This document shows, in pieces, positions 1-64,000 of a stretch of 64,000 nt of DNA (its first letter is position 1; every line of letters begins with the position of its first letter). Under the pieces are notes generated by a model, which did not search any database, was not told the DNA's origin, and saw nothing but the letters and a program-made list of their open reading frames with translations. The translations under genes and the position numbers were made by a program. Source of the stretch: Bacteroidota bacterium (GTDB lineage: Bacteria; Bacteroidota; Bacteroidia; 2-12-FULL-35-15); assembly GCA_947479085.1 (NCBI GenBank), contig CANJYB010000009.1, forward strand, positions 62,001-126,000. Reading direction: 5' to 3'.

Positions 1-81
1 TTCCGCACAAACGTATGCCAGCGCTTCACCAATGCCTGATGATGCGCCTGTAATCCAGATAACTTTGTTTTTTAATTCCAT
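1..81 (-). CDS. SDR-family oxidoreductase, N-terminal fragment
   Basis: The first 27 codons of a gene that runs off the left edge. Residues 7-20 read VIWITGASSGIGEA, the TGxxxGxG dinucleotide-binding motif and first beta-alpha unit of short-chain dehydrogenases/reductases, so this is an NAD(P)-dependent Rossmann-fold oxidoreductase. The ATG lies at 79-81 on the minus strand. Substrate cannot be judged because the catalytic YxxxK part is outside the window. The 67 bases between it and the next gene show no clear promoter or terminator. Confidence 0.8.
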   Translation of the reverse strand, partial: MELKNKVIWITGASSGIGEALAYVCAE

Positions 82-148
82 TTATAGGAGATATGAGAAT
101 TGAGATTTTAGACTTTGGAAGTGTGTTCTAACATCTAACATCTCTTTT

Positions 149-964
149 CTATTTTTTATTCTTATCCTGAAAATCCAACGACTTCACCCCAATCATTTTT
201 AAGAACTTCTTAATATTAATTTTCAAGGTTTCTTTAACTTCCGTAATAGCAGTCTTGGTCATGCTTTCGTCCGGCCGCGATTTAAAGCGCGAATCACGGT
301 ACACAAAATCCTTACCTGCCGGAGTGTAATAATAGCAGTAAAACGATTTACGGCTTTCCCCTTCCGGAATATTTATTTTAGCATACCCATGGTACGAAGT
401 TTCGTCCGTAACCATAATGGCTGCCTGGTTAAAATAAGGCATCACCTTCGAAATGCAGTTTTTTACATCCTTGTCCCAAAACTCCAGCGCACCGCCATAC
501 TCATCCTTCCAGTGTTTGTTCAGATATATCAGCAGGTTAATCCTCCGGTGAAGCTTCGCAGCAGGGTTCATATTAATGTCCACATGCACATCCACAAAAC
601 TGCCCGGCCCACCCTGGTGAACACCCGAACCCAGCGAATCGTAAGTAGAAGTCATGCCCTCAATACCCGTCACATCACTTATCCATTTATACATTTCAGG
701 CGAGTTCAAAAAATCGCGCAACTCGTTAAACTGCGGATGATAGCGGTCCAGGTGATATTCCTCCGATTTGTTTTCGTTTATACTCTTGCGCTTCACATTC
801 AGCGTATCCAGTTTCGGGAAGTTTTCGTACAGCGTATCCGCCACCTCGTTCAGCAAAAAGCACGGAAGCGCAATATGTTTACATGGCTCCGCATTACTGA
901 ACTGTTCGCGTATTTCTTTCTTTTTCTCCTCGCTCAGGTAAGCCGGATTAATCAAATTTTTCAT
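149..964 (-). CDS. 2OG-Fe(II) oxygenase (prolyl 4-hydroxylase-like)
   Basis: 271 aa, cytosolic, with no signal peptide. The double-stranded beta-helix iron site is readable: H127 and D129 (HVD), distal H192 (SYHGY), and R205 (SRKSF), which would bind 2-oxoglutarate. The segment 140-164 with the YGGALEFWD strand is characteristic of the prolyl-4-hydroxylase / 2OG-FeII_Oxy_3 group. Family knowledge: such enzymes hydroxylate proteins or small molecules using O2 and 2-oxoglutarate. The context (SDR upstream, unrelated HEAT-like gene divergent) does not reveal the substrate. In other phyla similar proteins sit in surface-polysaccharide clusters, so a sugar- or protein-modifying role is only a guess. 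The C-terminal 35 residues are Lys-rich and outside the fold. Confidence 0.8.
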   Translation of the reverse strand: MKNLINPAYLSEEKKKEIREQFSNAEPCKHIALPCFLLNEVADTLYENFPKLDTLNVKRKSINENKSEEYHLDRYHPQFNELRDFLNSPEMYKWISDVTGIEGMTSTYDSLGSGVHQGGPGSFVDVHVDINMNPAAKLHRRINLLIYLNKHWKDEYGGALEFWDKDVKNCISKVMPYFNQAAIMVTDETSYHGYAKINIPEGESRKSFYCYYYTPAGKDFVYRDSRFKSRPDESMTKTAITEVKETLKINIKKFLKMIGVKSLDFQDKNKK

Positions 965-1062
965 CTTTTCACTTCTTTTTGGTGTGCAAAAGTAAGTAAA
1001 ATAACTTGTTGCTCCTCCACCCTGATTTTTATCATTCCCCTTTCCCGTTTCCCCAAATCCAT

Positions 1063-1070
1063 TATTTTTG
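1063..1070 (+). promoter_or_regulatory. Bacteroidota -7 promoter box (TATTTTTG)
   Basis: Perfect TAnnTTTG match ending only four bases before the ATG at 1075, so the transcript would be leaderless or nearly so. It also decides the start: an in-frame upstream ATG at 1006 would lie before the promoter. Confidence 0.55.
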
Positions 1071-1074
1071 TCAC

Positions 1075-1581
1075 ATGAATTACAAAGAACAATTATTAAC
1101 CGAACATTCCCGTACCAATACCGATTTCATAGCTCAGGCCATTGGCAATAAACCCGCAGAACTTCAGAAAATAATCGACATCATTTACCTTCAGCCCGCC
1201 CCCTTGCCACAGCGCGCTTCCTGGCTCCTGTCCGTTGTCAATTCCCGCCATCCTCAGCTCCTCACCCCCCACATACCCTTATTCATCCGCACCGTCCATC
1301 ATTTCCATATCGATGGCATCAGGCGAAACATCATGCACGTACTTGCCCAGCATACCATCCCCGAACAACAGCAGGCCACACTTCTCGATATCTGTTTCCA
1401 CTTCCTGCTTTCACCCACCGAAACCGTAGCCGTAAAAGTACATGCCATGAAGGTCATTGCCAACCTTTCCCGCCTTCACCCCGAAATCAAAGGCGAACTC
1501 CGGTCCGTTATTCAGCAGCAGCTCCCCAAAAACACAGTTGCTTTTGCTGCCCGCGCAAGGTTAATTTTAAAGAAACTCTAA
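1075..1581 (+). CDS. Conserved hypothetical HEAT/ARM-like protein
   Basis: 168 aa when started at the ATG at 1075; the frame is open further upstream to 1006, but a TATTTTTG promoter box at 1063-1070 argues for the shorter form. The protein is almost wholly alpha-helical in pattern, with repeated hydrophobic heptad-like helices and segments such as VAVKVHAMKVIANL and VAFAARARLILKKL that resemble HEAT/armadillo repeats. It has no signal peptide and no catalytic motif that I recognise. Similar small HEAT-like proteins are common orphans in Bacteroidota. Codon use is more C/G-rich at third positions than in its neighbours. It is followed by a strong intrinsic terminator at 1670-1706, so it is probably monocistronic. 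Confidence 0.7.
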   Translation: MNYKEQLLTEHSRTNTDFIAQAIGNKPAELQKIIDIIYLQPAPLPQRASWLLSVVNSRHPQLLTPHIPLFIRTVHHFHIDGIRRNIMHVLAQHTIPEQQQATLLDICFHFLLSPTETVAVKVHAMKVIANLSRLHPEIKGELRSVIQQQLPKNTVAFAARARLILKKL

Positions 1582-1669
1582 TAGTATTTTTTTTGGGCAG
1601 ATACTTTATCATTCCAATCCACCAGTCTTCCCGCCCACACGCGGTATCTTTTTTTTTAATCACCTCCTC

Positions 1670-1706
1670 CCTCCGAACTGGCTCTTTTGCCAGTTTGGAG
1701 GTTTTT
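1670..1706 (+). terminator. Intrinsic terminator after the HEAT-like gene
   Basis: Thirteen-base-pair stem (1670-1682 with 1689-1701, one G-T wobble), six-base loop, then five T. The stem base CCTCC/GGAGG is shared with hairpins at 2916-2946 and 6077-6108. Confidence 0.75.
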
Positions 1707-1813
1707 ACCCCTTAATACCTGTCCAACCAAAAAAAAGGATACTTCGCACGGGTCGGGTGCAAAGGGCAATTGTCCTTCTTCGTAGCAACCTTTTAAAATT
1801 CCCCCAAAAAGAA

Positions 1814-1833
1814 AGTCCCGATTTCTCGGGACT
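1814..1833. terminator. Hairpin, probable terminator
   Basis: Perfect 8-bp stem AGTCCCGA/TCGGGACT with a four-base loop, flanked by A-rich sequence upstream. The T run downstream is poor, so termination is uncertain. Confidence 0.4.
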
Positions 1834-1875
1834 CTTCAAACTCATAACTCAGTTGGGCGTAGGGTCTCCCTACGT

Positions 1876-1903
1876 CCGGTTTAACCGGCCTCCGGCCGTT
1901 TTT
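1876..1903 (+). terminator. GC-rich palindromes followed by a T run
   Basis: CCGGTTTAACCGG (1876-1888) overlaps a second hairpin CGGCC/GGCCG (1886-1898) followed by TTTTT. The pair could form alternative structures. The second resembles an intrinsic terminator. Confidence 0.4.
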
Positions 1904-2070
1904 ATTTCGTCCTCACCACATATCTAATTGTATTTCATTTTATTATGGAATTCAGCTCACCCTTTTTTTCGCAGGCAAACAAATCGTTCCCTATCCCCCT
2001 TAAAAGTACATAAATTGTTTAAAATCAATAATATAAAATATATTCATCCCTCATTTCATCTTTATTTTTT

Positions 2071-2356
2071 GGCATACAAGCTAATTAAAGGAGGCATACA
2101 GGATAATTAAAAGTGGCATACAGGGTAATTAAAAGAGGTATACAGGGTAATTAAAAGAGGCATACATGGCAATTAAAGGAGGCATACGTGGCGATTAAGG
2201 AAGTATACAACCTAATTAAAAGAGACATACAAGGTAAATTAGAGAGGCATACAAGTTAAAGTAGAAAGGCATACATGGTAAAGTTAAGAGGCATACAAGA
2301 TAAAGGGGATAGGTATACAAGGTAAAGTATAGAGGCATACAAGGTAAAGTTGCAAA
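2071..2356. repeat. Tandem array A: 13 units, 22-bp period
   Basis: Degenerate head-to-tail units starting GGCATACAAGGTAA followed by an A/G-rich tail. Thirteen units fit a 22-bp register, with a single 21-bp unit beginning near 2203. The 5' units carry the tail TTAAAAG and the 3' units AAAGTAGA-like tails, so the array has two sub-families. A 22-bp period cannot keep a reading frame, so this is not coding. It lies between two plus-strand genes, about 80 bp before the promoter of the next. Confidence 0.9.
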
Positions 2357-2432
2357 ATATACCATACTCCAATATTACTACTTCAATTAATAGTTTCTTC
2401 ATTTTACCTCCTATTCAAAATAAATAAAATCC

Positions 2433-2440
2433 TATTTTTG
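2433..2440 (+). promoter_or_regulatory. -7 promoter box (TATTTTTG)
   Basis: Perfect TAnnTTTG match, 19 bases before the ATG at 2460. Confidence 0.6.
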
Positions 2441-2459
2441 TTCATCAATTCTTAAAAAT

Positions 2460-2903
2460 ATGGACTTAGTAATAACCTTAAAAAAAGAACAAAGAGATGC
2501 CATGTTCTTAAAAGTTTGTTTAGCCATAGCATCCGAAAGCTATAGTGAACTCCAAAACTCCTATGGCTTCCTCATGCGGCAGCATAACCTGCTTAATCCT
2601 AAAAAAGCAACAGCACTTATCAATGCCATTGATAAAATCAAGGAAGATGAATTAATACCTATCAGCCTCGATAAGGCACTTTTGTTGGTCACTGCAATGG
2701 ACATAACCCTCAAAATAATGCGCTCCAAAGACCCTTTCCGGTTTTTTCATGCTTTCCAAAATGATAAGAAAAAACGCCTTGCCTTCCGGCTGGAACTCAT
2801 TACCTTTTGTAACGAAATGATGGTGGAAATTGCCGAACAGGCCATTTTCAGGGGAGAAATAGACGAGCATAAAGAAATGTTAAAGGAATTTACAAACGAT
2901 TAA
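2460..2903 (+). CDS. Hypothetical helical protein
   Basis: 147 aa, not recognised. No signal peptide, membrane segment or known motif. The pattern is alpha-helical throughout, with Leu/Ile-rich amphipathic helices, and it is acidic at the C-terminus. The gene has a good promoter box at 2433-2440, starts with ATG, and stops just before a hairpin at 2916-2946, so it looks like a real single-gene transcription unit. It lies between tandem array A and the converging DUF3570 operon. Function unknown. Confidence 0.6.
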   Translation: MDLVITLKKEQRDAMFLKVCLAIASESYSELQNSYGFLMRQHNLLNPKKATALINAIDKIKEDELIPISLDKALLLVTAMDITLKIMRSKDPFRFFHAFQNDKKKRLAFRLELITFCNEMMVEIAEQAIFRGEIDEHKEMLKEFTND

Positions 2904-2915
2904 TAGAAAGCAGAA

Positions 2916-2946
2916 CCTTCAAATCAGCTAGGTGCAGATTCGGAGG
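2916..2946. terminator. Hairpin between convergent genes
   Basis: Ten-base-pair imperfect stem CCTTCAAATC (2916-2925) with GATTCGGAGG (2937-2946). It sits between the plus-strand gene ending at 2903 and the minus-strand operon ending at 2976, and probably terminates one or both. Confidence 0.45.
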
Positions 2947-2975
2947 AAAAGTTATTTGCGTTAGAAAATCACCCG

Positions 2976-4193
2976 CTATCTGAATTTTAAATTCATGGAA
3001 ACCACATGTGATACCAGCCCATCCGACCTCTTATAAAACCCATAACGAAGCTCCAGCATGTTCCATCTCTTAATACCAAATATACCTTTGGCCGGGGAAA
3101 ACCGAATACCTGCTCCAAGGAAATTACTTGTAAATGCTGATAAATCATCGTCTGTGGTGTGGTAGGTACTTAGTGCATTGTTCTGTTTGTAAGGTGCAAA
3201 ATAGTCCACAGCCGACTGAACATAAAACCTGTAAAAAGGACTTATGGAAACAAATGGTGTTATTTTAATTGGGACTTCCACATTAGCAGTATGCGATTTT
3301 AAACTCCAGTCGTCCTGGTAATAGCGGTAATATGAACGGATAAGAAACCTGTCACCAAGAAAAGCATTGAAACGAACACCCACCGGAATTTTTAAATGTG
3401 TGGAAGGCAATTCTTCCAGCCCTTCGGTATCGTCACTGAAATATACCCTGTGAAACGGAGTGCTCAGAAAACCTGATTGATACGCAATGTCGCCAAGCAA
3501 GGCCATTTGCAGGCGTTTATTTATTACGTGAGAAAACACCAATGCCACATCATACGAATTACGAGGTTGCGTACTATAGTTAAAATCCTGCCGGATGCCG
3601 GGAGGAGCAGTGGAAGGATCGCGGAATTCGATAGGGCGAATGATAGTGTACACATCATTGAATGCATTCAGTTTTACTGAGAGATCACTGTTTTTATCTT
3701 TCGATGTTTTTGTGAAATTAAGACCATAACCATAAGAAGCATAATCAAACTCTTTGGAATAAGCTACATTGGCCCCGACTGCAATGCCTTTGTTTTCATT
3801 ATCAACCGTGTAAGAAACAGAAGGGAAATACCTGACATCCTTTGAAGAGGCAGAAGAGACAGTGCTTGGGTCAATCTTATCGGAAGATGCAGAAGTGTAA
3901 TAACTTATCCCTGCATCTATCAACAGCGTATGTCTGCGGTCTTTTTTATCCCGTTTTATTAATTTTAAATCGATGGAGGTTTCAATATCTGTAAGCTTTT
4001 CGGAACCTATACCACCTGTAACGGGTGATAAATTTCCATTCTGTTGATAATATACCGAAACCAGATTTACTTCATCCACTTTCAGTTTTCTTGTTTTATA
4101 GGTTGAAGTATCGTTGCTTGCAGTTTGTGCAAACCCTCCATGAGAGCTGAGGTATAAAGCAAAGGCGGCTATGGTCCAGGTTATTTTTTTCAT
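2976..4193 (-). CDS. DUF3570 outer-membrane beta-barrel protein
   Basis: 405 aa with a cleavable signal peptide (about 1-23, ending SHGGFAQ), followed by alternating beta-strand pattern to the end (last residues SMNLKFR), typical of an outer-membrane barrel. Sequence features match DUF3570: a Lys-rich charged segment after the first strands (DLKLIKRDKKDRRHT), Ser-rich loops (SSASSKD), and repeated aromatic strand ends such as RSYYRYYQDDW. Last gene of a four-gene operon with thioredoxin, ApbE and DUF4266, separated from the lipoprotein gene by 15 bp. Its biochemical role is unknown. Context suggests it receives or transports the product of a periplasmic redox or flavinylation module. Confidence 0.8.
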   Translation of the reverse strand: MKKITWTIAAFALYLSSHGGFAQTASNDTSTYKTRKLKVDEVNLVSVYYQQNGNLSPVTGGIGSEKLTDIETSIDLKLIKRDKKDRRHTLLIDAGISYYTSASSDKIDPSTVSSASSKDVRYFPSVSYTVDNENKGIAVGANVAYSKEFDYASYGYGLNFTKTSKDKNSDLSVKLNAFNDVYTIIRPIEFRDPSTAPPGIRQDFNYSTQPRNSYDVALVFSHVINKRLQMALLGDIAYQSGFLSTPFHRVYFSDDTEGLEELPSTHLKIPVGVRFNAFLGDRFLIRSYYRYYQDDWSLKSHTANVEVPIKITPFVSISPFYRFYVQSAVDYFAPYKQNNALSTYHTTDDDLSAFTSNFLGAGIRFSPAKGIFGIKRWNMLELRYGFYKRSDGLVSHVVSMNLKFR

Positions 4194-4208
4194 GGTTTCC
4201 TGTTTTGA

Positions 4209-4433
4209 TTAGTTACAACCACATCCACCACCCGTTTTGCCACCATTAGCGCCAGATGATGCTTCCCTGTAGAGTTGGAAATTCGATTCTGTTTTTTCCA
4301 CATTCCGTGCAGCTAATTCCATTTCCGAATCGTTGATATACATTTTCTGAAATGGTTTGACTGATGCGCAGGACGAAAACAGTATCGTAACTATACCCAA
4401 CAAAATTCCGGACCTTAATATTTTCTTTTTCAT
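4209..4433 (-). CDS. DUF4266 small lipoprotein with Gly-Cys tail
   Basis: 74 aa. Lipoprotein signal with lipobox ending LFSSC (lipidated Cys22), a short conserved linker (VKPFQKMYIND), then a Gly-rich tail GGKTGGGCGCN carrying Cys71 and Cys73 at the extreme C-terminus. This is the layout of DUF4266. The two terminal Cys in a flexible Gly tail could bind metal or be redox active, but this is inference. The stop/start overlap with apbE (4433) shows tight coupling. The upstream SSGAN stretch is loosely like the SGAT-type acceptor motif used by ApbE, but the acceptor Thr is replaced by Asn. Confidence 0.8.
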   Translation of the reverse strand: MKKKILRSGILLGIVTILFSSCASVKPFQKMYINDSEMELAARNVEKTESNFQLYREASSGANGGKTGGGCGCN

Positions 4434-5395
4434 TATCGTTTTATATTAATATTTTTTGAAACAAATAAATTATTATGGTCGTCCACTATAATACATTCTA
4501 TTCCTTTTACCTGGTTTATCAAATCCAAACCGGTTTTTATTCCCATCACCATTACCGGAGTTGCCATGGCATCGGCTATTTCAGCATTGGAACTAATGAT
4601 GGTTACACTTTTTATTCCTGTAACTGGGTAACCTGTTTTCGGATCGATGGTATGCGAATATCTTTTTCCATTTATGGAAACAAACTTTTCGTAATTGCCG
4701 GAGGTAGCCACTGCCATATCGCTTATTTCAAAATAGGAAAACAAATTGTTGGTTGCATTAGGGTTGGCTATTCCAATTGTCCAGGGTTTGCCATCGGGCT
4801 GTTTTCCCCAGGTAGTTAAATCACCTGCTGCATTCACAATGCCGCTTGTTATTCCCTTTTGCTGCATCACCAGTTTTGCTTTTTCTGCTGCATATCCTTT
4901 TCCTATTCCGCCAAAGCCAATTCTCATTCCTTTGTTTTTCAGAAAAACGGTATTCTCTTTTCTATCAATAATTATGTTCCTGTAATTTATTAAATGAACG
5001 GCTTGCTTCGCTTCTTCAGGGTCTGGCAAGGAAGTCATTGTTTTGTCAAAATTCCAAAATCGTTTATCAATTGAACCATAAGTGATATCAAATGCTCCCT
5101 GAGTTAGTTCTGAGATTTTAATAGCCCGTTCAATAATATCCACTACTTCCTTGTTCACTTTCACCGGGGCAATTCCGGCTTGCCTGTTTATTAAATTGAC
5201 CTGGCTGGTTTCGTCAAAGGTGGTTAAGAGTTTCTCTATTCTTTTAATTTCATTGATTGCAGCATCTATACATTTGTGTGCATAAGCTGCATCATCAGAA
5301 ACAACACTTATTTCAAAATTGTTGCCCATTAATTTCAATGCTCTTTTATGAGCAATGCATACTGCATCCAATGTTTTTTCAATGGTTTGCATCAA
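4433..5395 (-). CDS. apbE: FAD:protein FMN transferase (ApbE family)
   Basis: 320 aa. ApbE motifs are visible in order: GGIGKGYA at 162-169, NAAGDL at 188-193, HTIDPKTGYP from 248, and ADAMAT at 274-279 (metal-binding region). The enzyme transfers FMN from FAD to a Thr/Ser of target proteins. Typical ApbE is exported as a lipoprotein, but here no signal peptide can be seen: the N-terminus is MMQTIEKTLDAVCIAHKRAL and the catalytic domain begins near residue 18. It overlaps the thioredoxin gene by 17 bp. Either it acts in the cytosol or it is exported by an unrecognised route. The target is unknown; the neighbouring DUF4266 lipoprotein is the obvious candidate to test. Confidence 0.88.
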   Translation of the reverse strand: MMQTIEKTLDAVCIAHKRALKLMGNNFEISVVSDDAAYAHKCIDAAINEIKRIEKLLTTFDETSQVNLINRQAGIAPVKVNKEVVDIIERAIKISELTQGAFDITYGSIDKRFWNFDKTMTSLPDPEEAKQAVHLINYRNIIIDRKENTVFLKNKGMRIGFGGIGKGYAAEKAKLVMQQKGITSGIVNAAGDLTTWGKQPDGKPWTIGIANPNATNNLFSYFEISDMAVATSGNYEKFVSINGKRYSHTIDPKTGYPVTGIKSVTIISSNAEIADAMATPVMVMGIKTGLDLINQVKGIECIIVDDHNNLFVSKNINIKR

Positions 5396-5819
5396 TGACC
5401 GTTTTTATTTTTTTTATGAATTCTTCTGGACTATCATCGCGGTATCCGGTAAATTCTTTCAGCACTTTTCCATCAGCATCTATTATTAGTGTTACCGGAA
5501 AAGAACCTTTTTTATTGTAAACAGAGGCAAGGGCTTCGTTTTTTTTGACCTGCTCTTCGGATAGTTTATTTTTTTTACTTCTTGGGAAATCTGCATTAAG
5601 AAGGATTAAATTTTCTACCGCATAGGTATTGAATTCATTGGAGTTAAAGACTTCTCTTTTTAACTCCATACAAGGCGAACACCAATCGGAACCCGAAAAA
5701 CTTAATAATATCAGCTTCTTGTTTTTTGTCGCTTCTGCTTTTGCCTGTTCAAAATCGGTAAGCCAATGCTGGGCGGGCATTGCAAAATGAAACAACATTA
5801 TACATAGTAAAACTTTCAT
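5379..5819 (-). CDS. Periplasmic thioredoxin-family protein
   Basis: 146 aa with a short N-terminal signal peptide (about 1-16, ending AMPAQ). Thioredoxin fold with redox motif WCSPC (Cys47, Cys50) and the cis-proline loop GSFPVT (Pro108). The insert after the first helix and the SDWCSPCMELK sequence resemble the thioredoxin_7/DUF255-like group, not the classic TrxA. First gene of the operon. Together with ApbE and the Cys-tailed DUF4266 lipoprotein it suggests thiol redox control or Cys-metal loading in the periplasm. No perfect TAnnTTTG box was found upstream. Confidence 0.85.
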   Translation of the reverse strand: MKVLLCIMLFHFAMPAQHWLTDFEQAKAEATKNKKLILLSFSGSDWCSPCMELKREVFNSNEFNTYAVENLILLNADFPRSKKNKLSEEQVKKNEALASVYNKKGSFPVTLIIDADGKVLKEFTGYRDDSPEEFIKKIKTVIDANH

Positions 5820-5977
5820 AACCGTATTTTTTAAATTAATAATTAATTATGATACAAAGGTCTTATGCAAAGAGGCAAGAGGAGTTGTACAATTAGTGCA
5901 GAATGTTGCAACCTTTCTATGTTTTGGTGAGGAAGAATATTCATGACGTGATAATCGAAATTTGTCCTCAGCAATTT

Positions 5978-6028
5978 TTACCGCAGAGGTAGCTGAGAAT
6001 TACGCTGAGAAACGCTGAGGTGCAGGTT
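5978..6028. repeat. CCGCAGAG / CGCTGAG repeat patch
   Basis: Four spaced motifs (CCGCAGAG, GCTGAG, CGCTGAG, CGCTGAGG) at roughly 10-15 base intervals. The same family as 37674-37784, 38177-38225 and 39042-39142, here as a half element without its inverted partner. Confidence 0.6.
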
Positions 6029-6076
6029 TAAAGATACTCCGTCCAAGACAAAGTGGTTATTAAAAGAATAACGAAA

Positions 6077-6108
6077 CCTCCAAACCCGCAAATCAGCGGG
6101 TTCGGAGG
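6077..6108. terminator. Hairpin, terminator-like
   Basis: Thirteen-base-pair stem with one mismatch (6077-6089 with 6096-6108), base CCTCC/GGAGG and GC core ACCCGC/GCGGGT, followed by six A on the plus strand. On the minus strand these are T, so it fits as a terminator for the small lipoprotein gene at 6220-6351. Confidence 0.5.
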
Positions 6109-6219
6109 AAAAAATATTTCCTAATCAATAAAAGGTATTTATAAAACCAAGGGAAATTTACTTCACCATAATTTTTTGCACAAATACTTCTTCGGAAGAA
6201 ATAAATTTAAATAAATTCC

Positions 6220-6351
6220 TTACAGGTATCCACCCATATCTGTCTTGACATGGTGGCGATGACCCCGGCAATCTTTGTGTCCGCTGGCGCAGGAGGTAAT
6301 GAATGCCAAACTAAAGAGAACTGCGATTAATGTGGTTATTTGTTTTTTCAT
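6220..6351 (-). CDS. Very small lipoprotein
   Basis: 43 aa, found by reading the minus strand. It starts MKKQITTLIAV, has a hydrophobic stretch ending in a lipobox FITSC (Cys21), then a short mature part of 22 residues that is rich in His and Cys: GHKDCRGHRHHVKTDMGGYL. Small Lys/Cys-containing lipoproteins of this kind are frequent and poorly described in Bacteroidota. The His/Cys cluster could bind a metal (inference). It lies downstream of the terminator of the serine palmitoyltransferase-like gene and before the hairpin at 6077-6108, so it is probably its own transcription unit. Confidence 0.65.
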   Translation of the reverse strand: MKKQITTLIAVLFSLAFITSCASGHKDCRGHRHHVKTDMGGYL

Positions 6352-6411
6352 TTGGTCTTAATTTTAGTATGCTACTTGTGAGCTTTTTAATTAAACCTTT
6401 TAGCTTCAATA

Positions 6412-6441
6412 AACCTGCCAGATTTAAAAACCTGGCAGGTT
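6412..6441 (-). terminator. Terminator of the SPT-like gene
   Basis: Perfect 10-bp stem AACCTGCCAG/CTGGCAGGTT with a ten-base loop, 18 bp past the stop codon of the minus-strand gene. Confidence 0.65.
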
Positions 6442-6458
6442 GGAAATTTGTTTTTTAC

Positions 6459-7703
6459 TTAAAATGCAGCAATTTTTTCGGACATGTACTGACCCGACTT
6501 AAGCTTGCCAACAATTTTAGAAAATGCATCGATGGTGTAATTTACATCATCCATAGTATGAACTGCAGTTGGGATGATGCGTAAAATAATTACACCTTTA
6601 GGTACCACAGGATATACCACCATAGAACAGAAAATGTTGAAATTTTCTCTTAAATCTAAGATAAGATTGGTAGCTTCCGGTATGGAACCATTCATAAATA
6701 CAGGGGTTACCGGTGAATTGGTTTGACCGATTTCAAAACCCGCAGTACGCAACCCGTTTTGCAATGCACGGGTAATTTCCCATAAACGGTCCTTGTATTC
6801 AGGATGATTACGCATCAGCTCAAGACGTTTTAAAGCACCAACAACCAATGGTAACGGCAATGCTTTTGCAAATATCTGTGAACGCATATTGTAACGAAGG
6901 TATTCCACAATGTGTTCTTCGCTGGAAATAAAACCACCTATCAATGCAAATGATTTTGCAAATGTTCCGAAATAAATATCGATACCATCCTGGCAGCCTT
7001 GTTCCTGGCCTGTCCCTCCACCGGTAGCTCCCATGGTGCCGATGCCATGAGCATCATCTACAAACAAACGGAATTTGTATTTTTTCTTTAATTCTACTAT
7101 TTCTTTCAGTTTTCCCTGGCGGCCACTCATCCCGAATACTCCTTCGGTGATAACAAGGATAGAACCGTTTTGCTCTTCGGCCAGTTTGGTGGCACGTTGC
7201 AATTGTTTTTCGCAATCTTCAATATCGTTGTGTTTGTAAACATAGCGTTTGCCCATGTGGAGACGAACTCCATCCAGAATACATGCATGAGATTCGGCAT
7301 CGTAAACAATAACATCTCTCCTGTCCACCAAACAGTCGATGGCAGAAACCATGGCCTGGTAACCGAAGTTACATAGGATGGTACTTTCCTTATTTACAAA
7401 AGTTGATAATTCTTTTTCCAGTTGCTCGTGTGCATCGGAATTTCCGCTCATCATGCGGGCACCCATTGGCTGAGCAAAACCATATTTAGCACCTGCATCA
7501 GCATCAGCCTTGCGCACTTCAGGGTGATTGGCAAGCCCTAAATAGTTATTTAAACTCCAGTTGAGTCTCATCTTACCACGAAACATCATTCTCGGAGCAA
7601 TATCTCCTTCCAGTTTAGGAAAGGTAAAATATCCATGAGATTCTTTAGCGTGCATCCCGATAGGACCACGGTTTTCTTTAATTTTTTCAAATAAATCTTT
7701 CAT
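6459..7703 (-). CDS. spt: Alpha-oxoamine synthase, serine palmitoyltransferase-like
   Basis: 414 aa PLP enzyme of the alpha-oxoamine synthase family (fold type I). Visible residues: ring-stacking His139 (DAESHAC), Asp216 and His219 in FVDDAHGIG, and Schiff-base Lys250 in GTFAKSFALIGGF. The N-terminal pattern FPKLEGDIAPRMMF and NWSLNNYLGL match the Bacteroidota group that includes serine palmitoyltransferase, the first step of sphingolipid synthesis (serine + acyl-CoA to 3-ketosphinganine). The nearest alternative is 2-amino-3-ketobutyrate CoA ligase. Length and the phylum context favour SPT, but no sphingolipid gene is adjacent. A good TATTTTTG box lies 33 bases upstream of the ATG. Confidence 0.8.
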   Translation of the reverse strand: MKDLFEKIKENRGPIGMHAKESHGYFTFPKLEGDIAPRMMFRGKMRLNWSLNNYLGLANHPEVRKADADAGAKYGFAQPMGARMMSGNSDAHEQLEKELSTFVNKESTILCNFGYQAMVSAIDCLVDRRDVIVYDAESHACILDGVRLHMGKRYVYKHNDIEDCEKQLQRATKLAEEQNGSILVITEGVFGMSGRQGKLKEIVELKKKYKFRLFVDDAHGIGTMGATGGGTGQEQGCQDGIDIYFGTFAKSFALIGGFISSEEHIVEYLRYNMRSQIFAKALPLPLVVGALKRLELMRNHPEYKDRLWEITRALQNGLRTAGFEIGQTNSPVTPVFMNGSIPEATNLILDLRENFNIFCSMVVYPVVPKGVIILRIIPTAVHTMDDVNYTIDAFSKIVGKLKSGQYMSEKIAAF

Positions 7704-7736
7704 ACAATCAAATTTTTAAGCTTTTAAATTTAACTG

Positions 7737-7744
7737 CAAAAATA
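7737..7744 (-). promoter_or_regulatory. -7 promoter box (TATTTTTG) of spt
   Basis: Perfect TAnnTTTG on the minus strand, 33 bases upstream of the ATG at 7703. Confidence 0.6.
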
Positions 7745-7826
7745 ATGTTTTGTAACCTATATTTTGGTGTTTTGTTGAGATAAATCAATAAAACAAGATT
7801 ATGCACTGTATTTCAATCAAAAAACT

Positions 7827-7834
7827 TATCTTTG
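7827..7834 (+). promoter_or_regulatory. -7 promoter box (TATCTTTG) of bamD
   Basis: Perfect TAnnTTTG ten bases before the bamD ATG, leaving only a few bases of leader. Confidence 0.6.
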
Positions 7835-7844
7835 CACTCGTTTT

Positions 7845-8732
7845 ATGCAAAAAAATTACAGAAATATATTATTGGTTATCCTGCTTGCTGGTTTTATCAG
7901 TTCTTGTCATAATCAGGAAAAGGTTTATGAATCGACCGGAGGTAATGGAAAACACAAGCGATTGGACCTAACTTTAGGAAAGTTTAATAAGCTAGTGAAG
8001 AGTTCGGATATGGACGCGAAATATGCGGCTGCGGTGAACTATTTTAAAAAAGAAGATTATTCGAAAGCACTGACCCTGTTTGAAGAGTTGATGAGTGTTT
8101 ATAGAGGTACCGAGAAAGGAGAGGAGGTGCATTATTACTATGCTTATTGTAATTATAACTTGGAGGATTATATCCTTGCCGGATACCAGTTCAGAAACTT
8201 TGCAAAGAACTATCCGAACAGTTCGCATACCGAAGAATGCTCCTTTATGAATGCCTATTGTTTTTATATCAATTCTCCGGAATACAGTCTTGATCAGATA
8301 GACACTAAACTCGCAATAAAAGAATTTCAACAGTTTACCAATAAGTACCCGAAAAGTACGCGGATACCGCAATGCAACGATTTGCTGGATAAGTTAAGGA
8401 GCAAACTGGAACGTAAATCGTATGAAAATGCGATGTTGTATTACAATATGAGCGACTATAAAGCGGCAATCACTGCATTGGGAAACCATTTGAAAGATTT
8501 TACAGGTTCGAAACATACAGAAGAAATCAGTTATAAAATTATTCGTTCCTATTACCTGCTGGCGCTTAACAGTATTGAATCGAAAAAGCAGGAGCGTTTT
8601 AAAGGTGCTTGTGATGCATATCTGAAATTTGTGGATACTTATCCACAAAGCGAATACCTGAAGGATGCCGAAATGGTATATACCAGTGCCCTTAAAAACC
8701 TTGAAAAGTATAATAAGACGACTTCGTTGTAA
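7845..8732 (+). CDS. bamD: Outer-membrane assembly lipoprotein BamD
   Basis: 295 aa. Lipoprotein signal with lipobox GFISSC (Cys21), then TPR-like helical hairpins: KYAAAVNYFKKEDYSKALTL, a YYAYCNYNLEDYILAGYQF unit, and repeats ending in YPNS/YPKS/YPQS (xNYPxS), characteristic of BamD/ComL. It acts at the periplasmic face of the outer membrane in the BAM complex that folds beta-barrel proteins, many of which are encoded in this window. First gene of the conserved block bamD-rpoZ-coaBC-DUF4835-recN. Confidence 0.92.
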   Translation: MQKNYRNILLVILLAGFISSCHNQEKVYESTGGNGKHKRLDLTLGKFNKLVKSSDMDAKYAAAVNYFKKEDYSKALTLFEELMSVYRGTEKGEEVHYYYAYCNYNLEDYILAGYQFRNFAKNYPNSSHTEECSFMNAYCFYINSPEYSLDQIDTKLAIKEFQQFTNKYPKSTRIPQCNDLLDKLRSKLERKSYENAMLYYNMSDYKAAITALGNHLKDFTGSKHTEEISYKIIRSYYLLALNSIESKKQERFKGACDAYLKFVDTYPQSEYLKDAEMVYTSALKNLEKYNKTTSL

Positions 8733-8844
8733 GGTTACTAAGAATCAAATTGAAAGAACAAAGTACTAAGTATAACACAAAGGCAGAGAGAATCCTGATA
8801 TTGAAAATTAAAAAACAAATCAATAAATAATAATAAAACAAACA

Positions 8845-9174
8845 ATGGACTACAAAAAAACAACAGCAGACTTAACTACAACAACACGTGATTTAAGAAG
8901 CCTTGATGGAAAGACCGGAAATATTTACGAAAGTATTGCCATCATTTCGAAACGCGCTAACCAAATCAGTTCTGAAATTAAAGAAGAGTTGACGAATAAA
9001 TTAGCTGAGTTTGCAACCAATGTGGATAACCTTGAAGAAATATTTGAAAACCGTGAGCAGATAGAAATATCTAAGTTTTACGAGCGTTTACCAAAACCAT
9101 CTTTGATTGCTATTCAGGAATTTTTTGATGATAAAATTTATTCACGTAACCCTAACGCTGAGGTTCAGAAATAA
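8845..9174 (+). CDS. rpoZ: RNA polymerase omega subunit
   Basis: 109 aa. Matches the Bacteroidota omega subunit: N-terminal region with RDLRSLDGKTGNIYESIAI followed by ISKRANQIS, the helix that contacts the beta-prime subunit, and a longer acidic C-terminal half than E. coli omega. It helps assemble and stabilise RNA polymerase. It lies between bamD and coaBC as in many relatives. A 112-bp spacer precedes it, containing the motifs ACACAAAG and GCAGAG but no clear TAnnTTTG box. Confidence 0.88.
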   Translation: MDYKKTTADLTTTTRDLRSLDGKTGNIYESIAIISKRANQISSEIKEELTNKLAEFATNVDNLEEIFENREQIEISKFYERLPKPSLIAIQEFFDDKIYSRNPNAEVQK

Positions 9175-9243
9175 AAAAAATCAGTATTGCGAATCTGCAT
9201 GAACGATTGCTTCATGACTGGATTCGCAATCCTGAATTAAATA

Positions 9244-10449
9244 ATGATGCTGCGCAATAAAAATATTATTGTTGGTGTAACAGGCAGTATAGCTGCTTAC
9301 AAATCAGCATTTTTAGTTCGCCTGCTTGTAAAAGCGGGTGCAAACGTGAAGGTTATTATGACCCCGAGCGCAACAGCATTTATTACCCCACTAACACTTT
9401 CCACGCTTTCCAAAAATCCTATACTTATTGAGTTGTCAAAAGAATCAGGCGATTGGAATAACCATGTAGATTTAGGTCTTTGGGCAGATGCAATAGTAAT
9501 AGCACCTGCATCTGCCAATACGATTGCAAAAATGGCAAACGGATTGTGTGATAATCTTCTGCTTGCAGTTTATTTATCTGCCCGTTGCAAGGTGTTTGTT
9601 GCTCCTGCAATGGATGTGGATATGTATAAGCATAAATCAACCTTAGCTAACCTTAGCAAGCTTGTTTCGTATGAAAATGAAATTATCCAGCCGGAAACAG
9701 GTGAATTGGCGAGTGGTTTAATGGGAGAAGGAAGAATGGCAGAGCCGGAAGGAATTATTTCTGTTTTGGAAAATGAAATCGGAGCTAACCTTCCTTTGAA
9801 AGGGAAGTCAGCATTGGTAACAGCAGGTCCCACTTATGAAGCCATTGACCCTGTACGTTTTATTGGTAATCATTCTTCAGGTAAAATGGGTATTGCAATA
9901 GCAAACGAACTGGCCAAACAAGGAGCGGAAGTGGTGTTGGTTTGTGGTCCGACAGCCATACCAAATGATTTTAATCCACTAATTGTTCGCCTAGATGTGA
10001 CATCTGCAGCGGACGTTTATGAGAAATGCAAAATCTATTTTAATCTTTGCGACATTGCCATACTATCAGCTGCAGTGGCTGATTTTAAACCAGCAGAAGT
10101 TGCCGGACAGAAAATAAAAAAAACAAATGCTTCGAAAACAATTGAACTTGTTCCGACAATAGATACACTTTCAGAATTAGGGAAGATAAAAAAGGAAAAT
10201 CAGGTATTGGTTGGTTTTGCTTTGGAAACGGAGAACGAAATTGAAAATGCCAAAGCAAAAATAAAAAGTAAAAATCTTGATTTGATCGTTCTGAATTCTT
10301 TAAATGACAGCGGTGCAGGATTTAAAGGTGATTCGAATAAAGTTACGATTATTGACAAACACAATAAAATTGTTACTTTTGGACTTAAGAAAAAAACAGA
10401 AGTAGCGAAAGATATAATAGCAGAGATTGTAAAACTTCTGCCAAATTAA
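9244..10449 (+). CDS. coaBC: CoaBC phosphopantothenoylcysteine decarboxylase / phosphopantothenate-cysteine ligase
   Basis: 401 aa bifunctional enzyme making 4-phosphopantetheine in CoA synthesis. The N-terminal flavoprotein decarboxylase half (to about 180) shows GVTGSIAAYKS, the catalytic His in NNHVDLGLWAD, PASANTIAKMANG, and PAMDVDMY, where E. coli has Asn in PAMN; Asp at this site is usual for this phylum. The C-terminal CoaB half begins around 185 with GKSALVTAGPTYEAIDPVRF and FIGNHSSGKMG. The start has two adjacent ATG codons (9244 and 9247), and either is possible. Confidence 0.93.
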   Translation: MMLRNKNIIVGVTGSIAAYKSAFLVRLLVKAGANVKVIMTPSATAFITPLTLSTLSKNPILIELSKESGDWNNHVDLGLWADAIVIAPASANTIAKMANGLCDNLLLAVYLSARCKVFVAPAMDVDMYKHKSTLANLSKLVSYENEIIQPETGELASGLMGEGRMAEPEGIISVLENEIGANLPLKGKSALVTAGPTYEAIDPVRFIGNHSSGKMGIAIANELAKQGAEVVLVCGPTAIPNDFNPLIVRLDVTSAADVYEKCKIYFNLCDIAILSAAVADFKPAEVAGQKIKKTNASKTIELVPTIDTLSELGKIKKENQVLVGFALETENEIENAKAKIKSKNLDLIVLNSLNDSGAGFKGDSNKVTIIDKHNKIVTFGLKKKTEVAKDIIAEIVKLLPN

Positions 10450-10471
10450 AGGAACTAAATACAAACTATTT

Positions 10472-11368
10472 GTGCGCAAAATAAATTTAATCATATTCTT
10501 ACTATCCACCGTAAATGTATTGTGCGGGCAGGAATTGAATTGTAAAGTCACCATTAATACCGACCAGATATCGGCAAGTGATAAACGTGTTTATGATGTT
10601 CTGAAAACGGCCGTTTTTGAATTTATGAATAACAGAAAATGGACGAATGATGTTTTCAGGACAGAAGAAAGAATAGATTGTAATATATTAATTAGTATAT
10701 CCGAACGACCTTCTACTGACAAATTTACAGCAACCATACAAGTGGCTGCTAACCGTCCGGTTTACAAGTCGTCTTATAATTCCCCTTTATTAAATTATAA
10801 TGATAAGGAATTTACCTTTACTTATATTGAAAATCAAACATTGGATTTTTCAGAGTCTTCCAACCTTTCCAACCTGACCTCGGTGTTGGGTTATTATGCG
10901 TATTTAATTATAGGAATGCATTATGATACTTTTTCATTGAATGGTGGAACAACTTATCTTCAAAAGGCGTTGGCTGTGGTAAACAATGCACAGAGTGCTG
11001 ATGAAAAAGGATGGAAAGCATATGACGCAACAAAAAACCGCTATTGGTTAATAAATAATTATATGGATGCCTCGTTTATTCCGCTTCGCGAATGTATGTA
11101 TAACTACCACAGAAAAGGACTGGATATAATGGCTGATAACAAAGAGAGTGGGAGGGCTGCCATATTGGAAAGTCTTACGAAATTAAAAGATGTACATCAG
11201 GCGAAGCCACTTTCATTTAACCTCCAGGTGTTTTTTATTGCCAAATCAGAGGAATTGATTAATATTTTTTCAGGAGGATTTCCGGATGAAAAAGCGAAAG
11301 TGATGGAAACACTCAATGAGATAGACCCAACCAATAGTAATAAGTATCAAAAGATACTGAACCAATAA
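10472..11368 (+). CDS. DUF4835 family secreted protein
   Basis: 298 aa with a GTG start 22 bp after coaBC and a signal peptide of about 19 residues ending NVLCGQ. The mature part begins ELNCKVTINTDQISASDKRVYD, the usual opening of DUF4835, and contains SYNSPLLNYNDKEFTFTY. The family lies between coaBC and recN across Bacteroidota and has no known activity. Location is periplasmic or outer-membrane associated from the signal peptide. The terminator at 11398-11424 ends this transcription unit before recN. Confidence 0.85.
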   Translation: MRKINLIIFLLSTVNVLCGQELNCKVTINTDQISASDKRVYDVLKTAVFEFMNNRKWTNDVFRTEERIDCNILISISERPSTDKFTATIQVAANRPVYKSSYNSPLLNYNDKEFTFTYIENQTLDFSESSNLSNLTSVLGYYAYLIIGMHYDTFSLNGGTTYLQKALAVVNNAQSADEKGWKAYDATKNRYWLINNYMDASFIPLRECMYNYHRKGLDIMADNKESGRAAILESLTKLKDVHQAKPLSFNLQVFFIAKSEELINIFSGGFPDEKAKVMETLNEIDPTNSNKYQKILNQ

Positions 11369-11397
11369 ATTTATTTTCTCTTTATTTTTTCACTTCC

Positions 11398-11424
11398 TCC
11401 CGCCTGTGCGGGATTATTTTTTTT
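11398..11424 (+). terminator. Intrinsic terminator after DUF4835 gene
   Basis: TCCCGC/GCGGGA stem with a four-base loop (11398-11413) followed by a T-rich tail. It separates the bamD-DUF4835 block from recN. Confidence 0.75.
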
Positions 11425-11452
11425 AATTTAGCAACTCAGATAATCAGAAATT

Positions 11453-13108
11453 ATGCTTCATCATTTGTCCATACAGAATTATGCATTGATAGATCAGCTT
11501 GAAATTGATTTTTCAGGTGGTTTAACCATTATTACGGGAGAGACAGGTGCAGGTAAATCCATCCTTTTGGGGGCACTTGGGTTGATTGCGGGAAGCAGGT
11601 CAGATACTCAATCTCTTCAGGATAAAACAAAAAAATGCATAGTAGAAGTTTCGTTCAATATAAAAGATTACTCATTAAACGATTTTTTTACGGATAATGA
11701 ATTGGATTACGAAACTACCACTACCATCAGAAGAGAGATAACTCCTGAAGGCAAATCGCGTGCGTTTATTAATGATACTCCGGTAACCCTTTCTCAGTTA
11801 AAAGAACTGGCTTCCTATTTAATAGATATTCATTCACAACATGAAACACTTTCGTTAAATGCAAGTGAATTTCAGCTTTCAGTAGTGGATGCTTTTGCAA
11901 ATCATCCGGAATTAATTAACGAGTATGGAGAGAGTTTTAAACAATTCAAAGTACTTGAAAGAAAATTAAATGAACTTACTGAAAAGGAAATACAGGCAAA
12001 GAAAGAACTTGATTATTTCCAGTTTCAGTTTAATGAACTGGAAGATGCCAACCTGAAGGGAGATGAGCAAATAAAACTGGAACAAGAACTCGAGACTTTA
12101 AATAATGCGGAAGAAATAAAATTGAATCTGTCTAAAGCAGCATTTGGGCTGAACGGAGGAGAACAAAATTTACTTTCTTCGCTGAATGAAATAAAAATAT
12201 TACTTGCATCTTTTGCCAAATTTAAGCCGGAAATAAATGAGTTGAGCACAAGGCTGAATAGTTCTTTTATTGAATTAAAAGATATATCGAATGAACTGGA
12301 AAACCTGGAGCAGGATATAGTATACGACCCGAAACGTATTGAAGAGCTTACGGTTCGCCTGGATGAAATCTATCGCCTGCAACAAAAGCACCAGGTAAAG
12401 AGCATTGAGGAACTGATACAGATTAAGGATGAGTTGAGTAATAAACTGCTTGATTTTTCTTCACTGGAAGCAGAAATAGAAAAAGTAAAAAAGGAAGTAT
12501 CCCTTATGGAAAAAGCATTGCAGACTTCAGCAAAAAAGATTTCTGCTAACAGGAAAAAGGTATTACCAAAAATTGAAAAAGAAATCGCTTCCCTTTTATC
12601 CTCCTTGTCTATGCCCAATGCCCAATTGAGGATTGAGCATACAGAAACAAGTGTCTTGGCAAAAAACGGATTGGATAAAATTAATTTTCTTTTCTCGGCC
12701 AATAAAGGAAGTGATTTTAAGGAACTGAACAAAGTGGCGTCAGGAGGGGAGTTGTCACGCTTAATGCTAAGTATTAAATCGTTAATAGCTCAACTAACAG
12801 CATTGCCTACCATTATTTTTGACGAGATTGATACAGGAGTGTCGGGTGATGTAGCAGATAAGGTGGGTAGCATTATGAACCAGATGGCAAAAGCGATGCA
12901 GGTAATAACCATAACCCATTTGCCACAGATAGCCAGCAAAGGAGCCTCTCATTTGTTTGTTTATAAGGAAGAAAAAAACAATAAAACTTTCAGTAATATT
13001 AAGAAACTTTCGGCAGAAGAAAGGGTAGGGGAAATAGCAAAAATGCTGAGTACAGGAACACCATCAGCTGCTGCCATAAGTAATGCAAAAGAACTGCTTA
13101 AAGCTTAA
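11453..13108 (+). CDS. recN: DNA repair protein RecN
   Basis: 551 aa SMC-like ATPase. Walker A GETGAGKS at 29-36, long central coiled coil (about 155-370, many Glu/Lys/Leu heptads such as EKEIQAKKELDYFQF), ABC signature KVASGGELSRLML, and Walker B IIFDEIDTGVSG near the C-terminus. RecN gathers broken DNA ends during recombinational repair and acts on the nucleoid. Length and domain order are normal. It is followed 59 bp later by fabI in the same direction. Confidence 0.94.
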   Translation: MLHHLSIQNYALIDQLEIDFSGGLTIITGETGAGKSILLGALGLIAGSRSDTQSLQDKTKKCIVEVSFNIKDYSLNDFFTDNELDYETTTTIRREITPEGKSRAFINDTPVTLSQLKELASYLIDIHSQHETLSLNASEFQLSVVDAFANHPELINEYGESFKQFKVLERKLNELTEKEIQAKKELDYFQFQFNELEDANLKGDEQIKLEQELETLNNAEEIKLNLSKAAFGLNGGEQNLLSSLNEIKILLASFAKFKPEINELSTRLNSSFIELKDISNELENLEQDIVYDPKRIEELTVRLDEIYRLQQKHQVKSIEELIQIKDELSNKLLDFSSLEAEIEKVKKEVSLMEKALQTSAKKISANRKKVLPKIEKEIASLLSSLSMPNAQLRIEHTETSVLAKNGLDKINFLFSANKGSDFKELNKVASGGELSRLMLSIKSLIAQLTALPTIIFDEIDTGVSGDVADKVGSIMNQMAKAMQVITITHLPQIASKGASHLFVYKEEKNNKTFSNIKKLSAEERVGEIAKMLSTGTPSAAAISNAKELLKA

Positions 13109-13167
13109 ACTAATTGTTACATTTGCAATGTAATTCAGAATCATAATTTTAAATAACAAATTGAACT

Positions 13168-13983
13168 ATGGCGTATAATTTATTAAAAGGAAAAAGAGGA
13201 ATCATTACCGGGGCATTGGACGAAAATTCAATTGCCTGGAAAGTAGCAGAAAAGGCTCATGAAGAAGGAGCAACATTTGTATTGACAAATGCCCCTATTG
13301 CAATGAGAATGGGAGAAATAAAGAAACTGGCTGAAAAGACAAATTCAGAAATCATTCCGGCAGATGCAACCAATGTGGATGAGTTGACTAACCTGTTTAT
13401 TAAATCTCAGGAAGTGCTGGGTGGGAAAATAGATTTTGTGTTGCATTCCATCGGTATGAGTGTAAATATCCGTAAGAACATTCCATATACAGAATTGAAC
13501 TACGATTATTTTGCAAAAGGTATTGATGTGTCCGCATTTTCACTTCATAAAATGCTAAGTGTTGCAAAAAAACTGGATGCGATTAATGAATGGGGGTCGG
13601 TGGTTGCACTTACTTATATGGCAGCACAGCGGACTTATCCGTTTTATACTGACATGGCGGATATCAAAGCGATGCTGGAATCCATTACCAGAAGTTTCGG
13701 ATATCATTATGGATTGGATAAAAAGGTACGTATCAATACCATTTCACAGTCTCCTACCAAAACCACTGCAGGTAGTGGAATAAAGGGATTCGGAGATTTT
13801 TATGATTATGCGGATAAGATTGCTCCTCTTGGAAATGCTTCTGCTGAGGCATGTGCAGACTATTGTATTTCCTTATTTTCGGATTTGACTAAAATGGTTA
13901 CCATGCAGAACTTGTATCATGATGGAGGATATTCAACCACCGGTATCAGTGCCGTGGTGATGGAAGAATTAGCGAAATCTTAA
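13168..13983 (+). CDS. fabI: Enoyl-ACP reductase FabI
   Basis: 271 aa SDR-type enoyl-[acyl carrier protein] reductase, the last reduction in each fatty-acid elongation cycle. N-terminal cofactor motif GIITGALDENSIAWK matches the FabI pattern with the short insertion. Catalytic residues are Tyr150, Tyr160 and Lys167, giving the FabI Y-x6-K spacing (Y160 TDMADI K167) that differs from classic SDRs. HSIGMS precedes it. It ends at a symmetrical terminator shared with the converging cphA. Confidence 0.92.
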   Translation: MAYNLLKGKRGIITGALDENSIAWKVAEKAHEEGATFVLTNAPIAMRMGEIKKLAEKTNSEIIPADATNVDELTNLFIKSQEVLGGKIDFVLHSIGMSVNIRKNIPYTELNYDYFAKGIDVSAFSLHKMLSVAKKLDAINEWGSVVALTYMAAQRTYPFYTDMADIKAMLESITRSFGYHYGLDKKVRINTISQSPTKTTAGSGIKGFGDFYDYADKIAPLGNASAEACADYCISLFSDLTKMVTMQNLYHDGGYSTTGISAVVMEELAKS

Positions 13984-14000
13984 TTAGAATTTTTTAAAAT

Positions 14001-14036
14001 AAAAAGCGGGAGATAATTTTTTATCTCCCGCTTTTT
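14001..14036. terminator. Bidirectional terminator fabI/cphA
   Basis: Perfect 16-bp inverted repeat (14001-14016 with 14021-14036), A run on one side, T run on the other, four-base loop, between convergent genes. Confidence 0.85.
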
Positions 14037-14059
14037 TATTGAATTAACTTTAAGGGGAA

Positions 14060-16675
14060 CTACATTCCTCTTTCTTTGTCCATGTATGATTGAACCACTT
14101 CTATAGCATTATCAATTACATCGCTTAATGCTGTAATAAAGGTTCCCGGCTTAGCCATTGAAAATGCATGTTTCAGGGCTTCCACTTCTTTCGGAATGTA
14201 TTCATACGATTGTTTCGGGTCAACTTCTGTAATCCCCTCCACCAATAAATTTACGATATCTTCGGCTTGTCTTCCACGAAGGAATTTATCCTGGCGAATA
14301 ATGATGTGGTCAAACATTTTCGCAGAAATTCTTCCAAGATCCCTTATATCTTCGTCTCTTCGGTCACCTGTTCCGGTGATGATTCCGATTTTAAACGGAG
14401 AATCAACTGTGGAAAGGAATTCTCTGATTCCATTGAATCCGTCAGGATTGTGAGCAAAGTCAATCATTACTTTATATTCCTTGAAATCAAATATGTTCAT
14501 TCTGCCCGGTGTTTGAGCTGAAGAAGGAATAAATGTTTCGAGATTGGAACGGATGTCTTCGATGGTGAATCCATACACATAAGAAGCAAGAGTAGCGGCT
14601 AGTACATTGTAAATCATAAATGAAACACGGCCTCCAAACGTTAACGGAATATTGGTAACTTTTTCAACTCTGAATTTCCAATCTCCTTTTTTAATAGTGA
14701 TGTAGCCGTTTTCGTAAATGCAGGCAATACCCCTGTTTTTACAATGTTCAATAATTACCGGATTGTTTTCATCCATACTGAAATAAGCTACATTGCAACT
14801 GGCTGCTTTTCCAAGGTCAACACAATATTTGTTGTCAGCATTCAGCACAGCGTATCCATCGCGTTTCACCGATTCCACCACAACGCCTTTTACTTTCGCC
14901 ATGTCATCAAGCGTATTGATGTCAGATAAACCCATGTGATCTGCCTGAATGTTGGTTACAACACCTACATCACATCTGCCGAATCCTAAACCTGAGCGCA
15001 GAATACCACCACGGGCGGTTTCCAACACAGCAAATTCAACAGTAGGATCTTTTAGAATAAATTCAGCACTTACAGGTCCTGTAGTGTCTCCTTTGGTTAA
15101 CATTGAATTTCCTACATAGATACCATCAGAAGTAGTAAAGCCTACTTTAAAGCCGTTGTTTTTTACTATATGAGAAATTAATCGGGTAGTGGTGGTTTTA
15201 CCATTCGTTCCTGTAATAGCAATGATAGGAATACGACATGATTTTCCATTCGGATAAAGCATATCTATTACCGGTGCAGCCACATTTCTTGGTAACCCCT
15301 GGGCAGGAGCAAGGTGCATACGGAAACCCGGAGCGGCATTTACTTCCAACACCACACCTCCTGTTATTTCCAATGGTTCTGATAAATTAGAAGCCATGAT
15401 GTCGATACCGCAAATGTCTAAGCCTATTACTCTTGATATGCGTTCGCAAATAAAAATATTATGAGGATGAACAATATCCGTTACATCTGTGGAAGTACCA
15501 CCAGTACTTAGATTGGCAGTACCCTTTAAATAACATTTTTCATCTTTAGCTAAAACAGTTTCGATGGTATAATTTTTCTTTGCCAGTTGTTCAGTGGTTT
15601 CCCTGTCGATGCTGATTTCGGTTAATACATTTTCATGACCATATCCTCTTCTCGGGTCTTTGTTTTCCTTTTCTATTAATTGTTCAATGGAGGAAGCACC
15701 ATCACCCACCACGTGAGCAGGTTCTCTTAATGCTGCTGCAATAAAGCGATGATTGATTACCAGAACACGGAAATCGTAACCGGTGATAAATTTTTCTATG
15801 ATAATTTTGCGTGAATATTTTTTAGCATGTTCGTAAGCTGCTACAGCTTCTTCCATGGTCTTTACATTGATGGAAGCGCCTTTACCATGATTCCCGTCAA
15901 GAGGTTTGAAAACCAAAGGAAATCCTACTTTTTCAACCGAACTTTCCAAATCTTCAATGCTGGAAATACAAACACCTTTGGCAACCGGAATTGCAGCATC
16001 CAGCAACATCCGTTTTGTCTCGTCCTTGTTACTTGCCAGATCAACTGCAATAGAACTGGTCTGGTTGGTCATGGTAGCACGAAAGCGTACCTGGTTTTTT
16101 CCATAACCTAATTGTACCAATGATTGACCATCCAAACGAATGAAAGGAATATCTCTTGCCACCGCTTCGTCAATAATAGAACCGGTACTTGGACCAAAAC
16201 GAACATCTTCGCGTAATTCGCGCATGGTTCTGATATCCGTTTCCAGATCATATTCTACCCCATTTATTAATGCTTCAGCAATCCGAACAGCAGATTTAGC
16301 AGCGAATGTACCCACCGCTTCTTCCATATAAGAAAAAACCACATTGTAAATTCCTTCCTTACCAGTACCACGGGTGCGACCAAAACCACAATCCATTCCG
16401 GCCAATGATTGAATCTCGAGTGCAATGTGCTCAATCACGTGACCCATATAAGTGCCTTCTTTTACACGAAGGAAAAACCCCCCTTCAATATTCGGAGAAC
16501 AACGATGAGACATCATGGAAGGGAACATTAACTGCAGCCTTTGAAGGAAACCATCAATTTTATTGGTCGGACGATGTTCCAATTCTTCAATGTCGAGTTT
16601 CATCACTATCAGTTTTCGTCTGCGGATGGACCAATAGTTAGGCCCTCTCATTACTTTTATCTCTACTATCTTCAT
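14060..16675 (-). CDS. cphA: Cyanophycin synthetase
   Basis: 871 aa, the usual CphA length. N-terminal domain (to about 160), ATP-grasp domain (about 215-470; FKPLDGNHGKG at 257-267, EVNAAPGFRMH at 444-454), then a Mur-ligase-like domain with P-loop GTNGKTTTT at 489-497. The enzyme polymerises aspartate and adds arginine to each side chain without a ribosome, making the nitrogen reserve cyanophycin in the cytosol. It is divergent to a cyanophycinase gene from a 131-bp intergenic region, so both synthesis and breakdown are encoded together. No CphA2-type truncation is seen. Confidence 0.94.
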   Translation of the reverse strand: MKIVEIKVMRGPNYWSIRRRKLIVMKLDIEELEHRPTNKIDGFLQRLQLMFPSMMSHRCSPNIEGGFFLRVKEGTYMGHVIEHIALEIQSLAGMDCGFGRTRGTGKEGIYNVVFSYMEEAVGTFAAKSAVRIAEALINGVEYDLETDIRTMRELREDVRFGPSTGSIIDEAVARDIPFIRLDGQSLVQLGYGKNQVRFRATMTNQTSSIAVDLASNKDETKRMLLDAAIPVAKGVCISSIEDLESSVEKVGFPLVFKPLDGNHGKGASINVKTMEEAVAAYEHAKKYSRKIIIEKFITGYDFRVLVINHRFIAAALREPAHVVGDGASSIEQLIEKENKDPRRGYGHENVLTEISIDRETTEQLAKKNYTIETVLAKDEKCYLKGTANLSTGGTSTDVTDIVHPHNIFICERISRVIGLDICGIDIMASNLSEPLEITGGVVLEVNAAPGFRMHLAPAQGLPRNVAAPVIDMLYPNGKSCRIPIIAITGTNGKTTTTRLISHIVKNNGFKVGFTTSDGIYVGNSMLTKGDTTGPVSAEFILKDPTVEFAVLETARGGILRSGLGFGRCDVGVVTNIQADHMGLSDINTLDDMAKVKGVVVESVKRDGYAVLNADNKYCVDLGKAASCNVAYFSMDENNPVIIEHCKNRGIACIYENGYITIKKGDWKFRVEKVTNIPLTFGGRVSFMIYNVLAATLASYVYGFTIEDIRSNLETFIPSSAQTPGRMNIFDFKEYKVMIDFAHNPDGFNGIREFLSTVDSPFKIGIITGTGDRRDEDIRDLGRISAKMFDHIIIRQDKFLRGRQAEDIVNLLVEGITEVDPKQSYEYIPKEVEALKHAFSMAKPGTFITALSDVIDNAIEVVQSYMDKERGM

Positions 16676-16780
16676 ATCAATTTGGTTTAATTTTCTTCAA
16701 AGTAATAAAAATAATATTACATAACGAAACAAATTGATAACTATCTTGACATTGTTGATAGAAAAACATATTAATTTTTA

Positions 16781-16807
16781 TTGCAAAGCATAAAGAGTTT
16801 ATTTTTG
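16781..16807 (+). promoter_or_regulatory. Promoter of cphB: TTG ... TATTTTTG
   Basis: TATTTTTG at 16800-16807, with a TTG at 16781-16783 as the -33 element. The box covers the GTG at 16807, so the longer reading frame starting there would begin inside the promoter and the ATG at 16834 is the better start. Confidence 0.55.
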
Positions 16808-16833
16808 TGCTTTATAAACCAACAAAAAACAGA

Positions 16834-17694
16834 ATGGATATTCCAAAAGGGAAATTAATATCAGTAGGAGGGAGCGAAGACAAAGGCACCGGCATAGAAC
16901 CTAATTTTGAACCGAAAGCTCATTTGCATTTCTTCGAATTCGGGATTTTGAAACGCATTTTGTCTGAAATGAAAGGAGTGGATTCGAAGGTGGAAGTAAT
17001 TACTACAGCCTCTCAGATACCTGAAGAAGTAGGAGAAAACTATGTTCAGGCTTTTGGCAAACTGGGGTGCAATAACATTGGCGTTATTCATATTAAGAAT
17101 CGCGAAGATGCATTGAATGAAGAATACCTGGAAAGAATTAAAAAGGCTGATGGAGTAATGTTTACCGGAGGAAATCAATTGAGGCTTACTATGATTTTTG
17201 GTGGTACAGAATTTATGGAGATACTTCACCATCGCTATATAACGGAGAATTTTCTTATTGCCGGAACCAGTGCAGGTGCTATGGCCATGAGTAACACCAT
17301 GATTTACCAGGGAAGCAGTACGGGTGCGTTGCTGAAAGGAGAAGTGAAAATAACCACAGGTCTGGCGTTAATGAAAGATGTAATCATAGATTCACATTTT
17401 GTTACCCGTGGTCGTTTTGGAAGATTGGCGCAGGCTGTAGCTTCTAATCCCAGCTGTATTGGTATCGGATTAGGGGAAGATACGGGTGTGCTGGTTACAG
17501 AAGGAAACAAGATGGAAGCAATAGGTTCCGGATTGATTTTGATTTTTGACGGACATAGTATTCGTCACTCTAATATAGCGGATATTGAAGAAGGAGCTCC
17601 TATTTCTATTGAGCACTTAATTGTTCACGTGATGGAAAAGGGAAACTTTTATTACTTAAAGGAGCGCAAGTTTTATGCAAAACAATTGATTTAA
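16834..17694 (+). CDS. cphB: Cyanophycinase
   Basis: 286 aa from the ATG at 16834 (an upstream in-frame GTG at 16807 lies within the promoter box). Peptidase family S51: nucleophile Ser146 in GTSAGAMAMS, preceding FTGGNQ at 110-115 as the substrate-pocket motif, and GIGLGEDTGV near 210. It splits cyanophycin to beta-Asp-Arg dipeptides. There is no signal peptide, so it is the intracellular type, fitting degradation of the cell's own store. Divergent to cphA. Confidence 0.93.
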   Translation: MDIPKGKLISVGGSEDKGTGIEPNFEPKAHLHFFEFGILKRILSEMKGVDSKVEVITTASQIPEEVGENYVQAFGKLGCNNIGVIHIKNREDALNEEYLERIKKADGVMFTGGNQLRLTMIFGGTEFMEILHHRYITENFLIAGTSAGAMAMSNTMIYQGSSTGALLKGEVKITTGLALMKDVIIDSHFVTRGRFGRLAQAVASNPSCIGIGLGEDTGVLVTEGNKMEAIGSGLILIFDGHSIRHSNIADIEEGAPISIEHLIVHVMEKGNFYYLKERKFYAKQLI

Positions 17695-17713
17695 AAACGG
17701 CTCTCGTTAAACA

Positions 17714-17753
17714 AAAAAAATCTCCTTTCTATTTAAAGAAAGGAGATTTTTTT
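17714..17753. terminator. Bidirectional terminator cphB/sucC
   Basis: Seventeen-base-pair inverted repeat with core TCTCCTTTCT/AGAAAGGAGA extended by A7/T7, six-base loop, between convergent genes. Confidence 0.85.
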
Positions 17754-17773
17754 ATTTAATAAATTCAGAAAAA

Positions 17774-18985
17774 CTATGCTACTACTTTCTTTACCAAATC
17801 AGCTGCTTCCTGCAGGGTGATTGCAGAATAAACTTTTAAGCCGGATTCGTCAATAATCTTTTTTGCTTCAATAGCATTGGTTCCCTGCAAACGAATAATG
17901 ATAGGAACAGTAATGTTGCCCATGTTTTTATAAGCGTCTACAATTCCCTGTGCCACACGGTCGCATCGAACAATACCACCAAAAATATTTACAAGAATAG
18001 CTTTTACATTTTTATCTTTCAGGATAATACGGAATGCCTGCTCCACACGGGCTGCATTGGCAGTTCCTCCCACATCAAGGAAGTTAGCAGGATCTCCGCC
18101 CGAAAGTTTGATAATATCCATGGTAGCCATTGCCAATCCGGCACCGTTTACCATACAACCAACATTTCCATCCAGTTTTACATAATTCAAATCATGTTCA
18201 CCAGCTTCCACTTCAGTAGGGTCTTCTTCGGTAACATCACGAAGAGCCATCAAATCAGGGTGACGGAAAAGTGAATTGTTATCCAACGATACTTTAGAAT
18301 CAACTGCAATTATTTTATTGTCCGAAGTTTTTAAAACCGGGTTTATTTCAAACATGGAAGAGTCGGTGGCTTCATAAGCTTTGTAAAGCGATGCAATGAA
18401 CTTTGTCATTTGTTTAAACGCTTCGCCAGATAAACCAAGATTGAATGCCACTTTGCGACATTGAAAATCTCTTAACCCCACTTTAGGGTCAATCTCTTCT
18501 TTAAAAATTAAATGAGGAGTATTGTGTGCAACGGTTTCAATATCCATACCTCCTTCGGTGGAATACATAATAGCATTGCGGCCTTTAGCTCTGTCTAATA
18601 ATACAGAAACATAAAATTCCTTGGTAGGAGATTCCCCCGGATAATATACATCCTGGGCTATTAATACTTTATTTACTTTCTTTCCTTTTTCTCCGGTTTG
18701 AGCGGTGATAAGCGAATTTCCAAGAATGTTTTCAGAAATAGAAAGTACATCATCCAGCGATTTTGCAAGTGCAACCCCTCTTTGTTCGGTACCGGCTATT
18801 TTTCCTTTTCCTCTTCCTCCTGCATGTATCTGGGCTTTTACTACCCACCAGCTGGTACCCGTTTGCATTTTTAATAATTTAGCAGCTTCCACAGCCTTTT
18901 CAGGTGAATCAGCTACAATGCCTTCCTGCACTGCCACTCCAAAAGATTTTAAAACCGCCTTGCCTTGATATTCGTGTATATTCAT
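17774..18985 (-). CDS. sucC: Succinyl-CoA synthetase beta subunit
   Basis: 403 aa ATP-grasp subunit of the TCA-cycle enzyme that converts succinyl-CoA to succinate with ATP or GTP synthesis. The N-terminus MNIHEYQGKAVLKSFGVAV, the AQIHAGGRGKGKIAGT loop, FEINPVL (metal/nucleotide site) and the C-terminal LVNIFGGIVRCDRVAQG domain are typical. sucD (alpha) is not adjacent, which is common in this phylum. A 1.75-kb gene-free repeat region lies upstream. Confidence 0.94.
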   Translation of the reverse strand: MNIHEYQGKAVLKSFGVAVQEGIVADSPEKAVEAAKLLKMQTGTSWWVVKAQIHAGGRGKGKIAGTEQRGVALAKSLDDVLSISENILGNSLITAQTGEKGKKVNKVLIAQDVYYPGESPTKEFYVSVLLDRAKGRNAIMYSTEGGMDIETVAHNTPHLIFKEEIDPKVGLRDFQCRKVAFNLGLSGEAFKQMTKFIASLYKAYEATDSSMFEINPVLKTSDNKIIAVDSKVSLDNNSLFRHPDLMALRDVTEEDPTEVEAGEHDLNYVKLDGNVGCMVNGAGLAMATMDIIKLSGGDPANFLDVGGTANAARVEQAFRIILKDKNVKAILVNIFGGIVRCDRVAQGIVDAYKNMGNITVPIIIRLQGTNAIEAKKIIDESGLKVYSAITLQEAADLVKKVVA

Positions 18986-19117
18986 AGTTGAGATGTTTAA
19001 GTTTTAGAAGTTCCAAAAGTATGTTTTTTTTGGACAATAAAGCAGAAATGAAGATTAAAATCAGGAAGTATTTTATTAACTCTCGCTATACGCCTAAACT
19101 AGAATACACTTTTTATA

Positions 19118-19252
19118 AGATTCCTCTTCGCCCGGGCGAATCGGAATGACAATTTTTTTAGAGGCGGTGTAGGGAGAGGGGCGGCTGCGAAGCAGCCGCC
19201 CCTCCTCCTTATTAATAAATGATTTTGTCATTGCGAAGGAATTGAGGAATCT
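19118..19252. mobile_element. MITE-like palindromic element
   Basis: Ends are imperfect inverted repeats: AGATTCCTC...GGAATGACAA on the left and TTGTCATTGCG...GAGGAATCT on the right. The centre holds a perfect 13-bp hairpin, GAGGGGCGGCTGC/GCAGCCGCCCCTC with loop GAA (19176-19204). The TTGTCATTGCG end resembles repeats scattered in many bacterial genomes. No transposase inside. Confidence 0.55.
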
Positions 19253-19463
19253 AAATTTGTATAGTAGCTTACAATAGGAACCCCAATAGAGCCAAAAAAG
19301 TAAGGAAAGCGGTCTGATTTTTACCTTAAAAAGCAAAAAGTAGCTGATTTAGCAACAAATCCACGTGAGAGCTCATCACATCCCGATGAGTTGAAAAGAT
19401 AAGTGAATGAGATTAGGTCTTGTCCGCTTGTTAGGTAATGTTAACTCCTTCGACATTAGCTCT

Positions 19464-19610
19464 CATTCCTATGGTTTTCCGTTTCGTTCCAATTTTATCT
19501 CATCGTATCCCAATGATTTTGATTTTTGTTCCCATGATTTTACATCTCATTCCGATGGTTTTAATTTTCATCCCGATGCTTTTGCATCACTTCCCTATCT
19601 TTTCTCATAC
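19464..19610. repeat. Tandem array B: 7 units, 21-bp period
   Basis: Seven units beginning at 19464, 19485, 19506, 19527, 19548, 19569 and 19590, consensus near CATTCCGATGGTTTT plus a variable six-base tail. Exact 21-bp register with no indels, although units differ at many positions. Confidence 0.88.
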
Positions 19611-19700
19611 CATCGGAGTATTACCAAGAAGTAAGGGGAAATGGCCAAAAGGACCTCTTAAGAGCAATAAAACAACAAAGCAAAGCGCTGGTTGAAGCCT

Positions 19701-19952
19701 CCCACTATGTGGTCGCGACTGCCCACTGAGTGGTCGCAACCGCCCACTATGTGGTCACGACTGTCCACTGTGTGGACGAGACCGCCCACCGTGTGGTCGA
19801 GACTGCGCACTGAGTGGTCACGACTGCCCACTGAGTGGTCACGACTGCCCACTGAGTGGTCGAGACCGCCCACTGAGTGGTCGAGACTGCCCACTGTGTG
19901 GTCACGACCGCCCACTGAGTGGGCGAGACCGCCCACTCACTCATCGGTCTTG
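19701..19952. repeat. Tandem array C: 11 full units plus a partial, 21-bp period
   Basis: Units start every 21 bp from 19701 to 19911, with a diverging twelfth at 19932. Consensus CCCACTGAGTGGTC followed by a seven-base variable tail. Every full unit keeps a dyad (C)CAC-N3-GTGG while the three central bases vary (TGA, TAT, TGT, CGT), as expected if the inverted arms are what matters. GC-rich, unlike the surrounding DNA. Confidence 0.93.
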
Positions 19953-20152
19953 CAAACGTGACTTAATTTAAAGCCCAAGGTTGGTATTTGGTGTAAAATG
20001 GAGTTAAGTACTAATGCGGGGGTGCTTTTCTGACTTAGAGGATAGGATTGGCAAAAGCGTAAAAGTGGGCTTGTTTTGGTAGGGAATTAGGCTGTTTTTT
20101 AGTAAAGAAGGAGAGGTTTCACTCATTTAATTACCGATTTTCAAAACCATTC

Positions 20153-20509
20153 ATTCATCCTATTGGGATAATCATCCATCCTATCCGACTAATCATTATT
20201 CCTATCGGGATAATCATCCATCCTATCCGAGTAATCATTATTCCTATTGGGATAATCGTTCATCCTATAAGACCAATCATTATTCCTATCGGGATAATCG
20301 TTCATCCTATCCGAGTAATCATTATTCTTATTGGAATAATCGTTCATCCTATCCGACCAATCATTATTCCTATTGGGATAATCGTTCATCTTATCCGAGT
20401 AATCATTATTCCTATTGAGATAATCACTCATCCTATCCGACCAATCATTATTTCTATTCAGACAATCATTCATCCTATCCGAATAATGATTATCCCTTTT
20501 GGAAGGATG
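20153..20509. repeat. Tandem array D: 17 units, 21-bp period with 42- and 84-bp super-periods
   Basis: Seventeen 21-bp units in perfect register. Odd units read ATTATTCCTAT then NGGGATAATC and are near-palindromes; even units read GTTCATCCTATCCGA then NNAATC. Even units alternate GACC/GACT and GAGT at the variable positions, giving an 84-bp super-period. A minus-strand open frame of 94 codons exists only because the period divides by three. Confidence 0.93.
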
Positions 20510-20684
20510 GTTATTCTCAGTTTTTTAGGATTTTAAGTAAAATGTACCTCTTTTTCTCTGACAGGTTCTGATATATTACTACTTGTTTCCGGAAGGTATT
20601 GTAGGTAGCTACTGGCTTATTTACACTTTATAATAGAATAATAAATTCAGACAAGTTGATTATAGTTAAGTAAATTTAATTCAT

Positions 20685-20692
20685 TAATTTTG
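20685..20692 (+). promoter_or_regulatory. -7 promoter box (TAATTTTG)
   Basis: Perfect TAnnTTTG 47 bases before the ATG at 20740, immediately followed by a strong hairpin. Confidence 0.5.
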
Positions 20693-20718
20693 GCTTATGC
20701 AGAATATCTGCATAAGCC
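20692..20718 (+). promoter_or_regulatory. 5'-end stem-loop of the secreted-protein mRNA
   Basis: Perfect 12-bp stem GGCTTATGCAGA/TCTGCATAAGCC with a three-base loop. Its position right at the expected transcription start suggests a 5' protective hairpin. It could instead be an operator. Confidence 0.5.
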
Positions 20719-20739
20719 ATTATTTTAATTTTAATTAAA

Positions 20740-22191
20740 ATGAAAACAATAAAAATTGTATTTTTGATTTTATATATCACTTGCTCGACAAAACTTTTTT
20801 CTCAAGTATGGGACAATATGGACGGTGGTTTTACTGGTACTGATTCCTTTAACCTCCAAAATACAACTTCTGGTTTAAGAAAGATAATCCCTTATAATAA
20901 TAAAATAATAGTTACAGGCCATTTTTTAAATGCAAGCAATACCGTTTTAAGCAATACAGCTCAGTGGGATGGTGTTCATTGGCAATCTATGGGGGTGGGC
21001 ATATGGAGCGAAATCTCATATCCAACCGCATATGGTTTAAACTTAGTTGACTACAATAATAAAGTATATGTCATGGGGTCTTTTGAAGGGGTCGCGGGCG
21101 CCTATCATTATGATACTACTCATTACGCTTCAAGGATTTCAAAATGGGATGGATTGGATTGGCAACCTCTAACTCCACCTGACCCTGGTCCAGTTTATAG
21201 TGGCTTTAATTCCATTGCAACTTCAGCAACAGTTTATCATAATAATTTATACATTGGTGGTGGGTTTTCTTATGCATTTGATTCTTCCGGGTTGCATCCT
21301 GCATTTGGTATGGCAAGATGGAACGATACTGTGTTTTCAAATTGTGGTACTTTCTTTAGTAATAATAGCTCAGGAAATTTTCATCAAAGGGCTGGAGTGG
21401 TTTATAATAATAAGTTAATAGTTGGAGGTTTTTTTAATTCTATAGATAGCAGCCCTTTTGGTTATTATGGCTATGTAGCTGCATATAATGATACTGTATG
21501 GTCAACATTAAGCACAGGGCTGAATAATACAGTTTATGCGCTTACAGTGTTTAATGGAGAATTATTTGCAGGGGGTTGTTTTACTGCAACCGGTAGTAGT
21601 GTTCCGGTTAATTATGTTTCTAAATGGGATGGTATACAATGGTTGCCCGTTGGAGAGGGATTAAACGATACTGTTTGGTCTTTAAGTGTAGATAGTGTAA
21701 ATAATAAATTAATAGCCGGTGGTGCATTTACACAAACAGGACTTGGCTTAACTGCTAAACACCTTGCAGAATGGAATGGAACTAATTGGGTTGAAGTTGG
21801 AGGGGGGGCTGATGATATTGTAACTGCCATATATGCAAAAGATAGTAACTTGTACATAGGTGGCTATTTTACGCATGTAGGTAATGGCATACCAGCAAAT
21901 GCAATAGCCCGCTGGGGCCCAAGCCATGTGGGAGTGGATGATATTTCGGCAAGCTCAACAACCATGCAATTGGAAATATACCCGAACCCAAGTAATGGGG
22001 AGTTTACCATAGAAAGTACAAGTAAAATAGAAAGTGTAAAGGTGTTTAATTTATTGGGGGAAACTATTTATCAAACTACAAAAGATAATCTGCAATCAAC
22101 TATTAATCTATCATCTCAACCCAAAGGGATATATTTCGTGCAGGTAAAAACTGAGAAAGGAATACTGAACAGGAAGATAGTTATTCAGTAA
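20740..22191 (+). CDS. Secreted propeller-like repeat protein with type A T9SS sorting domain
   Basis: 483 aa. Signal peptide about 1-22 (ends TKLFSQ). The body consists of repeats of roughly 50-60 residues with the pattern NNKLYIGGxF...AxWDGxxWxxVGxG, resembling Kelch/beta-propeller blades. The C-terminal 75 residues are a type IX secretion type A sorting domain: YPNPSNGEFTIES, VKVFNLLGETIY, KGIYFVQVKTEKG, RKIVIQ. It should be exported by T9SS and attached or released at the cell surface. The last 440 bp are almost identical to the paralogue ending at 24863. Confidence 0.85.
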   Translation: MKTIKIVFLILYITCSTKLFSQVWDNMDGGFTGTDSFNLQNTTSGLRKIIPYNNKIIVTGHFLNASNTVLSNTAQWDGVHWQSMGVGIWSEISYPTAYGLNLVDYNNKVYVMGSFEGVAGAYHYDTTHYASRISKWDGLDWQPLTPPDPGPVYSGFNSIATSATVYHNNLYIGGGFSYAFDSSGLHPAFGMARWNDTVFSNCGTFFSNNSSGNFHQRAGVVYNNKLIVGGFFNSIDSSPFGYYGYVAAYNDTVWSTLSTGLNNTVYALTVFNGELFAGGCFTATGSSVPVNYVSKWDGIQWLPVGEGLNDTVWSLSVDSVNNKLIAGGAFTQTGLGLTAKHLAEWNGTNWVEVGGGADDIVTAIYAKDSNLYIGGYFTHVGNGIPANAIARWGPSHVGVDDISASSTTMQLEIYPNPSNGEFTIESTSKIESVKVFNLLGETIYQTTKDNLQSTINLSSQPKGIYFVQVKTEKGILNRKIVIQ

Positions 22192-22259
22192 TCCTTTTAA
22201 TGAAGAGCTATACGCAGTGGCGGAAAAATGAATTTTAACATGGTAGCGTTTGCAGGTGA

Positions 22260-23366
22260 AAAAACACCAGCAAAGGCATCGTTTCTGCAAAAATTAAAGA
22301 TGAAAAACAGAACACCAACAAGGGCGGAAGTTTGATAAATAGAGGAAATGATGTATCTTTGCTTGCAGCAATTAACTCCACCATGATGCGCGACAGTGTA
22401 AAAGAAATTTTACTTATCCAATCTCCTTATTTAAGTGACGAGGTTTTGTTGTCTGTAATGGATAGCAGTAGCGGGTTTTCGGAGGCTAACATAGGTGATA
22501 TTATTGTAGCCAACTCACCTATTTCCACTTATGTTCAGGATACTATCAATTCGCTCAATTTATCATCCACTGTTATCAGCCAGATAAATGCAGCACAAAC
22601 AGGAACATCGGTAAGAGAAGAAACAAAAAGCAGAATTTCTTTTTATTCTTCCCGTTGCAGTTTTACTAAAAACGAAACAGTACGTTATTTCCTCAACTAT
22701 TCATCACCTGCCACCGCTGCCGATAGTATTTTAGAAGTAGCCGAAGATTCCACCTCTGATATGGATGACATGTCCGCTGATATGTATATTAAAAGAGGAA
22801 ACTATGCAAAGGCCGATTCTATTATTAATTTATTGTCTCAAAATGCAGATAAAGATGGGATAGTGAAATTAAAAGAAGTGTTGGAAACATTAACACAAAA
22901 TGCCGAGCCGTTAGATTCATTACTTACCAATCCTATTGACCTGCAAAAAGTGAATGATGTGGCCAACAACGACAGATTAGAAGGTTATACCAAGGCACAG
23001 ATTATTTTATCATTAATATATGGCACACCTTATTACGAGCCAATAGATGATATTCTAATTAGGCAGGAAAGGAGTAGAATAATAGCACCGCAGGAAAGTA
23101 CTTTAGCAAACAGAAAAGGAAGCTACCTGTATCCAAACCCTAACAATGGGGTGATGCAATTGGACTATCAGCTAACGGCAACTGATGTAGGACTATTGAA
23201 AATAATGGATTTGGAAGGTAAACTGATTGCTTCCTACCCATTAGATAATACCAAAACCATTATGAATATTAACCAATCGGCATTAACCAATGGAGTGTAT
23301 TTGTATCAGGTATTGGTAAACAATCAGGTTATCAATTCAAACAAATTAGTGATTATTAAAAATTAA
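22260..23366 (+). pseudogene. 5'-truncated remnant of a T9SS-exported protein gene
   Basis: An open frame runs from just after an in-frame stop at 22257-22259 to 23366 with no ATG or signal peptide at its beginning. The first plausible initiation codon is a TTG at 22332, and the protein-like sequence continues upstream of it (NTSKGIVSAKIKDEKQN). The C-terminus is an intact type A sorting domain (YPNPNNGVMQLDYQL, GVYLYQVLVNNQ, NKLVIIKN). A surface protein lacking its signal peptide cannot be exported, so this is most likely the 3' part of a once larger gene. It ends at a strong terminator (23372-23408) and lies between the two paralogues. Confidence 0.6.
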
Positions 23367-23371
23367 CTTTT

Positions 23372-23408
23372 AAAACCAATCCCGCACAAGCGGGATTGGT
23401 TTTTTTTA
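23372..23408 (+). terminator. Intrinsic terminator
   Basis: Fourteen-base-pair stem AAAACCAATCCCGC/GCGGGATTGGTTTT with loop ACAA, running into T8, just after the remnant gene. Confidence 0.85.
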
Positions 23409-23420
23409 ATACCTATTAAG

Positions 23421-24863
23421 ATGAAATCATATTTAATAATTGCTATAATTATTATCCTTAATAATGATTGCAAAGCTCAACAATGGGATGCTATGAATGG
23501 AGGGGTAACTTATGATACAACAAAAGGTGTTGTTTTGTCAATACTTAATTATCAAAATAAAATTACTATTGCTGGCGGTTTTAAAAATTCAGGAAATACC
23601 ATCTTAAATTCCGTGTCTCAGTGGGATGGGAACCAATGGACACCAATGGGAATAGGTTGCTGGGGATGGGGGACAGACCCATGGGCTGATGTGCAAAGCA
23701 TGGGTGTTTTCCATAATAAATTATATGCTGGAGGGTGGATTCGCGGGTCAGGAGGTAATATTATTGGAGATAGTGCTCATATTTCAGTAAATCTTACAAA
23801 ATGGGACGGGATAGACTGGTCTCCATTTACACACCAAGACCCTAATTTAACTGGCATTTATGGAGTTTTTACCAATTCAACAGAGGTTTATGCTTTTCAG
23901 GAATATCATAATAATTTATACATTGGAGGCATGTTTACACAAACGAATGATTATTTTGGAATTCATAACACAAAAGAAATTGCAAAATGGAATGATGTGG
24001 ACACATCTTTTTCATCGGTTGGTGTTTTTAGTGGTTCGTTTTACCCTCAATTTACCGAATTTACAAACACGTTTACAATATATAATGATAAGCTTATTGC
24101 AGGGGGTAGTTTTACAACTATAGATGGTAACCCAATTAGTGCTATTGCATCCTGGAATGATACTGCTTGGTCTGCTTTGGGCAGTGGTTTAAATTCAACC
24201 GTGTTTTCTTCGGTTGTATTTAATGGGGATTTATACGTAGCAGGGCAATTTACTGCAACTGGAGATGGGTTAACTTCTCTCAATCACATTGCAAAATGGG
24301 ACGGCACACAATGGTCAGCAGTTGGAGAGGGTTTAAATGATTGGATTTATAAATTATATGTTGATAGTACACAAAATAAATTGTATGCTGGAGGAAGGTT
24401 TATACAAACCGGCTTAGGAGTAACTGCTAAACATATAGCAGAATGGAATGGAACTAATTGGGTTGAAGTAGGAGGGGGGGCTGATGATTTGGTTGTATCT
24501 TTCTATGCAAAAGATAGTAACTTGTATATAGGTGGCTATTTTACGCATGTAGGTAATGGCATACCAGCAAATGCTATAGCCCGCTGGGGCCCAAGCCATG
24601 TGGGAGTAGATGATATTTCGGCAAGCTCAACCACCATACAATTGGAAATATACCCGAACCCAAGTAACGGGGAGTTTACAATAGAAAGTACAAGTAAAAT
24701 AGAAAGTATAAAAGTGTTTAATATATTGGGAGAAACTATTTATCAAACTACAAAAGATAATCTGCAAGCAAGTATTAACCTTAGCTCCCATCCCAAAGGG
24801 ATATATTTCGTGCAGGTGAAAACTGAGAAAGGAATACTGAATAGGAAAATAGTTATTCAGTAA
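23421..24863 (+). CDS. Secreted propeller-like repeat protein with type A T9SS sorting domain (paralogue)
   Basis: 480 aa, same architecture as the protein at 20740-22191: signal peptide about 1-19 (ends NDCKAQ), blade repeats with IAGGxF, AKWDGxxWSAVGEGLND, then a type A sorting domain (YPNPSNGEFTIES to RKIVIQ). From about 24424 to past the stop codon the DNA is nearly identical to 21751-22200, while the N-terminal two thirds have diverged strongly in sequence and spacing. The stop lies 13 bp after the terminator-preceded start region of no other gene, so it is probably transcribed alone. Confidence 0.85.
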   Translation: MKSYLIIAIIIILNNDCKAQQWDAMNGGVTYDTTKGVVLSILNYQNKITIAGGFKNSGNTILNSVSQWDGNQWTPMGIGCWGWGTDPWADVQSMGVFHNKLYAGGWIRGSGGNIIGDSAHISVNLTKWDGIDWSPFTHQDPNLTGIYGVFTNSTEVYAFQEYHNNLYIGGMFTQTNDYFGIHNTKEIAKWNDVDTSFSSVGVFSGSFYPQFTEFTNTFTIYNDKLIAGGSFTTIDGNPISAIASWNDTAWSALGSGLNSTVFSSVVFNGDLYVAGQFTATGDGLTSLNHIAKWDGTQWSAVGEGLNDWIYKLYVDSTQNKLYAGGRFIQTGLGVTAKHIAEWNGTNWVEVGGGADDLVVSFYAKDSNLYIGGYFTHVGNGIPANAIARWGPSHVGVDDISASSTTIQLEIYPNPSNGEFTIESTSKIESIKVFNILGETIYQTTKDNLQASINLSSHPKGIYFVQVKTEKGILNRKIVIQ

Positions 24864-24915
24864 TCCTTAAAATCAAGTGCTTTTTTTAGTGGCGGAACAC
24901 CACTTAATAATAAGT

Positions 24916-25386
24916 CTACTTCACCCCATCATTCTTCCGCATAAATTCCAACAGCGCTCTGGCATCATTATCGCTTAAGCTTTGGCTTGGCATACGAACC
25001 AAACAAATTTCAAGTTGAGCCTGTGCAGCCGGGTCTTTGTTAATCATTTCATCGGTATTGGTAATAAAATTCATAATCCATGAAGGTTGGTGACGACCCG
25101 TAACACCTTTCCATCCCGGACCTACCAGTTTTTCATCTGTCAGTTTATGGCAGGCCGAACATTTTGCTTCAAATGTTTTATTTCCACCCTCGGCCATTTC
25201 CCCGTTTAGTTTTTCATCTAAAACAATATCTTTAAATTTCCCTTCTCCTTTATTCGGATCATATTTTTTTAAACTATCAGCAGCCGCAGCATCCTTTGCC
25301 GCCTGAGTTTTACTTGTCTCCTCACCACAGGCTATTATAGAAAACCCAACAGCAATGGCAATACCGATTATTAAATATCTTTTCAT
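24916..25386 (-). CDS. Cytochrome c lipoprotein
   Basis: 156 aa. Lipobox FSIIAC (Cys20), an Ala/Lys-rich linker, then one class I cytochrome c domain with haem motif CSACH (Cys76, Cys79, His80), the GPGWKGVTGR loop and a likely axial Met132 in VRMP. Anchored to a membrane facing the periplasm, it would shuttle electrons to a terminal oxidase or another acceptor. It is divergent to the polytopic His-containing protein at 25510. Confidence 0.88.
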   Translation of the reverse strand: MKRYLIIGIAIAVGFSIIACGEETSKTQAAKDAAAADSLKKYDPNKGEGKFKDIVLDEKLNGEMAEGGNKTFEAKCSACHKLTDEKLVGPGWKGVTGRHQPSWIMNFITNTDEMINKDPAAQAQLEICLVRMPSQSLSDNDARALLEFMRKNDGVK

Positions 25387-25509
25387 TCTTTTTGAATATT
25401 AAATTGTTTAATTAACAATGCAATATTAATGTTATTTAGCCATTGGTTTTTATGATTTATATCATATCCGGGCAATTGAATTATTCAGGTACTTTGCAGA
25501 AATTTTCAG

Positions 25510-26739
25510 ATGCAAAACTCATTACATAAATGGATACGTATTTCCATTCTTAATCTCTCCATTGTTGCGTTCCTGGGTGTTATACTCCGGTCCAAGATAG
25601 TATTTTCATTGCCTTTTCTTGATCAGAAACATTTGCTTCATAGTCATTCTCATTTTGCATTTGCAGGCTGGATCACTCAGTTATTAATGTCGCTCATGGT
25701 GGGTTATTTATATAAAAAAGGACTAACGGATTCGTTTAATAAATACAAATGGTTGCTGCTTGCCAACCTCATTACAGCTTACGGAATGTTGGTTGCATTT
25801 ATTATAGAAGGGTATGGATTATTTTCCATCACTTTTTCTACCCTGTCTATTTTTGTTTCTTATTCTTTTGCTGTTAAATATTGGAAGGATTTGAACAGGA
25901 TAAAATCAACTTCCACTTCCCGGCATTGGTTCAAGGCAGCAGTGGTGTTTAATGCCGTATCTTCCCTGGGTGCATTTGCATTGGCCTTTATGATGGCCAA
26001 ACACATTATTCATCAAAACTGGTACCTGTCCTCTGTTTATTTCTTTCTTCATTTCCAATATAATGGTTGGTTCTTTTTTGGCTGTATAGGTTTATTGATT
26101 GACAGGTTGGAGTTTTACCAAATAAGAAGTAATGTGTATAAAGCCATTTTCTGGATTTTCTTTTTAGCATGTGTGCCGGCTTATTTTCTATCCACACTCT
26201 GGATGCATATTCCTGTTTGGGTATATGTCATTGTCGTAATATCTGCCATTGCGCAGGTGGTAGGGTGGTTTTTGCTTGTGCGCATTATGTTCACTCACCT
26301 TGATATACTGAATAAAGTAACCTCACTGGCTTCAAAATGTTTGTTGTCTTTAGCTGCATTTGCATTATCACTTAAGTTTTTATTGCAGGTAGGTTCCACT
26401 TATCCTTCATTAAGTACTCTTGCTTTTGGTTTTCGTCCCATAGTTATAGCGTATCTCCACCTGGTGTTATTGGGAGCTATAACCATATTTCTTATTGGAT
26501 ATATGGTTTCCGGTGATTTTGTTTCTATGAAAAAGAAATCAATCATTGGAATTTGTGTGTTTGTATTCGGAATCATTTTTAATGAAATACTATTAATGGC
26601 ACAGGGAGTAGCAGGATTAAAATACGAAGGCATACCTTATATAAATGAAATGCTGCTGATAGCAGCATTAATCATGTTCAGCGGAATACTATTATTTGCA
26701 GTCAATCAGTTTCAAAACAAAAAATTAATCGCGAATTAA
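25510..26739 (+). CDS. Polytopic membrane protein with conserved His pairs (haem-copper-oxidase-like)
   Basis: 409 aa, about 11-12 hydrophobic segments, no signal peptide. Two membrane-embedded His clusters stand out: HLLHSHSHFAFAGW (His41-His48) and FFLHFQYNGWFF (His181), followed by AYLHLVLLGA. Such spacing recalls subunit I of haem-copper oxidases/NO reductases and NnrS-like proteins, but the full set of haem and copper ligands cannot be confirmed by eye. The start ATG follows a TACTTTGC sequence. The stop is 2 bp from the tryptophanase start, so the two are co-transcribed, and a cytochrome c gene is divergent. Function uncertain; a membrane redox or haem role is inferred. Confidence 0.6.
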   Translation: MQNSLHKWIRISILNLSIVAFLGVILRSKIVFSLPFLDQKHLLHSHSHFAFAGWITQLLMSLMVGYLYKKGLTDSFNKYKWLLLANLITAYGMLVAFIIEGYGLFSITFSTLSIFVSYSFAVKYWKDLNRIKSTSTSRHWFKAAVVFNAVSSLGAFALAFMMAKHIIHQNWYLSSVYFFLHFQYNGWFFFGCIGLLIDRLEFYQIRSNVYKAIFWIFFLACVPAYFLSTLWMHIPVWVYVIVVISAIAQVVGWFLLVRIMFTHLDILNKVTSLASKCLLSLAAFALSLKFLLQVGSTYPSLSTLAFGFRPIVIAYLHLVLLGAITIFLIGYMVSGDFVSMKKKSIIGICVFVFGIIFNEILLMAQGVAGLKYEGIPYINEMLLIAALIMFSGILLFAVNQFQNKKLIAN

Positions 26740-26741
26740 CT

Positions 26742-28127
26742 ATGGAAGATTTTAAAACCATTATTGAACCATTTAAAATAAAAATGGTAGAACCTATTCA
26801 TTTAAGCACTTACGAGCAAAGAAAACAATACCTGGAAGAAGCGCATTATAATCCCTTTGCTTTAGATTCGGATAAAGTAATCATCGATTTTCTTACCGAC
26901 AGTGGCACATCTGCCATGAGTTCTAACCAATGGGCAGGAATAATGCAGGGAGATGAATCGTATGCCGGAGCAAGCAGCTGGCATAAAATGCGTGATGCTG
27001 TTCTTGACTTAACAGGGCATGAGTTTATTTTACCAACCCATCAGGGCAGGGCAGGGGAGCGCATTCTGTATGGGCACCTGGGTGGAAAAGGAAAAATATT
27101 TATCAGTAATACACACTTTGATACCACCCGCGCTAATATTGAATTTTCCGGTGCCACCGCCATTGATATCCCGATTGAAGAAGGAAAAAACCCCAAGGTG
27201 TTTCATCCTTTTAAAGGAAACATGGATGTGGTTAAACTGGAAAATTTAATCCGGGAAAACGGTGCAGCAAACATTGCAGGGGTAATTTTAACGGTTACCA
27301 ATAATAGCGGTGGTGGACAACCTGTAAGTATGGAAAATGCAAAAGCAGTGGCAGCTGTTTGCAAAAAGTATACTATTAATTATTTTCTCGATTGCTGCAG
27401 GGTAGCCGAAAATGCTTATTTTATTAAGCAAAGAGAAAAGGGCTATGAAAACAAAACGTATAAAGAAATAGCACAGGAGTTATTTTCACTAACGGATGGT
27501 TCCATTATGAGTGCAAAAAAAGATGCACTGGTAAACATGGGCGGATTCCTCTCGTTAAAGAATGAAGAGTTGGCCAATGCCTGTAAAAATCTTCTCATCA
27601 TTACCGAGGGATTTGCTACCTATGGTGGCCTTTCGGGAAGAGATATGGAAGCAATAGCCATCGGACTTAAGGAAGTATTTGAGCCCGATTACCTGCATTA
27701 CAGGATAAGAAGCACCGCTTTTTTGGGAGAACGATTACGTGAAATGGGTGTTCCTTTAATATGGCCCATTGGCGGACATGCGGTATATATTGATGCAAAA
27801 GAGTTATATGCTCATATTCCTGTTCACGAGTATCCCGGGCAGGCATTGGTTTGCGAACTTTATTTAACGGGAGGTATTCGTTCCGTGGAGATAGGTTCTG
27901 TCATGTTTGGAAAATATGATAACGAGGGTAAACTTATTCCAGCCCCCATGGAACTATTGCGTTTGGCTATCCCCCGAAGAGTATACACACAAAGCCATAT
28001 TGAATACGTTATTGAAGTTTTCGAAAAGATAATGAAAAACAAAGAAAAAACAGGAGGGTTAATAATCACTGAAGAGCCCCTGTTTTTAAGGCATTTCACA
28101 AGTAAGTTTAAAAAGGTAACAGAATAA
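26742..28127 (+). CDS. tnaA: Tryptophanase (tryptophan indole-lyase)
   Basis: 461 aa PLP-dependent beta-eliminating lyase. PLP lysine is likely Lys260 in MSAKKDALVNMGGF, with Asp217 in FLDCCRVAENAYF. The C-terminal LRHFTSKF has His451 at the site of E. coli TnaA His463; tyrosine phenol-lyases carry Phe there, so tryptophanase is preferred. It would convert tryptophan to indole, pyruvate and ammonia. No TnaC-like leader or tnaB permease is visible. It is translationally close to the upstream membrane protein gene (2-bp gap) and converges with porP within 2 bp, leaving no room for a terminator. Confidence 0.88.
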   Translation: MEDFKTIIEPFKIKMVEPIHLSTYEQRKQYLEEAHYNPFALDSDKVIIDFLTDSGTSAMSSNQWAGIMQGDESYAGASSWHKMRDAVLDLTGHEFILPTHQGRAGERILYGHLGGKGKIFISNTHFDTTRANIEFSGATAIDIPIEEGKNPKVFHPFKGNMDVVKLENLIRENGAANIAGVILTVTNNSGGGQPVSMENAKAVAAVCKKYTINYFLDCCRVAENAYFIKQREKGYENKTYKEIAQELFSLTDGSIMSAKKDALVNMGGFLSLKNEELANACKNLLIITEGFATYGGLSGRDMEAIAIGLKEVFEPDYLHYRIRSTAFLGERLREMGVPLIWPIGGHAVYIDAKELYAHIPVHEYPGQALVCELYLTGGIRSVEIGSVMFGKYDNEGKLIPAPMELLRLAIPRRVYTQSHIEYVIEVFEKIMKNKEKTGGLIITEEPLFLRHFTSKFKKVTE

Positions 28128-28129
28128 AA

Positions 28130-29152
28130 TTAATCCTGCCATTTAGCACCTCTTGCTATCAGGTACTTTAATGATACTTCTATTCCGCCATTGTTCCTGC
28201 TTACTGTAGCGTATGATGAGGTGTTAACGTCATAGGAAATACCGATTGCAAAATTACTTAGTTCATAGTTTACCTGTGGAATGAATGCATCACCAAAACG
28301 GTAATGAGCCCCGATAGAAATTCCCGACTCGCTGATAAACCCTGTTACTTTCGTTGCGTTTCTGAAACGATAACGAACAAGAGTACCTACATTAAATTCG
28401 TTCGACTTGCCTTGCACAAAACAAACAATGGAAGGAATAATAGAAAAGCTTGTTCCTGAAATATCTAAAAATCCATTAATATTCACTACAACTTTACCAA
28501 GTAGTTTTTCAGTTGCCGAAAAGTATTGTTGTTCCGGACGGTTCATGTGGTAATAAGCAAAACCAAGTCCTAATCTTTTTTGTTCGTTTCGTTGCATCGT
28601 ATTTTTACCACTGAAATATTCATAGTAAACTCCAGCGCTTAAATCGGTATAAAAATTAGAGGTAAATGTGGTAGGTTCATTCGGATTAATCTGTCGGTTA
28701 AAACCCGTTCCATCGTATTGATTTCCCCAATAAAGTGCAGAATAATCTGCCTTATGCTGAGCCCCGCCTGCCGAAATACCCAAAGACAAAACAGAAAGGC
28801 GGGTAACCGGAATAATACCAGAAAAACTAATTGCAACTTCTGTAAGTCCTATTTTAGCATCACCGGCCTTGTCGCTGAAAAAATTTAAACCCATACCCAA
28901 ATGGGCTTTATTTGCTTTTTTATTAAGTATGGGAGCATCTACAGAGCCTGCAGCTGTATTGTAAGAATGACCCATTGCCATCCATTGATTTCGGTAATTA
29001 ACTATTGCTCTTATTCTTCCATCAAAAACTCCCGTGTTTGCAGGATTTATTAACTGGGGTGTTTCGCTGAACTGCGAAAAATGAATGTCTTGTGCAAATG
29101 AAGTAATTGAAATTGCAACAGAAACAAGTAGAAGAAGGTATGTTTTTTTCAT
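28130..29152 (-). CDS. PorP/SprF-family type IX secretion membrane protein
   Basis: 340 aa. Signal peptide about 1-20 (SVAISITSFAQ), then DIHFSQFSETPQLINPANTGVFDG, the hallmark opening of PorP/SprF proteins, followed by outer-membrane strands (YRNQWMAMGHSY, SLGISAGGAQHKADYSALYWGNQYD). These proteins help secrete and anchor type B sorting-domain substrates. It lies 17 bp after such a substrate gene (29170-31662) in the same direction, supporting a dedicated secretion pair. Confidence 0.92.
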   Translation of the reverse strand: MKKTYLLLLVSVAISITSFAQDIHFSQFSETPQLINPANTGVFDGRIRAIVNYRNQWMAMGHSYNTAAGSVDAPILNKKANKAHLGMGLNFFSDKAGDAKIGLTEVAISFSGIIPVTRLSVLSLGISAGGAQHKADYSALYWGNQYDGTGFNRQINPNEPTTFTSNFYTDLSAGVYYEYFSGKNTMQRNEQKRLGLGFAYYHMNRPEQQYFSATEKLLGKVVVNINGFLDISGTSFSIIPSIVCFVQGKSNEFNVGTLVRYRFRNATKVTGFISESGISIGAHYRFGDAFIPQVNYELSNFAIGISYDVNTSSYATVSRNNGGIEVSLKYLIARGAKWQD

Positions 29153-29169
29153 GATTCCCGGTAGGTCTT

Positions 29170-31662
29170 TTATCTTACTAATGTAATATTCCCTTTCAGT
29201 TTCACTTCATCTCCATTAGCCATTGTGCCGGATAGTTTATAGGCAAAGACTCCCGGATTAAGCGGTTTTCCGTTAAAGGTGCCGTCCCATCCCATCGCAC
29301 GGTCTACTGTGTGAAATACCGATTGTCCCCAACGGTTGAAAATTTCAAAATCCATATCCCGAATACTTCCCATAACATAAAGTACATCATTCACGTTATC
29401 ACCGTTTGGAGAAAATGCATTAGGTACCCCTGCCACTGTTCCTCCTATTGGTTCATCGGGTAATCGGAACACAGCAATTAAATTATCATTAGCAGAAACG
29501 GTAATACCTACGGAATCTGAAATGGTGGATGGAATAGGGGTATGAGCTCCCATTTCCCAGTGGTCGAATATATATCCCGCAGCAGTAGTGGCCTGCAAAG
29601 TGGTTTCTATATTTCCATAAAAACTTCCTGTCCATGGATAAGAGGTAGGTGTTATCGTATTTATCTGTACGGTACCAGCCCCTGCTGGCTGAACATCAAC
29701 TGTAATATTGTAAGGTCCGGTTAATCCATAACAATCAATCATACCTGAAACTATTTGAGTGCAACGATCGGTAATGAACTGCCTCATGGTGGTCACATTC
29801 TGTTGCCAGGTAGTTAATGAACCTCCCCATTTATTTATCTGTCCCGGCATTTCCGGTGCAATTACCGCAATCATACTATCCAGCAAAGGGAGTGCATAAT
29901 CGCAACTCAGGGTAGTGTTCAGCAAATCAATGTATCGCGTTTCGTATAAATGAACAAACGTAGGGCTTTTAAGCAATGAATCCAGAATAACAGTATGCCC
30001 CTGTCCTCCCGGGTCGTTCAGTGCTTCAGGAGCACATGGGTCTGCAGACGGCAGCTGGCTTGGAATTCCGGTATAATTAATATAATGTCCGAAACAGGCA
30101 TCATTGTCCCATAAGGTATATCTCCATTTATGTTCATGCCCGTTAATCGCTCTTCCTCTCCACCATGCAGTGTTCCAGTTCAACCAGTCGGATGTTACCG
30201 CCCAGGAATTAATAATGAAATAATCTATCAGACTTTTTACATTTAACAGGCTGTCCACGTAATTGTAATTGGCAGGTATAGTCAGGCTATTAGTTGATAC
30301 AAAATTCTTTAATGCATCCCAGTCTGTTTGTGCTTGCGTTCCGCCATAAGCACTCCAGGTTCCACCCCAGGTTTGTAAAAACTGAAGACTATCTTTATCT
30401 CCCTGATCAGAATAATAGCCTGTAAAATCATTGTCGTCCACTTTTTCTCGGATGTCATACACTCCCCAGTATTGGCCATTTACATAAAGCACACATGGCG
30501 ACCAGGTACGTTCATCAAGGTGTAAATTCCCTCTTTGAGATAAGGTATGAACATAACTGTCACGAATATGAGCCCCTCCTGTTTCAAATGGATAATTATC
30601 ATTTGCTGCAGCTTTCAGAATAATCCGGGTAAAGGCTTTACGGGATTTGTTTACAAATAATTTTGTTCTCACCGCATAGTTATATCCCATTTCATCGTCA
30701 CTGATATAGTCAATACCACGCTGGTTATACGACCACGAATCGTTACCGTGTTCATTGGCATTTCCATCAGTTTCCGTTTTCAACTGTCTTGCTTCATTAA
30801 AGTATTGCAAACCTGTTTCAGGAGAGGTTTGTGTTCCTGTCATAAGGGTCATTATCCCGTCACCAAAAATTGAAATAACAGAAACCTGGTGAGTAACTCC
30901 AATAAAATAAGTACAACTTCTGATAAAGCTGGAAGGTACCAATGGATTAGTGCTGAATGCGCGGGCTCTGAGCACAGTAGTAGCAGAAATGTTTATAGGA
31001 ACAGTATAAGGCGTTGAGGCTGCCGTTGGTGTAGAGCCATCCAATGTATAAGTAATAGTTACATTAAGGTCGGGAGAGGAAAGTATAACGTTTTGAGCAC
31101 TTGCATAAAATCCTGCAGCCACGCTTGTATTGGGCCTGGTAGCATATTCCAGCTTGGCCCCTGTATTGGTAGCCCCCGGAGTCGGAGTTGTAAATACTCC
31201 CCAGGTAGCTCCTCCATCCACAGCCCTTCCCCTCGAATGGTCGACCAGGTTGGGTTTTAAAGTCATCGAATCGATAATGGTTCCTGCCGGATTAGCAAAA
31301 ACAAGTTCATCGGGTTTGGTTTGTGTAAGTTTAAAGTTGGTATGAATATCTCCTGCCGCCACCGTGTTTTCGCCAGAAGCCCAGATGCGCAAAAAGCCAT
31401 TGGCTGCAATAGTACTTCCGGCCGGAAAGGTATATTTGGTCACATTATTTTTGTTATCACTTAAATGATAACCCGCAAGGTTTACCGAAGCGCCACCCGC
31501 GTTATAAAGTTCCACCCAGTCGGAAGATTTCCCGAAATTGTCGTTGAAAGTTTTATTCGAGCAGGAATATTCATTCACCATTACCTGGCTGTTGGCCTTG
31601 CAAATAAAGGAAATGATAAGAACTGATGTAAAAAGAAAGCGAGTATAATTTTTCAAATTCAT
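29170..31662 (-). CDS. CotH-kinase/lamin-tail surface protein with type B T9SS sorting domain
   Basis: 830 aa. Order: signal peptide about 1-25; lamin-tail domain about 26-140 (EYSCSNKTFNDNFGKSSDWVELYN); chitobiase-like Fn3 domain about 190-253 (TYTLDGSTPT); CotH kinase-like domain about 330-620 with LKAAANDNYPFETGGAHIRD and LWDNDACFG (Asp519, Asp521, likely metal/ATP site); an InlB-B-like repeat near 655-740 (GYIFDHWEMGAH); and a C-terminal type B domain from about 745 (VPNAFSPNGDNVNDVLYV, IFNRWGQSVF). It is a large exported protein that may phosphorylate or bind surface polymers. Secretion partner: the adjacent PorP/SprF gene. Confidence 0.88.
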   Translation of the reverse strand: MNLKNYTRFLFTSVLIISFICKANSQVMVNEYSCSNKTFNDNFGKSSDWVELYNAGGASVNLAGYHLSDNKNNVTKYTFPAGSTIAANGFLRIWASGENTVAAGDIHTNFKLTQTKPDELVFANPAGTIIDSMTLKPNLVDHSRGRAVDGGATWGVFTTPTPGATNTGAKLEYATRPNTSVAAGFYASAQNVILSSPDLNVTITYTLDGSTPTAASTPYTVPINISATTVLRARAFSTNPLVPSSFIRSCTYFIGVTHQVSVISIFGDGIMTLMTGTQTSPETGLQYFNEARQLKTETDGNANEHGNDSWSYNQRGIDYISDDEMGYNYAVRTKLFVNKSRKAFTRIILKAAANDNYPFETGGAHIRDSYVHTLSQRGNLHLDERTWSPCVLYVNGQYWGVYDIREKVDDNDFTGYYSDQGDKDSLQFLQTWGGTWSAYGGTQAQTDWDALKNFVSTNSLTIPANYNYVDSLLNVKSLIDYFIINSWAVTSDWLNWNTAWWRGRAINGHEHKWRYTLWDNDACFGHYINYTGIPSQLPSADPCAPEALNDPGGQGHTVILDSLLKSPTFVHLYETRYIDLLNTTLSCDYALPLLDSMIAVIAPEMPGQINKWGGSLTTWQQNVTTMRQFITDRCTQIVSGMIDCYGLTGPYNITVDVQPAGAGTVQINTITPTSYPWTGSFYGNIETTLQATTAAGYIFDHWEMGAHTPIPSTISDSVGITVSANDNLIAVFRLPDEPIGGTVAGVPNAFSPNGDNVNDVLYVMGSIRDMDFEIFNRWGQSVFHTVDRAMGWDGTFNGKPLNPGVFAYKLSGTMANGDEVKLKGNITLVR

Positions 31663-31837
31663 CTGAAAAGGAGTTTATGTGTTTGAAATTAATTGATAAA
31701 AGTAGGGCTAAAAATTTGATTAGCAAAATATTGTTTCATTCTTTTTTAAACAGAACTATCTCCGAAAAAGAGGTTGCATCGGCTTTATTAATCATGATTT
31801 CAGAAACCAGCGTTTACTCAAAAACACAAAGTTCACT

Positions 31838-31905
31838 AAAGAAAGTATATTTCCTTTTCAATGCTTTGCGTTCTTTGCGTCTTTGCGAGAAACTTTTGAT
31901 AGCTA
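31838..31905. repeat. ACACAAAG / CTTTGCG repeat patch
   Basis: Left half has ACACAAAG and TTCACTAAAG, right half has TTTGCGTTCTTTGCGTC and TTTGCGAG, so the halves are roughly inverted. A looser relative of the CTCTGCGG patches. A related CTTGGTG/CTTTGTG/CTTAGTG patch lies at about 33345-33395. Confidence 0.5.
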
Positions 31906-32063
31906 ACTATGTGAGAAAATTTATTTTCCTATCCGTCCTCTTTTTCTAGGTACCTATGTGTTTCATTTTTTTCTATTAAGGAAACCAATTAGAATCAATA
32001 AACATTTCTCCAGATAGGTTGTTTGTATCAAAACGAATCTCCTTTTTTGTGAGGTTCTTTAAT

Positions 32064-32071
32064 TATCTTTG
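32064..32071 (+). promoter_or_regulatory. -7 promoter box (TATCTTTG) of ribBA
   Basis: Perfect TAnnTTTG, 15 bases before the ATG at 32087. The short leader leaves no room for an FMN riboswitch, which many bacteria use on riboflavin genes. Confidence 0.6.
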
Positions 32072-32086
32072 CAAAAAATATAGAAA

Positions 32087-33301
32087 ATGAGCACTTTGTT
32101 AAATACAATAGAAGAAGCTATAGAAGACCTGAAAAAGGGAAAAGTAATAATAGTAGTGGATGATGAAGACCGTGAAAACGAAGGAGATTTTATATGTCCA
32201 GCAAACAATGTAACACCAGAGGTAATTAACTTTATGGCCACTCATGGCCGGGGGCTGATATGTGCAGCCATCACAGAAGAACGTTGCACCGAACTTGGAT
32301 TGGAAATGATGGTGACCAATAATACAGCTGAACATAGCACAGCATTTACAGTTTCTGTAGATTTGCTTGGTTATGGTTGCACCACCGGTATATCTGCCAG
32401 CGACCGCTCCAAAACCGTTCAGGCTTTAATTAATCCCAACATTCGTCCCGAAGAGTTTGGCAAACCCGGACATATTTTTCCTTTAAAAGCAAAAAAAGGA
32501 GGAGTCATTCGCAGAGCTGGACACACCGAAGCGACCATCGACCTTGCCAGGCTTGCAGGTTTTGAACCTGCAGGAGCATTAGTGGAAATAATGAACGAAG
32601 ATGGCTCTATGGCCAGACTCCCGCAATTGCTGGATATTGCTAAAAAACACAAGCTGAAAATTATTTCTATTGAAGACCTGATTGCTTACCGTATTAAAAA
32701 CGAAACAATCATTACAAGAGATGTTCAGGTTAAAATGCCTACCCAATGGGGAGATTTTGATTTAATAGCTTACCGTCAAACTACCAACGATCAGGAACAT
32801 CTGGCACTAATAAAAGGAACCTGGAAAAAAGATGAACCTGTTATGGTACGCGTTCACTCTTCCTGCCTCACCGGTGATATATTCGGTTCCTGCCGCTGCG
32901 ACTGTGGTGCACAACTGCACAAAGCCATGGAAATGATAGAGAAAGAAGGAAAAGGAGTCATTGTTTATATGAACCAGGAAGGTAGAGGAATAGGTCTGTT
33001 GAATAAATTAAAAGCGTATAAACTTCAGGAAGAAGGAAAAGATACCGTGGAAGCCAATGAAGAACTTGGTTTTAAAATGGACGAACGCGATTACGGAGTA
33101 GGAGCTCAAATCCTGCGCGACCTTGGTATATGCAAAATTCGCCTGATGAGTAATAATCCTAAAAAAAGAGCCGGACTTATAGGTTATGGGTTGGAAATAG
33201 TAGAGAATTTGGGAATAGAAATAGAATCAAACGAACACAACAAATTTTATCTCCAAACCAAACGCGATAAAATGGGACATTCGTTAAAGTTGGATAAGTA
33301 G
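32087..33301 (+). CDS. ribBA: Bifunctional DHBP synthase / GTP cyclohydrolase II
   Basis: 404 aa. RibB half (1 to about 200): [11 protein letters not shown] metal/substrate loop, [27 protein letters not shown]. RibA half (about 205-404): zinc site in [19 protein letters not shown] and nucleotide-binding [16 protein letters not shown]. It makes the two starting blocks of riboflavin. Both active sites look complete. Expressed from its own short-leader promoter. It converges with rpoD across a 190-bp spacer holding CTTTGTG-type repeats. Confidence 0.94.
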
Positions 33302-33490
33302 CTTTTATACAAATCTTTATTTTACATTTGTTAATGGAAAGCTTCACTTCATCTTGGTGAACTTTGTGTAAAATCTTAGTGGACTTTGTGGTTAAATTTA
33401 AGGAAGCCTTACCTTTTCTGGTTTTCTTTTAAATCAAATTTCTTGTTTAACTATTTATAATAACTACTGAAAGTTTCTTTTCTTAAAGAA

Positions 33491-34360
33491 CTACCCCAAA
33501 TACGATTTAAGTATTTTACTTTTTGAAGTCATTTTTAATCGTTTAATTGCTTTTTCTCTTATTTGCCTCACTCGCTCGCGCGTAAGGTTCAGCTTACTTG
33601 ATATTTCTTCCAATGTTAATGAGTTCTCGCAATTAAGCCCGTAAAAGTATTTTAGTACGTCCGCTTCCCTTTGACTCAGGGTGTTTAACAACCGTTCTAT
33701 TTCGCTTTTAAGCGACTCCTTTATTAATCCTGATTCAGGACCCGCCAGTTCGCCCGATTCCAATACATCCAGGATAGTTCCAGAAGATTCGTCACTTGCC
33801 GCCAGCGGGGCATCCATAGATACATGGCGCATGTTGTTTTTCAGCGAATCATTGATATCATCTTCCGAAAGCTCCAGAATTTCACCTATTTCAGAAGCAG
33901 AAGGTTCACGCTCGTACTTTTGCTCCAGTTTCGAAAAAGTTTTGTTAATCCTATTAATTGCACCTATCTTGTTTAAGGGCAGTCTCACTATTCTCGACTG
34001 CTCCGCTAATGCCTGCAAAATCGATTGCCGTATCCACCAGACAGCATAAGAAATGAATTTAAAACCTCTTGTTTCATCAAATCGTTGAGCAGCTTTTATC
34101 AATCCCAGGTTACCTTCATTAATCAGGTCCGGCAAACTCAGCCCTTGGTTTTGATATTGTTTGGATACAGATACAACAAATCGTAGGTTAGATTTCGTTA
34201 GTTTTTCCAACGCCAGTTGGTCGCCCAAACGTATCTTTTTAGCCAGTTCACATTCTTCATCAGCAGTTATTAATTCCATCCTGCCTATTTCCTGAAGGTA
34301 TTTGTCAAGCGAAGCACTTTCGCGGTTGGTAACCTGTTTAACAATTTTGAGTTGTCTCAT
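33491..34360 (-). CDS. rpoD: Primary sigma factor RpoD (Bacteroidota type)
   Basis: 289 aa from the ATG at 34358-34360, giving the phylum-typical start [21 protein letters not shown]; an open frame extends 40 codons further upstream but that part looks non-coding. Region 1.2/2 is complete ([47 protein letters not shown]) and regions 3 and 4 follow, with the helix-turn-helix [20 protein letters not shown]. Region 1.1 is absent, as in the vegetative sigma of this phylum, which reads TAnnTTTG promoters like those marked here. Confidence 0.92.
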
Positions 34361-34918
34361 TTGTGTAAATTTTAGTTTGATGGTAACTATATGATTACTA
34401 ATACGAAGTAAATCCTGAAAAGGTTTCATTGGGGTAAATATTTTTTTGAAAACATAAAATAAGTTACGATTCATTATCACCTATTATGCTTTTAATTGGC
34501 ACTGTAAACTACCTGTTATTTAAAGATTACTTATATAAATATACGCCAAACTTATTTCCGCATTTTCGAAATACCCTCCTTAATTTTATTTTTATCCTTC
34601 CGCAAAAGGGTTTCTTGCTTCTGCAAAGAGGTTTTTACCGTCCGTATTTTGTTTTCTCCCTTCCCTTCTTTGTTTTCTCCTTCCGGTTTTTGTTTTCTCC
34701 CTTCCGGTTTTCGTTTTCCTCCTCAAACATTCTGTTTATTACCACAAATTAGTTGTTTTCTCCCGCGTTTGTTTCGTTTACTCCCATAAACCACCAACAT
34801 TGCTCTTCCAATTAATAAATTTCCGTTAAGAGGCTCTTTATGGAATAAAAATTAAGCCTGAAATCATACAAACAGGTCGATGTATTTTCGTAATATTGTA
34901 TCCTCAAATTAGCGAAAA
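34361..34918. other. 558-bp gene-free region between rpoD and paaA with array E
   Basis: Divergent spacer. Holds pyrimidine-rich tandem array E (34598-34795). No clear TAnnTTTG box was found just before paaA. Confidence 0.6.
34598..34795. repeat. Tandem array E: about 9 units, 21-bp period
   Basis: Clear units start at 34650, 34671, 34691, 34712, 34733, 34754 and 34775 (one is 20 bp, the rest 21), consensus TGTTTTCTCCCTTCCGG. Two weaker units, TTCCGCAAAAGGG and TTCTGCAAAGAGG, precede them at 34598 and 34619, also 21 bp apart. Strongly pyrimidine-biased on the plus strand. Confidence 0.82.
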
Positions 34919-35860
34919 ATGGAAGATGCAAAACAATTAGAAGCTTTTGAAGCAAAAATAGCTTCAGGAGTTAAGATAGAACCTAAAGACTGGATGCCCG
35001 AGGCATATCGCAAACAGTTGATACGAATGATGAGCCAGCATGCGCATTCCGAAATTGTAGGTATGTTACCCGAAGGCAATTGGATTACCCGTGCTCCAAA
35101 CTTAAGAAGAAAAGCAATCTTACTTGCAAAAGTGCAGGACGAAGCAGGGCACGGTTTATACCTCTATAGCGCTACTGAAACCTTAGGAATCGACCGCACA
35201 GAATTACTCGAACAGTTACATTCCGGCAAAGCCAAATATTCAAGCATATTTAATTATCCTACATTAACCTGGGCCGACATCGGAGCAATTGGTTGGTTGG
35301 TGGATGGTGCGGCCATCATGAATCAAACAGCATTAGCACGTGGTTCATACGGACCATATTCACGAGCAATGGTTAGAATTTGTAAAGAAGAAAGTTTTCA
35401 CAACCGCCAGGGATACGAAATTATGATGCATTTGGCACAAGGTACTGAAGAACAAAAAGCAATGGCACAAGATGCCTTTAACCGTTGGTGGTGGCCAGCC
35501 ATCATGATGTTGGGGCCAAGTGACGACCAGTCTCCAAACAGCGACCAGTTAATGCGCTGGAAAGTAAAGATGGAAAGCAACGATGCCATCCGTCAGCGAT
35601 TTATCGACAGAACAGTTCCTCAGGCCGAGTTCATTGGATTAAAAGTACCCGATTCTCAGATGAAAATGAACGAAACCACTGGTCATTACGAACACGGCCC
35701 GATAAACTGGGATGAGTTCTTTGATGTAATAAAAGGAAACGGCCCTTGCAATGTAAAACGATTAAAAGCCAGAAAAGATGCAGATAAAGAAGGAAGATGG
35801 GTCAGAGAAGCTGCAGTGGCTTATGCAAACAAAAGAGCAAAAGAAAAGGAAGTAGCTTAA
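34919..35860 (+). CDS. paaA: Phenylacetyl-CoA 1,2-epoxidase catalytic subunit PaaA
   Basis: 313 aa ferritin-like di-iron oxygenase subunit. Iron ligands visible: Glu45 region, Glu75-x-x-His78 (DEAGHG) and Glu158-x-x-His161 (EESFHNR). It epoxidises the ring of phenylacetyl-CoA with O2 and electrons from PaaE. First gene of the paa cluster, followed by paaB, paaC and paaD in the standard order. The reductase gene paaE is not found in the window. Confidence 0.95.
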
Positions 35861-35892
35861 ATTGTAATAGTTGCTGTTTGTTATTTCTTTTT

Positions 35893-35958
35893 AGAAAAGG
35901 ACAACAACTAATAACCACAAACTACCAACTAATAACGAACAACTAACAACAAACAATT
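35893..35958. repeat. Short-period AACTAATAAC repeats between paaA and paaB
   Basis: Repeated words AACTAATAAC, AACTACC, AACTAATAACG, AACTAAC, AACAAAC at about 10-11 base spacing fill the spacer. The period is half that of the long arrays elsewhere in the window. Confidence 0.5.
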
Positions 35959-36246
35959 ATGTCCGACACACAATTACCCGTTTGGGAAGTTTTTATACAG
36001 GCAAATCCTGGAATACCTCACAAACATGCAGGAAACGTGCATGCAGCTGATGCAGAGATGGCTTTGCAAAATGCAAGAGATGTTTATTCACGCAGAAACG
36101 AAGGGATGAATATCTGGGTAGTTCCAGCCAATGCAATAACTGCAAGTAGTCCGGAAGACCAGGGAGCTTTCTTTGAACCATCAAATGATAAACCTTACCG
36201 TCACCCGACATTCTATAAAATCCCTGAAGGAGTTAAATATTTATAA
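35959..36246 (+). CDS. paaB: Phenylacetyl-CoA epoxidase subunit PaaB
   Basis: 95 aa. Matches PaaB from LPVWEVFIQANPGIPHKHAGNVHA and the later WVVPANAITAS and HPTFYKIPEGVK. PaaB bridges the PaaAC units of the epoxidase complex and has no active site. It follows paaA after a 98-bp spacer filled with AACTAATAAC-type short repeats. Confidence 0.94.
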   Translation: MSDTQLPVWEVFIQANPGIPHKHAGNVHAADAEMALQNARDVYSRRNEGMNIWVVPANAITASSPEDQGAFFEPSNDKPYRHPTFYKIPEGVKYL

Positions 36247-36324
36247 AAATGTATTGAGATATTAGTATTAAGATTAAGTGCACTAATACGAAGCATCTCA
36301 AGACTCAATCTCATATCTAAAGAA

Positions 36325-37083
36325 ATGAACTTACAACAAGCTAAATTTGAATACCTCCTTCGCTTAGGAGACAGCAGTTTAATCATTGGTCATCGTTTGT
36401 CCGAATGGTGCGGACATGGGCCCATCCTCGAAGAAGACATTGCTTTAACCAACATTGCTTTGGATTTTGTTGGTAATGCCACCGCACTTTTAACCTATGC
36501 TGCTCAGGTAGAAGGTAAAGGCCGCAATGAAGACGATCTTGCATTTATGCGTGACGAAAGGGAGTATCGTAATTTGTTAATTACAGAACAACCTAATGGT
36601 GATTACGCTGCTACTATTGCCCGTCAGTTTTTATTCGATACGTATATGTATTTTCTTTACAAAGAATTAAAATCAAGTAAAGATGAAACCATTGCAGCCA
36701 TTGCAACAAAATCTCATAAAGAAGTAACTTATCATTTGCGTCATAATACCGAATGGATGTATCGGTTAGGAGATGGAACTGCTGAAAGTCATGAACGTTT
36801 ACAAAACGGAATAAATGATTTATGGATGTTTACCGCTGAACTATTCGATATGGATAAGGTGGATGAATTACTTATTAAAGAAGGCATTGCCCCTGATTTG
36901 AATAAAGTAAAAGCGGAATGGGAAAAGCGTGTGAAAGAAGTGTTAATCGAAGCAACTTTAGAAATACCAACAACTACTTTTAAACAAAAAGGAAGCAGGG
37001 AAGGCAAACATTCCGAACATTTAGGTTTTTTACTTGCAGAGATGCAATATGTTCATCGGGCACATCCGGGAGCAAAGTGGTAG
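36325..37083 (+). CDS. paaC: Phenylacetyl-CoA epoxidase structural subunit PaaC
   Basis: 252 aa ferritin-like helical protein, paralogue of PaaA without a full iron site. Recognised by LRLGDSSLIIGHRLSEWCGHGPILEEDIALTN-type opening and the C-terminal EGKHSEHLGFLLAEMQYVHRAHPGAKW motif (shown in parts: LGFLLAEMQYVHR, HPGAKW). It forms the stable PaaAC heterodimer. Separated by a 78-bp spacer from paaB and 88 bp from paaD. Confidence 0.93.
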   Translation: MNLQQAKFEYLLRLGDSSLIIGHRLSEWCGHGPILEEDIALTNIALDFVGNATALLTYAAQVEGKGRNEDDLAFMRDEREYRNLLITEQPNGDYAATIARQFLFDTYMYFLYKELKSSKDETIAAIATKSHKEVTYHLRHNTEWMYRLGDGTAESHERLQNGINDLWMFTAELFDMDKVDELLIKEGIAPDLNKVKAEWEKRVKEVLIEATLEIPTTTFKQKGSREGKHSEHLGFLLAEMQYVHRAHPGAKW

Positions 37084-37171
37084 AACTACGAATAAAGAAT
37101 TTCATCGAATAACGAATCTGTTTAAATCTTGGTAATCTTTGGTGAATTAGTTTTATTATTCCTTTCAAAAA

Positions 37172-37666
37172 ATGAATTCCGTTATAACTAAAGAAGAAAT
37201 TTATAAAATCCTTTCAGAAATTCCTGACCCTGAGATTCCCGTTATTAATATACATGATTTGGGAATTTTAAGAGAAGTGAAATTGGAAGCAGGTGTTTGC
37301 ACGGTAGTGATAACCCCAACTTATTCTGGCTGTCCGGCAATGAAAGTAATTGAAGATGACATTAAAATTAAACTCAAAGAAGTCGGTATAGAAAAAGTCA
37401 AGGTAGAATTGGTTTATTCTCCTGCCTGGACAACCGACTGGATAAATGAAGAAGCCAAAGAAAAGTTAAGAGCTTACGGCATTGCTCCACCTGACCATTC
37501 AACAGTTGATAAAAAAGTATTGCTCGGAAAGCCCCGCGAATTAAAGTGCCCCCTATGTGGTTCTATTCACGCCGAAATGATTTCTCAGTTTGGTTCTACC
37601 GCATGCAAGGCTCTTTACCGTTGCCTCGATTGCAAAGAACCATTTGATTATTTTAAATGTCTTTAG
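37172..37666 (+). CDS. paaD: PaaD (MIP18-type, epoxidase maturation)
   Basis: 164 aa. N-terminal DUF59/MIP18 domain with PDPEIPVINIHDLGI and the conserved TYSGCPAM Cys, then a C-terminal zinc-ribbon-like part with CPLCG, a Cys in STACKALYRC, CLDC and a final KCL, that is at least six Cys. It is thought to assist iron-cluster or metal assembly for PaaE/PaaA. Last gene before a repeat-flanked insert. Confidence 0.92.
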   Translation: MNSVITKEEIYKILSEIPDPEIPVINIHDLGILREVKLEAGVCTVVITPTYSGCPAMKVIEDDIKIKLKEVGIEKVKVELVYSPAWTTDWINEEAKEKLRAYGIAPPDHSTVDKKVLLGKPRELKCPLCGSIHAEMISQFGSTACKALYRCLDCKEPFDYFKCL

Positions 37667-37673
37667 GTGAAAA

Positions 37674-37784
37674 TAACCTCAGAGAAAAATGGAGAAGTCA
37701 CAGAGAGCCGCAGAGTAAGAAAAATAATGAATAAATTAAACTCTGCGGTTCTCAGCGTATTTTCTCTGTTAACTCAGCGGTAAA
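37674..37784. repeat. CTCTGCGG-type imperfect hairpin (left of GxxExxY gene)
   Basis: Left arm (37674-37719) carries CAGAG, CACAGAGAG, CCGCAGAG; right arm (37739-37784) carries CTCTGCGG, CTCAGCG, CTCTG, CTCAGCGG in inverted order. The whole folds into a long imperfect hairpin ending 17 bp before the GxxExxY start. Confidence 0.75.
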
Positions 37785-37801
37785 AATAAAAACATCAACT
37801 C

Positions 37802-38179
37802 ATGACCGAAAACGAAATAACCGAAATAGTAATTGGATGTTCAATAAAAATCCACAAAGTTCTGGGCCCAGGATTATTAGAATCAGCCTATGAAGAATGT
37901 TTGTTTTATGAATTGAAAAAGTCAGGGTTATTAGTCGAGAAGCAAAAACCTCTTCCATTGATTTATGAAGAAGTTAAACTGGATTGCGGTTACAGGATGG
38001 ATTTTGTGATAGACAATAAAGTTGTAGTAGAAATAAAGTCGGTGGATGCTTTAAACGAAATTCATCTCGCACAAATTTTGACTTATTTAAAACTTTCCAA
38101 TTGCAAAGTTGGATTACTAATTAATTTTAATGTATTAAAACTGGTTGATGGAGTTAAACGAGTGGTTAATAAATTTTAA
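37802..38179 (+). CDS. GxxExxY family protein (PD-(D/E)XK nuclease-like)
   Basis: 125 aa. Signature GPGLLESAYEECL (G-x-x-E-x-x-Y) near residues 22-34, a central YRMDFVIDNKVVVEIKSV segment with Asp, Glu and Lys arranged like a PD-(D/E)XK nuclease site (D, then ExK), and LAQILTYLKLSNCKVGLLINF. The family is small, widespread and of unknown function, often in several copies per genome. It breaks the otherwise continuous paa gene order and is bordered by CTCTGCGG-type repeats on both sides; its stop codon TAA is the first three bases of the right repeat. This suggests it arrived with them. Confidence 0.88.
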   Translation: MTENEITEIVIGCSIKIHKVLGPGLLESAYEECLFYELKKSGLLVEKQKPLPLIYEEVKLDCGYRMDFVIDNKVVVEIKSVDALNEIHLAQILTYLKLSNCKVGLLINFNVLKLVDGVKRVVNKF

Positions 38180-38225
38180 CTCTGCGGTTCTCTGCGTGTT
38201 TTTTCTCTGCAAACTCTGCGGTTAA
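38177..38225. repeat. CTCTGCGG repeat (right of GxxExxY gene)
   Basis: Four CTCTGC words (CTCTGCGG, CTCTGCGT, CTCTGC, CTCTGCGG) in the same orientation as the right arm of 37674-37784. It begins at the stop codon of the GxxExxY gene. Confidence 0.75.
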
Positions 38226-38233
38226 TTTTTCTT

Positions 38234-38241
38234 TATCTTTA
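38234..38241 (+). promoter_or_regulatory. -7 box (TATCTTTA) before paaG
   Basis: One mismatch to TAnnTTTG, 19 bases before the paaG ATG, just outside the repeat. It may restore expression of the downstream paa genes. Confidence 0.4.
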
Positions 38242-38260
38242 CAAAAATATTTAAAATAAT

Positions 38261-39037
38261 ATGAGTTTTATTAAAACAGAAATTGAAGGAAGTGTAATGA
38301 AAATAACGCTTAACCGTCCTGATAAGTTCAATAGCTTTAATCGTGAAATGGCTTTGCAATTGCAGGATTCATTGGATAAAGCATCAATAGATAATACAGT
38401 AAGGGCAGTATATTTAACAGGTGAAGGCAAAGCATTTTGTGCAGGACAAGACCTTTCTGAAGCTATGGATCCCAATGGTCCCGGAATAGAGCGAATAGTT
38501 AGAGAACATTACAATCCGATTATTCAGAAAATAAGAGCAATTGAAAAACCTGTCGTATGCGCAGTAAACGGAGTAGCTGCAGGAGCAGGTGCAAACATAG
38601 CATTAGCATGCGATATAGTAATTGCCGGAAGCGGGGTTTCATTTATACAGGCATTCAGCAAAATTGGTTTAATACCCGATAGCGGTGGGACTTTCTTTCT
38701 TCCCCGTTTAATTGGTTTTGGCAAAGCCTCAGCTTTAATGATGCTTGGAGACAAAGTTTCAGCAGCTGATGCCGAACGAATGGGAATGATTTATAAAGTA
38801 ATAGAGGATATCAACTTACAGGCCGAAGCCTTTGCAATTGCAAAAACAGTTGCAGATTTACCAACCAAAGGAATAGGATATACCAAACGTTTATTAAATA
38901 AAACAATGGTTAATTCTATGGAAGAACAATTGGAATACGAAGCAGATATGCAGGTACATGCAACCACTACTTATGATTATACCGAAGGAGTAAATGCATT
39001 TTTAGAAAAAAGAAAAGCAGTATTTAAAGGGGAATAG
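38261..39037 (+). CDS. paaG: Enoyl-CoA hydratase/isomerase PaaG
   Basis: 258 aa crotonase-fold enzyme. Oxyanion-hole segments FCAGQDLSE and GVAAGAGANIALACD and the isomerase-type acidic residue in IGLIPDSGGTFFLPR fit PaaG, which converts the ring epoxide of phenylacetyl-CoA to oxepin-CoA and also acts in later beta-oxidation. PaaF-type hydratase is the alternative, but the GLIPDSGG sequence favours PaaG. It has its own likely promoter after the GxxExxY insert. Confidence 0.88.
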   Translation: MSFIKTEIEGSVMKITLNRPDKFNSFNREMALQLQDSLDKASIDNTVRAVYLTGEGKAFCAGQDLSEAMDPNGPGIERIVREHYNPIIQKIRAIEKPVVCAVNGVAAGAGANIALACDIVIAGSGVSFIQAFSKIGLIPDSGGTFFLPRLIGFGKASALMMLGDKVSAADAERMGMIYKVIEDINLQAEAFAIAKTVADLPTKGIGYTKRLLNKTMVNSMEEQLEYEADMQVHATTTYDYTEGVNAFLEKRKAVFKGE

Positions 39038-39041
39038 TTAT

Positions 39042-39142
39042 TTAACCGCAGAGAAATGGGAGAACACGCAGAGAACCGCAGAGAAAATAAATATGTAAAC
39101 TCTGTGGCTCTCTGCGAAAACTCTCAGCGAACTCTGCGGTAA
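39042..39142. repeat. Solo CTCTGCGG hairpin between paaG and paaH
   Basis: Left arm TTAACCGCAGAG ... GCAGAGAACCGCAGAG pairs with right arm CTCTGTGGCTCTCTGCG ... CTCTGCGGTAA around a loop of about 8-15 bases. About 45 bp long per arm with few mismatches. It has no gene inside, in contrast to 37674-38225. Confidence 0.8.
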
Positions 39143-39152
39143 ATTTATTGAT

Positions 39153-40313
39153 ATGAAACAAATAGGAATAATAGGGTCAGGAGCTATGGGCGCAGGAATA
39201 GCTCAGGTAGCAGCAACAGCAGGACACAATGTTACTGTGTATGACAATACTCAATCTGCACTTGATAAAGCAAAAACTAATTTAGAGAATACTTTAAAGA
39301 AGTTAGTTGAAAAGCAAAAACTCACTGAGGAAGCAGCTAAAGGTATTTTAGCGAGAACAAATTTTGCAAATGAATTAAATCAATTCAAAGATTGCGGATT
39401 AATCATTGAAGCTATTATTGAAAACATTGATGTAAAACAAAAATTGTTTTCTGAATTGGAAACAATTGTTTCGGATGATTGCATCTTAGCGAGCAATACT
39501 TCTTCTCTCTCCATTGCATCTATTGCTTCAGCCTGCAAAAAGTCAGAAAGGGTAATAGGAATTCATTTCTTTAATCCAGCACCATTAATGCCCTTGGTTG
39601 AAATTATTCCAGCTATTACTACTGACGAAAAAATAACGAAAGAATCAAAATCAATTATTGATAGTTGGGGCAAAGTAACTGTACTTACAAAAGATACTCC
39701 CGGCTTTATTGTTAATCGTGTAGCCCGTTCTTATTATGGCGAATCCATTCGTATTTATGAAGAAGGCATGGCTGACTTCGTAACCATTGATTGGGCAATG
39801 AAAACATTTGGTGGTTTTAAAATGGGACCTTTCGAATTGATGGATTTTATCGGGAACGATATTAATTACAAGGTTACCGAAAGTGTTTGGACTCAATTTT
39901 TCTTTGAACCTAGGTTCAAACCATCATTGACTCAGAAACGTTTGGTTGAGGCCAGATTATTTGGACGTAAATCAGGAAGAGGGTATTATAATTATGCAGA
40001 AGGAACAGTTTTGCCTGAACCAGATAAAAATGAAGAATTAGGCAAATACATTTTTAATAGGGTTATTTCTATGTTAATCAATGAAGCGGTAGATTCGCTT
40101 TATTTGAAATTAGCAAGCAGGGATGATTTGGATTTAGCAATGACTAAAGGGGTGAACTATCCAAAAGGACTATTAAAATGGGCAGATGAAATTGGTTTGC
40201 AAAATATCTATAACACTTTAGATGTTTTATACGAGTTATATAATGAAGAGCGGTATCGCCCTTCTATATTAATGAAGATGATGCTAAAGGATAATAAGAA
40301 GTTTTATGAGTAA
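39153..40313 (+). CDS. paaH: 3-hydroxyacyl-CoA dehydrogenase PaaH
   Basis: 386 aa. NAD site GSGAMGAGIAQVAATAGH at the N-terminus, catalytic region IGIHFFNPAPLMPLVEII and TPGFIVNRVAR, then a duplicated C-terminal helical domain. It oxidises 3-hydroxyadipyl-CoA in phenylacetate breakdown. The last 8 bases overlap the paaI start (ATGAGTAA), a translational coupling. Confidence 0.9.
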   Translation: MKQIGIIGSGAMGAGIAQVAATAGHNVTVYDNTQSALDKAKTNLENTLKKLVEKQKLTEEAAKGILARTNFANELNQFKDCGLIIEAIIENIDVKQKLFSELETIVSDDCILASNTSSLSIASIASACKKSERVIGIHFFNPAPLMPLVEIIPAITTDEKITKESKSIIDSWGKVTVLTKDTPGFIVNRVARSYYGESIRIYEEGMADFVTIDWAMKTFGGFKMGPFELMDFIGNDINYKVTESVWTQFFFEPRFKPSLTQKRLVEARLFGRKSGRGYYNYAEGTVLPEPDKNEELGKYIFNRVISMLINEAVDSLYLKLASRDDLDLAMTKGVNYPKGLLKWADEIGLQNIYNTLDVLYELYNEERYRPSILMKMMLKDNKKFYE

Positions 40314-40728
40314 AGAATTAGCAAAAAAGATAGTTGATAAAATGATGGCTGAAGATAAGTTCAGCCAATGGCTGGGCATTGAAACAGTATTGATTGAACA
40401 GGGCCATTGCATTCTAAAAATGAAAATACGAGAAGAAATGGTAAATGGATTTGGCATTTCTCATGGAGGTATCGCTTTTTCATTTGCCGATAGTGCTCTC
40501 GCATTTGCTTCTAATGCTTATGGCAGATTAAGCGTTGCATTGGAATGTTCTATTTCTTTTGCTATTGCTGTTAAAGTAGATGATGAATTAATTTGCGAAG
40601 CAAAAGAATTAAGTATCACTAATAAAACTGCTACTTATCACATAGAAATTAAAAATCAAAAAGAAGAAAAGGTAGCTTTCTTTAAAGGTACTGTTTACCG
40701 AACAAGTAAAGAATGGCAGTTAGGATAA
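40306..40728 (+). CDS. paaI: Hotdog thioesterase PaaI
   Basis: 140 aa. Hotdog fold with the PaaI-type catalytic motif GISHGGIAFSFADSALAFA (Gly-Gly and Asp). It removes CoA from dead-end intermediates that would trap it. It is coupled to paaH by an 8-bp overlap and is followed by tandem array F. Confidence 0.9.
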   Translation: MSKELAKKIVDKMMAEDKFSQWLGIETVLIEQGHCILKMKIREEMVNGFGISHGGIAFSFADSALAFASNAYGRLSVALECSISFAIAVKVDDELICEAKELSITNKTATYHIEIKNQKEEKVAFFKGTVYRTSKEWQLG

Positions 40729-40755
40729 ACTAAAACGGAATAATATTTTAAAATT

Positions 40756-41019
40756 GTTACCGAAATGGTGAGTACTATTTACCAAAATGGCTAATCTTTT
40801 TTACCAAAACGGATAATAGATTTTACTGAAACGGATAATATTATTTACCAAAACAGCTAATATTGTTTATCAAAATGGATAATAGTATTAGCCAAAATGG
40901 ATAGTCTTTTTTAGCAAAACGGATAATAATGTTTACTAAAACGGATAATATTATTTACCAAAACAGCTAATATTGTTTACAAAAATGGATAATATTATTT
41001 ACCGAAATGGTAAAAAATT
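40756..41019. repeat. Tandem array F: 12 units, 22-bp period with a 110-bp super-period
   Basis: Exactly 12 x 22 = 264 bases with no indel. Consensus TTTACCAAAACGGATAATA plus three variable bases. Units 2-6 and 7-11 of the twelve match pairwise (the fourth of each block is identical), revealing a duplication of a five-unit, 110-bp block. The first and last units both read TTACCGAAATGG, so the array has matching ends. Confidence 0.94.
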
Positions 41020-41034
41020 AATAAAAAGATAAAT

Positions 41035-41042
41035 TATCTTTA
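41035..41042 (+). promoter_or_regulatory. -7 box (TATCTTTA) before paaJ
   Basis: One mismatch to TAnnTTTG, 12 bases before the ATG at 41055 and directly after array F. Confidence 0.4.
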
Positions 41043-41054
41043 AGAAAATAAAGT

Positions 41055-42272
41055 ATGAAAAACGCATATATAATAGACGGAGTAAGAACTCCGATTGGAA
41101 ATTTCGGTGGAACATTAGCGGTGGTTCGCCCCGATGATTTGGCAGCCCTTGTATTAAAAGAATTAATTAAACGGAACCCAACTATTGATGTTTCTGAAAT
41201 TGGGGACGTGATTATGGGGTGCGCTAACCAGGCAGGAGAAGACAACCGAAATGTGGCAAGGATGGCTGTATTGCTTGCCGGTTTGCCATTTACAGTTCCG
41301 GGAGAAACGGTAAACCGTTTATGTGCTTCCGGTCTTTCGGCAAGCATGGCAGCGGCAAGGAGCATTATGTTGGGCGAAACAGGCCTGATGATTTCAGGAG
41401 GAGTGGAGAACATGACTCGCGGACCTTGGGTAATTTCAAAAACATCTTCTGCTTTTGGCAGAGACGCACAAATGTTTGATTCATCTTTTGGCTGGAGATT
41501 TATTCATCCAAAAATGAAGGAGCTTTACGGAGTGGATGCAATGGGAGATACGGCAGAGAACCTTGCAGACCGTGATAAAATAAACAGGGAAGACCAGGAT
41601 AAGTTTGCATTATGGAGCCAGCAAAAAGCGGCTGCTGCTCAAAGTAAAGGAAGGTTGGCAAAAGAAATTGTTCCTGTTGAAATACCTCAAAAGAAAGGCG
41701 ACCCGAAGTTGTTTGATAAAGATGAATTTATGCGCCCTGATACAACGATGGAGGGATTAGCAAAACTGAAAGGTGCATTTAAAAGGGAGGGGGGAACGGT
41801 TACTGCAGGTAATGCTTCAGGATTAAATGATGGTGCTGCCGCCATTTTATTGGCTTCGGACGATGCAGTTAAAAAATATAACCTTATTCCAAAAGCTAGA
41901 ATTGTTTCGAGTGGAGTAGTGGGGGTAGAGCCACGTATTATGGGCATTGGTCCGGTCGGAGCCAGTAATATGGCTTTGAAAAGAGCAGGCTTGACAATGA
42001 AAGATATAGACATTATAGAATTGAACGAAGCATTTGCTGCACAATCATTAGCATGTACCAGGGCTTTGGGTTTGGCGGATAATGATTCAAGAATAAACCC
42101 GAATGGTGGAGCAATTGCACTCGGTCATCCTTTAGGAATGAGTGGAGCAAGAATATTAAATTCTGCAGCAATTGAATTGCAGGAACAAAATAAAAGATAT
42201 GCATTAGTAACTATGTGCATTGGAGTAGGGCAGGGATATGCAGTAATAATTGAAAACGCAAATCTGAAATAA
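41055..42272 (+). CDS. paaJ: Thiolase PaaJ (3-oxoadipyl-CoA thiolase)
   Basis: 405 aa. Acyl-enzyme Cys in VNRLCASGLSAS, GGAIALGHPLGMSGAR catalytic His loop, and C-terminal CIGVGQGYA with the second Cys. The opening IDGVRTPIGNFGG and CANQAGEDNRNVARMA match PaaJ/PcaF thiolases, which finish phenylacetate breakdown to acetyl-CoA and succinyl-CoA. One base separates its stop from the next gene. Confidence 0.92.
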   Translation: MKNAYIIDGVRTPIGNFGGTLAVVRPDDLAALVLKELIKRNPTIDVSEIGDVIMGCANQAGEDNRNVARMAVLLAGLPFTVPGETVNRLCASGLSASMAAARSIMLGETGLMISGGVENMTRGPWVISKTSSAFGRDAQMFDSSFGWRFIHPKMKELYGVDAMGDTAENLADRDKINREDQDKFALWSQQKAAAAQSKGRLAKEIVPVEIPQKKGDPKLFDKDEFMRPDTTMEGLAKLKGAFKREGGTVTAGNASGLNDGAAAILLASDDAVKKYNLIPKARIVSSGVVGVEPRIMGIGPVGASNMALKRAGLTMKDIDIIELNEAFAAQSLACTRALGLADNDSRINPNGGAIALGHPLGMSGARILNSAAIELQEQNKRYALVTMCIGVGQGYAVIIENANLK

Positions 42273-42273
42273 A

Positions 42274-42900
42274 ATGAAAAGGAATGACCCGAGAATTGAT
42301 GCTTACATTGAGAAAGCTCAACCTTTTGCTAGACCAATTTTAAATCATTTAAGAGCATTGATTCTTAAAGCAAATTCGGAAGTAATGGAAACCATTAAAT
42401 GGGGAATGCCGTTTTTTGAATACAAAGGACCTCTTTGCAACATGGCCGCTTTCAAGCAACATGCCGTGCTTGGATTTTGGAAGGGTAAATTACTAAAGGA
42501 TAAAAGCGGTTACCTGCAGGAACGTGCAAACGCAGGAGGAGAAGCAATGGGGAATCTTGGAAGAATAACTTCATTGAAAGATTTGCCTCCGGATAAAGTA
42601 ATTTTAGATTTTGTAAAACAAGCTATTAAACTGAATGAAGAGGATGTAAAAGTTCATCCTTCAGAAAAGAAACCTCAGAAAGAACTTATTATTCCCGATT
42701 ATTTTTTGAAAGCGTTAAAGAAAAATAAAAAGGCTTTTACAGCTTTCGAAAACTTTACTCCTTCAAAAAAAAGGGAATACATAGAATGGATTACGGAAGC
42801 TAAAACAGAGGAAACACGAAACAAAAGAATGGAAACTTCAATCGAATGGATTAGTGAAGGCAAATCAAGAAACTGGAAATACGAAACTAAAAAATCCTAA
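42274..42900 (+). CDS. YdeI/OmdA-type protein with DUF1801 domain
   Basis: 208 aa. N-terminal DUF1801-like domain (ETIKWGMPFFEYKGPLCNMAAF-type segment; key part TIKWGMPFF) and a C-terminal OmdA/YdeI region (FENFTPSKKREYIEWITEAK, KRMETSIEW). Cytosolic. Function unknown. The single-base gap from paaJ and the following overlap region with paaY put it in the paa operon by position, but the family is not known to act in this pathway. Confidence 0.75.
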   Translation: MKRNDPRIDAYIEKAQPFARPILNHLRALILKANSEVMETIKWGMPFFEYKGPLCNMAAFKQHAVLGFWKGKLLKDKSGYLQERANAGGEAMGNLGRITSLKDLPPDKVILDFVKQAIKLNEEDVKVHPSEKKPQKELIIPDYFLKALKKNKKAFTAFENFTPSKKREYIEWITEAKTEETRNKRMETSIEWISEGKSRNWKYETKKS

Positions 42901-42907
42901 ACTACTT

Positions 42908-43501
42908 ATGATTTACGAATTCAACGGATATAAACCGGTCATTCACGAAAGTGCTTTTATTCATCCTCAATCCACGGTTACTGGGAATGTTATTATCGGA
43001 AAAGATGTATATATAGGACCGGGCGCTGCTATCAGGGGCGATTGGGGACAGATAATTATTGAAGATGGCTGTAATGTGCAGGAAAATTGTACTATTCACA
43101 TGTTTCCGGGAACTACGGTTTTATTGAAAGATTCAGCACATATTGGACATGGTGCAATTATTCATGGAGGAACCATTGGAAGAAATGTTCTTGTTGGAAT
43201 GAATGCAGTGGTTATGGATAATGTGATAATAGGTGATAATTGCATTATTGGTGCTTTGTGTTTTGTGCCTGCTGATATGATTGTCGAGGAAAGAAAAGTA
43301 GTAGTTGGAAACCCGGCAAAAATTGTGAAAGATGTAAGTGATGAGATGATAAAATGGAAAACTCAGGGGACTAAGCTTTATCAGCAATTACCTTCCGACT
43401 GTAAAGCTACTTTGAAAATCTGTGAACCTTTAAGAGAAATAGAAACCGACCGACCTAAACAACAAGATATTTATAAAACCTGGAAAGAAACAAATAAATA
43501 A
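42908..43501 (+). CDS. paaY: PaaY hexapeptide-repeat protein
   Basis: 197 aa from the ATG at 42908, 7 bp after the previous stop; an upstream in-frame ATG at 42854 lies inside the preceding gene and is less likely. Left-handed beta-helix hexapeptide repeats (VTGNVIIGKDVYIGPGA, VLVGMNAVVMDNVIIGDN) and gamma-carbonic-anhydrase-like His residues (CTIHMFPG, HIGHGAIIHGG). PaaY is a thioesterase/carbonic-anhydrase-like helper of the pathway. Confidence 0.88.
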   Translation: MIYEFNGYKPVIHESAFIHPQSTVTGNVIIGKDVYIGPGAAIRGDWGQIIIEDGCNVQENCTIHMFPGTTVLLKDSAHIGHGAIIHGGTIGRNVLVGMNAVVMDNVIIGDNCIIGALCFVPADMIVEERKVVVGNPAKIVKDVSDEMIKWKTQGTKLYQQLPSDCKATLKICEPLREIETDRPKQQDIYKTWKETNK

Positions 43502-43503
43502 TT

Positions 43504-43956
43504 ATGGACTTATACTTACATTTTATCCTCGTTAATTCTGAATTTAATATTGGCTTAGCTACTGACTTATACGAAGGACAGGAATCAGAAGACAATATCA
43601 AACACATGTGGGAAGACGAATTAAAGGTTTCTGAACCGGTAAAAGATTTTAAAATAAGAAACAACGCCATTTATAAATTGGCCGGTTATTATCCCGATAA
43701 TTCTCAGTTTAGTTTTGACATCTGGGACATGACTATTGTTGAATGTAATACCGAAAGCGGAAATCAAATGCAATTTGCTGTTTCAAAGAAATTACTGAAA
43801 AATACAGAGAAGGTGGTGGATGAAAAATCGGGAGATACTCATTTGACTTTTTATTTGAGAGATACTCTTCCCATGGAAAACCCTATGGATGGCGTTTATA
43901 TTTTAAAATCCGATTTTCCTAAAGAACTAAAGCAGTCAAAAAATCCTAAATCTTAA
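43504..43956 (+). CDS. Hypothetical protein
   Basis: 150 aa, not recognised. Mixed alpha/beta pattern with conserved-looking GQESEDNIKHMWEDEL and FDIWDMTIVECN segments, no signal peptide or membrane helix, Lys-rich C-terminus. It begins 2 bp after paaY, so it is co-transcribed with the end of the paa cluster. No catalytic motif seen. Confidence 0.6.
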   Translation: MDLYLHFILVNSEFNIGLATDLYEGQESEDNIKHMWEDELKVSEPVKDFKIRNNAIYKLAGYYPDNSQFSFDIWDMTIVECNTESGNQMQFAVSKKLLKNTEKVVDEKSGDTHLTFYLRDTLPMENPMDGVYILKSDFPKELKQSKNPKS

Positions 43957-43992
43957 TTACCACAAAATATTAATCATCAAATTAAATAAGCC

Positions 43993-44448
43993 ATGGACAA
44001 ACTTGATTTCTTAAAAACAGAATTTCCTAAATTGCTTCATACTTTGCAACCGGAAACAATTGGTAAATGGGGAGTAATGAACGGCCAACAAATGGTGGAA
44101 CACATGGCTGAATCTGTAAGTTTTGCAACCGGAAAAAATAATCAGGCATTGCATACTCCTGCTGAACATGTTGGTAAATACAAAGACTTTGCAATGAGTG
44201 ATAAGGAGTTTAAACCCAATACAAAAAACGCATTACTTGCCGATACTCCTTACCCTTTAATACACCAAAAGATGCAGGGAGCGATTGAAGATTATGAAAA
44301 GGAAATTGCCGCTTTCATTAACTATTTTGTAACTAATAAAGGTGCTACACTTACCAATTCTTTTTTCGGGGAACTGAATTTTGAAGAATGGGTTCACCTT
44401 CTTCATAAACATGCAGTTCATCATTCCAAACAATTTGGATTATTATAA
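43993..44448 (+). CDS. DinB-like / DUF1569 family protein
   Basis: 151 aa four-helix DinB-like pattern with His residues placed like the metal site: MVEHMAES in the second helix and HLLHKHAVHHSKQ at the C-terminus. Opening WGVMNGQQMVEHMAE is typical of DUF1569. Such proteins may be thiol transferases or hydrolases; the specific reaction is unknown. Last gene of the run of plus-strand genes beginning with paaA. Its stop codon lies in the left arm of the following terminator. Confidence 0.7.
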   Translation: MDKLDFLKTEFPKLLHTLQPETIGKWGVMNGQQMVEHMAESVSFATGKNNQALHTPAEHVGKYKDFAMSDKEFKPNTKNALLADTPYPLIHQKMQGAIEDYEKEIAAFINYFVTNKGATLTNSFFGELNFEEWVHLLHKHAVHHSKQFGLL

Positions 44449-44489
44449 ACAAAAAGCCCCGTAACTAAATGTTACGGGGCTTTTTGTTT
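44447..44489. terminator. Bidirectional terminator
   Basis: Perfect 19-bp inverted repeat with core GCCCCGTAAC/GTTACGGGGC, five-base loop and A/T tails, between the DinB-like gene and the converging cold-shock gene. Confidence 0.9.
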
Positions 44490-44504
44490 AAAGAAAAATT
44501 TATT

Positions 44505-44693
44505 TTAAGACTTTTTTACGTTAACCGCATTTAATCCTTTTTTTCCTTCAGCAACATCAAATGTTACCGTGTCATTTTCTTTGATTTTGTCAACCAACCC
44601 AGTGGCGTGAACAAAAATTTCCTGACCTTCTGCGTCCTTAATGAAACCAAAACCTTTTGCTTCATTGTAAAATTTTACTGTACCTGTTTTCAT
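44505..44693 (-). CDS. cspA: Cold-shock domain protein
   Basis: 62 aa single OB-fold cold-shock domain. RNA-binding motifs KGFGFI (RNP1) and IFVH (RNP2). It binds single-stranded RNA or DNA and melts structure in mRNA. The 137-bp spacer upstream is AT-rich and may act as a regulated leader, but no conserved cold-box was identified. Confidence 0.9.
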   Translation of the reverse strand: MKTGTVKFYNEAKGFGFIKDAEGQEIFVHATGLVDKIKENDTVTFDVAEGKKGLNAVNVKKS

Positions 44694-44830
44694 TATAATA
44701 ACTAGTTTTAAAATTGAGCGACAAATATATATTAATATTTTTAAGTAATCAAATTTATTTTAGTCCATCGAAGATAAGTGCAATGCTGTGGGTCACAAGT
44801 GGAGGTTAAACTTAATTTGTTAATAGGAGT

Positions 44831-45493
44831 TTAGCTTCTTTCTCCAAAGATAGAACTGCCAACCCGAATCATATTGCTTCCTTCTTTTATTGCAATCCTG
44901 TAGTCAGAACTCATTCCCATTGAAAGTATTTCAGGTTGCAGATTAAAAGAGGCAAGTTCTTTTATTTTATTAAAAAACAAACTCAATGAATGAAATTCAT
45001 TTCCTATTTGCTCCTTGTTGTCTGTATTGGTAGCCATTCCCATCAAACCTGTGATATTAATATTTTGCAATTCTGAAAAATCCTTTGAATGAATTAATCC
45101 TTCCGCTTCCTTAAAATCAAGGCCAAACTTGGTTTCTTCTTTTGCTATATAGATTTGCAACAAACAATTAATAATCCTGTTGCATTTTTTAGCCTGTTTA
45201 TTAATTTCTTTTAGCAGACCAAAACTATCAACAGAATGAATAAGATGAACAAACGGGGCGATGTATTTCACTTTATTGGTTTGCAAATGACCTATCAGAT
45301 GCCATTCTATATCTTTAGGGAGTTGCTCATATTTTGCAAGTAGTTCCTGTACTTTATTTTCTCCAAACTGTTTATGGTTGGCATGATAAACTTCAAGTAT
45401 CTTTTCAATTGACTGGGTTTTGGTTACTACAATTAAAGTAACCTCTTTTGGCAAAGCAGATTTAATTGTAGCAAGATTTTCTGAAATGCTCAT
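44831..45493 (-). CDS. yggS: YggS-family PLP homeostasis protein
   Basis: 220 aa alanine-racemase-like TIM barrel binding PLP. PLP Lys in LIVVTKTQS, FGENKVQELLAKY, WHLIGHLQTNKVKY, and the phosphate-binding end SMGMSSDYRIAI with VRVGSSIFG. It balances cellular vitamin B6 and amino-acid pools. It starts one base after the DUF1015 stop, so it is the last gene of a serA-DUF1015-yggS operon. Confidence 0.92.
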   Translation of the reverse strand: MSISENLATIKSALPKEVTLIVVTKTQSIEKILEVYHANHKQFGENKVQELLAKYEQLPKDIEWHLIGHLQTNKVKYIAPFVHLIHSVDSFGLLKEINKQAKKCNRIINCLLQIYIAKEETKFGLDFKEAEGLIHSKDFSELQNINITGLMGMATNTDNKEQIGNEFHSLSLFFNKIKELASFNLQPEILSMGMSSDYRIAIKEGSNMIRVGSSIFGERS

Positions 45494-46741
45494 TTATTCT
45501 GTGAGGTTATAAATAACAAGACCGCTTCTCATTTTGGGTTCTACCCAGGTGGTTTTTGGAGGCATTATACTTTTTGTATCAGCAATATGTTTTAGCTGTT
45601 TCATTTCCACAGGGTACAAGCCAAAGGCTACTTTAAAATTCCAATTATCAATCTGGTTTTTCAGTTCCTCCATTCCTTTTATTCCGGAAACAAACCCGAT
45701 TCGTTTATCTGTTTTTAAGTCATGGATATTTAAAATCGGTGATAGTATATGCTCAGTTAATATGGATGCATCCAGGCTTCCAACAGGCTCTTCGTTATGA
45801 ATGATTTCCTTTTTAGCATCCAGTGAATACCATTTCCCATCAAGGTACATACTGAAATTATGTTTATGCAGCGGGATATATGTGGTATCTCCTTTTGGGT
45901 TAACAATAAATTTTTCATTCAATCTTTTAATAAATGATTCTGCTGTTAAACCATTCAAATCTTTTACCACTCTGTTAAAATCATAAATTTTTAATTGTGT
46001 TTCAGGAAAGAAAACACCCAGGTAAAAGTTATAAGGTTCTTTACCTGTAAAGCTTGCTTGGCTTTCTCTTCTCGATTTGCCAAGTAAAGCAGATGAAGCA
46101 GAGCGATGGTGACCATCGGCTATATAAATGGAATCAATTTTCGAAAACCGTTCTCGAATAAGTTCAACATCATCTTTATCATTAACAATCCAAAGTTTAT
46201 GATGAACCTTGTCTGAGGTGGAAAAATCATATTCAGGTGCAGTAGCTTCTACTTTTTCAGTCAATTGATCAATTACAGAATCATTTGGATAACTGAATAA
46301 AACTGGTTCAGCATTAAAATCGCAAACATCCAGGTAGTGCATTAATTTTTCTTCCCGCTCTGTTATAGTCTGTTCATGGATTTTTATTACTCCGCTAAAA
46401 TAGTCTTCAATACTGCTGCAACCTATTATTCCTGAATAAATATTACCATCTTTTTGTTGCTGATAAATATAAAAACAAGTTTGTGAATCGTTAATAAAAA
46501 TACCTTCCTCAACGAACTCTAAATATTTGGATTTTATTTTTTTTAATCTTTCAGGAGAACCCGGTTTTGTTTTCTTTCTGTCACTAAAATCAGGATTTAT
46601 GATGTGCAAAAAGGTATACGGATTACCAACAAGTTTATCATGTAATTCATTCGCATTGTAACCGTCCACAGCCCTAGATGCAACAAGGTGAACTTTGTCT
46701 TTTGCAGGTCTGACGGCTTTGAACGGAATAATAGTGGCCAT
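45494..46741 (-). CDS. DUF1015 family protein
   Basis: 415 aa cytosolic protein. DUF1015 features: opening IIPFKAVRPAKDK, LHIINPDFSD, and the His-rich IADGHHRSASSALL with LGVFFPETQLKIYDFNRVV. The family is linked by neighbourhood to serine metabolism in many Bacteroidota and Clostridia, and some members have been proposed as kinases (that link is family knowledge, not visible here). It abuts serA and yggS with no intergenic bases. Confidence 0.85.
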   Translation of the reverse strand: MATIIPFKAVRPAKDKVHLVASRAVDGYNANELHDKLVGNPYTFLHIINPDFSDRKKTKPGSPERLKKIKSKYLEFVEEGIFINDSQTCFYIYQQQKDGNIYSGIIGCSSIEDYFSGVIKIHEQTITEREEKLMHYLDVCDFNAEPVLFSYPNDSVIDQLTEKVEATAPEYDFSTSDKVHHKLWIVNDKDDVELIRERFSKIDSIYIADGHHRSASSALLGKSRRESQASFTGKEPYNFYLGVFFPETQLKIYDFNRVVKDLNGLTAESFIKRLNEKFIVNPKGDTTYIPLHKHNFSMYLDGKWYSLDAKKEIIHNEEPVGSLDASILTEHILSPILNIHDLKTDKRIGFVSGIKGMEELKNQIDNWNFKVAFGLYPVEMKQLKHIADTKSIMPPKTTWVEPKMRSGLVIYNLTE

Positions 46742-47695
46742 TTAAGATAACTTTGAAATGATTAAGTCTGAGAGCTCGATACCTATTCTCTCCTGTGCTT
46801 CTTCAGTTGCAGCTCCTATGTGAGGAGTTAATGAGATTTTAGGATGTGATAGGATTTCTTTATCCGGGGTTGGTTCGTTCACGAAAACATCTAACGCTGC
46901 ATGTGCTACTTTTCCCGAGTTTAATGCTTCCAATAAATCTGATTCATTGATAACTCCACCACGTGAAGCATTTAAGAGACACACTCCTGTTTTCATTTTT
47001 GCAAACTCCGCTTTGGTAATTACTTCTCCTCCCGGAACGTGCATAGAGATGAAATCGCTTTCGGCTAACAAAGCATCAAGCGAAAGGGTGGTAATCTTTA
47101 CAGTTATTTTTTCAGAAACTCCGATAATATCTAATGATAGTTCTGCCTCCTTAATAAATGGGTCATAAGCAATTACTTTCATTCCGCAGCCTAAAGCAAT
47201 CTTTGCAACCGCCTGGCCTATTCTGCCGAAACCAATGATTCCTATTGTTTTTCCTTTCAGTTCAATTCCTTTTGCATATTTCTTTTTTAATGAGTCGAAT
47301 TGCGTTTCTCCATTTACAGGCATTTGGCGATTACTGTCATATAAAAAACGGACACAGTTAAATAAATGAGCCATTACCAGTTCGGCAACAGAATGAGAAG
47401 AGGCTGCAGGTGTATTTACTACTTCAATCCCCTTACTTCTTGCATACTCCACATCAATATTATCCATTCCGACACCACCTCTCCCAATCAGCTTTAAACC
47501 AGTGCAGGCATCTATAAGTTCTTTTCTTACCTTGGTTGCACTTCTTACCGTTAAACCCGCATAGCCTTTAGCATTAATTTCAGAAGCTAAGTTTTCCTGG
47601 GCTACTTTTTCTGTTACTACAGTAAACCCTGCTTTTTCAAGCAGCATTTTTCCCTGCTCATCTATGCCATCATTGGCTAATATTTTTTTACTCAT
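46742..47695 (-). CDS. serA: D-3-phosphoglycerate dehydrogenase (D-2-hydroxyacid dehydrogenase)
   Basis: 317 aa. NAD-binding GIIGFGRIGQAVAKIA, catalytic Arg in NASRGGVINE, then Glu (DVFVNEP) and His (TPHIGAATEEAQ). The short form lacks the C-terminal ACT regulatory domain, so it should not be feedback-inhibited like the E. coli enzyme. It starts serine synthesis from 3-phosphoglycerate. serC is not adjacent in the window, but DUF1015 is, which supports the serine assignment over other hydroxyacid dehydrogenases. Confidence 0.85.
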   Translation of the reverse strand: MSKKILANDGIDEQGKMLLEKAGFTVVTEKVAQENLASEINAKGYAGLTVRSATKVRKELIDACTGLKLIGRGGVGMDNIDVEYARSKGIEVVNTPAASSHSVAELVMAHLFNCVRFLYDSNRQMPVNGETQFDSLKKKYAKGIELKGKTIGIIGFGRIGQAVAKIALGCGMKVIAYDPFIKEAELSLDIIGVSEKITVKITTLSLDALLAESDFISMHVPGGEVITKAEFAKMKTGVCLLNASRGGVINESDLLEALNSGKVAHAALDVFVNEPTPDKEILSHPKISLTPHIGAATEEAQERIGIELSDLIISKLS

Positions 47696-47747
47696 AATTT
47701 TTTAGTTTGGCAATTTTACTTATTTTTCAGATACATACTAATACTTA

Positions 47748-49145
47748 CTACGGTTTGTTTTCAACAATAATATGATATTTCAACTCTAACCCCAATCTCA
47801 ACTCTCTGTTCGAAAAGCTGAAGGTATCATTTGTTATTTCGGACGAATAAAGCATACCGGGAGGAGGCAAAGGAGCAAGCACAACCATGGAATCTTTGTT
47901 AATTGTATTGTTTAGTTGGATTAAATGATTGGTCCTTTCGTCATATCCGGAAGCATATTTACCCGAAATACCAATTTGATTATAAATAGTAAATGTCATC
48001 AGAATAACTCCTATCAAAATAGAAATTCTACTTAAAAAGTAAATTACCTTATCATTCATTAAGCCCTTTAATCCTGCAAGGAAGGAAACATAAACCATAA
48101 AAGAACAAACCAGGAAGGAAATAATAAACCAAACCCGGTATTCACCGCTTTGACTCATAATAATGGCAATCATTGCAAAAACAAGAACCATGGAAATAAG
48201 AAGTAGTATTACACTGTTTTTTATTGACTTTAAAAAGATTATAAAACTTATTTTTTCTCCTTTATTGAATGATTTCCCCAATAATAAAAAGGGAATGAAA
48301 AAAACAAAAATAAATAGGAGCTTTTGGGGCAGGAACCAGCCAAATAATTTTAAGATCATTCTTCCTGTTAATAACAATGTAGTTAGAATGGTTGGGTCCG
48401 GAAACTGAGTAGCTCTTGAATAGTTGCCTTTCGCAATAAGAACAACAAAAAAGGAGAAACTTAATGACAACATGGAAACGATAAGCTTTTTATTGAAAGA
48501 AAGTTTAACAAAGTTTACTACTCCTTTATTTCTTTTCCATTGCAAAACAAATAAAACGCAAAGTAAGAGTCCATATATCACCGAATAAACTTCTGATGAA
48601 CCACCGCAATAGATAAAAGAGAGAATAATACCTATGTAGGTAAATACATTGTTTTTGTTGCTTATTAAAAAAGAAATTCCCCAGACAAAAGAAATAATGC
48701 TCCATAAGTATGAACTCATGCTGCAATACCAAAACCAGGTTTCCCCAATATCAAAACTTAAAAAGAAAAGCAGGGAGGTAAAGGATAAAGAAGCTAGGAA
48801 TAGGTTTGGCCGGGTGAGTTGAAAGTTAAATTGTTTTGCTGTAACTGAAAGTAATCGAAATATACCGATAATTATGAGGATAAAAAAAGCAATGGATAGA
48901 ATAGAATAATAAATTTGTTTTGTTTCGAATAACCAGTAAAAAACATCATATAAAAAAACTGCAAAGTATCTTCCGCACCACTGAATATATTGTAAGTAGA
49001 CACTCTCCATTATTCCATGTGTTTTCACATCCCATATAAAAAAATAATCATCAGATGCCAGCCTCATGTTAAAGCTGAGAATAAAAAACAGGGAAATAAA
49101 CAGGAGTAAAATAATACTAAGCCCTATTGTGTATGGTCTTCTCAT
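47748..49145 (-). CDS. DUF6056-type polytopic membrane protein (2 of 2)
   Basis: 465 aa with about 11-13 membrane helices. Conserved motif LASDDYFFIW after the first helix and GETWFWYCSMSSYLW near 140 follow the DUF6056/GT-C-like layout, in which the acidic pair after helix 1 would be the catalytic site for a polyprenyl-phosphate sugar donor. The C-terminal soluble tail (about 425-465) would be periplasmic. It overlaps the upstream paralogue by 4 bp (ATGA). Likely a glycosyltransferase for surface glycans or glycoproteins, by fold analogy only. Confidence 0.65.
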   Translation of the reverse strand: MRRPYTIGLSIILLLFISLFFILSFNMRLASDDYFFIWDVKTHGIMESVYLQYIQWCGRYFAVFLYDVFYWLFETKQIYYSILSIAFFILIIIGIFRLLSVTAKQFNFQLTRPNLFLASLSFTSLLFFLSFDIGETWFWYCSMSSYLWSIISFVWGISFLISNKNNVFTYIGIILSFIYCGGSSEVYSVIYGLLLCVLFVLQWKRNKGVVNFVKLSFNKKLIVSMLSLSFSFFVVLIAKGNYSRATQFPDPTILTTLLLTGRMILKLFGWFLPQKLLFIFVFFIPFLLLGKSFNKGEKISFIIFLKSIKNSVILLLISMVLVFAMIAIIMSQSGEYRVWFIISFLVCSFMVYVSFLAGLKGLMNDKVIYFLSRISILIGVILMTFTIYNQIGISGKYASGYDERTNHLIQLNNTINKDSMVVLAPLPPPGMLYSSEITNDTFSFSNRELRLGLELKYHIIVENKP

Positions 49146-50554
49146 TTTTTAAGACTAATTGAAAAGTTTAAAAACAACCCGTTTTTAAAGTGTTGGTTTT
49201 GTTCATAAGTAGAATCAGCACTTATTTCCGCTGAATGCAATAACCCGGAAGAGGGGAGAGGGTCGAGTTCAATAAATTTGATATCCCCTTTCTTTTGGAA
49301 TTCTTTCAAGTGAACAATTCTTTTATCTAATTCAGACGAATATACTGAAACAATATTGTACTGCTTAAACAGGAAACAAGAAAGAGCAATGACAGTAAGA
49401 ACTAAACTAATGTTGAATAATCCCTTACTCAGCTTTAAATTAAAAGTGGTTTCATAACCGATTCTGAAAAACCAGTAGATGCTAAATACCAAAATAATAA
49501 AAGTAACATGAGTTAATGTTCGGTTTAATGCAACATCCATCATTATATAACCCATTGGGAAAATACTAATAAAGAGGACAACGAAAAGAACCAGGAGGAA
49601 AATGAAAAATTGTTTCTTTAAAGTAACAAGCAATACTTTTTCTTTTCCATTGGTATCATTTGCCTTTTGACCTAAATAAATAAACGGAATAGAAAAGATA
49701 AGCAAATATAAAATCTTAAAAGGGAGGAAATCAATTATGATTTTTACCATAGTTTTTAGAGTAATCCATATTCCTTTCCATAGTATGGATTCTTCAAACA
49801 TACCTGCTCTTATAGGGCGACCGGGAGATAGATAGCCAAAAAGGAAACCAGCAAGACAAGCCGCAAGGGCAATTAGTATTTTATATTGATTTAAGTGCAA
49901 AAAGAAATTAGATTTCGGTTTTGAATAATAGAGAATAACCAATACCATTAATACAAGTATAGTTGCAACAGCAAGAGGTTCGCTGGAAGTACCGGTGTAA
50001 AGAAAGAATAGAATTATAAAAGGAATGGTTTTATAATTTTTGGAATTACCAATAAGCATCGCAGAGCCAGCTATCAGCATACTGTTTCCCCATAAATAAG
50101 TCACCGAGGAAGAAAGCCAGAACCAGGTTTCGTCAATACGAAAGCTGGTAAGGAAAAAGCAAAGCGTAATTAAAACAGAATAGGTGAATAGAATGAGTTT
50201 TCCTGGATTATAATTAAAATAGCAGAGTAATAAATTTCTTAAAAGAAAAAAGATGGACAGAACAAGAAATAGGAGGGAAGCTATCCCGAACAGAAAAAGA
50301 ATGAAAGGGAAATTGGAATGTTTAATAATAAATGAAGCAAAAAGCTGCGGAAACAATCTGATATTCCAAGTTTCATAAACCATTTTTGCATATTCCCCAA
50401 TGGTGTTTTTTTTGAGAATTGAAAAGGAATAATAATCGTCAGCGGAAAAGCGGTTATAAAAAGAAAGCACCCCAAAAAGAAGAATGAATAAAACGCTTAC
50501 TATCATAAGTAATGATTTCTCCGTTCCTGTAAAGCTTTTTGTTTCAGTTTGCAT
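49142..50554 (-). CDS. DUF6056-type polytopic membrane protein (1 of 2)
   Basis: 470 aa paralogue of the next gene, with the same arrangement: FSADDYYSF after the first helix and DETWFWLSSSVTYLWG around 140, about 12 helices and a soluble C-terminal tail. The two proteins share motif positions but little overall identity, so the duplication is old. Coupled by a 4-bp stop/start overlap, they may act as a heterodimer or on successive sugars (inference). Confidence 0.65.
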   Translation of the reverse strand: MQTETKSFTGTEKSLLMIVSVLFILLFGVLSFYNRFSADDYYSFSILKKNTIGEYAKMVYETWNIRLFPQLFASFIIKHSNFPFILFLFGIASLLFLVLSIFFLLRNLLLCYFNYNPGKLILFTYSVLITLCFFLTSFRIDETWFWLSSSVTYLWGNSMLIAGSAMLIGNSKNYKTIPFIILFFLYTGTSSEPLAVATILVLMVLVILYYSKPKSNFFLHLNQYKILIALAACLAGFLFGYLSPGRPIRAGMFEESILWKGIWITLKTMVKIIIDFLPFKILYLLIFSIPFIYLGQKANDTNGKEKVLLVTLKKQFFIFLLVLFVVLFISIFPMGYIMMDVALNRTLTHVTFIILVFSIYWFFRIGYETTFNLKLSKGLFNISLVLTVIALSCFLFKQYNIVSVYSSELDKRIVHLKEFQKKGDIKFIELDPLPSSGLLHSAEISADSTYEQNQHFKNGLFLNFSISLKK

Positions 50555-50639
50555 TAAAATTTATGTCAAATAAATTAGTTTTAAAACTAAACAAAATTTT
50601 AAAACCAAACTGTTTACTCTTACATATTATAAAAACAAT

Positions 50640-50647
50640 TACTTTTG
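50640..50647 (+). promoter_or_regulatory. -7 promoter box (TACTTTTG) of the M48 gene
   Basis: Perfect TAnnTTTG. It contains the TTG at 50645 that would start the longest frame, so the ATG at 50666 is the better start. Confidence 0.6.
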
Positions 50648-50665
50648 CCATCAAACAAATTAAGA

Positions 50666-51469
50666 ATGACAAAGAGAAGTTTTATAGCAGGAATAGTGAT
50701 GGCCACCACCTTGTTGGCTTGTGAAAAAGTGCCTATTACAGGGAGAAAACAATTAAGTCTTATTTCGGAATCTGAGATGATAAGTATGAGTTTAACCAGT
50801 TATACTGACTTTCTTTCCAAGAATCCGGCCGTTCCACCAACTGATGCAAACGAACGTTTGGTAAAAAAGGTGGGTGGTAGTATTCAAAAAGCAGTTGAAA
50901 CTTTTATGAAAGACAAGGGGCTTTCTTCACGTTTGGATGGCTATAAATGGGAATTTAACCTGGTGAAGAGTGATGAAGTAAACGCATGGTGTATGCCTGG
51001 TGGAAAAGTTGTTGTTTACAGTGGTTTGTTACCAGTTACTCAAACCGAATCAGCTTTAGCCTGTGTGCTTGGTCATGAAATTGCTCATGCTGTTGCCCGT
51101 CATGGTAACGAACGCATGAGCCAGGGTTTAGTGGTTCAGGCGGGTGGTACCGCTTTATCTGCAGCTCTTTCTCAAAAGCCCCAACTTACCCAGGATATTT
51201 TTATGCAATCGTATGGAATCACTTCGCAATTAGGAATGTTAAAGTATTCACGTACACATGAAAGCGAAGCTGATAAAATGGGCTTGGTTTTTATGGCTTT
51301 GGCAGGTTATAATCCAAATGATGCGGTTGCTTTTTGGGAACGCATGGCAAAGGCATCTGGAGGAAACAAGCCACCTCAAATACTAAGTACTCACCCTTCT
51401 GATGATACACGTATTGCTGATATCAAGGCTTTTTTGCCTGAAGCAATGAAATATTATACTAAAAAGTAG
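50666..51469 (+). CDS. M48-family metallopeptidase lipoprotein
   Basis: 267 aa from the ATG at 50666. Lipobox TTLLAC (Cys19), opening VPITGRKQLSLIS typical of BepA/LoiP-like M48 peptidases, zinc motif HEIAH at 137-141, and third-ligand Glu in RTHESEADKMG. It should lie on the periplasmic face of the outer membrane and act in quality control of outer-membrane proteins. No TPR domain follows, so it resembles LoiP/YcaL more than BepA. An in-frame TTG at 50645 lies within the promoter box. Confidence 0.88.
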   Translation: MTKRSFIAGIVMATTLLACEKVPITGRKQLSLISESEMISMSLTSYTDFLSKNPAVPPTDANERLVKKVGGSIQKAVETFMKDKGLSSRLDGYKWEFNLVKSDEVNAWCMPGGKVVVYSGLLPVTQTESALACVLGHEIAHAVARHGNERMSQGLVVQAGGTALSAALSQKPQLTQDIFMQSYGITSQLGMLKYSRTHESEADKMGLVFMALAGYNPNDAVAFWERMAKASGGNKPPQILSTHPSDDTRIADIKAFLPEAMKYYTKK

Positions 51470-51557
51470 TATTGAGTCTGAAGTAGAATGTCTTTAGTAG
51501 AAAGTACGTTATTAGAATTTGTTACTCAACACTGAAGACTTAATACTTTCTACTTCT

Positions 51558-52046
51558 TTAAACAAATGACATTAAGGTTTGAACCAGATCGTTCAATGGA
51601 ACTGTTCTTTCTGAATTCAGCTTCTTTTGTTCTTCTTTCACTTTTAGAATAGATTCTTTTACATCTTCTGTTTTAAATGGACCTTCCATGGTGCTGATAA
51701 CAGTGATTGCTTCCAAGGATACGAGATAATCGGCATCAAGTGCAAGGTCAATAAAAAAAGGTAATTCATTGCTATAGTTAATTTCCGATTCCCAGCATGC
51801 GGCTATCAATACAGCTTTATCTTTTTTGGCTTTCTTTATTGCTATAATTAATAAATCTCCCGCTTTTTCCTTTTTTAGTATAAGTAATGTTTCTTCCTTA
51901 AAATCCCTGTTTTCCGGTTTGGTTATTAACGAAATAAGGGAAGTGATTTTATCATTACCAATATCGCTTATAGCCTCATCATCTGTATTACCCACTATTT
52001 TCGTTACATATTCTTTATTGTCGAAATATTTTTTAAAGTCGTCCAT
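51558..52046 (-). CDS. Hypothetical HEAT-like protein
   Basis: 162 aa from the ATG at 52044-52046 (MDDFKKYFDNKEY); an open frame extends 20 codons upstream with a less natural sequence. Helical pairs such as FKEETLLILKKEKAGDLLIIAIKKAKK and LAACWESEINYSNELPFFIDLAL-like segments (key words CWESEI, DADYLVSLEAITVI) suggest a HEAT-type solenoid. No signal peptide. Not otherwise recognised; it shares a direction with the following P-type ATPase but a 24-bp gap ends at the ATPase stop, so it is downstream of it. Confidence 0.6.
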   Translation of the reverse strand: MDDFKKYFDNKEYVTKIVGNTDDEAISDIGNDKITSLISLITKPENRDFKEETLLILKKEKAGDLLIIAIKKAKKDKAVLIAACWESEINYSNELPFFIDLALDADYLVSLEAITVISTMEGPFKTEDVKESILKVKEEQKKLNSERTVPLNDLVQTLMSFV

Positions 52047-52130
52047 TGTATTGTTTTTTGAAATGCAAATATCTGTAAATAATTTGTAAAACAGATTATT
52101 TAACAAAACTCCAATCGCAATATTATCATT

Positions 52131-54629
52131 CTAACTTTTTAATCTTTTTTTCCATTTTGCCAATTCGTACCAGATAACAGATATAAAGCCAGCACCAATG
52201 CTAAAGGATAATTGAAGTAAATTCAGATGCTCGAATTCGAAAAAGCGGGTAAGCGGATTTACATAAATCAGTATTCCGGAAAATACAATGGTGGTTAAAA
52301 TAATGATAACAACCAGATTGTTTTTATATCGTAGAGTGGTAAATATGGAATAGAAAAACGAACGATTAACTAAGGTAAGAAATATGTTTGCAGTTATCAA
52401 AACAGAGAAAACCATTGTTCTTGTAATGGATTCATTGAATCCCTGGCTTACTGAAAACTTGTAAGTGAGCAATGAAGCAATGGTAATAGTTAATCCCTGT
52501 AAAATACTTGTGGTAAGTTCTTTCCAGTTGAAAAAGGTGGTTGTATACGCTCTTGGTTTTTGAAGCATGGTGTTTTTTTCCATCGGTTCATTTTCATAAA
52601 TTATAGAACAAGTAGGTCCCATAATTAATTCTAAAAAGATAATATGTACCGGGGAAAAAATATTAGGATAAATCCAGTTTAAAGCTAACGGTATAAATAC
52701 CGTTAGAATAATTGGAATATGAATAGAGATAACAAATTGAATTGCTTTTTTCAGGTTGGTGTATATTTTCCTTCCTATGGCAACAGCATCTACCATTTTT
52801 GATAAATCGTCTTCCAGTAAAATTAACGATGCAGCCTGTTTTGCTATCTCGGTTCCCTTTTTACCCATGGCAATACCTATATGCGCTGCTTTTAATGCCG
52901 GTCCGTCATTCACACCATCTCCAGTCATGGCCACTATCTGATGTTTCACTTTTAAAGCGTTAATAATTCTGAGTTTTGCTTCCGGAAACATTCTGGTAAA
53001 TAAGTTTATCTCCACCACTTTTTCTTCCAGTTCTGTTTCTGATAATTTCATTAACTCTTCACCGGTTATACTTTTATCATAACCTTTAAATTCAATTTGT
53101 TTGGCAATTGCTGCAGTAGTTTCGGCATTGTCTCCTGTTACTATTTTTACTGAAATTCCTGCTTTGTAAAAATCCTGCAATACCTGCTGAATGTTTTTCT
53201 TTGGAGGATCATAAAAAGCAACAATCCCTTTAAATTCAAATTTTAATTCCTGTTGTGTTGGAGGGAAATTATTGCCTGTGAATTTAGCTTCACCAACTGC
53301 CAATAAACGAAAACCATCTGCTGCTAATTCTTTAATCACTTTTTCTATTCTCTTTTTTTCTTCAGTTGTAAGTAAACTTAAATTCATCAATGCCTCGGGC
53401 GCACCTTTGGCTGCTATAATCCTGGTCCCTTCTTTATTTTCAAAAACATGGGTCATCATGGGAGGCTTGCCATCCAATGCGTATTCATGAAACAATTTAT
53501 AATCCGAGCGTTCGTCTTTTGTGTTTGCGTCTGAATAGGCTTTATGCAAAGCTATTTCCATAGGGTCGAAGGGATTGGGTTCGCTGGCCCACATAGACAT
53601 TCGTATTAATTCCTTTTCTTCATCCCCTAATGTTTCTTCCGGATTTGAAATCCGGTCCGTTGAAAAAGCATAGAGTTTTGCCAGGCTCATTTTGTTTTCG
53701 GTAAGTGTTCCTGTTTTGTCAGTGCAAATTACTGTAGCACTACCAAGTGTTTCCACCGTTTTCATTTGTTTCACCACTATCCCCATTTTCATCATTCGCC
53801 AAGCACCTAATGCCATAAATGTGGTTAATGCTACCGGTATCTCTTCTGGCAAAATACTCATGGCAAGTGTAAGTGCTTTTAAAAGACTGTCCAGTAAATT
53901 TCGGGAATGAAAATAATTGATACCCCATACCACCACAAATACAACAGCCCCCAAAATAGCCATTTTGATAACAAAATTGTTTATCTGCTGTTCGAGTGGT
54001 GTTTTTTCTTCTTTTATGCTTTCAAGGCTTTTGCCAATTTTACCCAACCTGGTTTCATTTCCAATGGCTGTTATGGTGGCAATGGCTAATCCGCTTGAAA
54101 CAGCAGTACCTTGGAAAACCTGGTTATCTTCCTTTTCCTTGTCTTTATAAACGGATAACGATTCTCCGGTAAGAATGGATTCGTTCACCGAAAAATCATT
54201 GGAATGAATTATTGTCCCATCAGCTGTAATGCTTGCCCCTTCTTCCACCACCAGGCTATCACCCATTACCAGTTCTTCGCTTTTTATTTCCAGTATTTTG
54301 CCGTTTCTTATTACTTTGCACATGGGTTGTGTAAAGTCTTTTAACTTTTCCAATGCGTTTTTGCTTCTCGAATCCTGAAAGAAAGAAATGGCGTACACCA
54401 GCACAATAGCCGAAGAAAGAAAAATCCCATCTCCTGTTTTTCCACTGATGAAATAAATGGCAGAGGCCACCAGCAACAAAATAACCATCGGGTCTTTTGC
54501 AAAGTTCTTTATCGCTTTCCAAACGCCATTTTCTTTTTTATACTCCAACTGGTTTAACCCGTATCTTTCCCTTGCCGAAATAACCTCTTCATCGGTTAAT
54601 CCTTTTATATTAAAATTGTTTTTGAGCAT
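52131..54629 (-). CDS. P-type cation-transporting ATPase (P2 class)
   Basis: 832 aa. TGES loop at 154-157, membrane motif PEEIP at 261-265, phosphorylated Asp304 in CTDKTGTLTENKM, and hinge TGDGVNDGPALKAAHIG. About 10 membrane helices. Closest in layout to Ca2+-type P2A pumps, but helix 6 reads LELIMGPTCSIIYENEP, without the usual N-x-x-D pair, so the ion is uncertain (Ca2+, Mn2+ or another divalent cation). Long minus-strand gene followed by the small HEAT-like gene. Confidence 0.88.
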   Translation of the reverse strand: MLKNNFNIKGLTDEEVISARERYGLNQLEYKKENGVWKAIKNFAKDPMVILLLVASAIYFISGKTGDGIFLSSAIVLVYAISFFQDSRSKNALEKLKDFTQPMCKVIRNGKILEIKSEELVMGDSLVVEEGASITADGTIIHSNDFSVNESILTGESLSVYKDKEKEDNQVFQGTAVSSGLAIATITAIGNETRLGKIGKSLESIKEEKTPLEQQINNFVIKMAILGAVVFVVVWGINYFHSRNLLDSLLKALTLAMSILPEEIPVALTTFMALGAWRMMKMGIVVKQMKTVETLGSATVICTDKTGTLTENKMSLAKLYAFSTDRISNPEETLGDEEKELIRMSMWASEPNPFDPMEIALHKAYSDANTKDERSDYKLFHEYALDGKPPMMTHVFENKEGTRIIAAKGAPEALMNLSLLTTEEKKRIEKVIKELAADGFRLLAVGEAKFTGNNFPPTQQELKFEFKGIVAFYDPPKKNIQQVLQDFYKAGISVKIVTGDNAETTAAIAKQIEFKGYDKSITGEELMKLSETELEEKVVEINLFTRMFPEAKLRIINALKVKHQIVAMTGDGVNDGPALKAAHIGIAMGKKGTEIAKQAASLILLEDDLSKMVDAVAIGRKIYTNLKKAIQFVISIHIPIILTVFIPLALNWIYPNIFSPVHIIFLELIMGPTCSIIYENEPMEKNTMLQKPRAYTTTFFNWKELTTSILQGLTITIASLLTYKFSVSQGFNESITRTMVFSVLITANIFLTLVNRSFFYSIFTTLRYKNNLVVIIILTTIVFSGILIYVNPLTRFFEFEHLNLLQLSFSIGAGFISVIWYELAKWKKRLKS

Positions 54630-54798
54630 AGAGTAGGGGATAAGAAGGGTGTTTTTATTTTAAGGTTTACTAAAAGAGAACGTTTTTTTTATGATAATTT
54701 TAATTGGTAGTGTGCAAAGGTAGCTAAGTTTGGGGGACTTTGCTATTTGATTAATATCAGTCTTTTTTAAAGGGAATGGATGCTAACGCTTTTAATGC

Positions 54799-56712
54799 TC
54801 AGCTTTTGCGTTCCACAAAATACATATCCACCTCACCTTTGTTTTTAGCTGCTATTTTGCCTCTTGGTATGCAGTGGAAATCATTTTTAACCAGCTCATA
54901 AGTGCTTCCTGAAATATTTATTTTTCCGTTCACACTGTTTTGTTCCATGCGGGCTGCAGTATTCACAGTATCTCCCCATATATCATAAGCAAACTTTTTT
55001 ACTCCCACTATTCCTGCCACCACCGGACCTGAATTGATACCTATCCTTATTTTAAACTTGCCACCTTGTTGTTCGCGATTGGCTATAAATTCTGAAATTT
55101 CAAGGGCTGCCTGCACTGTTTTTGTAGCATGATCTCTATCTTCCACTGGCATACCGCATACGGCAAGGTAAGCATCTCCAATGGTTTTTATCTTTTCCAA
55201 TTCGTTCCGGTCTATTATTTCATCAAATGCTGTAAAGCAATAATGTATTTCCTCCACCAGCTCCTGCGGGGTTAGCTTTTCGCTTACCAGCGTAAACCCT
55301 ACAAAATCGGTAAACAATACCGATACCTTTTCGTATTGTTTGGCCTCGCTCATGCCCGATTGTTTTAATTCTTCGGCCACTTCCGATGGAAGAATGTTCA
55401 ACAGCAGGGTTTCCGATTTCATTTTTTCTGCACTGATAATGATGTTTGATTTTTTCTGGTTTGATAAATTTCTTAATATAAAAAACACCAGTAGGAGCAA
55501 CAATATCAAACCAAATAGCAACATGTTTTTAAACCGCCTCTGGTTTTTAATTTCCGATTCTTTTTTATGCAATTCGGCCATGTGTTTTTCGGTATCTATT
55601 TTATGCTGCACACCTGAAACAAATGCACTGTTTTTTATTTTTTCCACACTGTCCTTTGCCTGTTTGGCCGAGTCCAGGTAGGAATAGGCCAATGCCATAT
55701 TGCCGGCATCTGCATAAGCTTTGGCTATATTAGGATATACGCGTGAAGTGATGGGATAGTTGGTGTTCCAGTTTTTCTTATTAATAATGTCCAATGCTTC
55801 CATTTGCATTTCCATATTTCTTTTATGCTCATTCCTGGTAAACAGCAATGCTCCGTATTCGCTTAACGAAACAGCTAAATCACTCAGATTATGATGATTT
55901 CGGCTTAACTCAATATTTTTTTCGAAAAGGGGGAGCGCCTCGTTTATTTTTTTTTGTTTTATTTTTACCTGTGCAAGATTGCCACTGATAATGCCTATCC
56001 AAACTTCATCCTTCTGCCGAACAGCCTGGTCGCAGGCTTTTGTTAAGTAATAAATGGCAGAGTCGTTTTTATCAAGGTTGCTATAACACAAACCCATTGT
56101 ATTTAATTTCGAGGTGGGATTGTTTATGCTTTCAGAATATTTATCGTGCCATACTTCCAGGAAGTATTTTTTTGCTGTATTATAATCTCTGAAATAATAA
56201 TACCTGCCGCCTATCTTATACAGGTAATCAATTTTATGAGGAAAATCCTGCAATGTAAAAGGGGAATAACTTTCATAAGCATAGAGGTAATTTTCGAGCG
56301 AAAGTGCATATTTTTTTATCTCCCAGTAATAGTCGGCAAGCAATTCAAATGCTTCTGCTTTCACTGCATCCTGGTGGTTTTCATCGGTCTGCTTAATAAA
56401 TGCAAGCAGGTTGCTTTCATAGTCGGGGGTAGTTTTTCTTTTTTCAAAAGTAGCTAGGAATTTATAATACTCAAAAATGTTTTTTAAAGTCACATCTCCT
56501 TTGGCTTCGGCCCTGGTTTTCATTTCGTCCAATGACGAAAAAATCTGTTCATACTCGTTATCGTAAATAGCTTCTCTTATGGAGTCTGCCAAATGGATTT
56601 GCTCGGCATAGGTTTTAAATAAAATATTATCGGGGAAAGACGTGCAATAACCCTTGCTGCAAACCAGCAACAGCAAAATAGAAAACAAAGCAAAGCGTGA
56701 GACCTTTATCAT
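54799..56712 (-). CDS. Membrane-bound class III adenylate cyclase with periplasmic TPR sensor
   Basis: 637 aa. Signal sequence (1-24), TPR-like repeats about 35-350 (periplasmic), one membrane helix at about 397-413, a linking helix, and a C-terminal cyclase domain about 455-637. Metal Asp469 (LFTDFVGFT) and Asp513 (TIGDAYLA) are present; Lys509 and the Asp in AYDIWGDTVN are the adenine-specifying pair, so cAMP, not cGMP, is predicted. The phylum often lacks obvious cAMP receptors, so the target is unclear. Upstream lies array G. Confidence 0.88.
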   Translation of the reverse strand: MIKVSRFALFSILLLLVCSKGYCTSFPDNILFKTYAEQIHLADSIREAIYDNEYEQIFSSLDEMKTRAEAKGDVTLKNIFEYYKFLATFEKRKTTPDYESNLLAFIKQTDENHQDAVKAEAFELLADYYWEIKKYALSLENYLYAYESYSPFTLQDFPHKIDYLYKIGGRYYYFRDYNTAKKYFLEVWHDKYSESINNPTSKLNTMGLCYSNLDKNDSAIYYLTKACDQAVRQKDEVWIGIISGNLAQVKIKQKKINEALPLFEKNIELSRNHHNLSDLAVSLSEYGALLFTRNEHKRNMEMQMEALDIINKKNWNTNYPITSRVYPNIAKAYADAGNMALAYSYLDSAKQAKDSVEKIKNSAFVSGVQHKIDTEKHMAELHKKESEIKNQRRFKNMLLFGLILLLLLVFFILRNLSNQKKSNIIISAEKMKSETLLLNILPSEVAEELKQSGMSEAKQYEKVSVLFTDFVGFTLVSEKLTPQELVEEIHYCFTAFDEIIDRNELEKIKTIGDAYLAVCGMPVEDRDHATKTVQAALEISEFIANREQQGGKFKIRIGINSGPVVAGIVGVKKFAYDIWGDTVNTAARMEQNSVNGKINISGSTYELVKNDFHCIPRGKIAAKNKGEVDMYFVERKS

Positions 56713-56874
56713 GTATCTAATAGGTTAGTGGTTACAATATTACTAAAATTAAAATTAACTATGAAAAGAGGGTGCCTTTGTTGGTGTTTTCATCAAAAAA
56801 GGCTGACTATTAATATTTTCAACCTTTCTACTATTAGTGCCTTTTCAGGTTAAACACCTGCAATGGCTAAATAT

Positions 56875-57105
56875 CCGAAGTGTGATATGGCAGAAAACAA
56901 CATTTTTGCCCTATATCCGAAGTGTGATATGGCAGGAAACAACATTTTTTCCCTATATCACACTTCGCTCTTCTGCCAAAACAACATTTTTGCCCAATAA
57001 CCGAAGTGAGATATGGCAGGAAATAACATTTTTGCCATATATCACACTTCGTACTTCTGCCAAAACAACATTTTTGCCCTATGTCACACTTCGCATATTG
57101 GCCTT
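56875..57105. repeat. Tandem array G: 11 subunits of 21 bp, 42-bp alternation with inverted subunits
   Basis: Two alternating subunit types in perfect 21-bp register. Type 2 is AACAACATTTTTGCCCT plus TATAT. Type 1 comes in two opposite forms: CCGAAGTGTGATATGG followed by CAGAA, and CACACTTCG followed by NNCTTCTGCCAA, which is its reverse complement in the key words CGAAGTGTG and TGGCAGAA. Order is forward, forward, inverted, forward, inverted, inverted, so the array can fold on itself. Confidence 0.92.
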
Positions 57106-57188
57106 TTTGCTATTCAGGGTGTTTATTACCTATAAAATAAACAACAGAGATGGAATAATAAAGAATTACTTTATTTTAGCAAAATGTT

Positions 57189-57215
57189 AAAATTCTCCCG
57201 CAGCGGGAGAATTTT
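57189..57215 (-). terminator. Terminator-like hairpin after the methyltransferase gene
   Basis: Thirteen-base-pair inverted repeat AAAATTCTCCCGC/GCGGGAGAATTTT with a one-base centre (57189-57201, 57203-57215). Confidence 0.6.
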
Positions 57216-57282
57216 ACTAAAAAATGACTTATTTGTTAAAATAAAAATGTTATGAATTCAGTTAAAATCTGAAATCTGAAAT

Positions 57283-58053
57283 TTACTTTCTTCTCCTGAA
57301 TTCGAAACAAATAACGGCAGCAGCCACAGCAGCATTTAACGATTCGGCTTCGCCAATAGAAGGTTTGAAATGTGAAAAAGAAGGAATGCTTATTTTATGA
57401 GTAATAAAAGGAACAAGGGTTTCCGAAATTCCCTTCGATTCATTGCCAATAATAATGAATCCCGAAGGTGATAATGTTTCTGTGTAAATGTTCTCTCCTT
57501 CCAGCAAAGCACCGTAAACGGGAAGTCCGATGTTTGATGTCTGATGACCGAGGAAGGCGGACAAATCCTTATAATGTACTTTTATTCGGGAGAGGGAACC
57601 CATGGTAGCCTGCACCACTTTGGGGTTATACAGTTCGGCCGTTTGCGGGCTGCAAATAATGTTTTCTATACCAAACCAGTCGGCTATGCGGATAATAGTC
57701 CCCAGGTTTCCCGGGTCTTTTATGTCGTCCAGCACCAGGGTTAGTTTATCTTTCAGGGTTTCGGGATTCAGTTCATAAGCGGGCATTTCGCAAACTGCCA
57801 GCACATCGTTGGGGGTGGTTAGCATTGAAATGCGCTCCAGTTCGCTTTCCTTTATTTCAAACCGTTCGATGGAGGCATCAATAACTGTGGTTCTGAAAAA
57901 CCCTGAAACAGCATACAGTTGTTTTATCTTTATAGAAGAACTTAATAATTCGTGCACCGTTTTTACGCCTTCGGCAATAAAAAGGTGATGCTCTTCCCTG
58001 AACTTTTTAATTTTCAAAGATTTTACAAATTGTATTTGAGATTTGGAAAGCAT
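57283..58053 (-). CDS. SpoU/TrmH-family RNA 2'-O-methyltransferase
   Basis: 256 aa. N-terminal substrate-binding domain (LSKSQIQFVKSLKIKKFREEHHLFIAEG), then a SPOUT knot with LVLDDIKDPGNLGTIIRIADWFG (motif 1), IIIGNESKGIS (motif 2) and IPSFSHFKPSIGEAESLNAAVA (motif 3; key word SLNAAVA). It methylates a ribose in rRNA or tRNA using SAM; the exact site is not predictable here. Divergent to tamL with the palindromic region 58101-58375 between them. Confidence 0.88.
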   Translation of the reverse strand: MLSKSQIQFVKSLKIKKFREEHHLFIAEGVKTVHELLSSSIKIKQLYAVSGFFRTTVIDASIERFEIKESELERISMLTTPNDVLAVCEMPAYELNPETLKDKLTLVLDDIKDPGNLGTIIRIADWFGIENIICSPQTAELYNPKVVQATMGSLSRIKVHYKDLSAFLGHQTSNIGLPVYGALLEGENIYTETLSPSGFIIIGNESKGISETLVPFITHKISIPSFSHFKPSIGEAESLNAAVAAAVICFEFRRRK

Positions 58054-58535
58054 AAAGTAATTATGAGTTATGAATTATAAATTATGAAGGCAAAGGTAGA
58101 AAAACTTGGTACGCAGATTTTATATGTTTTGTATTATGACTAAAAATGATTTATGTCTCAAAGATTGGAGTTATGATTAAAATGGATGTTTAAAACTTGG
58201 TACGCAGATTTTATATGTTTTGTATTATGACTAAAAATGATTTATGCCTCAAAGATTGGAGTTATGATTAAAATGGATGTCACCCGAGAGCGCATATCAT
58301 AATTGCCGAAGGCTTAAATCATAACTCAAATCAAAATCATTTTTTATCATCATTAATAAGTTAAATCTGCGTACTATTTTTTCTGTTCCAAAGAAAACCT
58401 TGGAGAACCTATATATTAAACCTTGAAGGTTTGATAAAGAAAATATGTAAGTTTGGAAAATAATTCTGTAAAAAATAGTTTCTAATAAATGAGTAATTTA
58501 GCCCCCAAATGCCAATAGACTATTAATACAAGACT
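58054..58535. other. 482-bp gene-free divergent region with a duplicated palindromic element
   Basis: Holds four heptamer repeats (TATGAGT, TATGAAT, TATAAAT, TATGAAG) at 58062-58092 and the element 58101-58375. No gene seen. Confidence 0.7.
58101..58375. mobile_element. Palindromic element with duplicated left arm
   Basis: An 89-bp segment beginning AAAACTTGGTACGCAG occurs twice in tandem (58101-58189 and 58192-58280), differing at a single base (TGTCTC/TGCCTC). The following 95 bases carry the reverse complement in scattered words: AATCATAACTC against GAGTTATGATT, and TTAAATCTGCGTAC against GTACGCAGATTTTA. So it is a long imperfect palindrome whose left arm has duplicated. Confidence 0.6.
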
Positions 58536-61052
58536 GTGACCATAAGCCATTCGTACATAAAAATTCTTGTTGTATTTCTATTGCCCGTTCTTTTCTTTGC
58601 CTGTAATCCTGCCCGTAAGCTCAAAGATGACGAACGCCTGCTGACCAAAATAAGAATATCTAACCCCGATACCAAGATTGATAAAAGCGACCTTGAAAAT
58701 TACATCAAACAAAAACCCAACAGAAAAATATTTAAAGTCATACGGTTTCACTTATGGCTGCATAACCTGGTAAACGAAGATCATTTAAGAAAAAGAAGAA
58801 TAAAAAAAGATGCAAAGCACCAGCGTAAAAATGATAAGCGAATAGCCAAAGGCAAAACACCAAGGAAATACGAAAACAGGTTATTCGGAGAAGTTATATT
58901 AGACATCAGCGAACCACCTGTTATTTACGATAGTCTGTTAACCAAAAGGTCGTCCAAACAGTTAAGTTCATTGCTTCATAAAAAAGGATACTTTATAAAT
59001 AAAGTAACCGATTCGGTGTATCACACTCATCGGAAACAAGCCAAAGTATATTATAAAGTAAGGGCAGCAGCACCTTACCGAATTAATAGTGTGGAATATA
59101 AAATACCTGACGAATTGTTGAAATACTATGTGTTTACAGATACCTCCAACACATTAATAAAAGTAGGGGCAATATATGATGAAGATATTTTTGACAAGGA
59201 ACGCGAGCGAATAACCAACGAACTAAACAACAACGGGTATTATTTTTTTACAAAAGATTATATTCATTACGAATGGGATTCCATTGCGGGCAGAAAAGTG
59301 GACTTAACCATGCGCATCAGTAATTTTGCTACCAAGTACAGCGAGGAATCCGATTCTATTGTGGAATCTCCTCACAAACGGTTTTATATCAATCGGGTTT
59401 ACATAGAAACGGATTATGTTTCAAAAAAGTTGGACCTCATTACGAAAGATACCACCCGGGTGGATGATTACGGAAATGAAAGCCTGGAAAAGGAAGCCCC
59501 GTATTATATTCTTCATACCAATAAGCTGAGGTATAAAACAAGAGTATTGCTGAACAGCGTTTTTATCAGGAAAAAAGAATTATTTCAATTGCAAAATGTG
59601 ATGGACACCTATAAACGTTTGCAGGAGATAAAAGCCTTTAAGAGCATAAGTATCGATTTTGTGAAAAGCGGAGCCGAAAACCTGGATTGTTTTATTAAGC
59701 TGAGCCCCATTTTAAAACAATCGTTCCAGATAGAAACGGAAGGCAAAAATACATCAGGTAATTTAGGGCTGGGTGGAAGCATTGTGTATCAAAACCGAAA
59801 CCTGTTCAGAGGAGCTGAATTGCTGGAGCTGAAGCTCAAAGGAAGTATAGAAGCAACCAAGGTAATTGATAATTCCATTTCAGGAAGTCCCCAGTCGCAG
59901 TTCAATACGGTGGAAATAGGTCCGGAAGGGAATATTTACATACCGCGGTTTTTGGTTCCTTTTCATATCAAGGCATCTAAAAAATCGAACCCGAAAACCA
60001 TTTTTACCAGTTCGTACACCTACCAGCACCGACCTTATTACATTAACAATAACCCTAATTTTTATACGCGTTACATCACCAACCTTTCCTTTGGTTATAC
60101 CTGGAAACAAAGCGAACTGATATCTCATGCCATTTATCCGTTGGTAATTAATATTGTTAAAGTAGAATTACTTCCCGAGCTAAACGATTTTCTCTTGAAC
60201 ACTATCCGGAACCAATACATCCTGAATAGCTTCAGTAATCACCTTTCCACCAGCACCCGATATACCTTTACCTATAATGAACAGGACATAAAAAAGCACG
60301 AGAACTTTTCTTACTTCCGCCTCAATGCCGAATCGTCCGGTAATATATTAAGAGGAGCTTACGAATTGATTAATTCCGTTCAACCCAATACCATAGCCAA
60401 GGACGACCAGGGAAGGTATAAAATGTTTGGTGTGGTTTATTCGCAATACGTGAGGATGGATGCAGATTATCGTTTTTATTATAATTCCAATGAAATTAAT
60501 AAAGTAGTGTTCAGGGTTATGGCTGGTATTGGCAAACCATTTGTTAACTTTACCTCACTTCCGTTTGAACGAAGTTTTTTTAGCGGAGGTGCTAATGGAA
60601 TAAGGGCATGGCAGGCACGTACACTTGGTCCGGGTTCGTATAACAATAGTGGAGTATATAACTTTGACCAGTATGGTGATGGTCAACTGGAAGGCAATAT
60701 AGAATACCGTTTTAAAATGATTAAGCAACTGAATGGGGCAGTTTTTGTAGATGCCGGAAATACATGGCTTCGTCAGCCGGATGCGAGCAGGCCCGGTGGC
60801 GATTTTCAAATCAACCGATTTTATAAAGAAATTGCGGTGGGGTCAGGCATTGGTATTCGTGCCGATTTTAATTTCTTCATCATTCGTTTCGATATAGGTA
60901 TTAAAATAAGGGACCCGCAGTTTGATGAAACAAAAAGATGGGTGGTTCAAAACTACTTTAACTCCGCCTGGCGTGCGGCATATTATGAAAGCCACAACGC
61001 ACAGACCTATCACTTCCTTGCTTTTAATATCGGTATTGGCTATCCGTTTTAA
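58536..61052 (+). CDS. tamL: TamL: translocation and assembly module lipoprotein (Omp85 family)
   Basis: 838 aa, GTG start. Lipobox VLFFAC (Cys23), then POTRA domains (to about 420), and a C-terminal 16-strand barrel ending in the outer-membrane signature GIGYPF (C-terminal Phe). The RNRILxFxxHLWLxN-like region KPNRKIFKVIRFHLWLHNL and surface-antigen strand motifs (GGANGIRAWQARTLGPG) match TamL, the Bacteroidota TamA/BamA relative anchored as a lipoprotein. tamB is not directly downstream. No other start codon fits. Confidence 0.9.
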   Translation: MTISHSYIKILVVFLLPVLFFACNPARKLKDDERLLTKIRISNPDTKIDKSDLENYIKQKPNRKIFKVIRFHLWLHNLVNEDHLRKRRIKKDAKHQRKNDKRIAKGKTPRKYENRLFGEVILDISEPPVIYDSLLTKRSSKQLSSLLHKKGYFINKVTDSVYHTHRKQAKVYYKVRAAAPYRINSVEYKIPDELLKYYVFTDTSNTLIKVGAIYDEDIFDKERERITNELNNNGYYFFTKDYIHYEWDSIAGRKVDLTMRISNFATKYSEESDSIVESPHKRFYINRVYIETDYVSKKLDLITKDTTRVDDYGNESLEKEAPYYILHTNKLRYKTRVLLNSVFIRKKELFQLQNVMDTYKRLQEIKAFKSISIDFVKSGAENLDCFIKLSPILKQSFQIETEGKNTSGNLGLGGSIVYQNRNLFRGAELLELKLKGSIEATKVIDNSISGSPQSQFNTVEIGPEGNIYIPRFLVPFHIKASKKSNPKTIFTSSYTYQHRPYYINNNPNFYTRYITNLSFGYTWKQSELISHAIYPLVINIVKVELLPELNDFLLNTIRNQYILNSFSNHLSTSTRYTFTYNEQDIKKHENFSYFRLNAESSGNILRGAYELINSVQPNTIAKDDQGRYKMFGVVYSQYVRMDADYRFYYNSNEINKVVFRVMAGIGKPFVNFTSLPFERSFFSGGANGIRAWQARTLGPGSYNNSGVYNFDQYGDGQLEGNIEYRFKMIKQLNGAVFVDAGNTWLRQPDASRPGGDFQINRFYKEIAVGSGIGIRADFNFFIIRFDIGIKIRDPQFDETKRWVVQNYFNSAWRAAYYESHNAQTYHFLAFNIGIGYPF

Positions 61053-61109
61053 AACTTCGGAAGTATAGTTAAACTTTCAGGTTTTTAATACAAAGGTGTA
61101 CAAAACAAT

Positions 61110-61273
61110 TATATGTCGTCCCTACGGGACTTATGGAATGGCACTGATAATTATTACTACCGATATTTTGTCCCTACGGGACATTTTAAAACTATTGTCT
61201 GCTCCGTTAGGAGCAAAATATCGGTAGAAAGAACAAAACAGAGCAATTTAAAGTCCCGTAGGGACGACATATA
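61110..61273. mobile_element. Nested palindrome with GTCCCTACGGGAC ends
   Basis: Outer arms are a perfect 23-bp inverted repeat (61110-61132 with 61251-61273) carrying GTCCCTACGGGAC. Inner arms CTACCGATATTTTG / CAAAATATCGGTAG (61157-61170 and 61214-61227) enclose two small hairpins, GTCCC-TAC-GGGAC and GCTCC-GTTA-GGAGC. The element fills the space between two outer-membrane genes and has no gene. GTCCCTACGGGAC-type repeats recur in other Bacteroidota genomes. Confidence 0.75.
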
Positions 61274-61334
61274 GAAAAGGATGACAAGGTTTCGTAACTT
61301 TGGTTTTAAACCTTAAAGGCTTAGTTTTCATAAC

Positions 61335-63191
61335 ATGCAAAAGAGCGTTTATATATTCATTAAGTTCATTTTTATACTTGGAATTGTATTTCATTCTGCA
61401 TCCTCATTTGCCCAAAAAAAAGATTCTGCTTATAAAGTTCACGATACATTAGCTGTTTACAAAACTCTGAAAAAAGCTTTTTATAAACATAAATTTACCA
61501 CCTTGCTTTACGATGCTGTATTTGTGGACCCTGCTCCCAAGGAATACGAAAACAAACCTTTGTCGGACAAACAAAAGGAGGAAGACCCAAAGAAAAAACT
61601 GGAGAAGAAGATTATCAGGAATATTAAAATTACTGTTTACGACCCCTTTGGGTATTCCGTTCACGATACTACCCGGGAAGCCATTAACTCTTTTCAGAAA
61701 CTCGCCAATCATTACCATCATACCACCAGGCAAAAAACCATTCGTAATAATTTGCTTTACAAAAAAAACGAAGAACTGAACATGCTTAAAATAGACGAGT
61801 CCGAGCGATTGTTGAGGGCTACCGGATACATAAATGATGCTAAAACGTACATCGAAAATGTTCCGGGTACCGATAGTGTGGATATAAATATGGTGGTGCA
61901 AGACCGCTGGATAGTGGACGCCCCTGTAAATTTAAGTTTTACTTCGGCCAGCACCACCCTTCGCGACCGCAATTTTCTTGGCTTTGGGCAAATACTGGAA
62001 CAGGGTGGGGGATACGATGCCACTTCGGGCGATTACCAGGTGCTGGGCAGCTACCAGATAGAAAACATAAAACGAACGTTCATTCATTCCAATCTTTATT
62101 ATAACAAAACAAAAGATATTACCCAGGTAGGTATTGCTTTCGAACGTCCTTTTTATTCCATAACCACACAATGGGCAGGAGGTATTACCGTTCAGAAAAA
62201 CTGGGGCGTTTATAAATATTCCGACACTACCGAAAAGGTAGATTACCGCCTTCCGCTCGATAATTTATATACCGATATATGGCTGGGCAGAGGGTTCAAT
62301 CCCGGTTTTGGAAACCAAGCCAACCGCCCGGGAACCAATATTATCATTGCGGGCAGATACATTGATACCCGTTATCAAAGACGTCCTTCTTTTAAAATAG
62401 ATACCAACTTAACCAATGTAAATCAATCGCTGGAGCTTGCCAGTCTGGGTTTTTCGCTCCGAAAATATTACAAAGATCAGTTTATTTATCGTTTCGGTGC
62501 CAATGAAGATGTGCCCGAAGGTGCCCTTATTCAGATAGTGTACGGTGTGCTGCACAAGGAACAGACAGGGTACCGGTATTATTCCGGTTTAAATTTATCG
62601 TACGGTTTGCACCTGGACGATTTTGGATATGTTTCCGTATATGCCAATTATGGTACGTATTACAATAAGTCTGTGCGCAACGATGGAACCCTCAATGCCG
62701 GATTTTATTTCTTCAGCAATTTATTAAAAAACAATAAATGGTATTTCCGGCAGTTCATCAATTTTAAATACGTAACGGGGATTAACAAACTTCCGCTCGA
62801 ACGCATCACCATCCGTTCCGAAGAATTATATGGTTTTAATAATGGCTCATTATCAGGTACCAGCAAAATGATATTGAACCTGGAAGCAGTAACTTATGCC
62901 CCTTATAATGTTATCGGTTTCCGGTTTGCCCCGCTTATATTAATAGGTTTTGGTATGCTCGAATCCAAAGAACACCTGCTGGCACAGTCGCCCGTTTACC
63001 AGGCCTATGCGGTGGGTTTATTACTCCGGAACGAAAACTTACTGAACGCCAGCTTTCAGATTACTTACGGTGTATATCCTAACCTGCCTGACGATAATAC
63101 CAAATGGGGCAAATTTAATCCCGTTCTGGGGTTCACTATCAAAGTTCCTCCTTTTACCATTTCAAAACCATCGGTGGTGGTGTATGAGTAA
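61335..63191 (+). CDS. Outer-membrane barrel protein with POTRA-like N-terminus
   Basis: 618 aa. Signal peptide about 1-25 (HSASSFAQ). A Lys-rich linker, then a POTRA-like fold (IRNIKITVYDPFGYSV, ESERLLRATGYINDAKTYIE, VDINMVVQDRWIV), then alternating strands rich in aromatic residues to the end. POTRA-like domain plus barrel resembles Omp85/BamA relatives, but it does not end in Phe and has no conserved VRGY motif that I can find. It probably inserts into the outer membrane. Its partner is unknown; the location next to tamL may reflect a functional link. Confidence 0.6.
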   Translation: MQKSVYIFIKFIFILGIVFHSASSFAQKKDSAYKVHDTLAVYKTLKKAFYKHKFTTLLYDAVFVDPAPKEYENKPLSDKQKEEDPKKKLEKKIIRNIKITVYDPFGYSVHDTTREAINSFQKLANHYHHTTRQKTIRNNLLYKKNEELNMLKIDESERLLRATGYINDAKTYIENVPGTDSVDINMVVQDRWIVDAPVNLSFTSASTTLRDRNFLGFGQILEQGGGYDATSGDYQVLGSYQIENIKRTFIHSNLYYNKTKDITQVGIAFERPFYSITTQWAGGITVQKNWGVYKYSDTTEKVDYRLPLDNLYTDIWLGRGFNPGFGNQANRPGTNIIIAGRYIDTRYQRRPSFKIDTNLTNVNQSLELASLGFSLRKYYKDQFIYRFGANEDVPEGALIQIVYGVLHKEQTGYRYYSGLNLSYGLHLDDFGYVSVYANYGTYYNKSVRNDGTLNAGFYFFSNLLKNNKWYFRQFINFKYVTGINKLPLERITIRSEELYGFNNGSLSGTSKMILNLEAVTYAPYNVIGFRFAPLILIGFGMLESKEHLLAQSPVYQAYAVGLLLRNENLLNASFQITYGVYPNLPDDNTKWGKFNPVLGFTIKVPPFTISKPSVVVYE

Positions 63192-63281
63192 TTTTCCAAA
63201 CCCTATTCTTTTTCCCCCTTTCGGGAAATAAATCAGCAGTGTGTTTTTTAGTCCTGTTGGAGAGCAAACGCTTTCTTTAGT

Positions 63282-63449
63282 ACTAAATTTCCAATCGAGC
63301 TTAAGCCGGGTGGAAAAATTTAGTAAGCGAGAATGGTTTTAGGGTACCCAAAAAGCAAATCCGCGTACCATTGGAAGACCACCAATTGTTAAAATCCAAT
63401 TTTTTTAACAATTGGTTGCTTTCAGAGTACCCAAAATTGGAAATTTAGT
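63282..63449. mobile_element. MITE-like nested palindrome
   Basis: Terminal 14-bp perfect inverted repeats ACTAAATTTCCAAT (63282-63295) / ATTGGAAATTTAGT (63436-63449). Inside is a second 14-bp inverted repeat, ACCAATTGTTAAAA / TTTTAACAATTGGT, with an eight-base loop (63381-63416). TTTAGTCC words lie beside both ends. Non-autonomous, no gene. Confidence 0.6.
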
Positions 63450-63713
63450 CCTCCGGATAGCTTCCTGACCTCCGTGAAACGCTCCGGGCATAAGCAGAAA
63501 CCAAAATCAAAAAACCTCAAATTGATTTAAAAGGATGATTTACAGTATTTTATAAAATTTTCAGGCCTTGGCGGCCAAAAGATAGAAGAGGAAAAGGAGG
63601 AAAGTCAGGAATAACATCATTTGCCAAAAAGTCATTTTATGACCCGGGACTATTAAATGGAAAAATCGGACAGAAATCGTTTCATTTTGCAAAAGTAAAT
63701 TTTTCTTAAAAAA

Positions 63714-63745
63714 TTTGCAGAAATAAAAATTATGAAATAAATTTG
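63714..63745 (+). promoter_or_regulatory. Full Bacteroidota promoter: TTTG - 20 bp - TAAATTTG
   Basis: TTTG at 63714-63717 and TAAATTTG at 63738-63745, 20 bases apart, 33 bases before the ATG at 63779. It is the best two-part promoter in the window. Confidence 0.65.
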
Positions 63746-63778
63746 TCGAAACATTTAATCACTTAATCTAAAAAGACT

Positions 63779-64000
63779 ATGAAAATTTCACAACTAATTG
63801 CCGACTTACATGCTGAAATGGACCAGGCTTCAGCTTATGCTAACACTACTGGAACTGCTACCCGTTTAGCAATAAGCACAGGTACACTTTCGAGTTTTAC
63901 CACCAAGGTGAGCACACTCGATGGTTCGTTTGCTACCTATGCCAGTCCTTTAACTCAAACACCTGCTTCTATTATAGCAGTTAATCAGGATTTTGAACCT
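63779..64000 (+). CDS. Hypothetical protein, 5' part, cut by window edge
   Basis: First 74 codons of a gene that runs off the right edge, beginning MKISQLIADLHAEMDQASAY. It has no signal peptide. The sequence is rich in Ser, Thr and Ala (TGTATRLAISTGTLSSFTTK) and has no motif I recognise. A two-part Bacteroidota promoter precedes it, which supports it being real. Nothing more can be said without the rest of the gene. Confidence 0.6.
   Translation, partial: MKISQLIADLHAEMDQASAYANTTGTATRLAISTGTLSSFTTKVSTLDGSFATYASPLTQTPASIIAVNQDFEP

Follow-up and report, generated by a model that had tools for sequence, protein, structure and literature searches.

Inverted arrays of a 7-bp word flank most GxxExxY genes and co-vary with the encoded protein

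Genes of the GxxExxY family are strongly associated with inverted arrays of a short word, and this link is strongly word-specific, the version of the word following the encoded protein. We consider it likely (probability of roughly 0.6) that the gene is the core of a word-array element whose product recognises its own word and spreads or maintains hairpins, where binding, cutting and copying or insertion are steps that we infer. Support for the element comes from the association itself, word specificity, co-variation of word and protein, gene-less (solo) copies, empty sites and conserved catalytic residues.

As proposed here, each GxxExxY gene would form the coding core of a short intergenic element with inverted arrays at its two ends, in which the 7-bp word C[AG]C[ATG][AG]A[GT] recurs at intervals of approximately 10 bp. 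The gene product, a minimal RecB/Cas4-like nuclease, would recognise its own version of the word, as co-evolution suggests, and would cut the hairpins or forks formed by the arrays, and this cutting may lead to spread or maintenance of the element together with its gene-less hairpin derivatives. In the openly accessible journal literature, searched for the protein name and for the repeats, only two papers used the family name and no description of the pairing was found. If confirmed, the partnership would provide a function for an almost unstudied family, explain a large class of intergenic hairpins, supply many natural word/protein pairs with which to decode DNA recognition by a 125-residue nuclease, and make it testable why S23 proteins, familiar from intervening sequences in rRNA, bear similar arrays.

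The element in the paa cluster and its predicted nuclease

Within the window (the whole 64-kb stretch of DNA that was analysed), a GxxExxY gene lies between paaD (37172-37666) and paaG (38261-39037). The copy is ordered L-R-gene-R, with a full hairpin of left and right arms upstream and an extra right arm on the 3' side (Table 1). The upstream hairpin (∼37675-37785) is imperfect but complete and consists of CTCTGCGG-type words. The feet of the hairpins read TAACC and GGTTA or GGTAA. Eight occurrences of CTCTGCGG were found in the window versus 0.54 expected, seven of them at 37708-39139. RNA folding z-scores relative to shuffled sequences were -6.7 for the upstream hairpin and -10.0 for the solo hairpin. 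The first-pass annotation had described a gene bracketed by CTCTGCGG-type repeats, a hairpin ending ∼17 bp upstream, a repeat starting at the stop codon and a gene-less hairpin one gene later; together, profile matches, word counts, the sequence itself and RNA folding confirm this description. A single unpaired arm elsewhere in the window is, judging by its words, probably a decayed copy.

Table 1. Coordinates of the GxxExxY gene and of word-array features in the window.
Feature	Position	Strand	Words or content	Basis or placement
GxxExxY protein gene	37802-38179	+	125 aa	profile matches, conserved residues, model
Left arm, upstream hairpin	37675-37716		CTCAGAG, CACAGAG, CGCAGAG toward gene	sequence, word match, RNA fold
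Right arm, upstream hairpin	37740-37785		CTCTGCGG, CTCAGCG, CTCAGCGG	3' end ∼17 bp before ATG
Downstream right arm	38180-38225		three CTCTGCG words	begins directly after stop codon
Solo (gene-less) hairpin	39042-39142		same word as gene locus	paaG-paaH gap, one gene downstream
Single unpaired arm	5979-6025		CGCAGAG/CGCTGAG words	sequence only

Other repeats were also observed in the window. The paaC-paaD spacer (37084-37170) contains words resembling TACGAAT and CTTTGGT, which may be left over from other word arrays; a different repeat type, a hairpin built on GTCCCTACGGGAC, is found at 61110-61273; and two more long imperfect inverted repeats lie at 58192-58382 and 56918-57051, one of them with TACGCAGATT ends.

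The product of the gene matched TIGR04256 with 150.2 bits (cut-off 35) and PF13366 with 146.5 bits (cut-off 22). Above cut-off, the profile search returned GxxExxY/PDDEXK matches only and no transposase domain. Conservation across the family is complete or almost complete at H18, D67, E77-x-K79 and Q91-xxx-Y95; the catalytic D67, E77 and K79 of the PD-(D/E)XK motif are invariant. This H/D/ExK/QxxxY pattern is that of RecB/Cas4-like nucleases. The AlphaFold model (pLDDT 94) had its best structural match in the PDB with SSO0001, in our reading a Cas4, at a Z of 10.4 over 101 residues. A PDB sequence search found no match. PADLOC Cas4 profiles gave weak matches (best E 2.9e-4), and no cas genes were named among the immediate neighbours scanned. 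The protein is predicted to be a minimal nuclease of RecB/Cas4-like type whose catalytic residues are all intact, and the PD-(D/E)XK-like core assigned to it in the first-pass annotation is consistent with both residues and model. It resembles Cas4/RecB-like nucleases in fold and catalytic motif pattern, but differs from them in standing alone, at a length of 125 aa, and in having flanking repeats of its own. In-frame stops occur in a few members of the family (L177, L194, L205 and L239), as expected of a dispensable gene.

Word arrays and their co-variation with the protein

The family sample comprised 188 GxxExxY loci with full 200-bp flanks. More than half of these loci (56%) had an inverted-repeat score of at least 15 between the two flanks. 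The same threshold was reached by 2.6% of 954 neighbouring genes and by 4% of flank pairs that had been mismatched; of 30 ParE toxin genes, which served as a control from a small accessory family, none reached it. The common word in the flanks is C[AG]C[ATG][AG]AG. Two or more inward-pointing words occurred on both sides of 59% of the 188 loci versus 0.5% of the 954 neighbours, so the enrichment anticipated in the earlier reading of this locus was found. Same-strand word spacing peaked at 9-10, 21 and 31 bp, near integral numbers of DNA helical turns.

GxxExxY proteins are present in approximately half of the 296 genomes of the phylum that were sampled (genome-wide statements are based on pattern and family searches and the stretches around their matches). 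The window's genome has five GxxExxY genes, all of them with flanking inverted repeats and each with a different word (CGCAGAG, CACAAAG, CACAGAG, CACATAG and ACGAAT). The CTCTGCGG-type repeats first put forward as the partner of the family hold that place at the window locus, but are just one among many words used. In other phyla, sampled through ten named genomes, arrays were seen at most, not all, copies in genomes labelled Planctomycetota, Anaerolineae, Pyrinomonadaceae and Spartobacteria, and one Anaerolineae genome had four copies with four words. A minority of loci (L387, L380, L390, L394, L400, L401 and L381) had no recognisable words in their 230-bp flanks.

Upstream and downstream arms of a locus agreed closely at three of the four variable word positions (r 0.88-0.91) and less so at the fourth (r 0.34). 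Agreement between arms was 92% for word positions versus 80% for linkers, a contrast that is only indicative since the aligned stretches were picked by similarity. Word distance tracked protein distance (Mantel r -0.37, with 0 of 1000 permutations as strong), including among protein pairs below 70% identity (r -0.33). On the protein tree, the three positions required 22, 24 and 7 word changes, compared with means of 46, 48 and 12 for shuffled labels. Related proteins from different genomes had the same words, and same-genome paralogues differed more in word than identity-matched cross-genome pairs (1.82 versus 1.50; P 0.008); genome background therefore does not explain the word. Taken together, the Mantel, tree and paralogue comparisons indicate that the word follows the protein rather than the genome. 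The association between residue and word was strongest at residues 7, 8 and 103 and weaker at 122; on independent pairs these associations were not significant, with candidates 7, 103 and 122 in the right direction. The simplest reading of the co-evolution is that the nuclease would itself recognise the word.

Gene-less copies, empty sites and competing readings

The tandem-word pattern occurred on average 11.7 times per genome in genomes with GxxExxY (n=149) and 0.8 times in those without (n=147), compared with 0.33 and 0.45 for a reversed-pattern control; these counts include the genes' own arms and are uncorrected for genome relatedness. Word pairs outnumbered GxxExxY genes by 81 to 6 in one genome (G170) and by 109 to 5 in another (G222). 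Many of the solo copies are compact, near-perfect hairpins, and the window's genome has more gene-less hairpins elsewhere that carry the window word or a close variant. In G170, G222 and G292, the word of a resident gene equals the main solo word or comes close to it; for G206 and G049, no resident gene's word exactly equals the main solo word. By eye, no replichore strand bias was seen for the solo copies of G170. That genome also contains hairpin tandem arrays with periods near 205 and 237 bp (C1:2592583-2593406 and 2706473-2707353), and at one locus (L316) the loop of a CGCAAAG hairpin contains a nested CACGAAT hairpin.

Empty sites were found in relatives. The closest relative in which both paa gaps were readable (G300; PaaG 92% identical) lacks the gene element as well as the solo hairpin, and short paaD-paaG spacers are also present in several other members of the genus. 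Comparison of the paaD-paaG spacers in relatives had been suggested in the first-pass annotation. In what appears to be the miaB-sigma54 gap of Flavobacterium, the spacer measures ∼31 bp in three species; in others it is occupied by a GxxExxY element whose two arms match and are made up of CRCAAAT, CACGAAT or CACAGAT words. Both names, Flavobacterium and miaB, are our own assignments, based on the sequences and on relatives that bear names. TGAAACC-word hairpins (L272, L275 and L289) were also observed in this gap, which holds GxxExxY elements in other species. A search for target-site duplications gave a possible TTATT at 39038-39152 relative to G300 and nothing consistent at other sites.

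Another insertion, downstream of a methionine-aminopeptidase-like gene (named from sequence), is common to seven Flavobacterium loci from several species, with arms retained. GxxExxY elements are therefore often vertically inherited. Copies within a genome are mostly old (median identity 50%) and the only recent ones seen were two adjacent duplicates; the age of these paralogues makes it less likely that the gene itself moves often. Fixation of identical insertions across deep lineages, named at the outset as evidence against a partnership like that of RAYT and REP, is thus seen in part. The enriched association, own-word specificity, co-variation, solo copies and empty sites speak for such a partnership. 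Against it stand the insertion common to several species, the age of the paralogues, the lack of a consistent target-site duplication, the minority of loci without recognisable arms, the inexact match of the main solo words in G206 and G049, and the residue associations that fell short of significance.

The best-placed competing reading, which we nonetheless regard as unlikely, is that the arrays are operators or autoregulatory sites, with the GxxExxY protein binding its own word to control expression or protect the locus, and solo copies being decayed remnants from which the gene was lost. The ∼10-bp phasing would suit a protein that binds double-stranded DNA, and the retention of arms over long vertical descent in Flavobacterium and the higher agreement of words than of linkers fit as well. 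However, solo copies far exceed genes in G170 and G222, the many compact hairpins do not resemble deletion relics, and the catalytic residues remain conserved.

A slightly less probable reading places the action of the hairpins in RNA, where signals for processing or insulation would allow an operon to tolerate the insertion, with other machinery moving the element and the nuclease travelling as linked cargo. The stability of the solo and upstream hairpins as RNA is in keeping with this, as is the shared direction of the element and its upstream gene in 85% of scorable cases; a precedent is the Coxiella 23S intervening sequence, which is excised by RNase III and holds an S23 protein ORF (PMC4990558). 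Yet linkers would pair equally well in RNA and agree less than words do, and words follow the nuclease sequence across genomes. Coincidence, in which repeats and small horizontally moved genes both accumulate in intergenic spacers, is very improbable, as it is disfavoured by the controls (0 of 30 ParE toxin genes and 0.5-3% of neighbouring genes) and by locus-specific words that agree between arms and with the protein.

Comparison with known systems and the S23 family

If a GxxExxY nuclease spreads or maintains hairpins by cutting its own arrays, as we propose, it would work like RAYT with REP using an unrelated enzyme. RAYT/REP systems (REPtrons, REPINs) likewise have a usually low-copy gene, hairpin-forming flanking repeats and many gene-less repeat copies, and the dispersal of the flanking repeat in gene-free form is also found for GxxExxY elements. 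The logic is the same; the enzyme and the repeat architecture are not. RAYT, an IS200/IS605-type HUH tyrosine transposase, acts with GTAG-tagged REPs (PMC2817692, PMC3116915, PMC3733652), whereas GxxExxY is a PD-(D/E)XK nuclease by fold and its repeats are inverted 7-bp word arrays with helical spacing. Identity with RAYT (HUH motif, catalytic tyrosine) was ruled out by the profile matches and fold, and the hairpins are not REPs, since the GTAG tag is absent at the hairpin foot. Pairs of insertion sequences and MITEs also share inverted terminal repeats and short gene-less derivatives; in contrast, the GxxExxY element has arrays of words as its arms where those pairs have fixed terminal repeats, and profile searches found no transposase gene or domain.

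The 23S rRNA intervening sequence with its S23 protein (PMC4990558) is similar in being a tiny single-gene element with hairpin-forming ends, but GxxExxY is a different protein, with a period of ∼10 rather than ∼7, and lies outside rRNA. The paa element itself is not an rRNA intervening sequence, given its location in a protein-coding cluster rather than in 23S rRNA and the lack of any Rfam match at 36000-40500.

Among the neighbouring genes, 25 had a flank score of at least 15. Approximately ten of these are so near to a GxxExxY gene (within ∼210 bp) that its arms may be common to both; the remainder include four matches to TIGR02436 (the S23 four-helix-bundle family) and another two that are similar to it by eye. 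When thirty TIGR02436 loci outside rRNA were scored, 33% had a flank score of at least 15, and the flank repeats had a period of 7. A general class can tentatively be envisaged, although we would not yet bet on it: small proteins that act on nucleic acids would co-evolve, as lock and key, with the inverted word arrays that flank their genes. The protein family would set the spacing (∼10 bp for GxxExxY, ∼7 bp for S23), and the nuclease would copy or maintain arrays by a mechanism used by no known transposase. S23 genes with inverted word arrays of period ∼7 were seen at L241-L270 and at L168, L171, L179 and L192.
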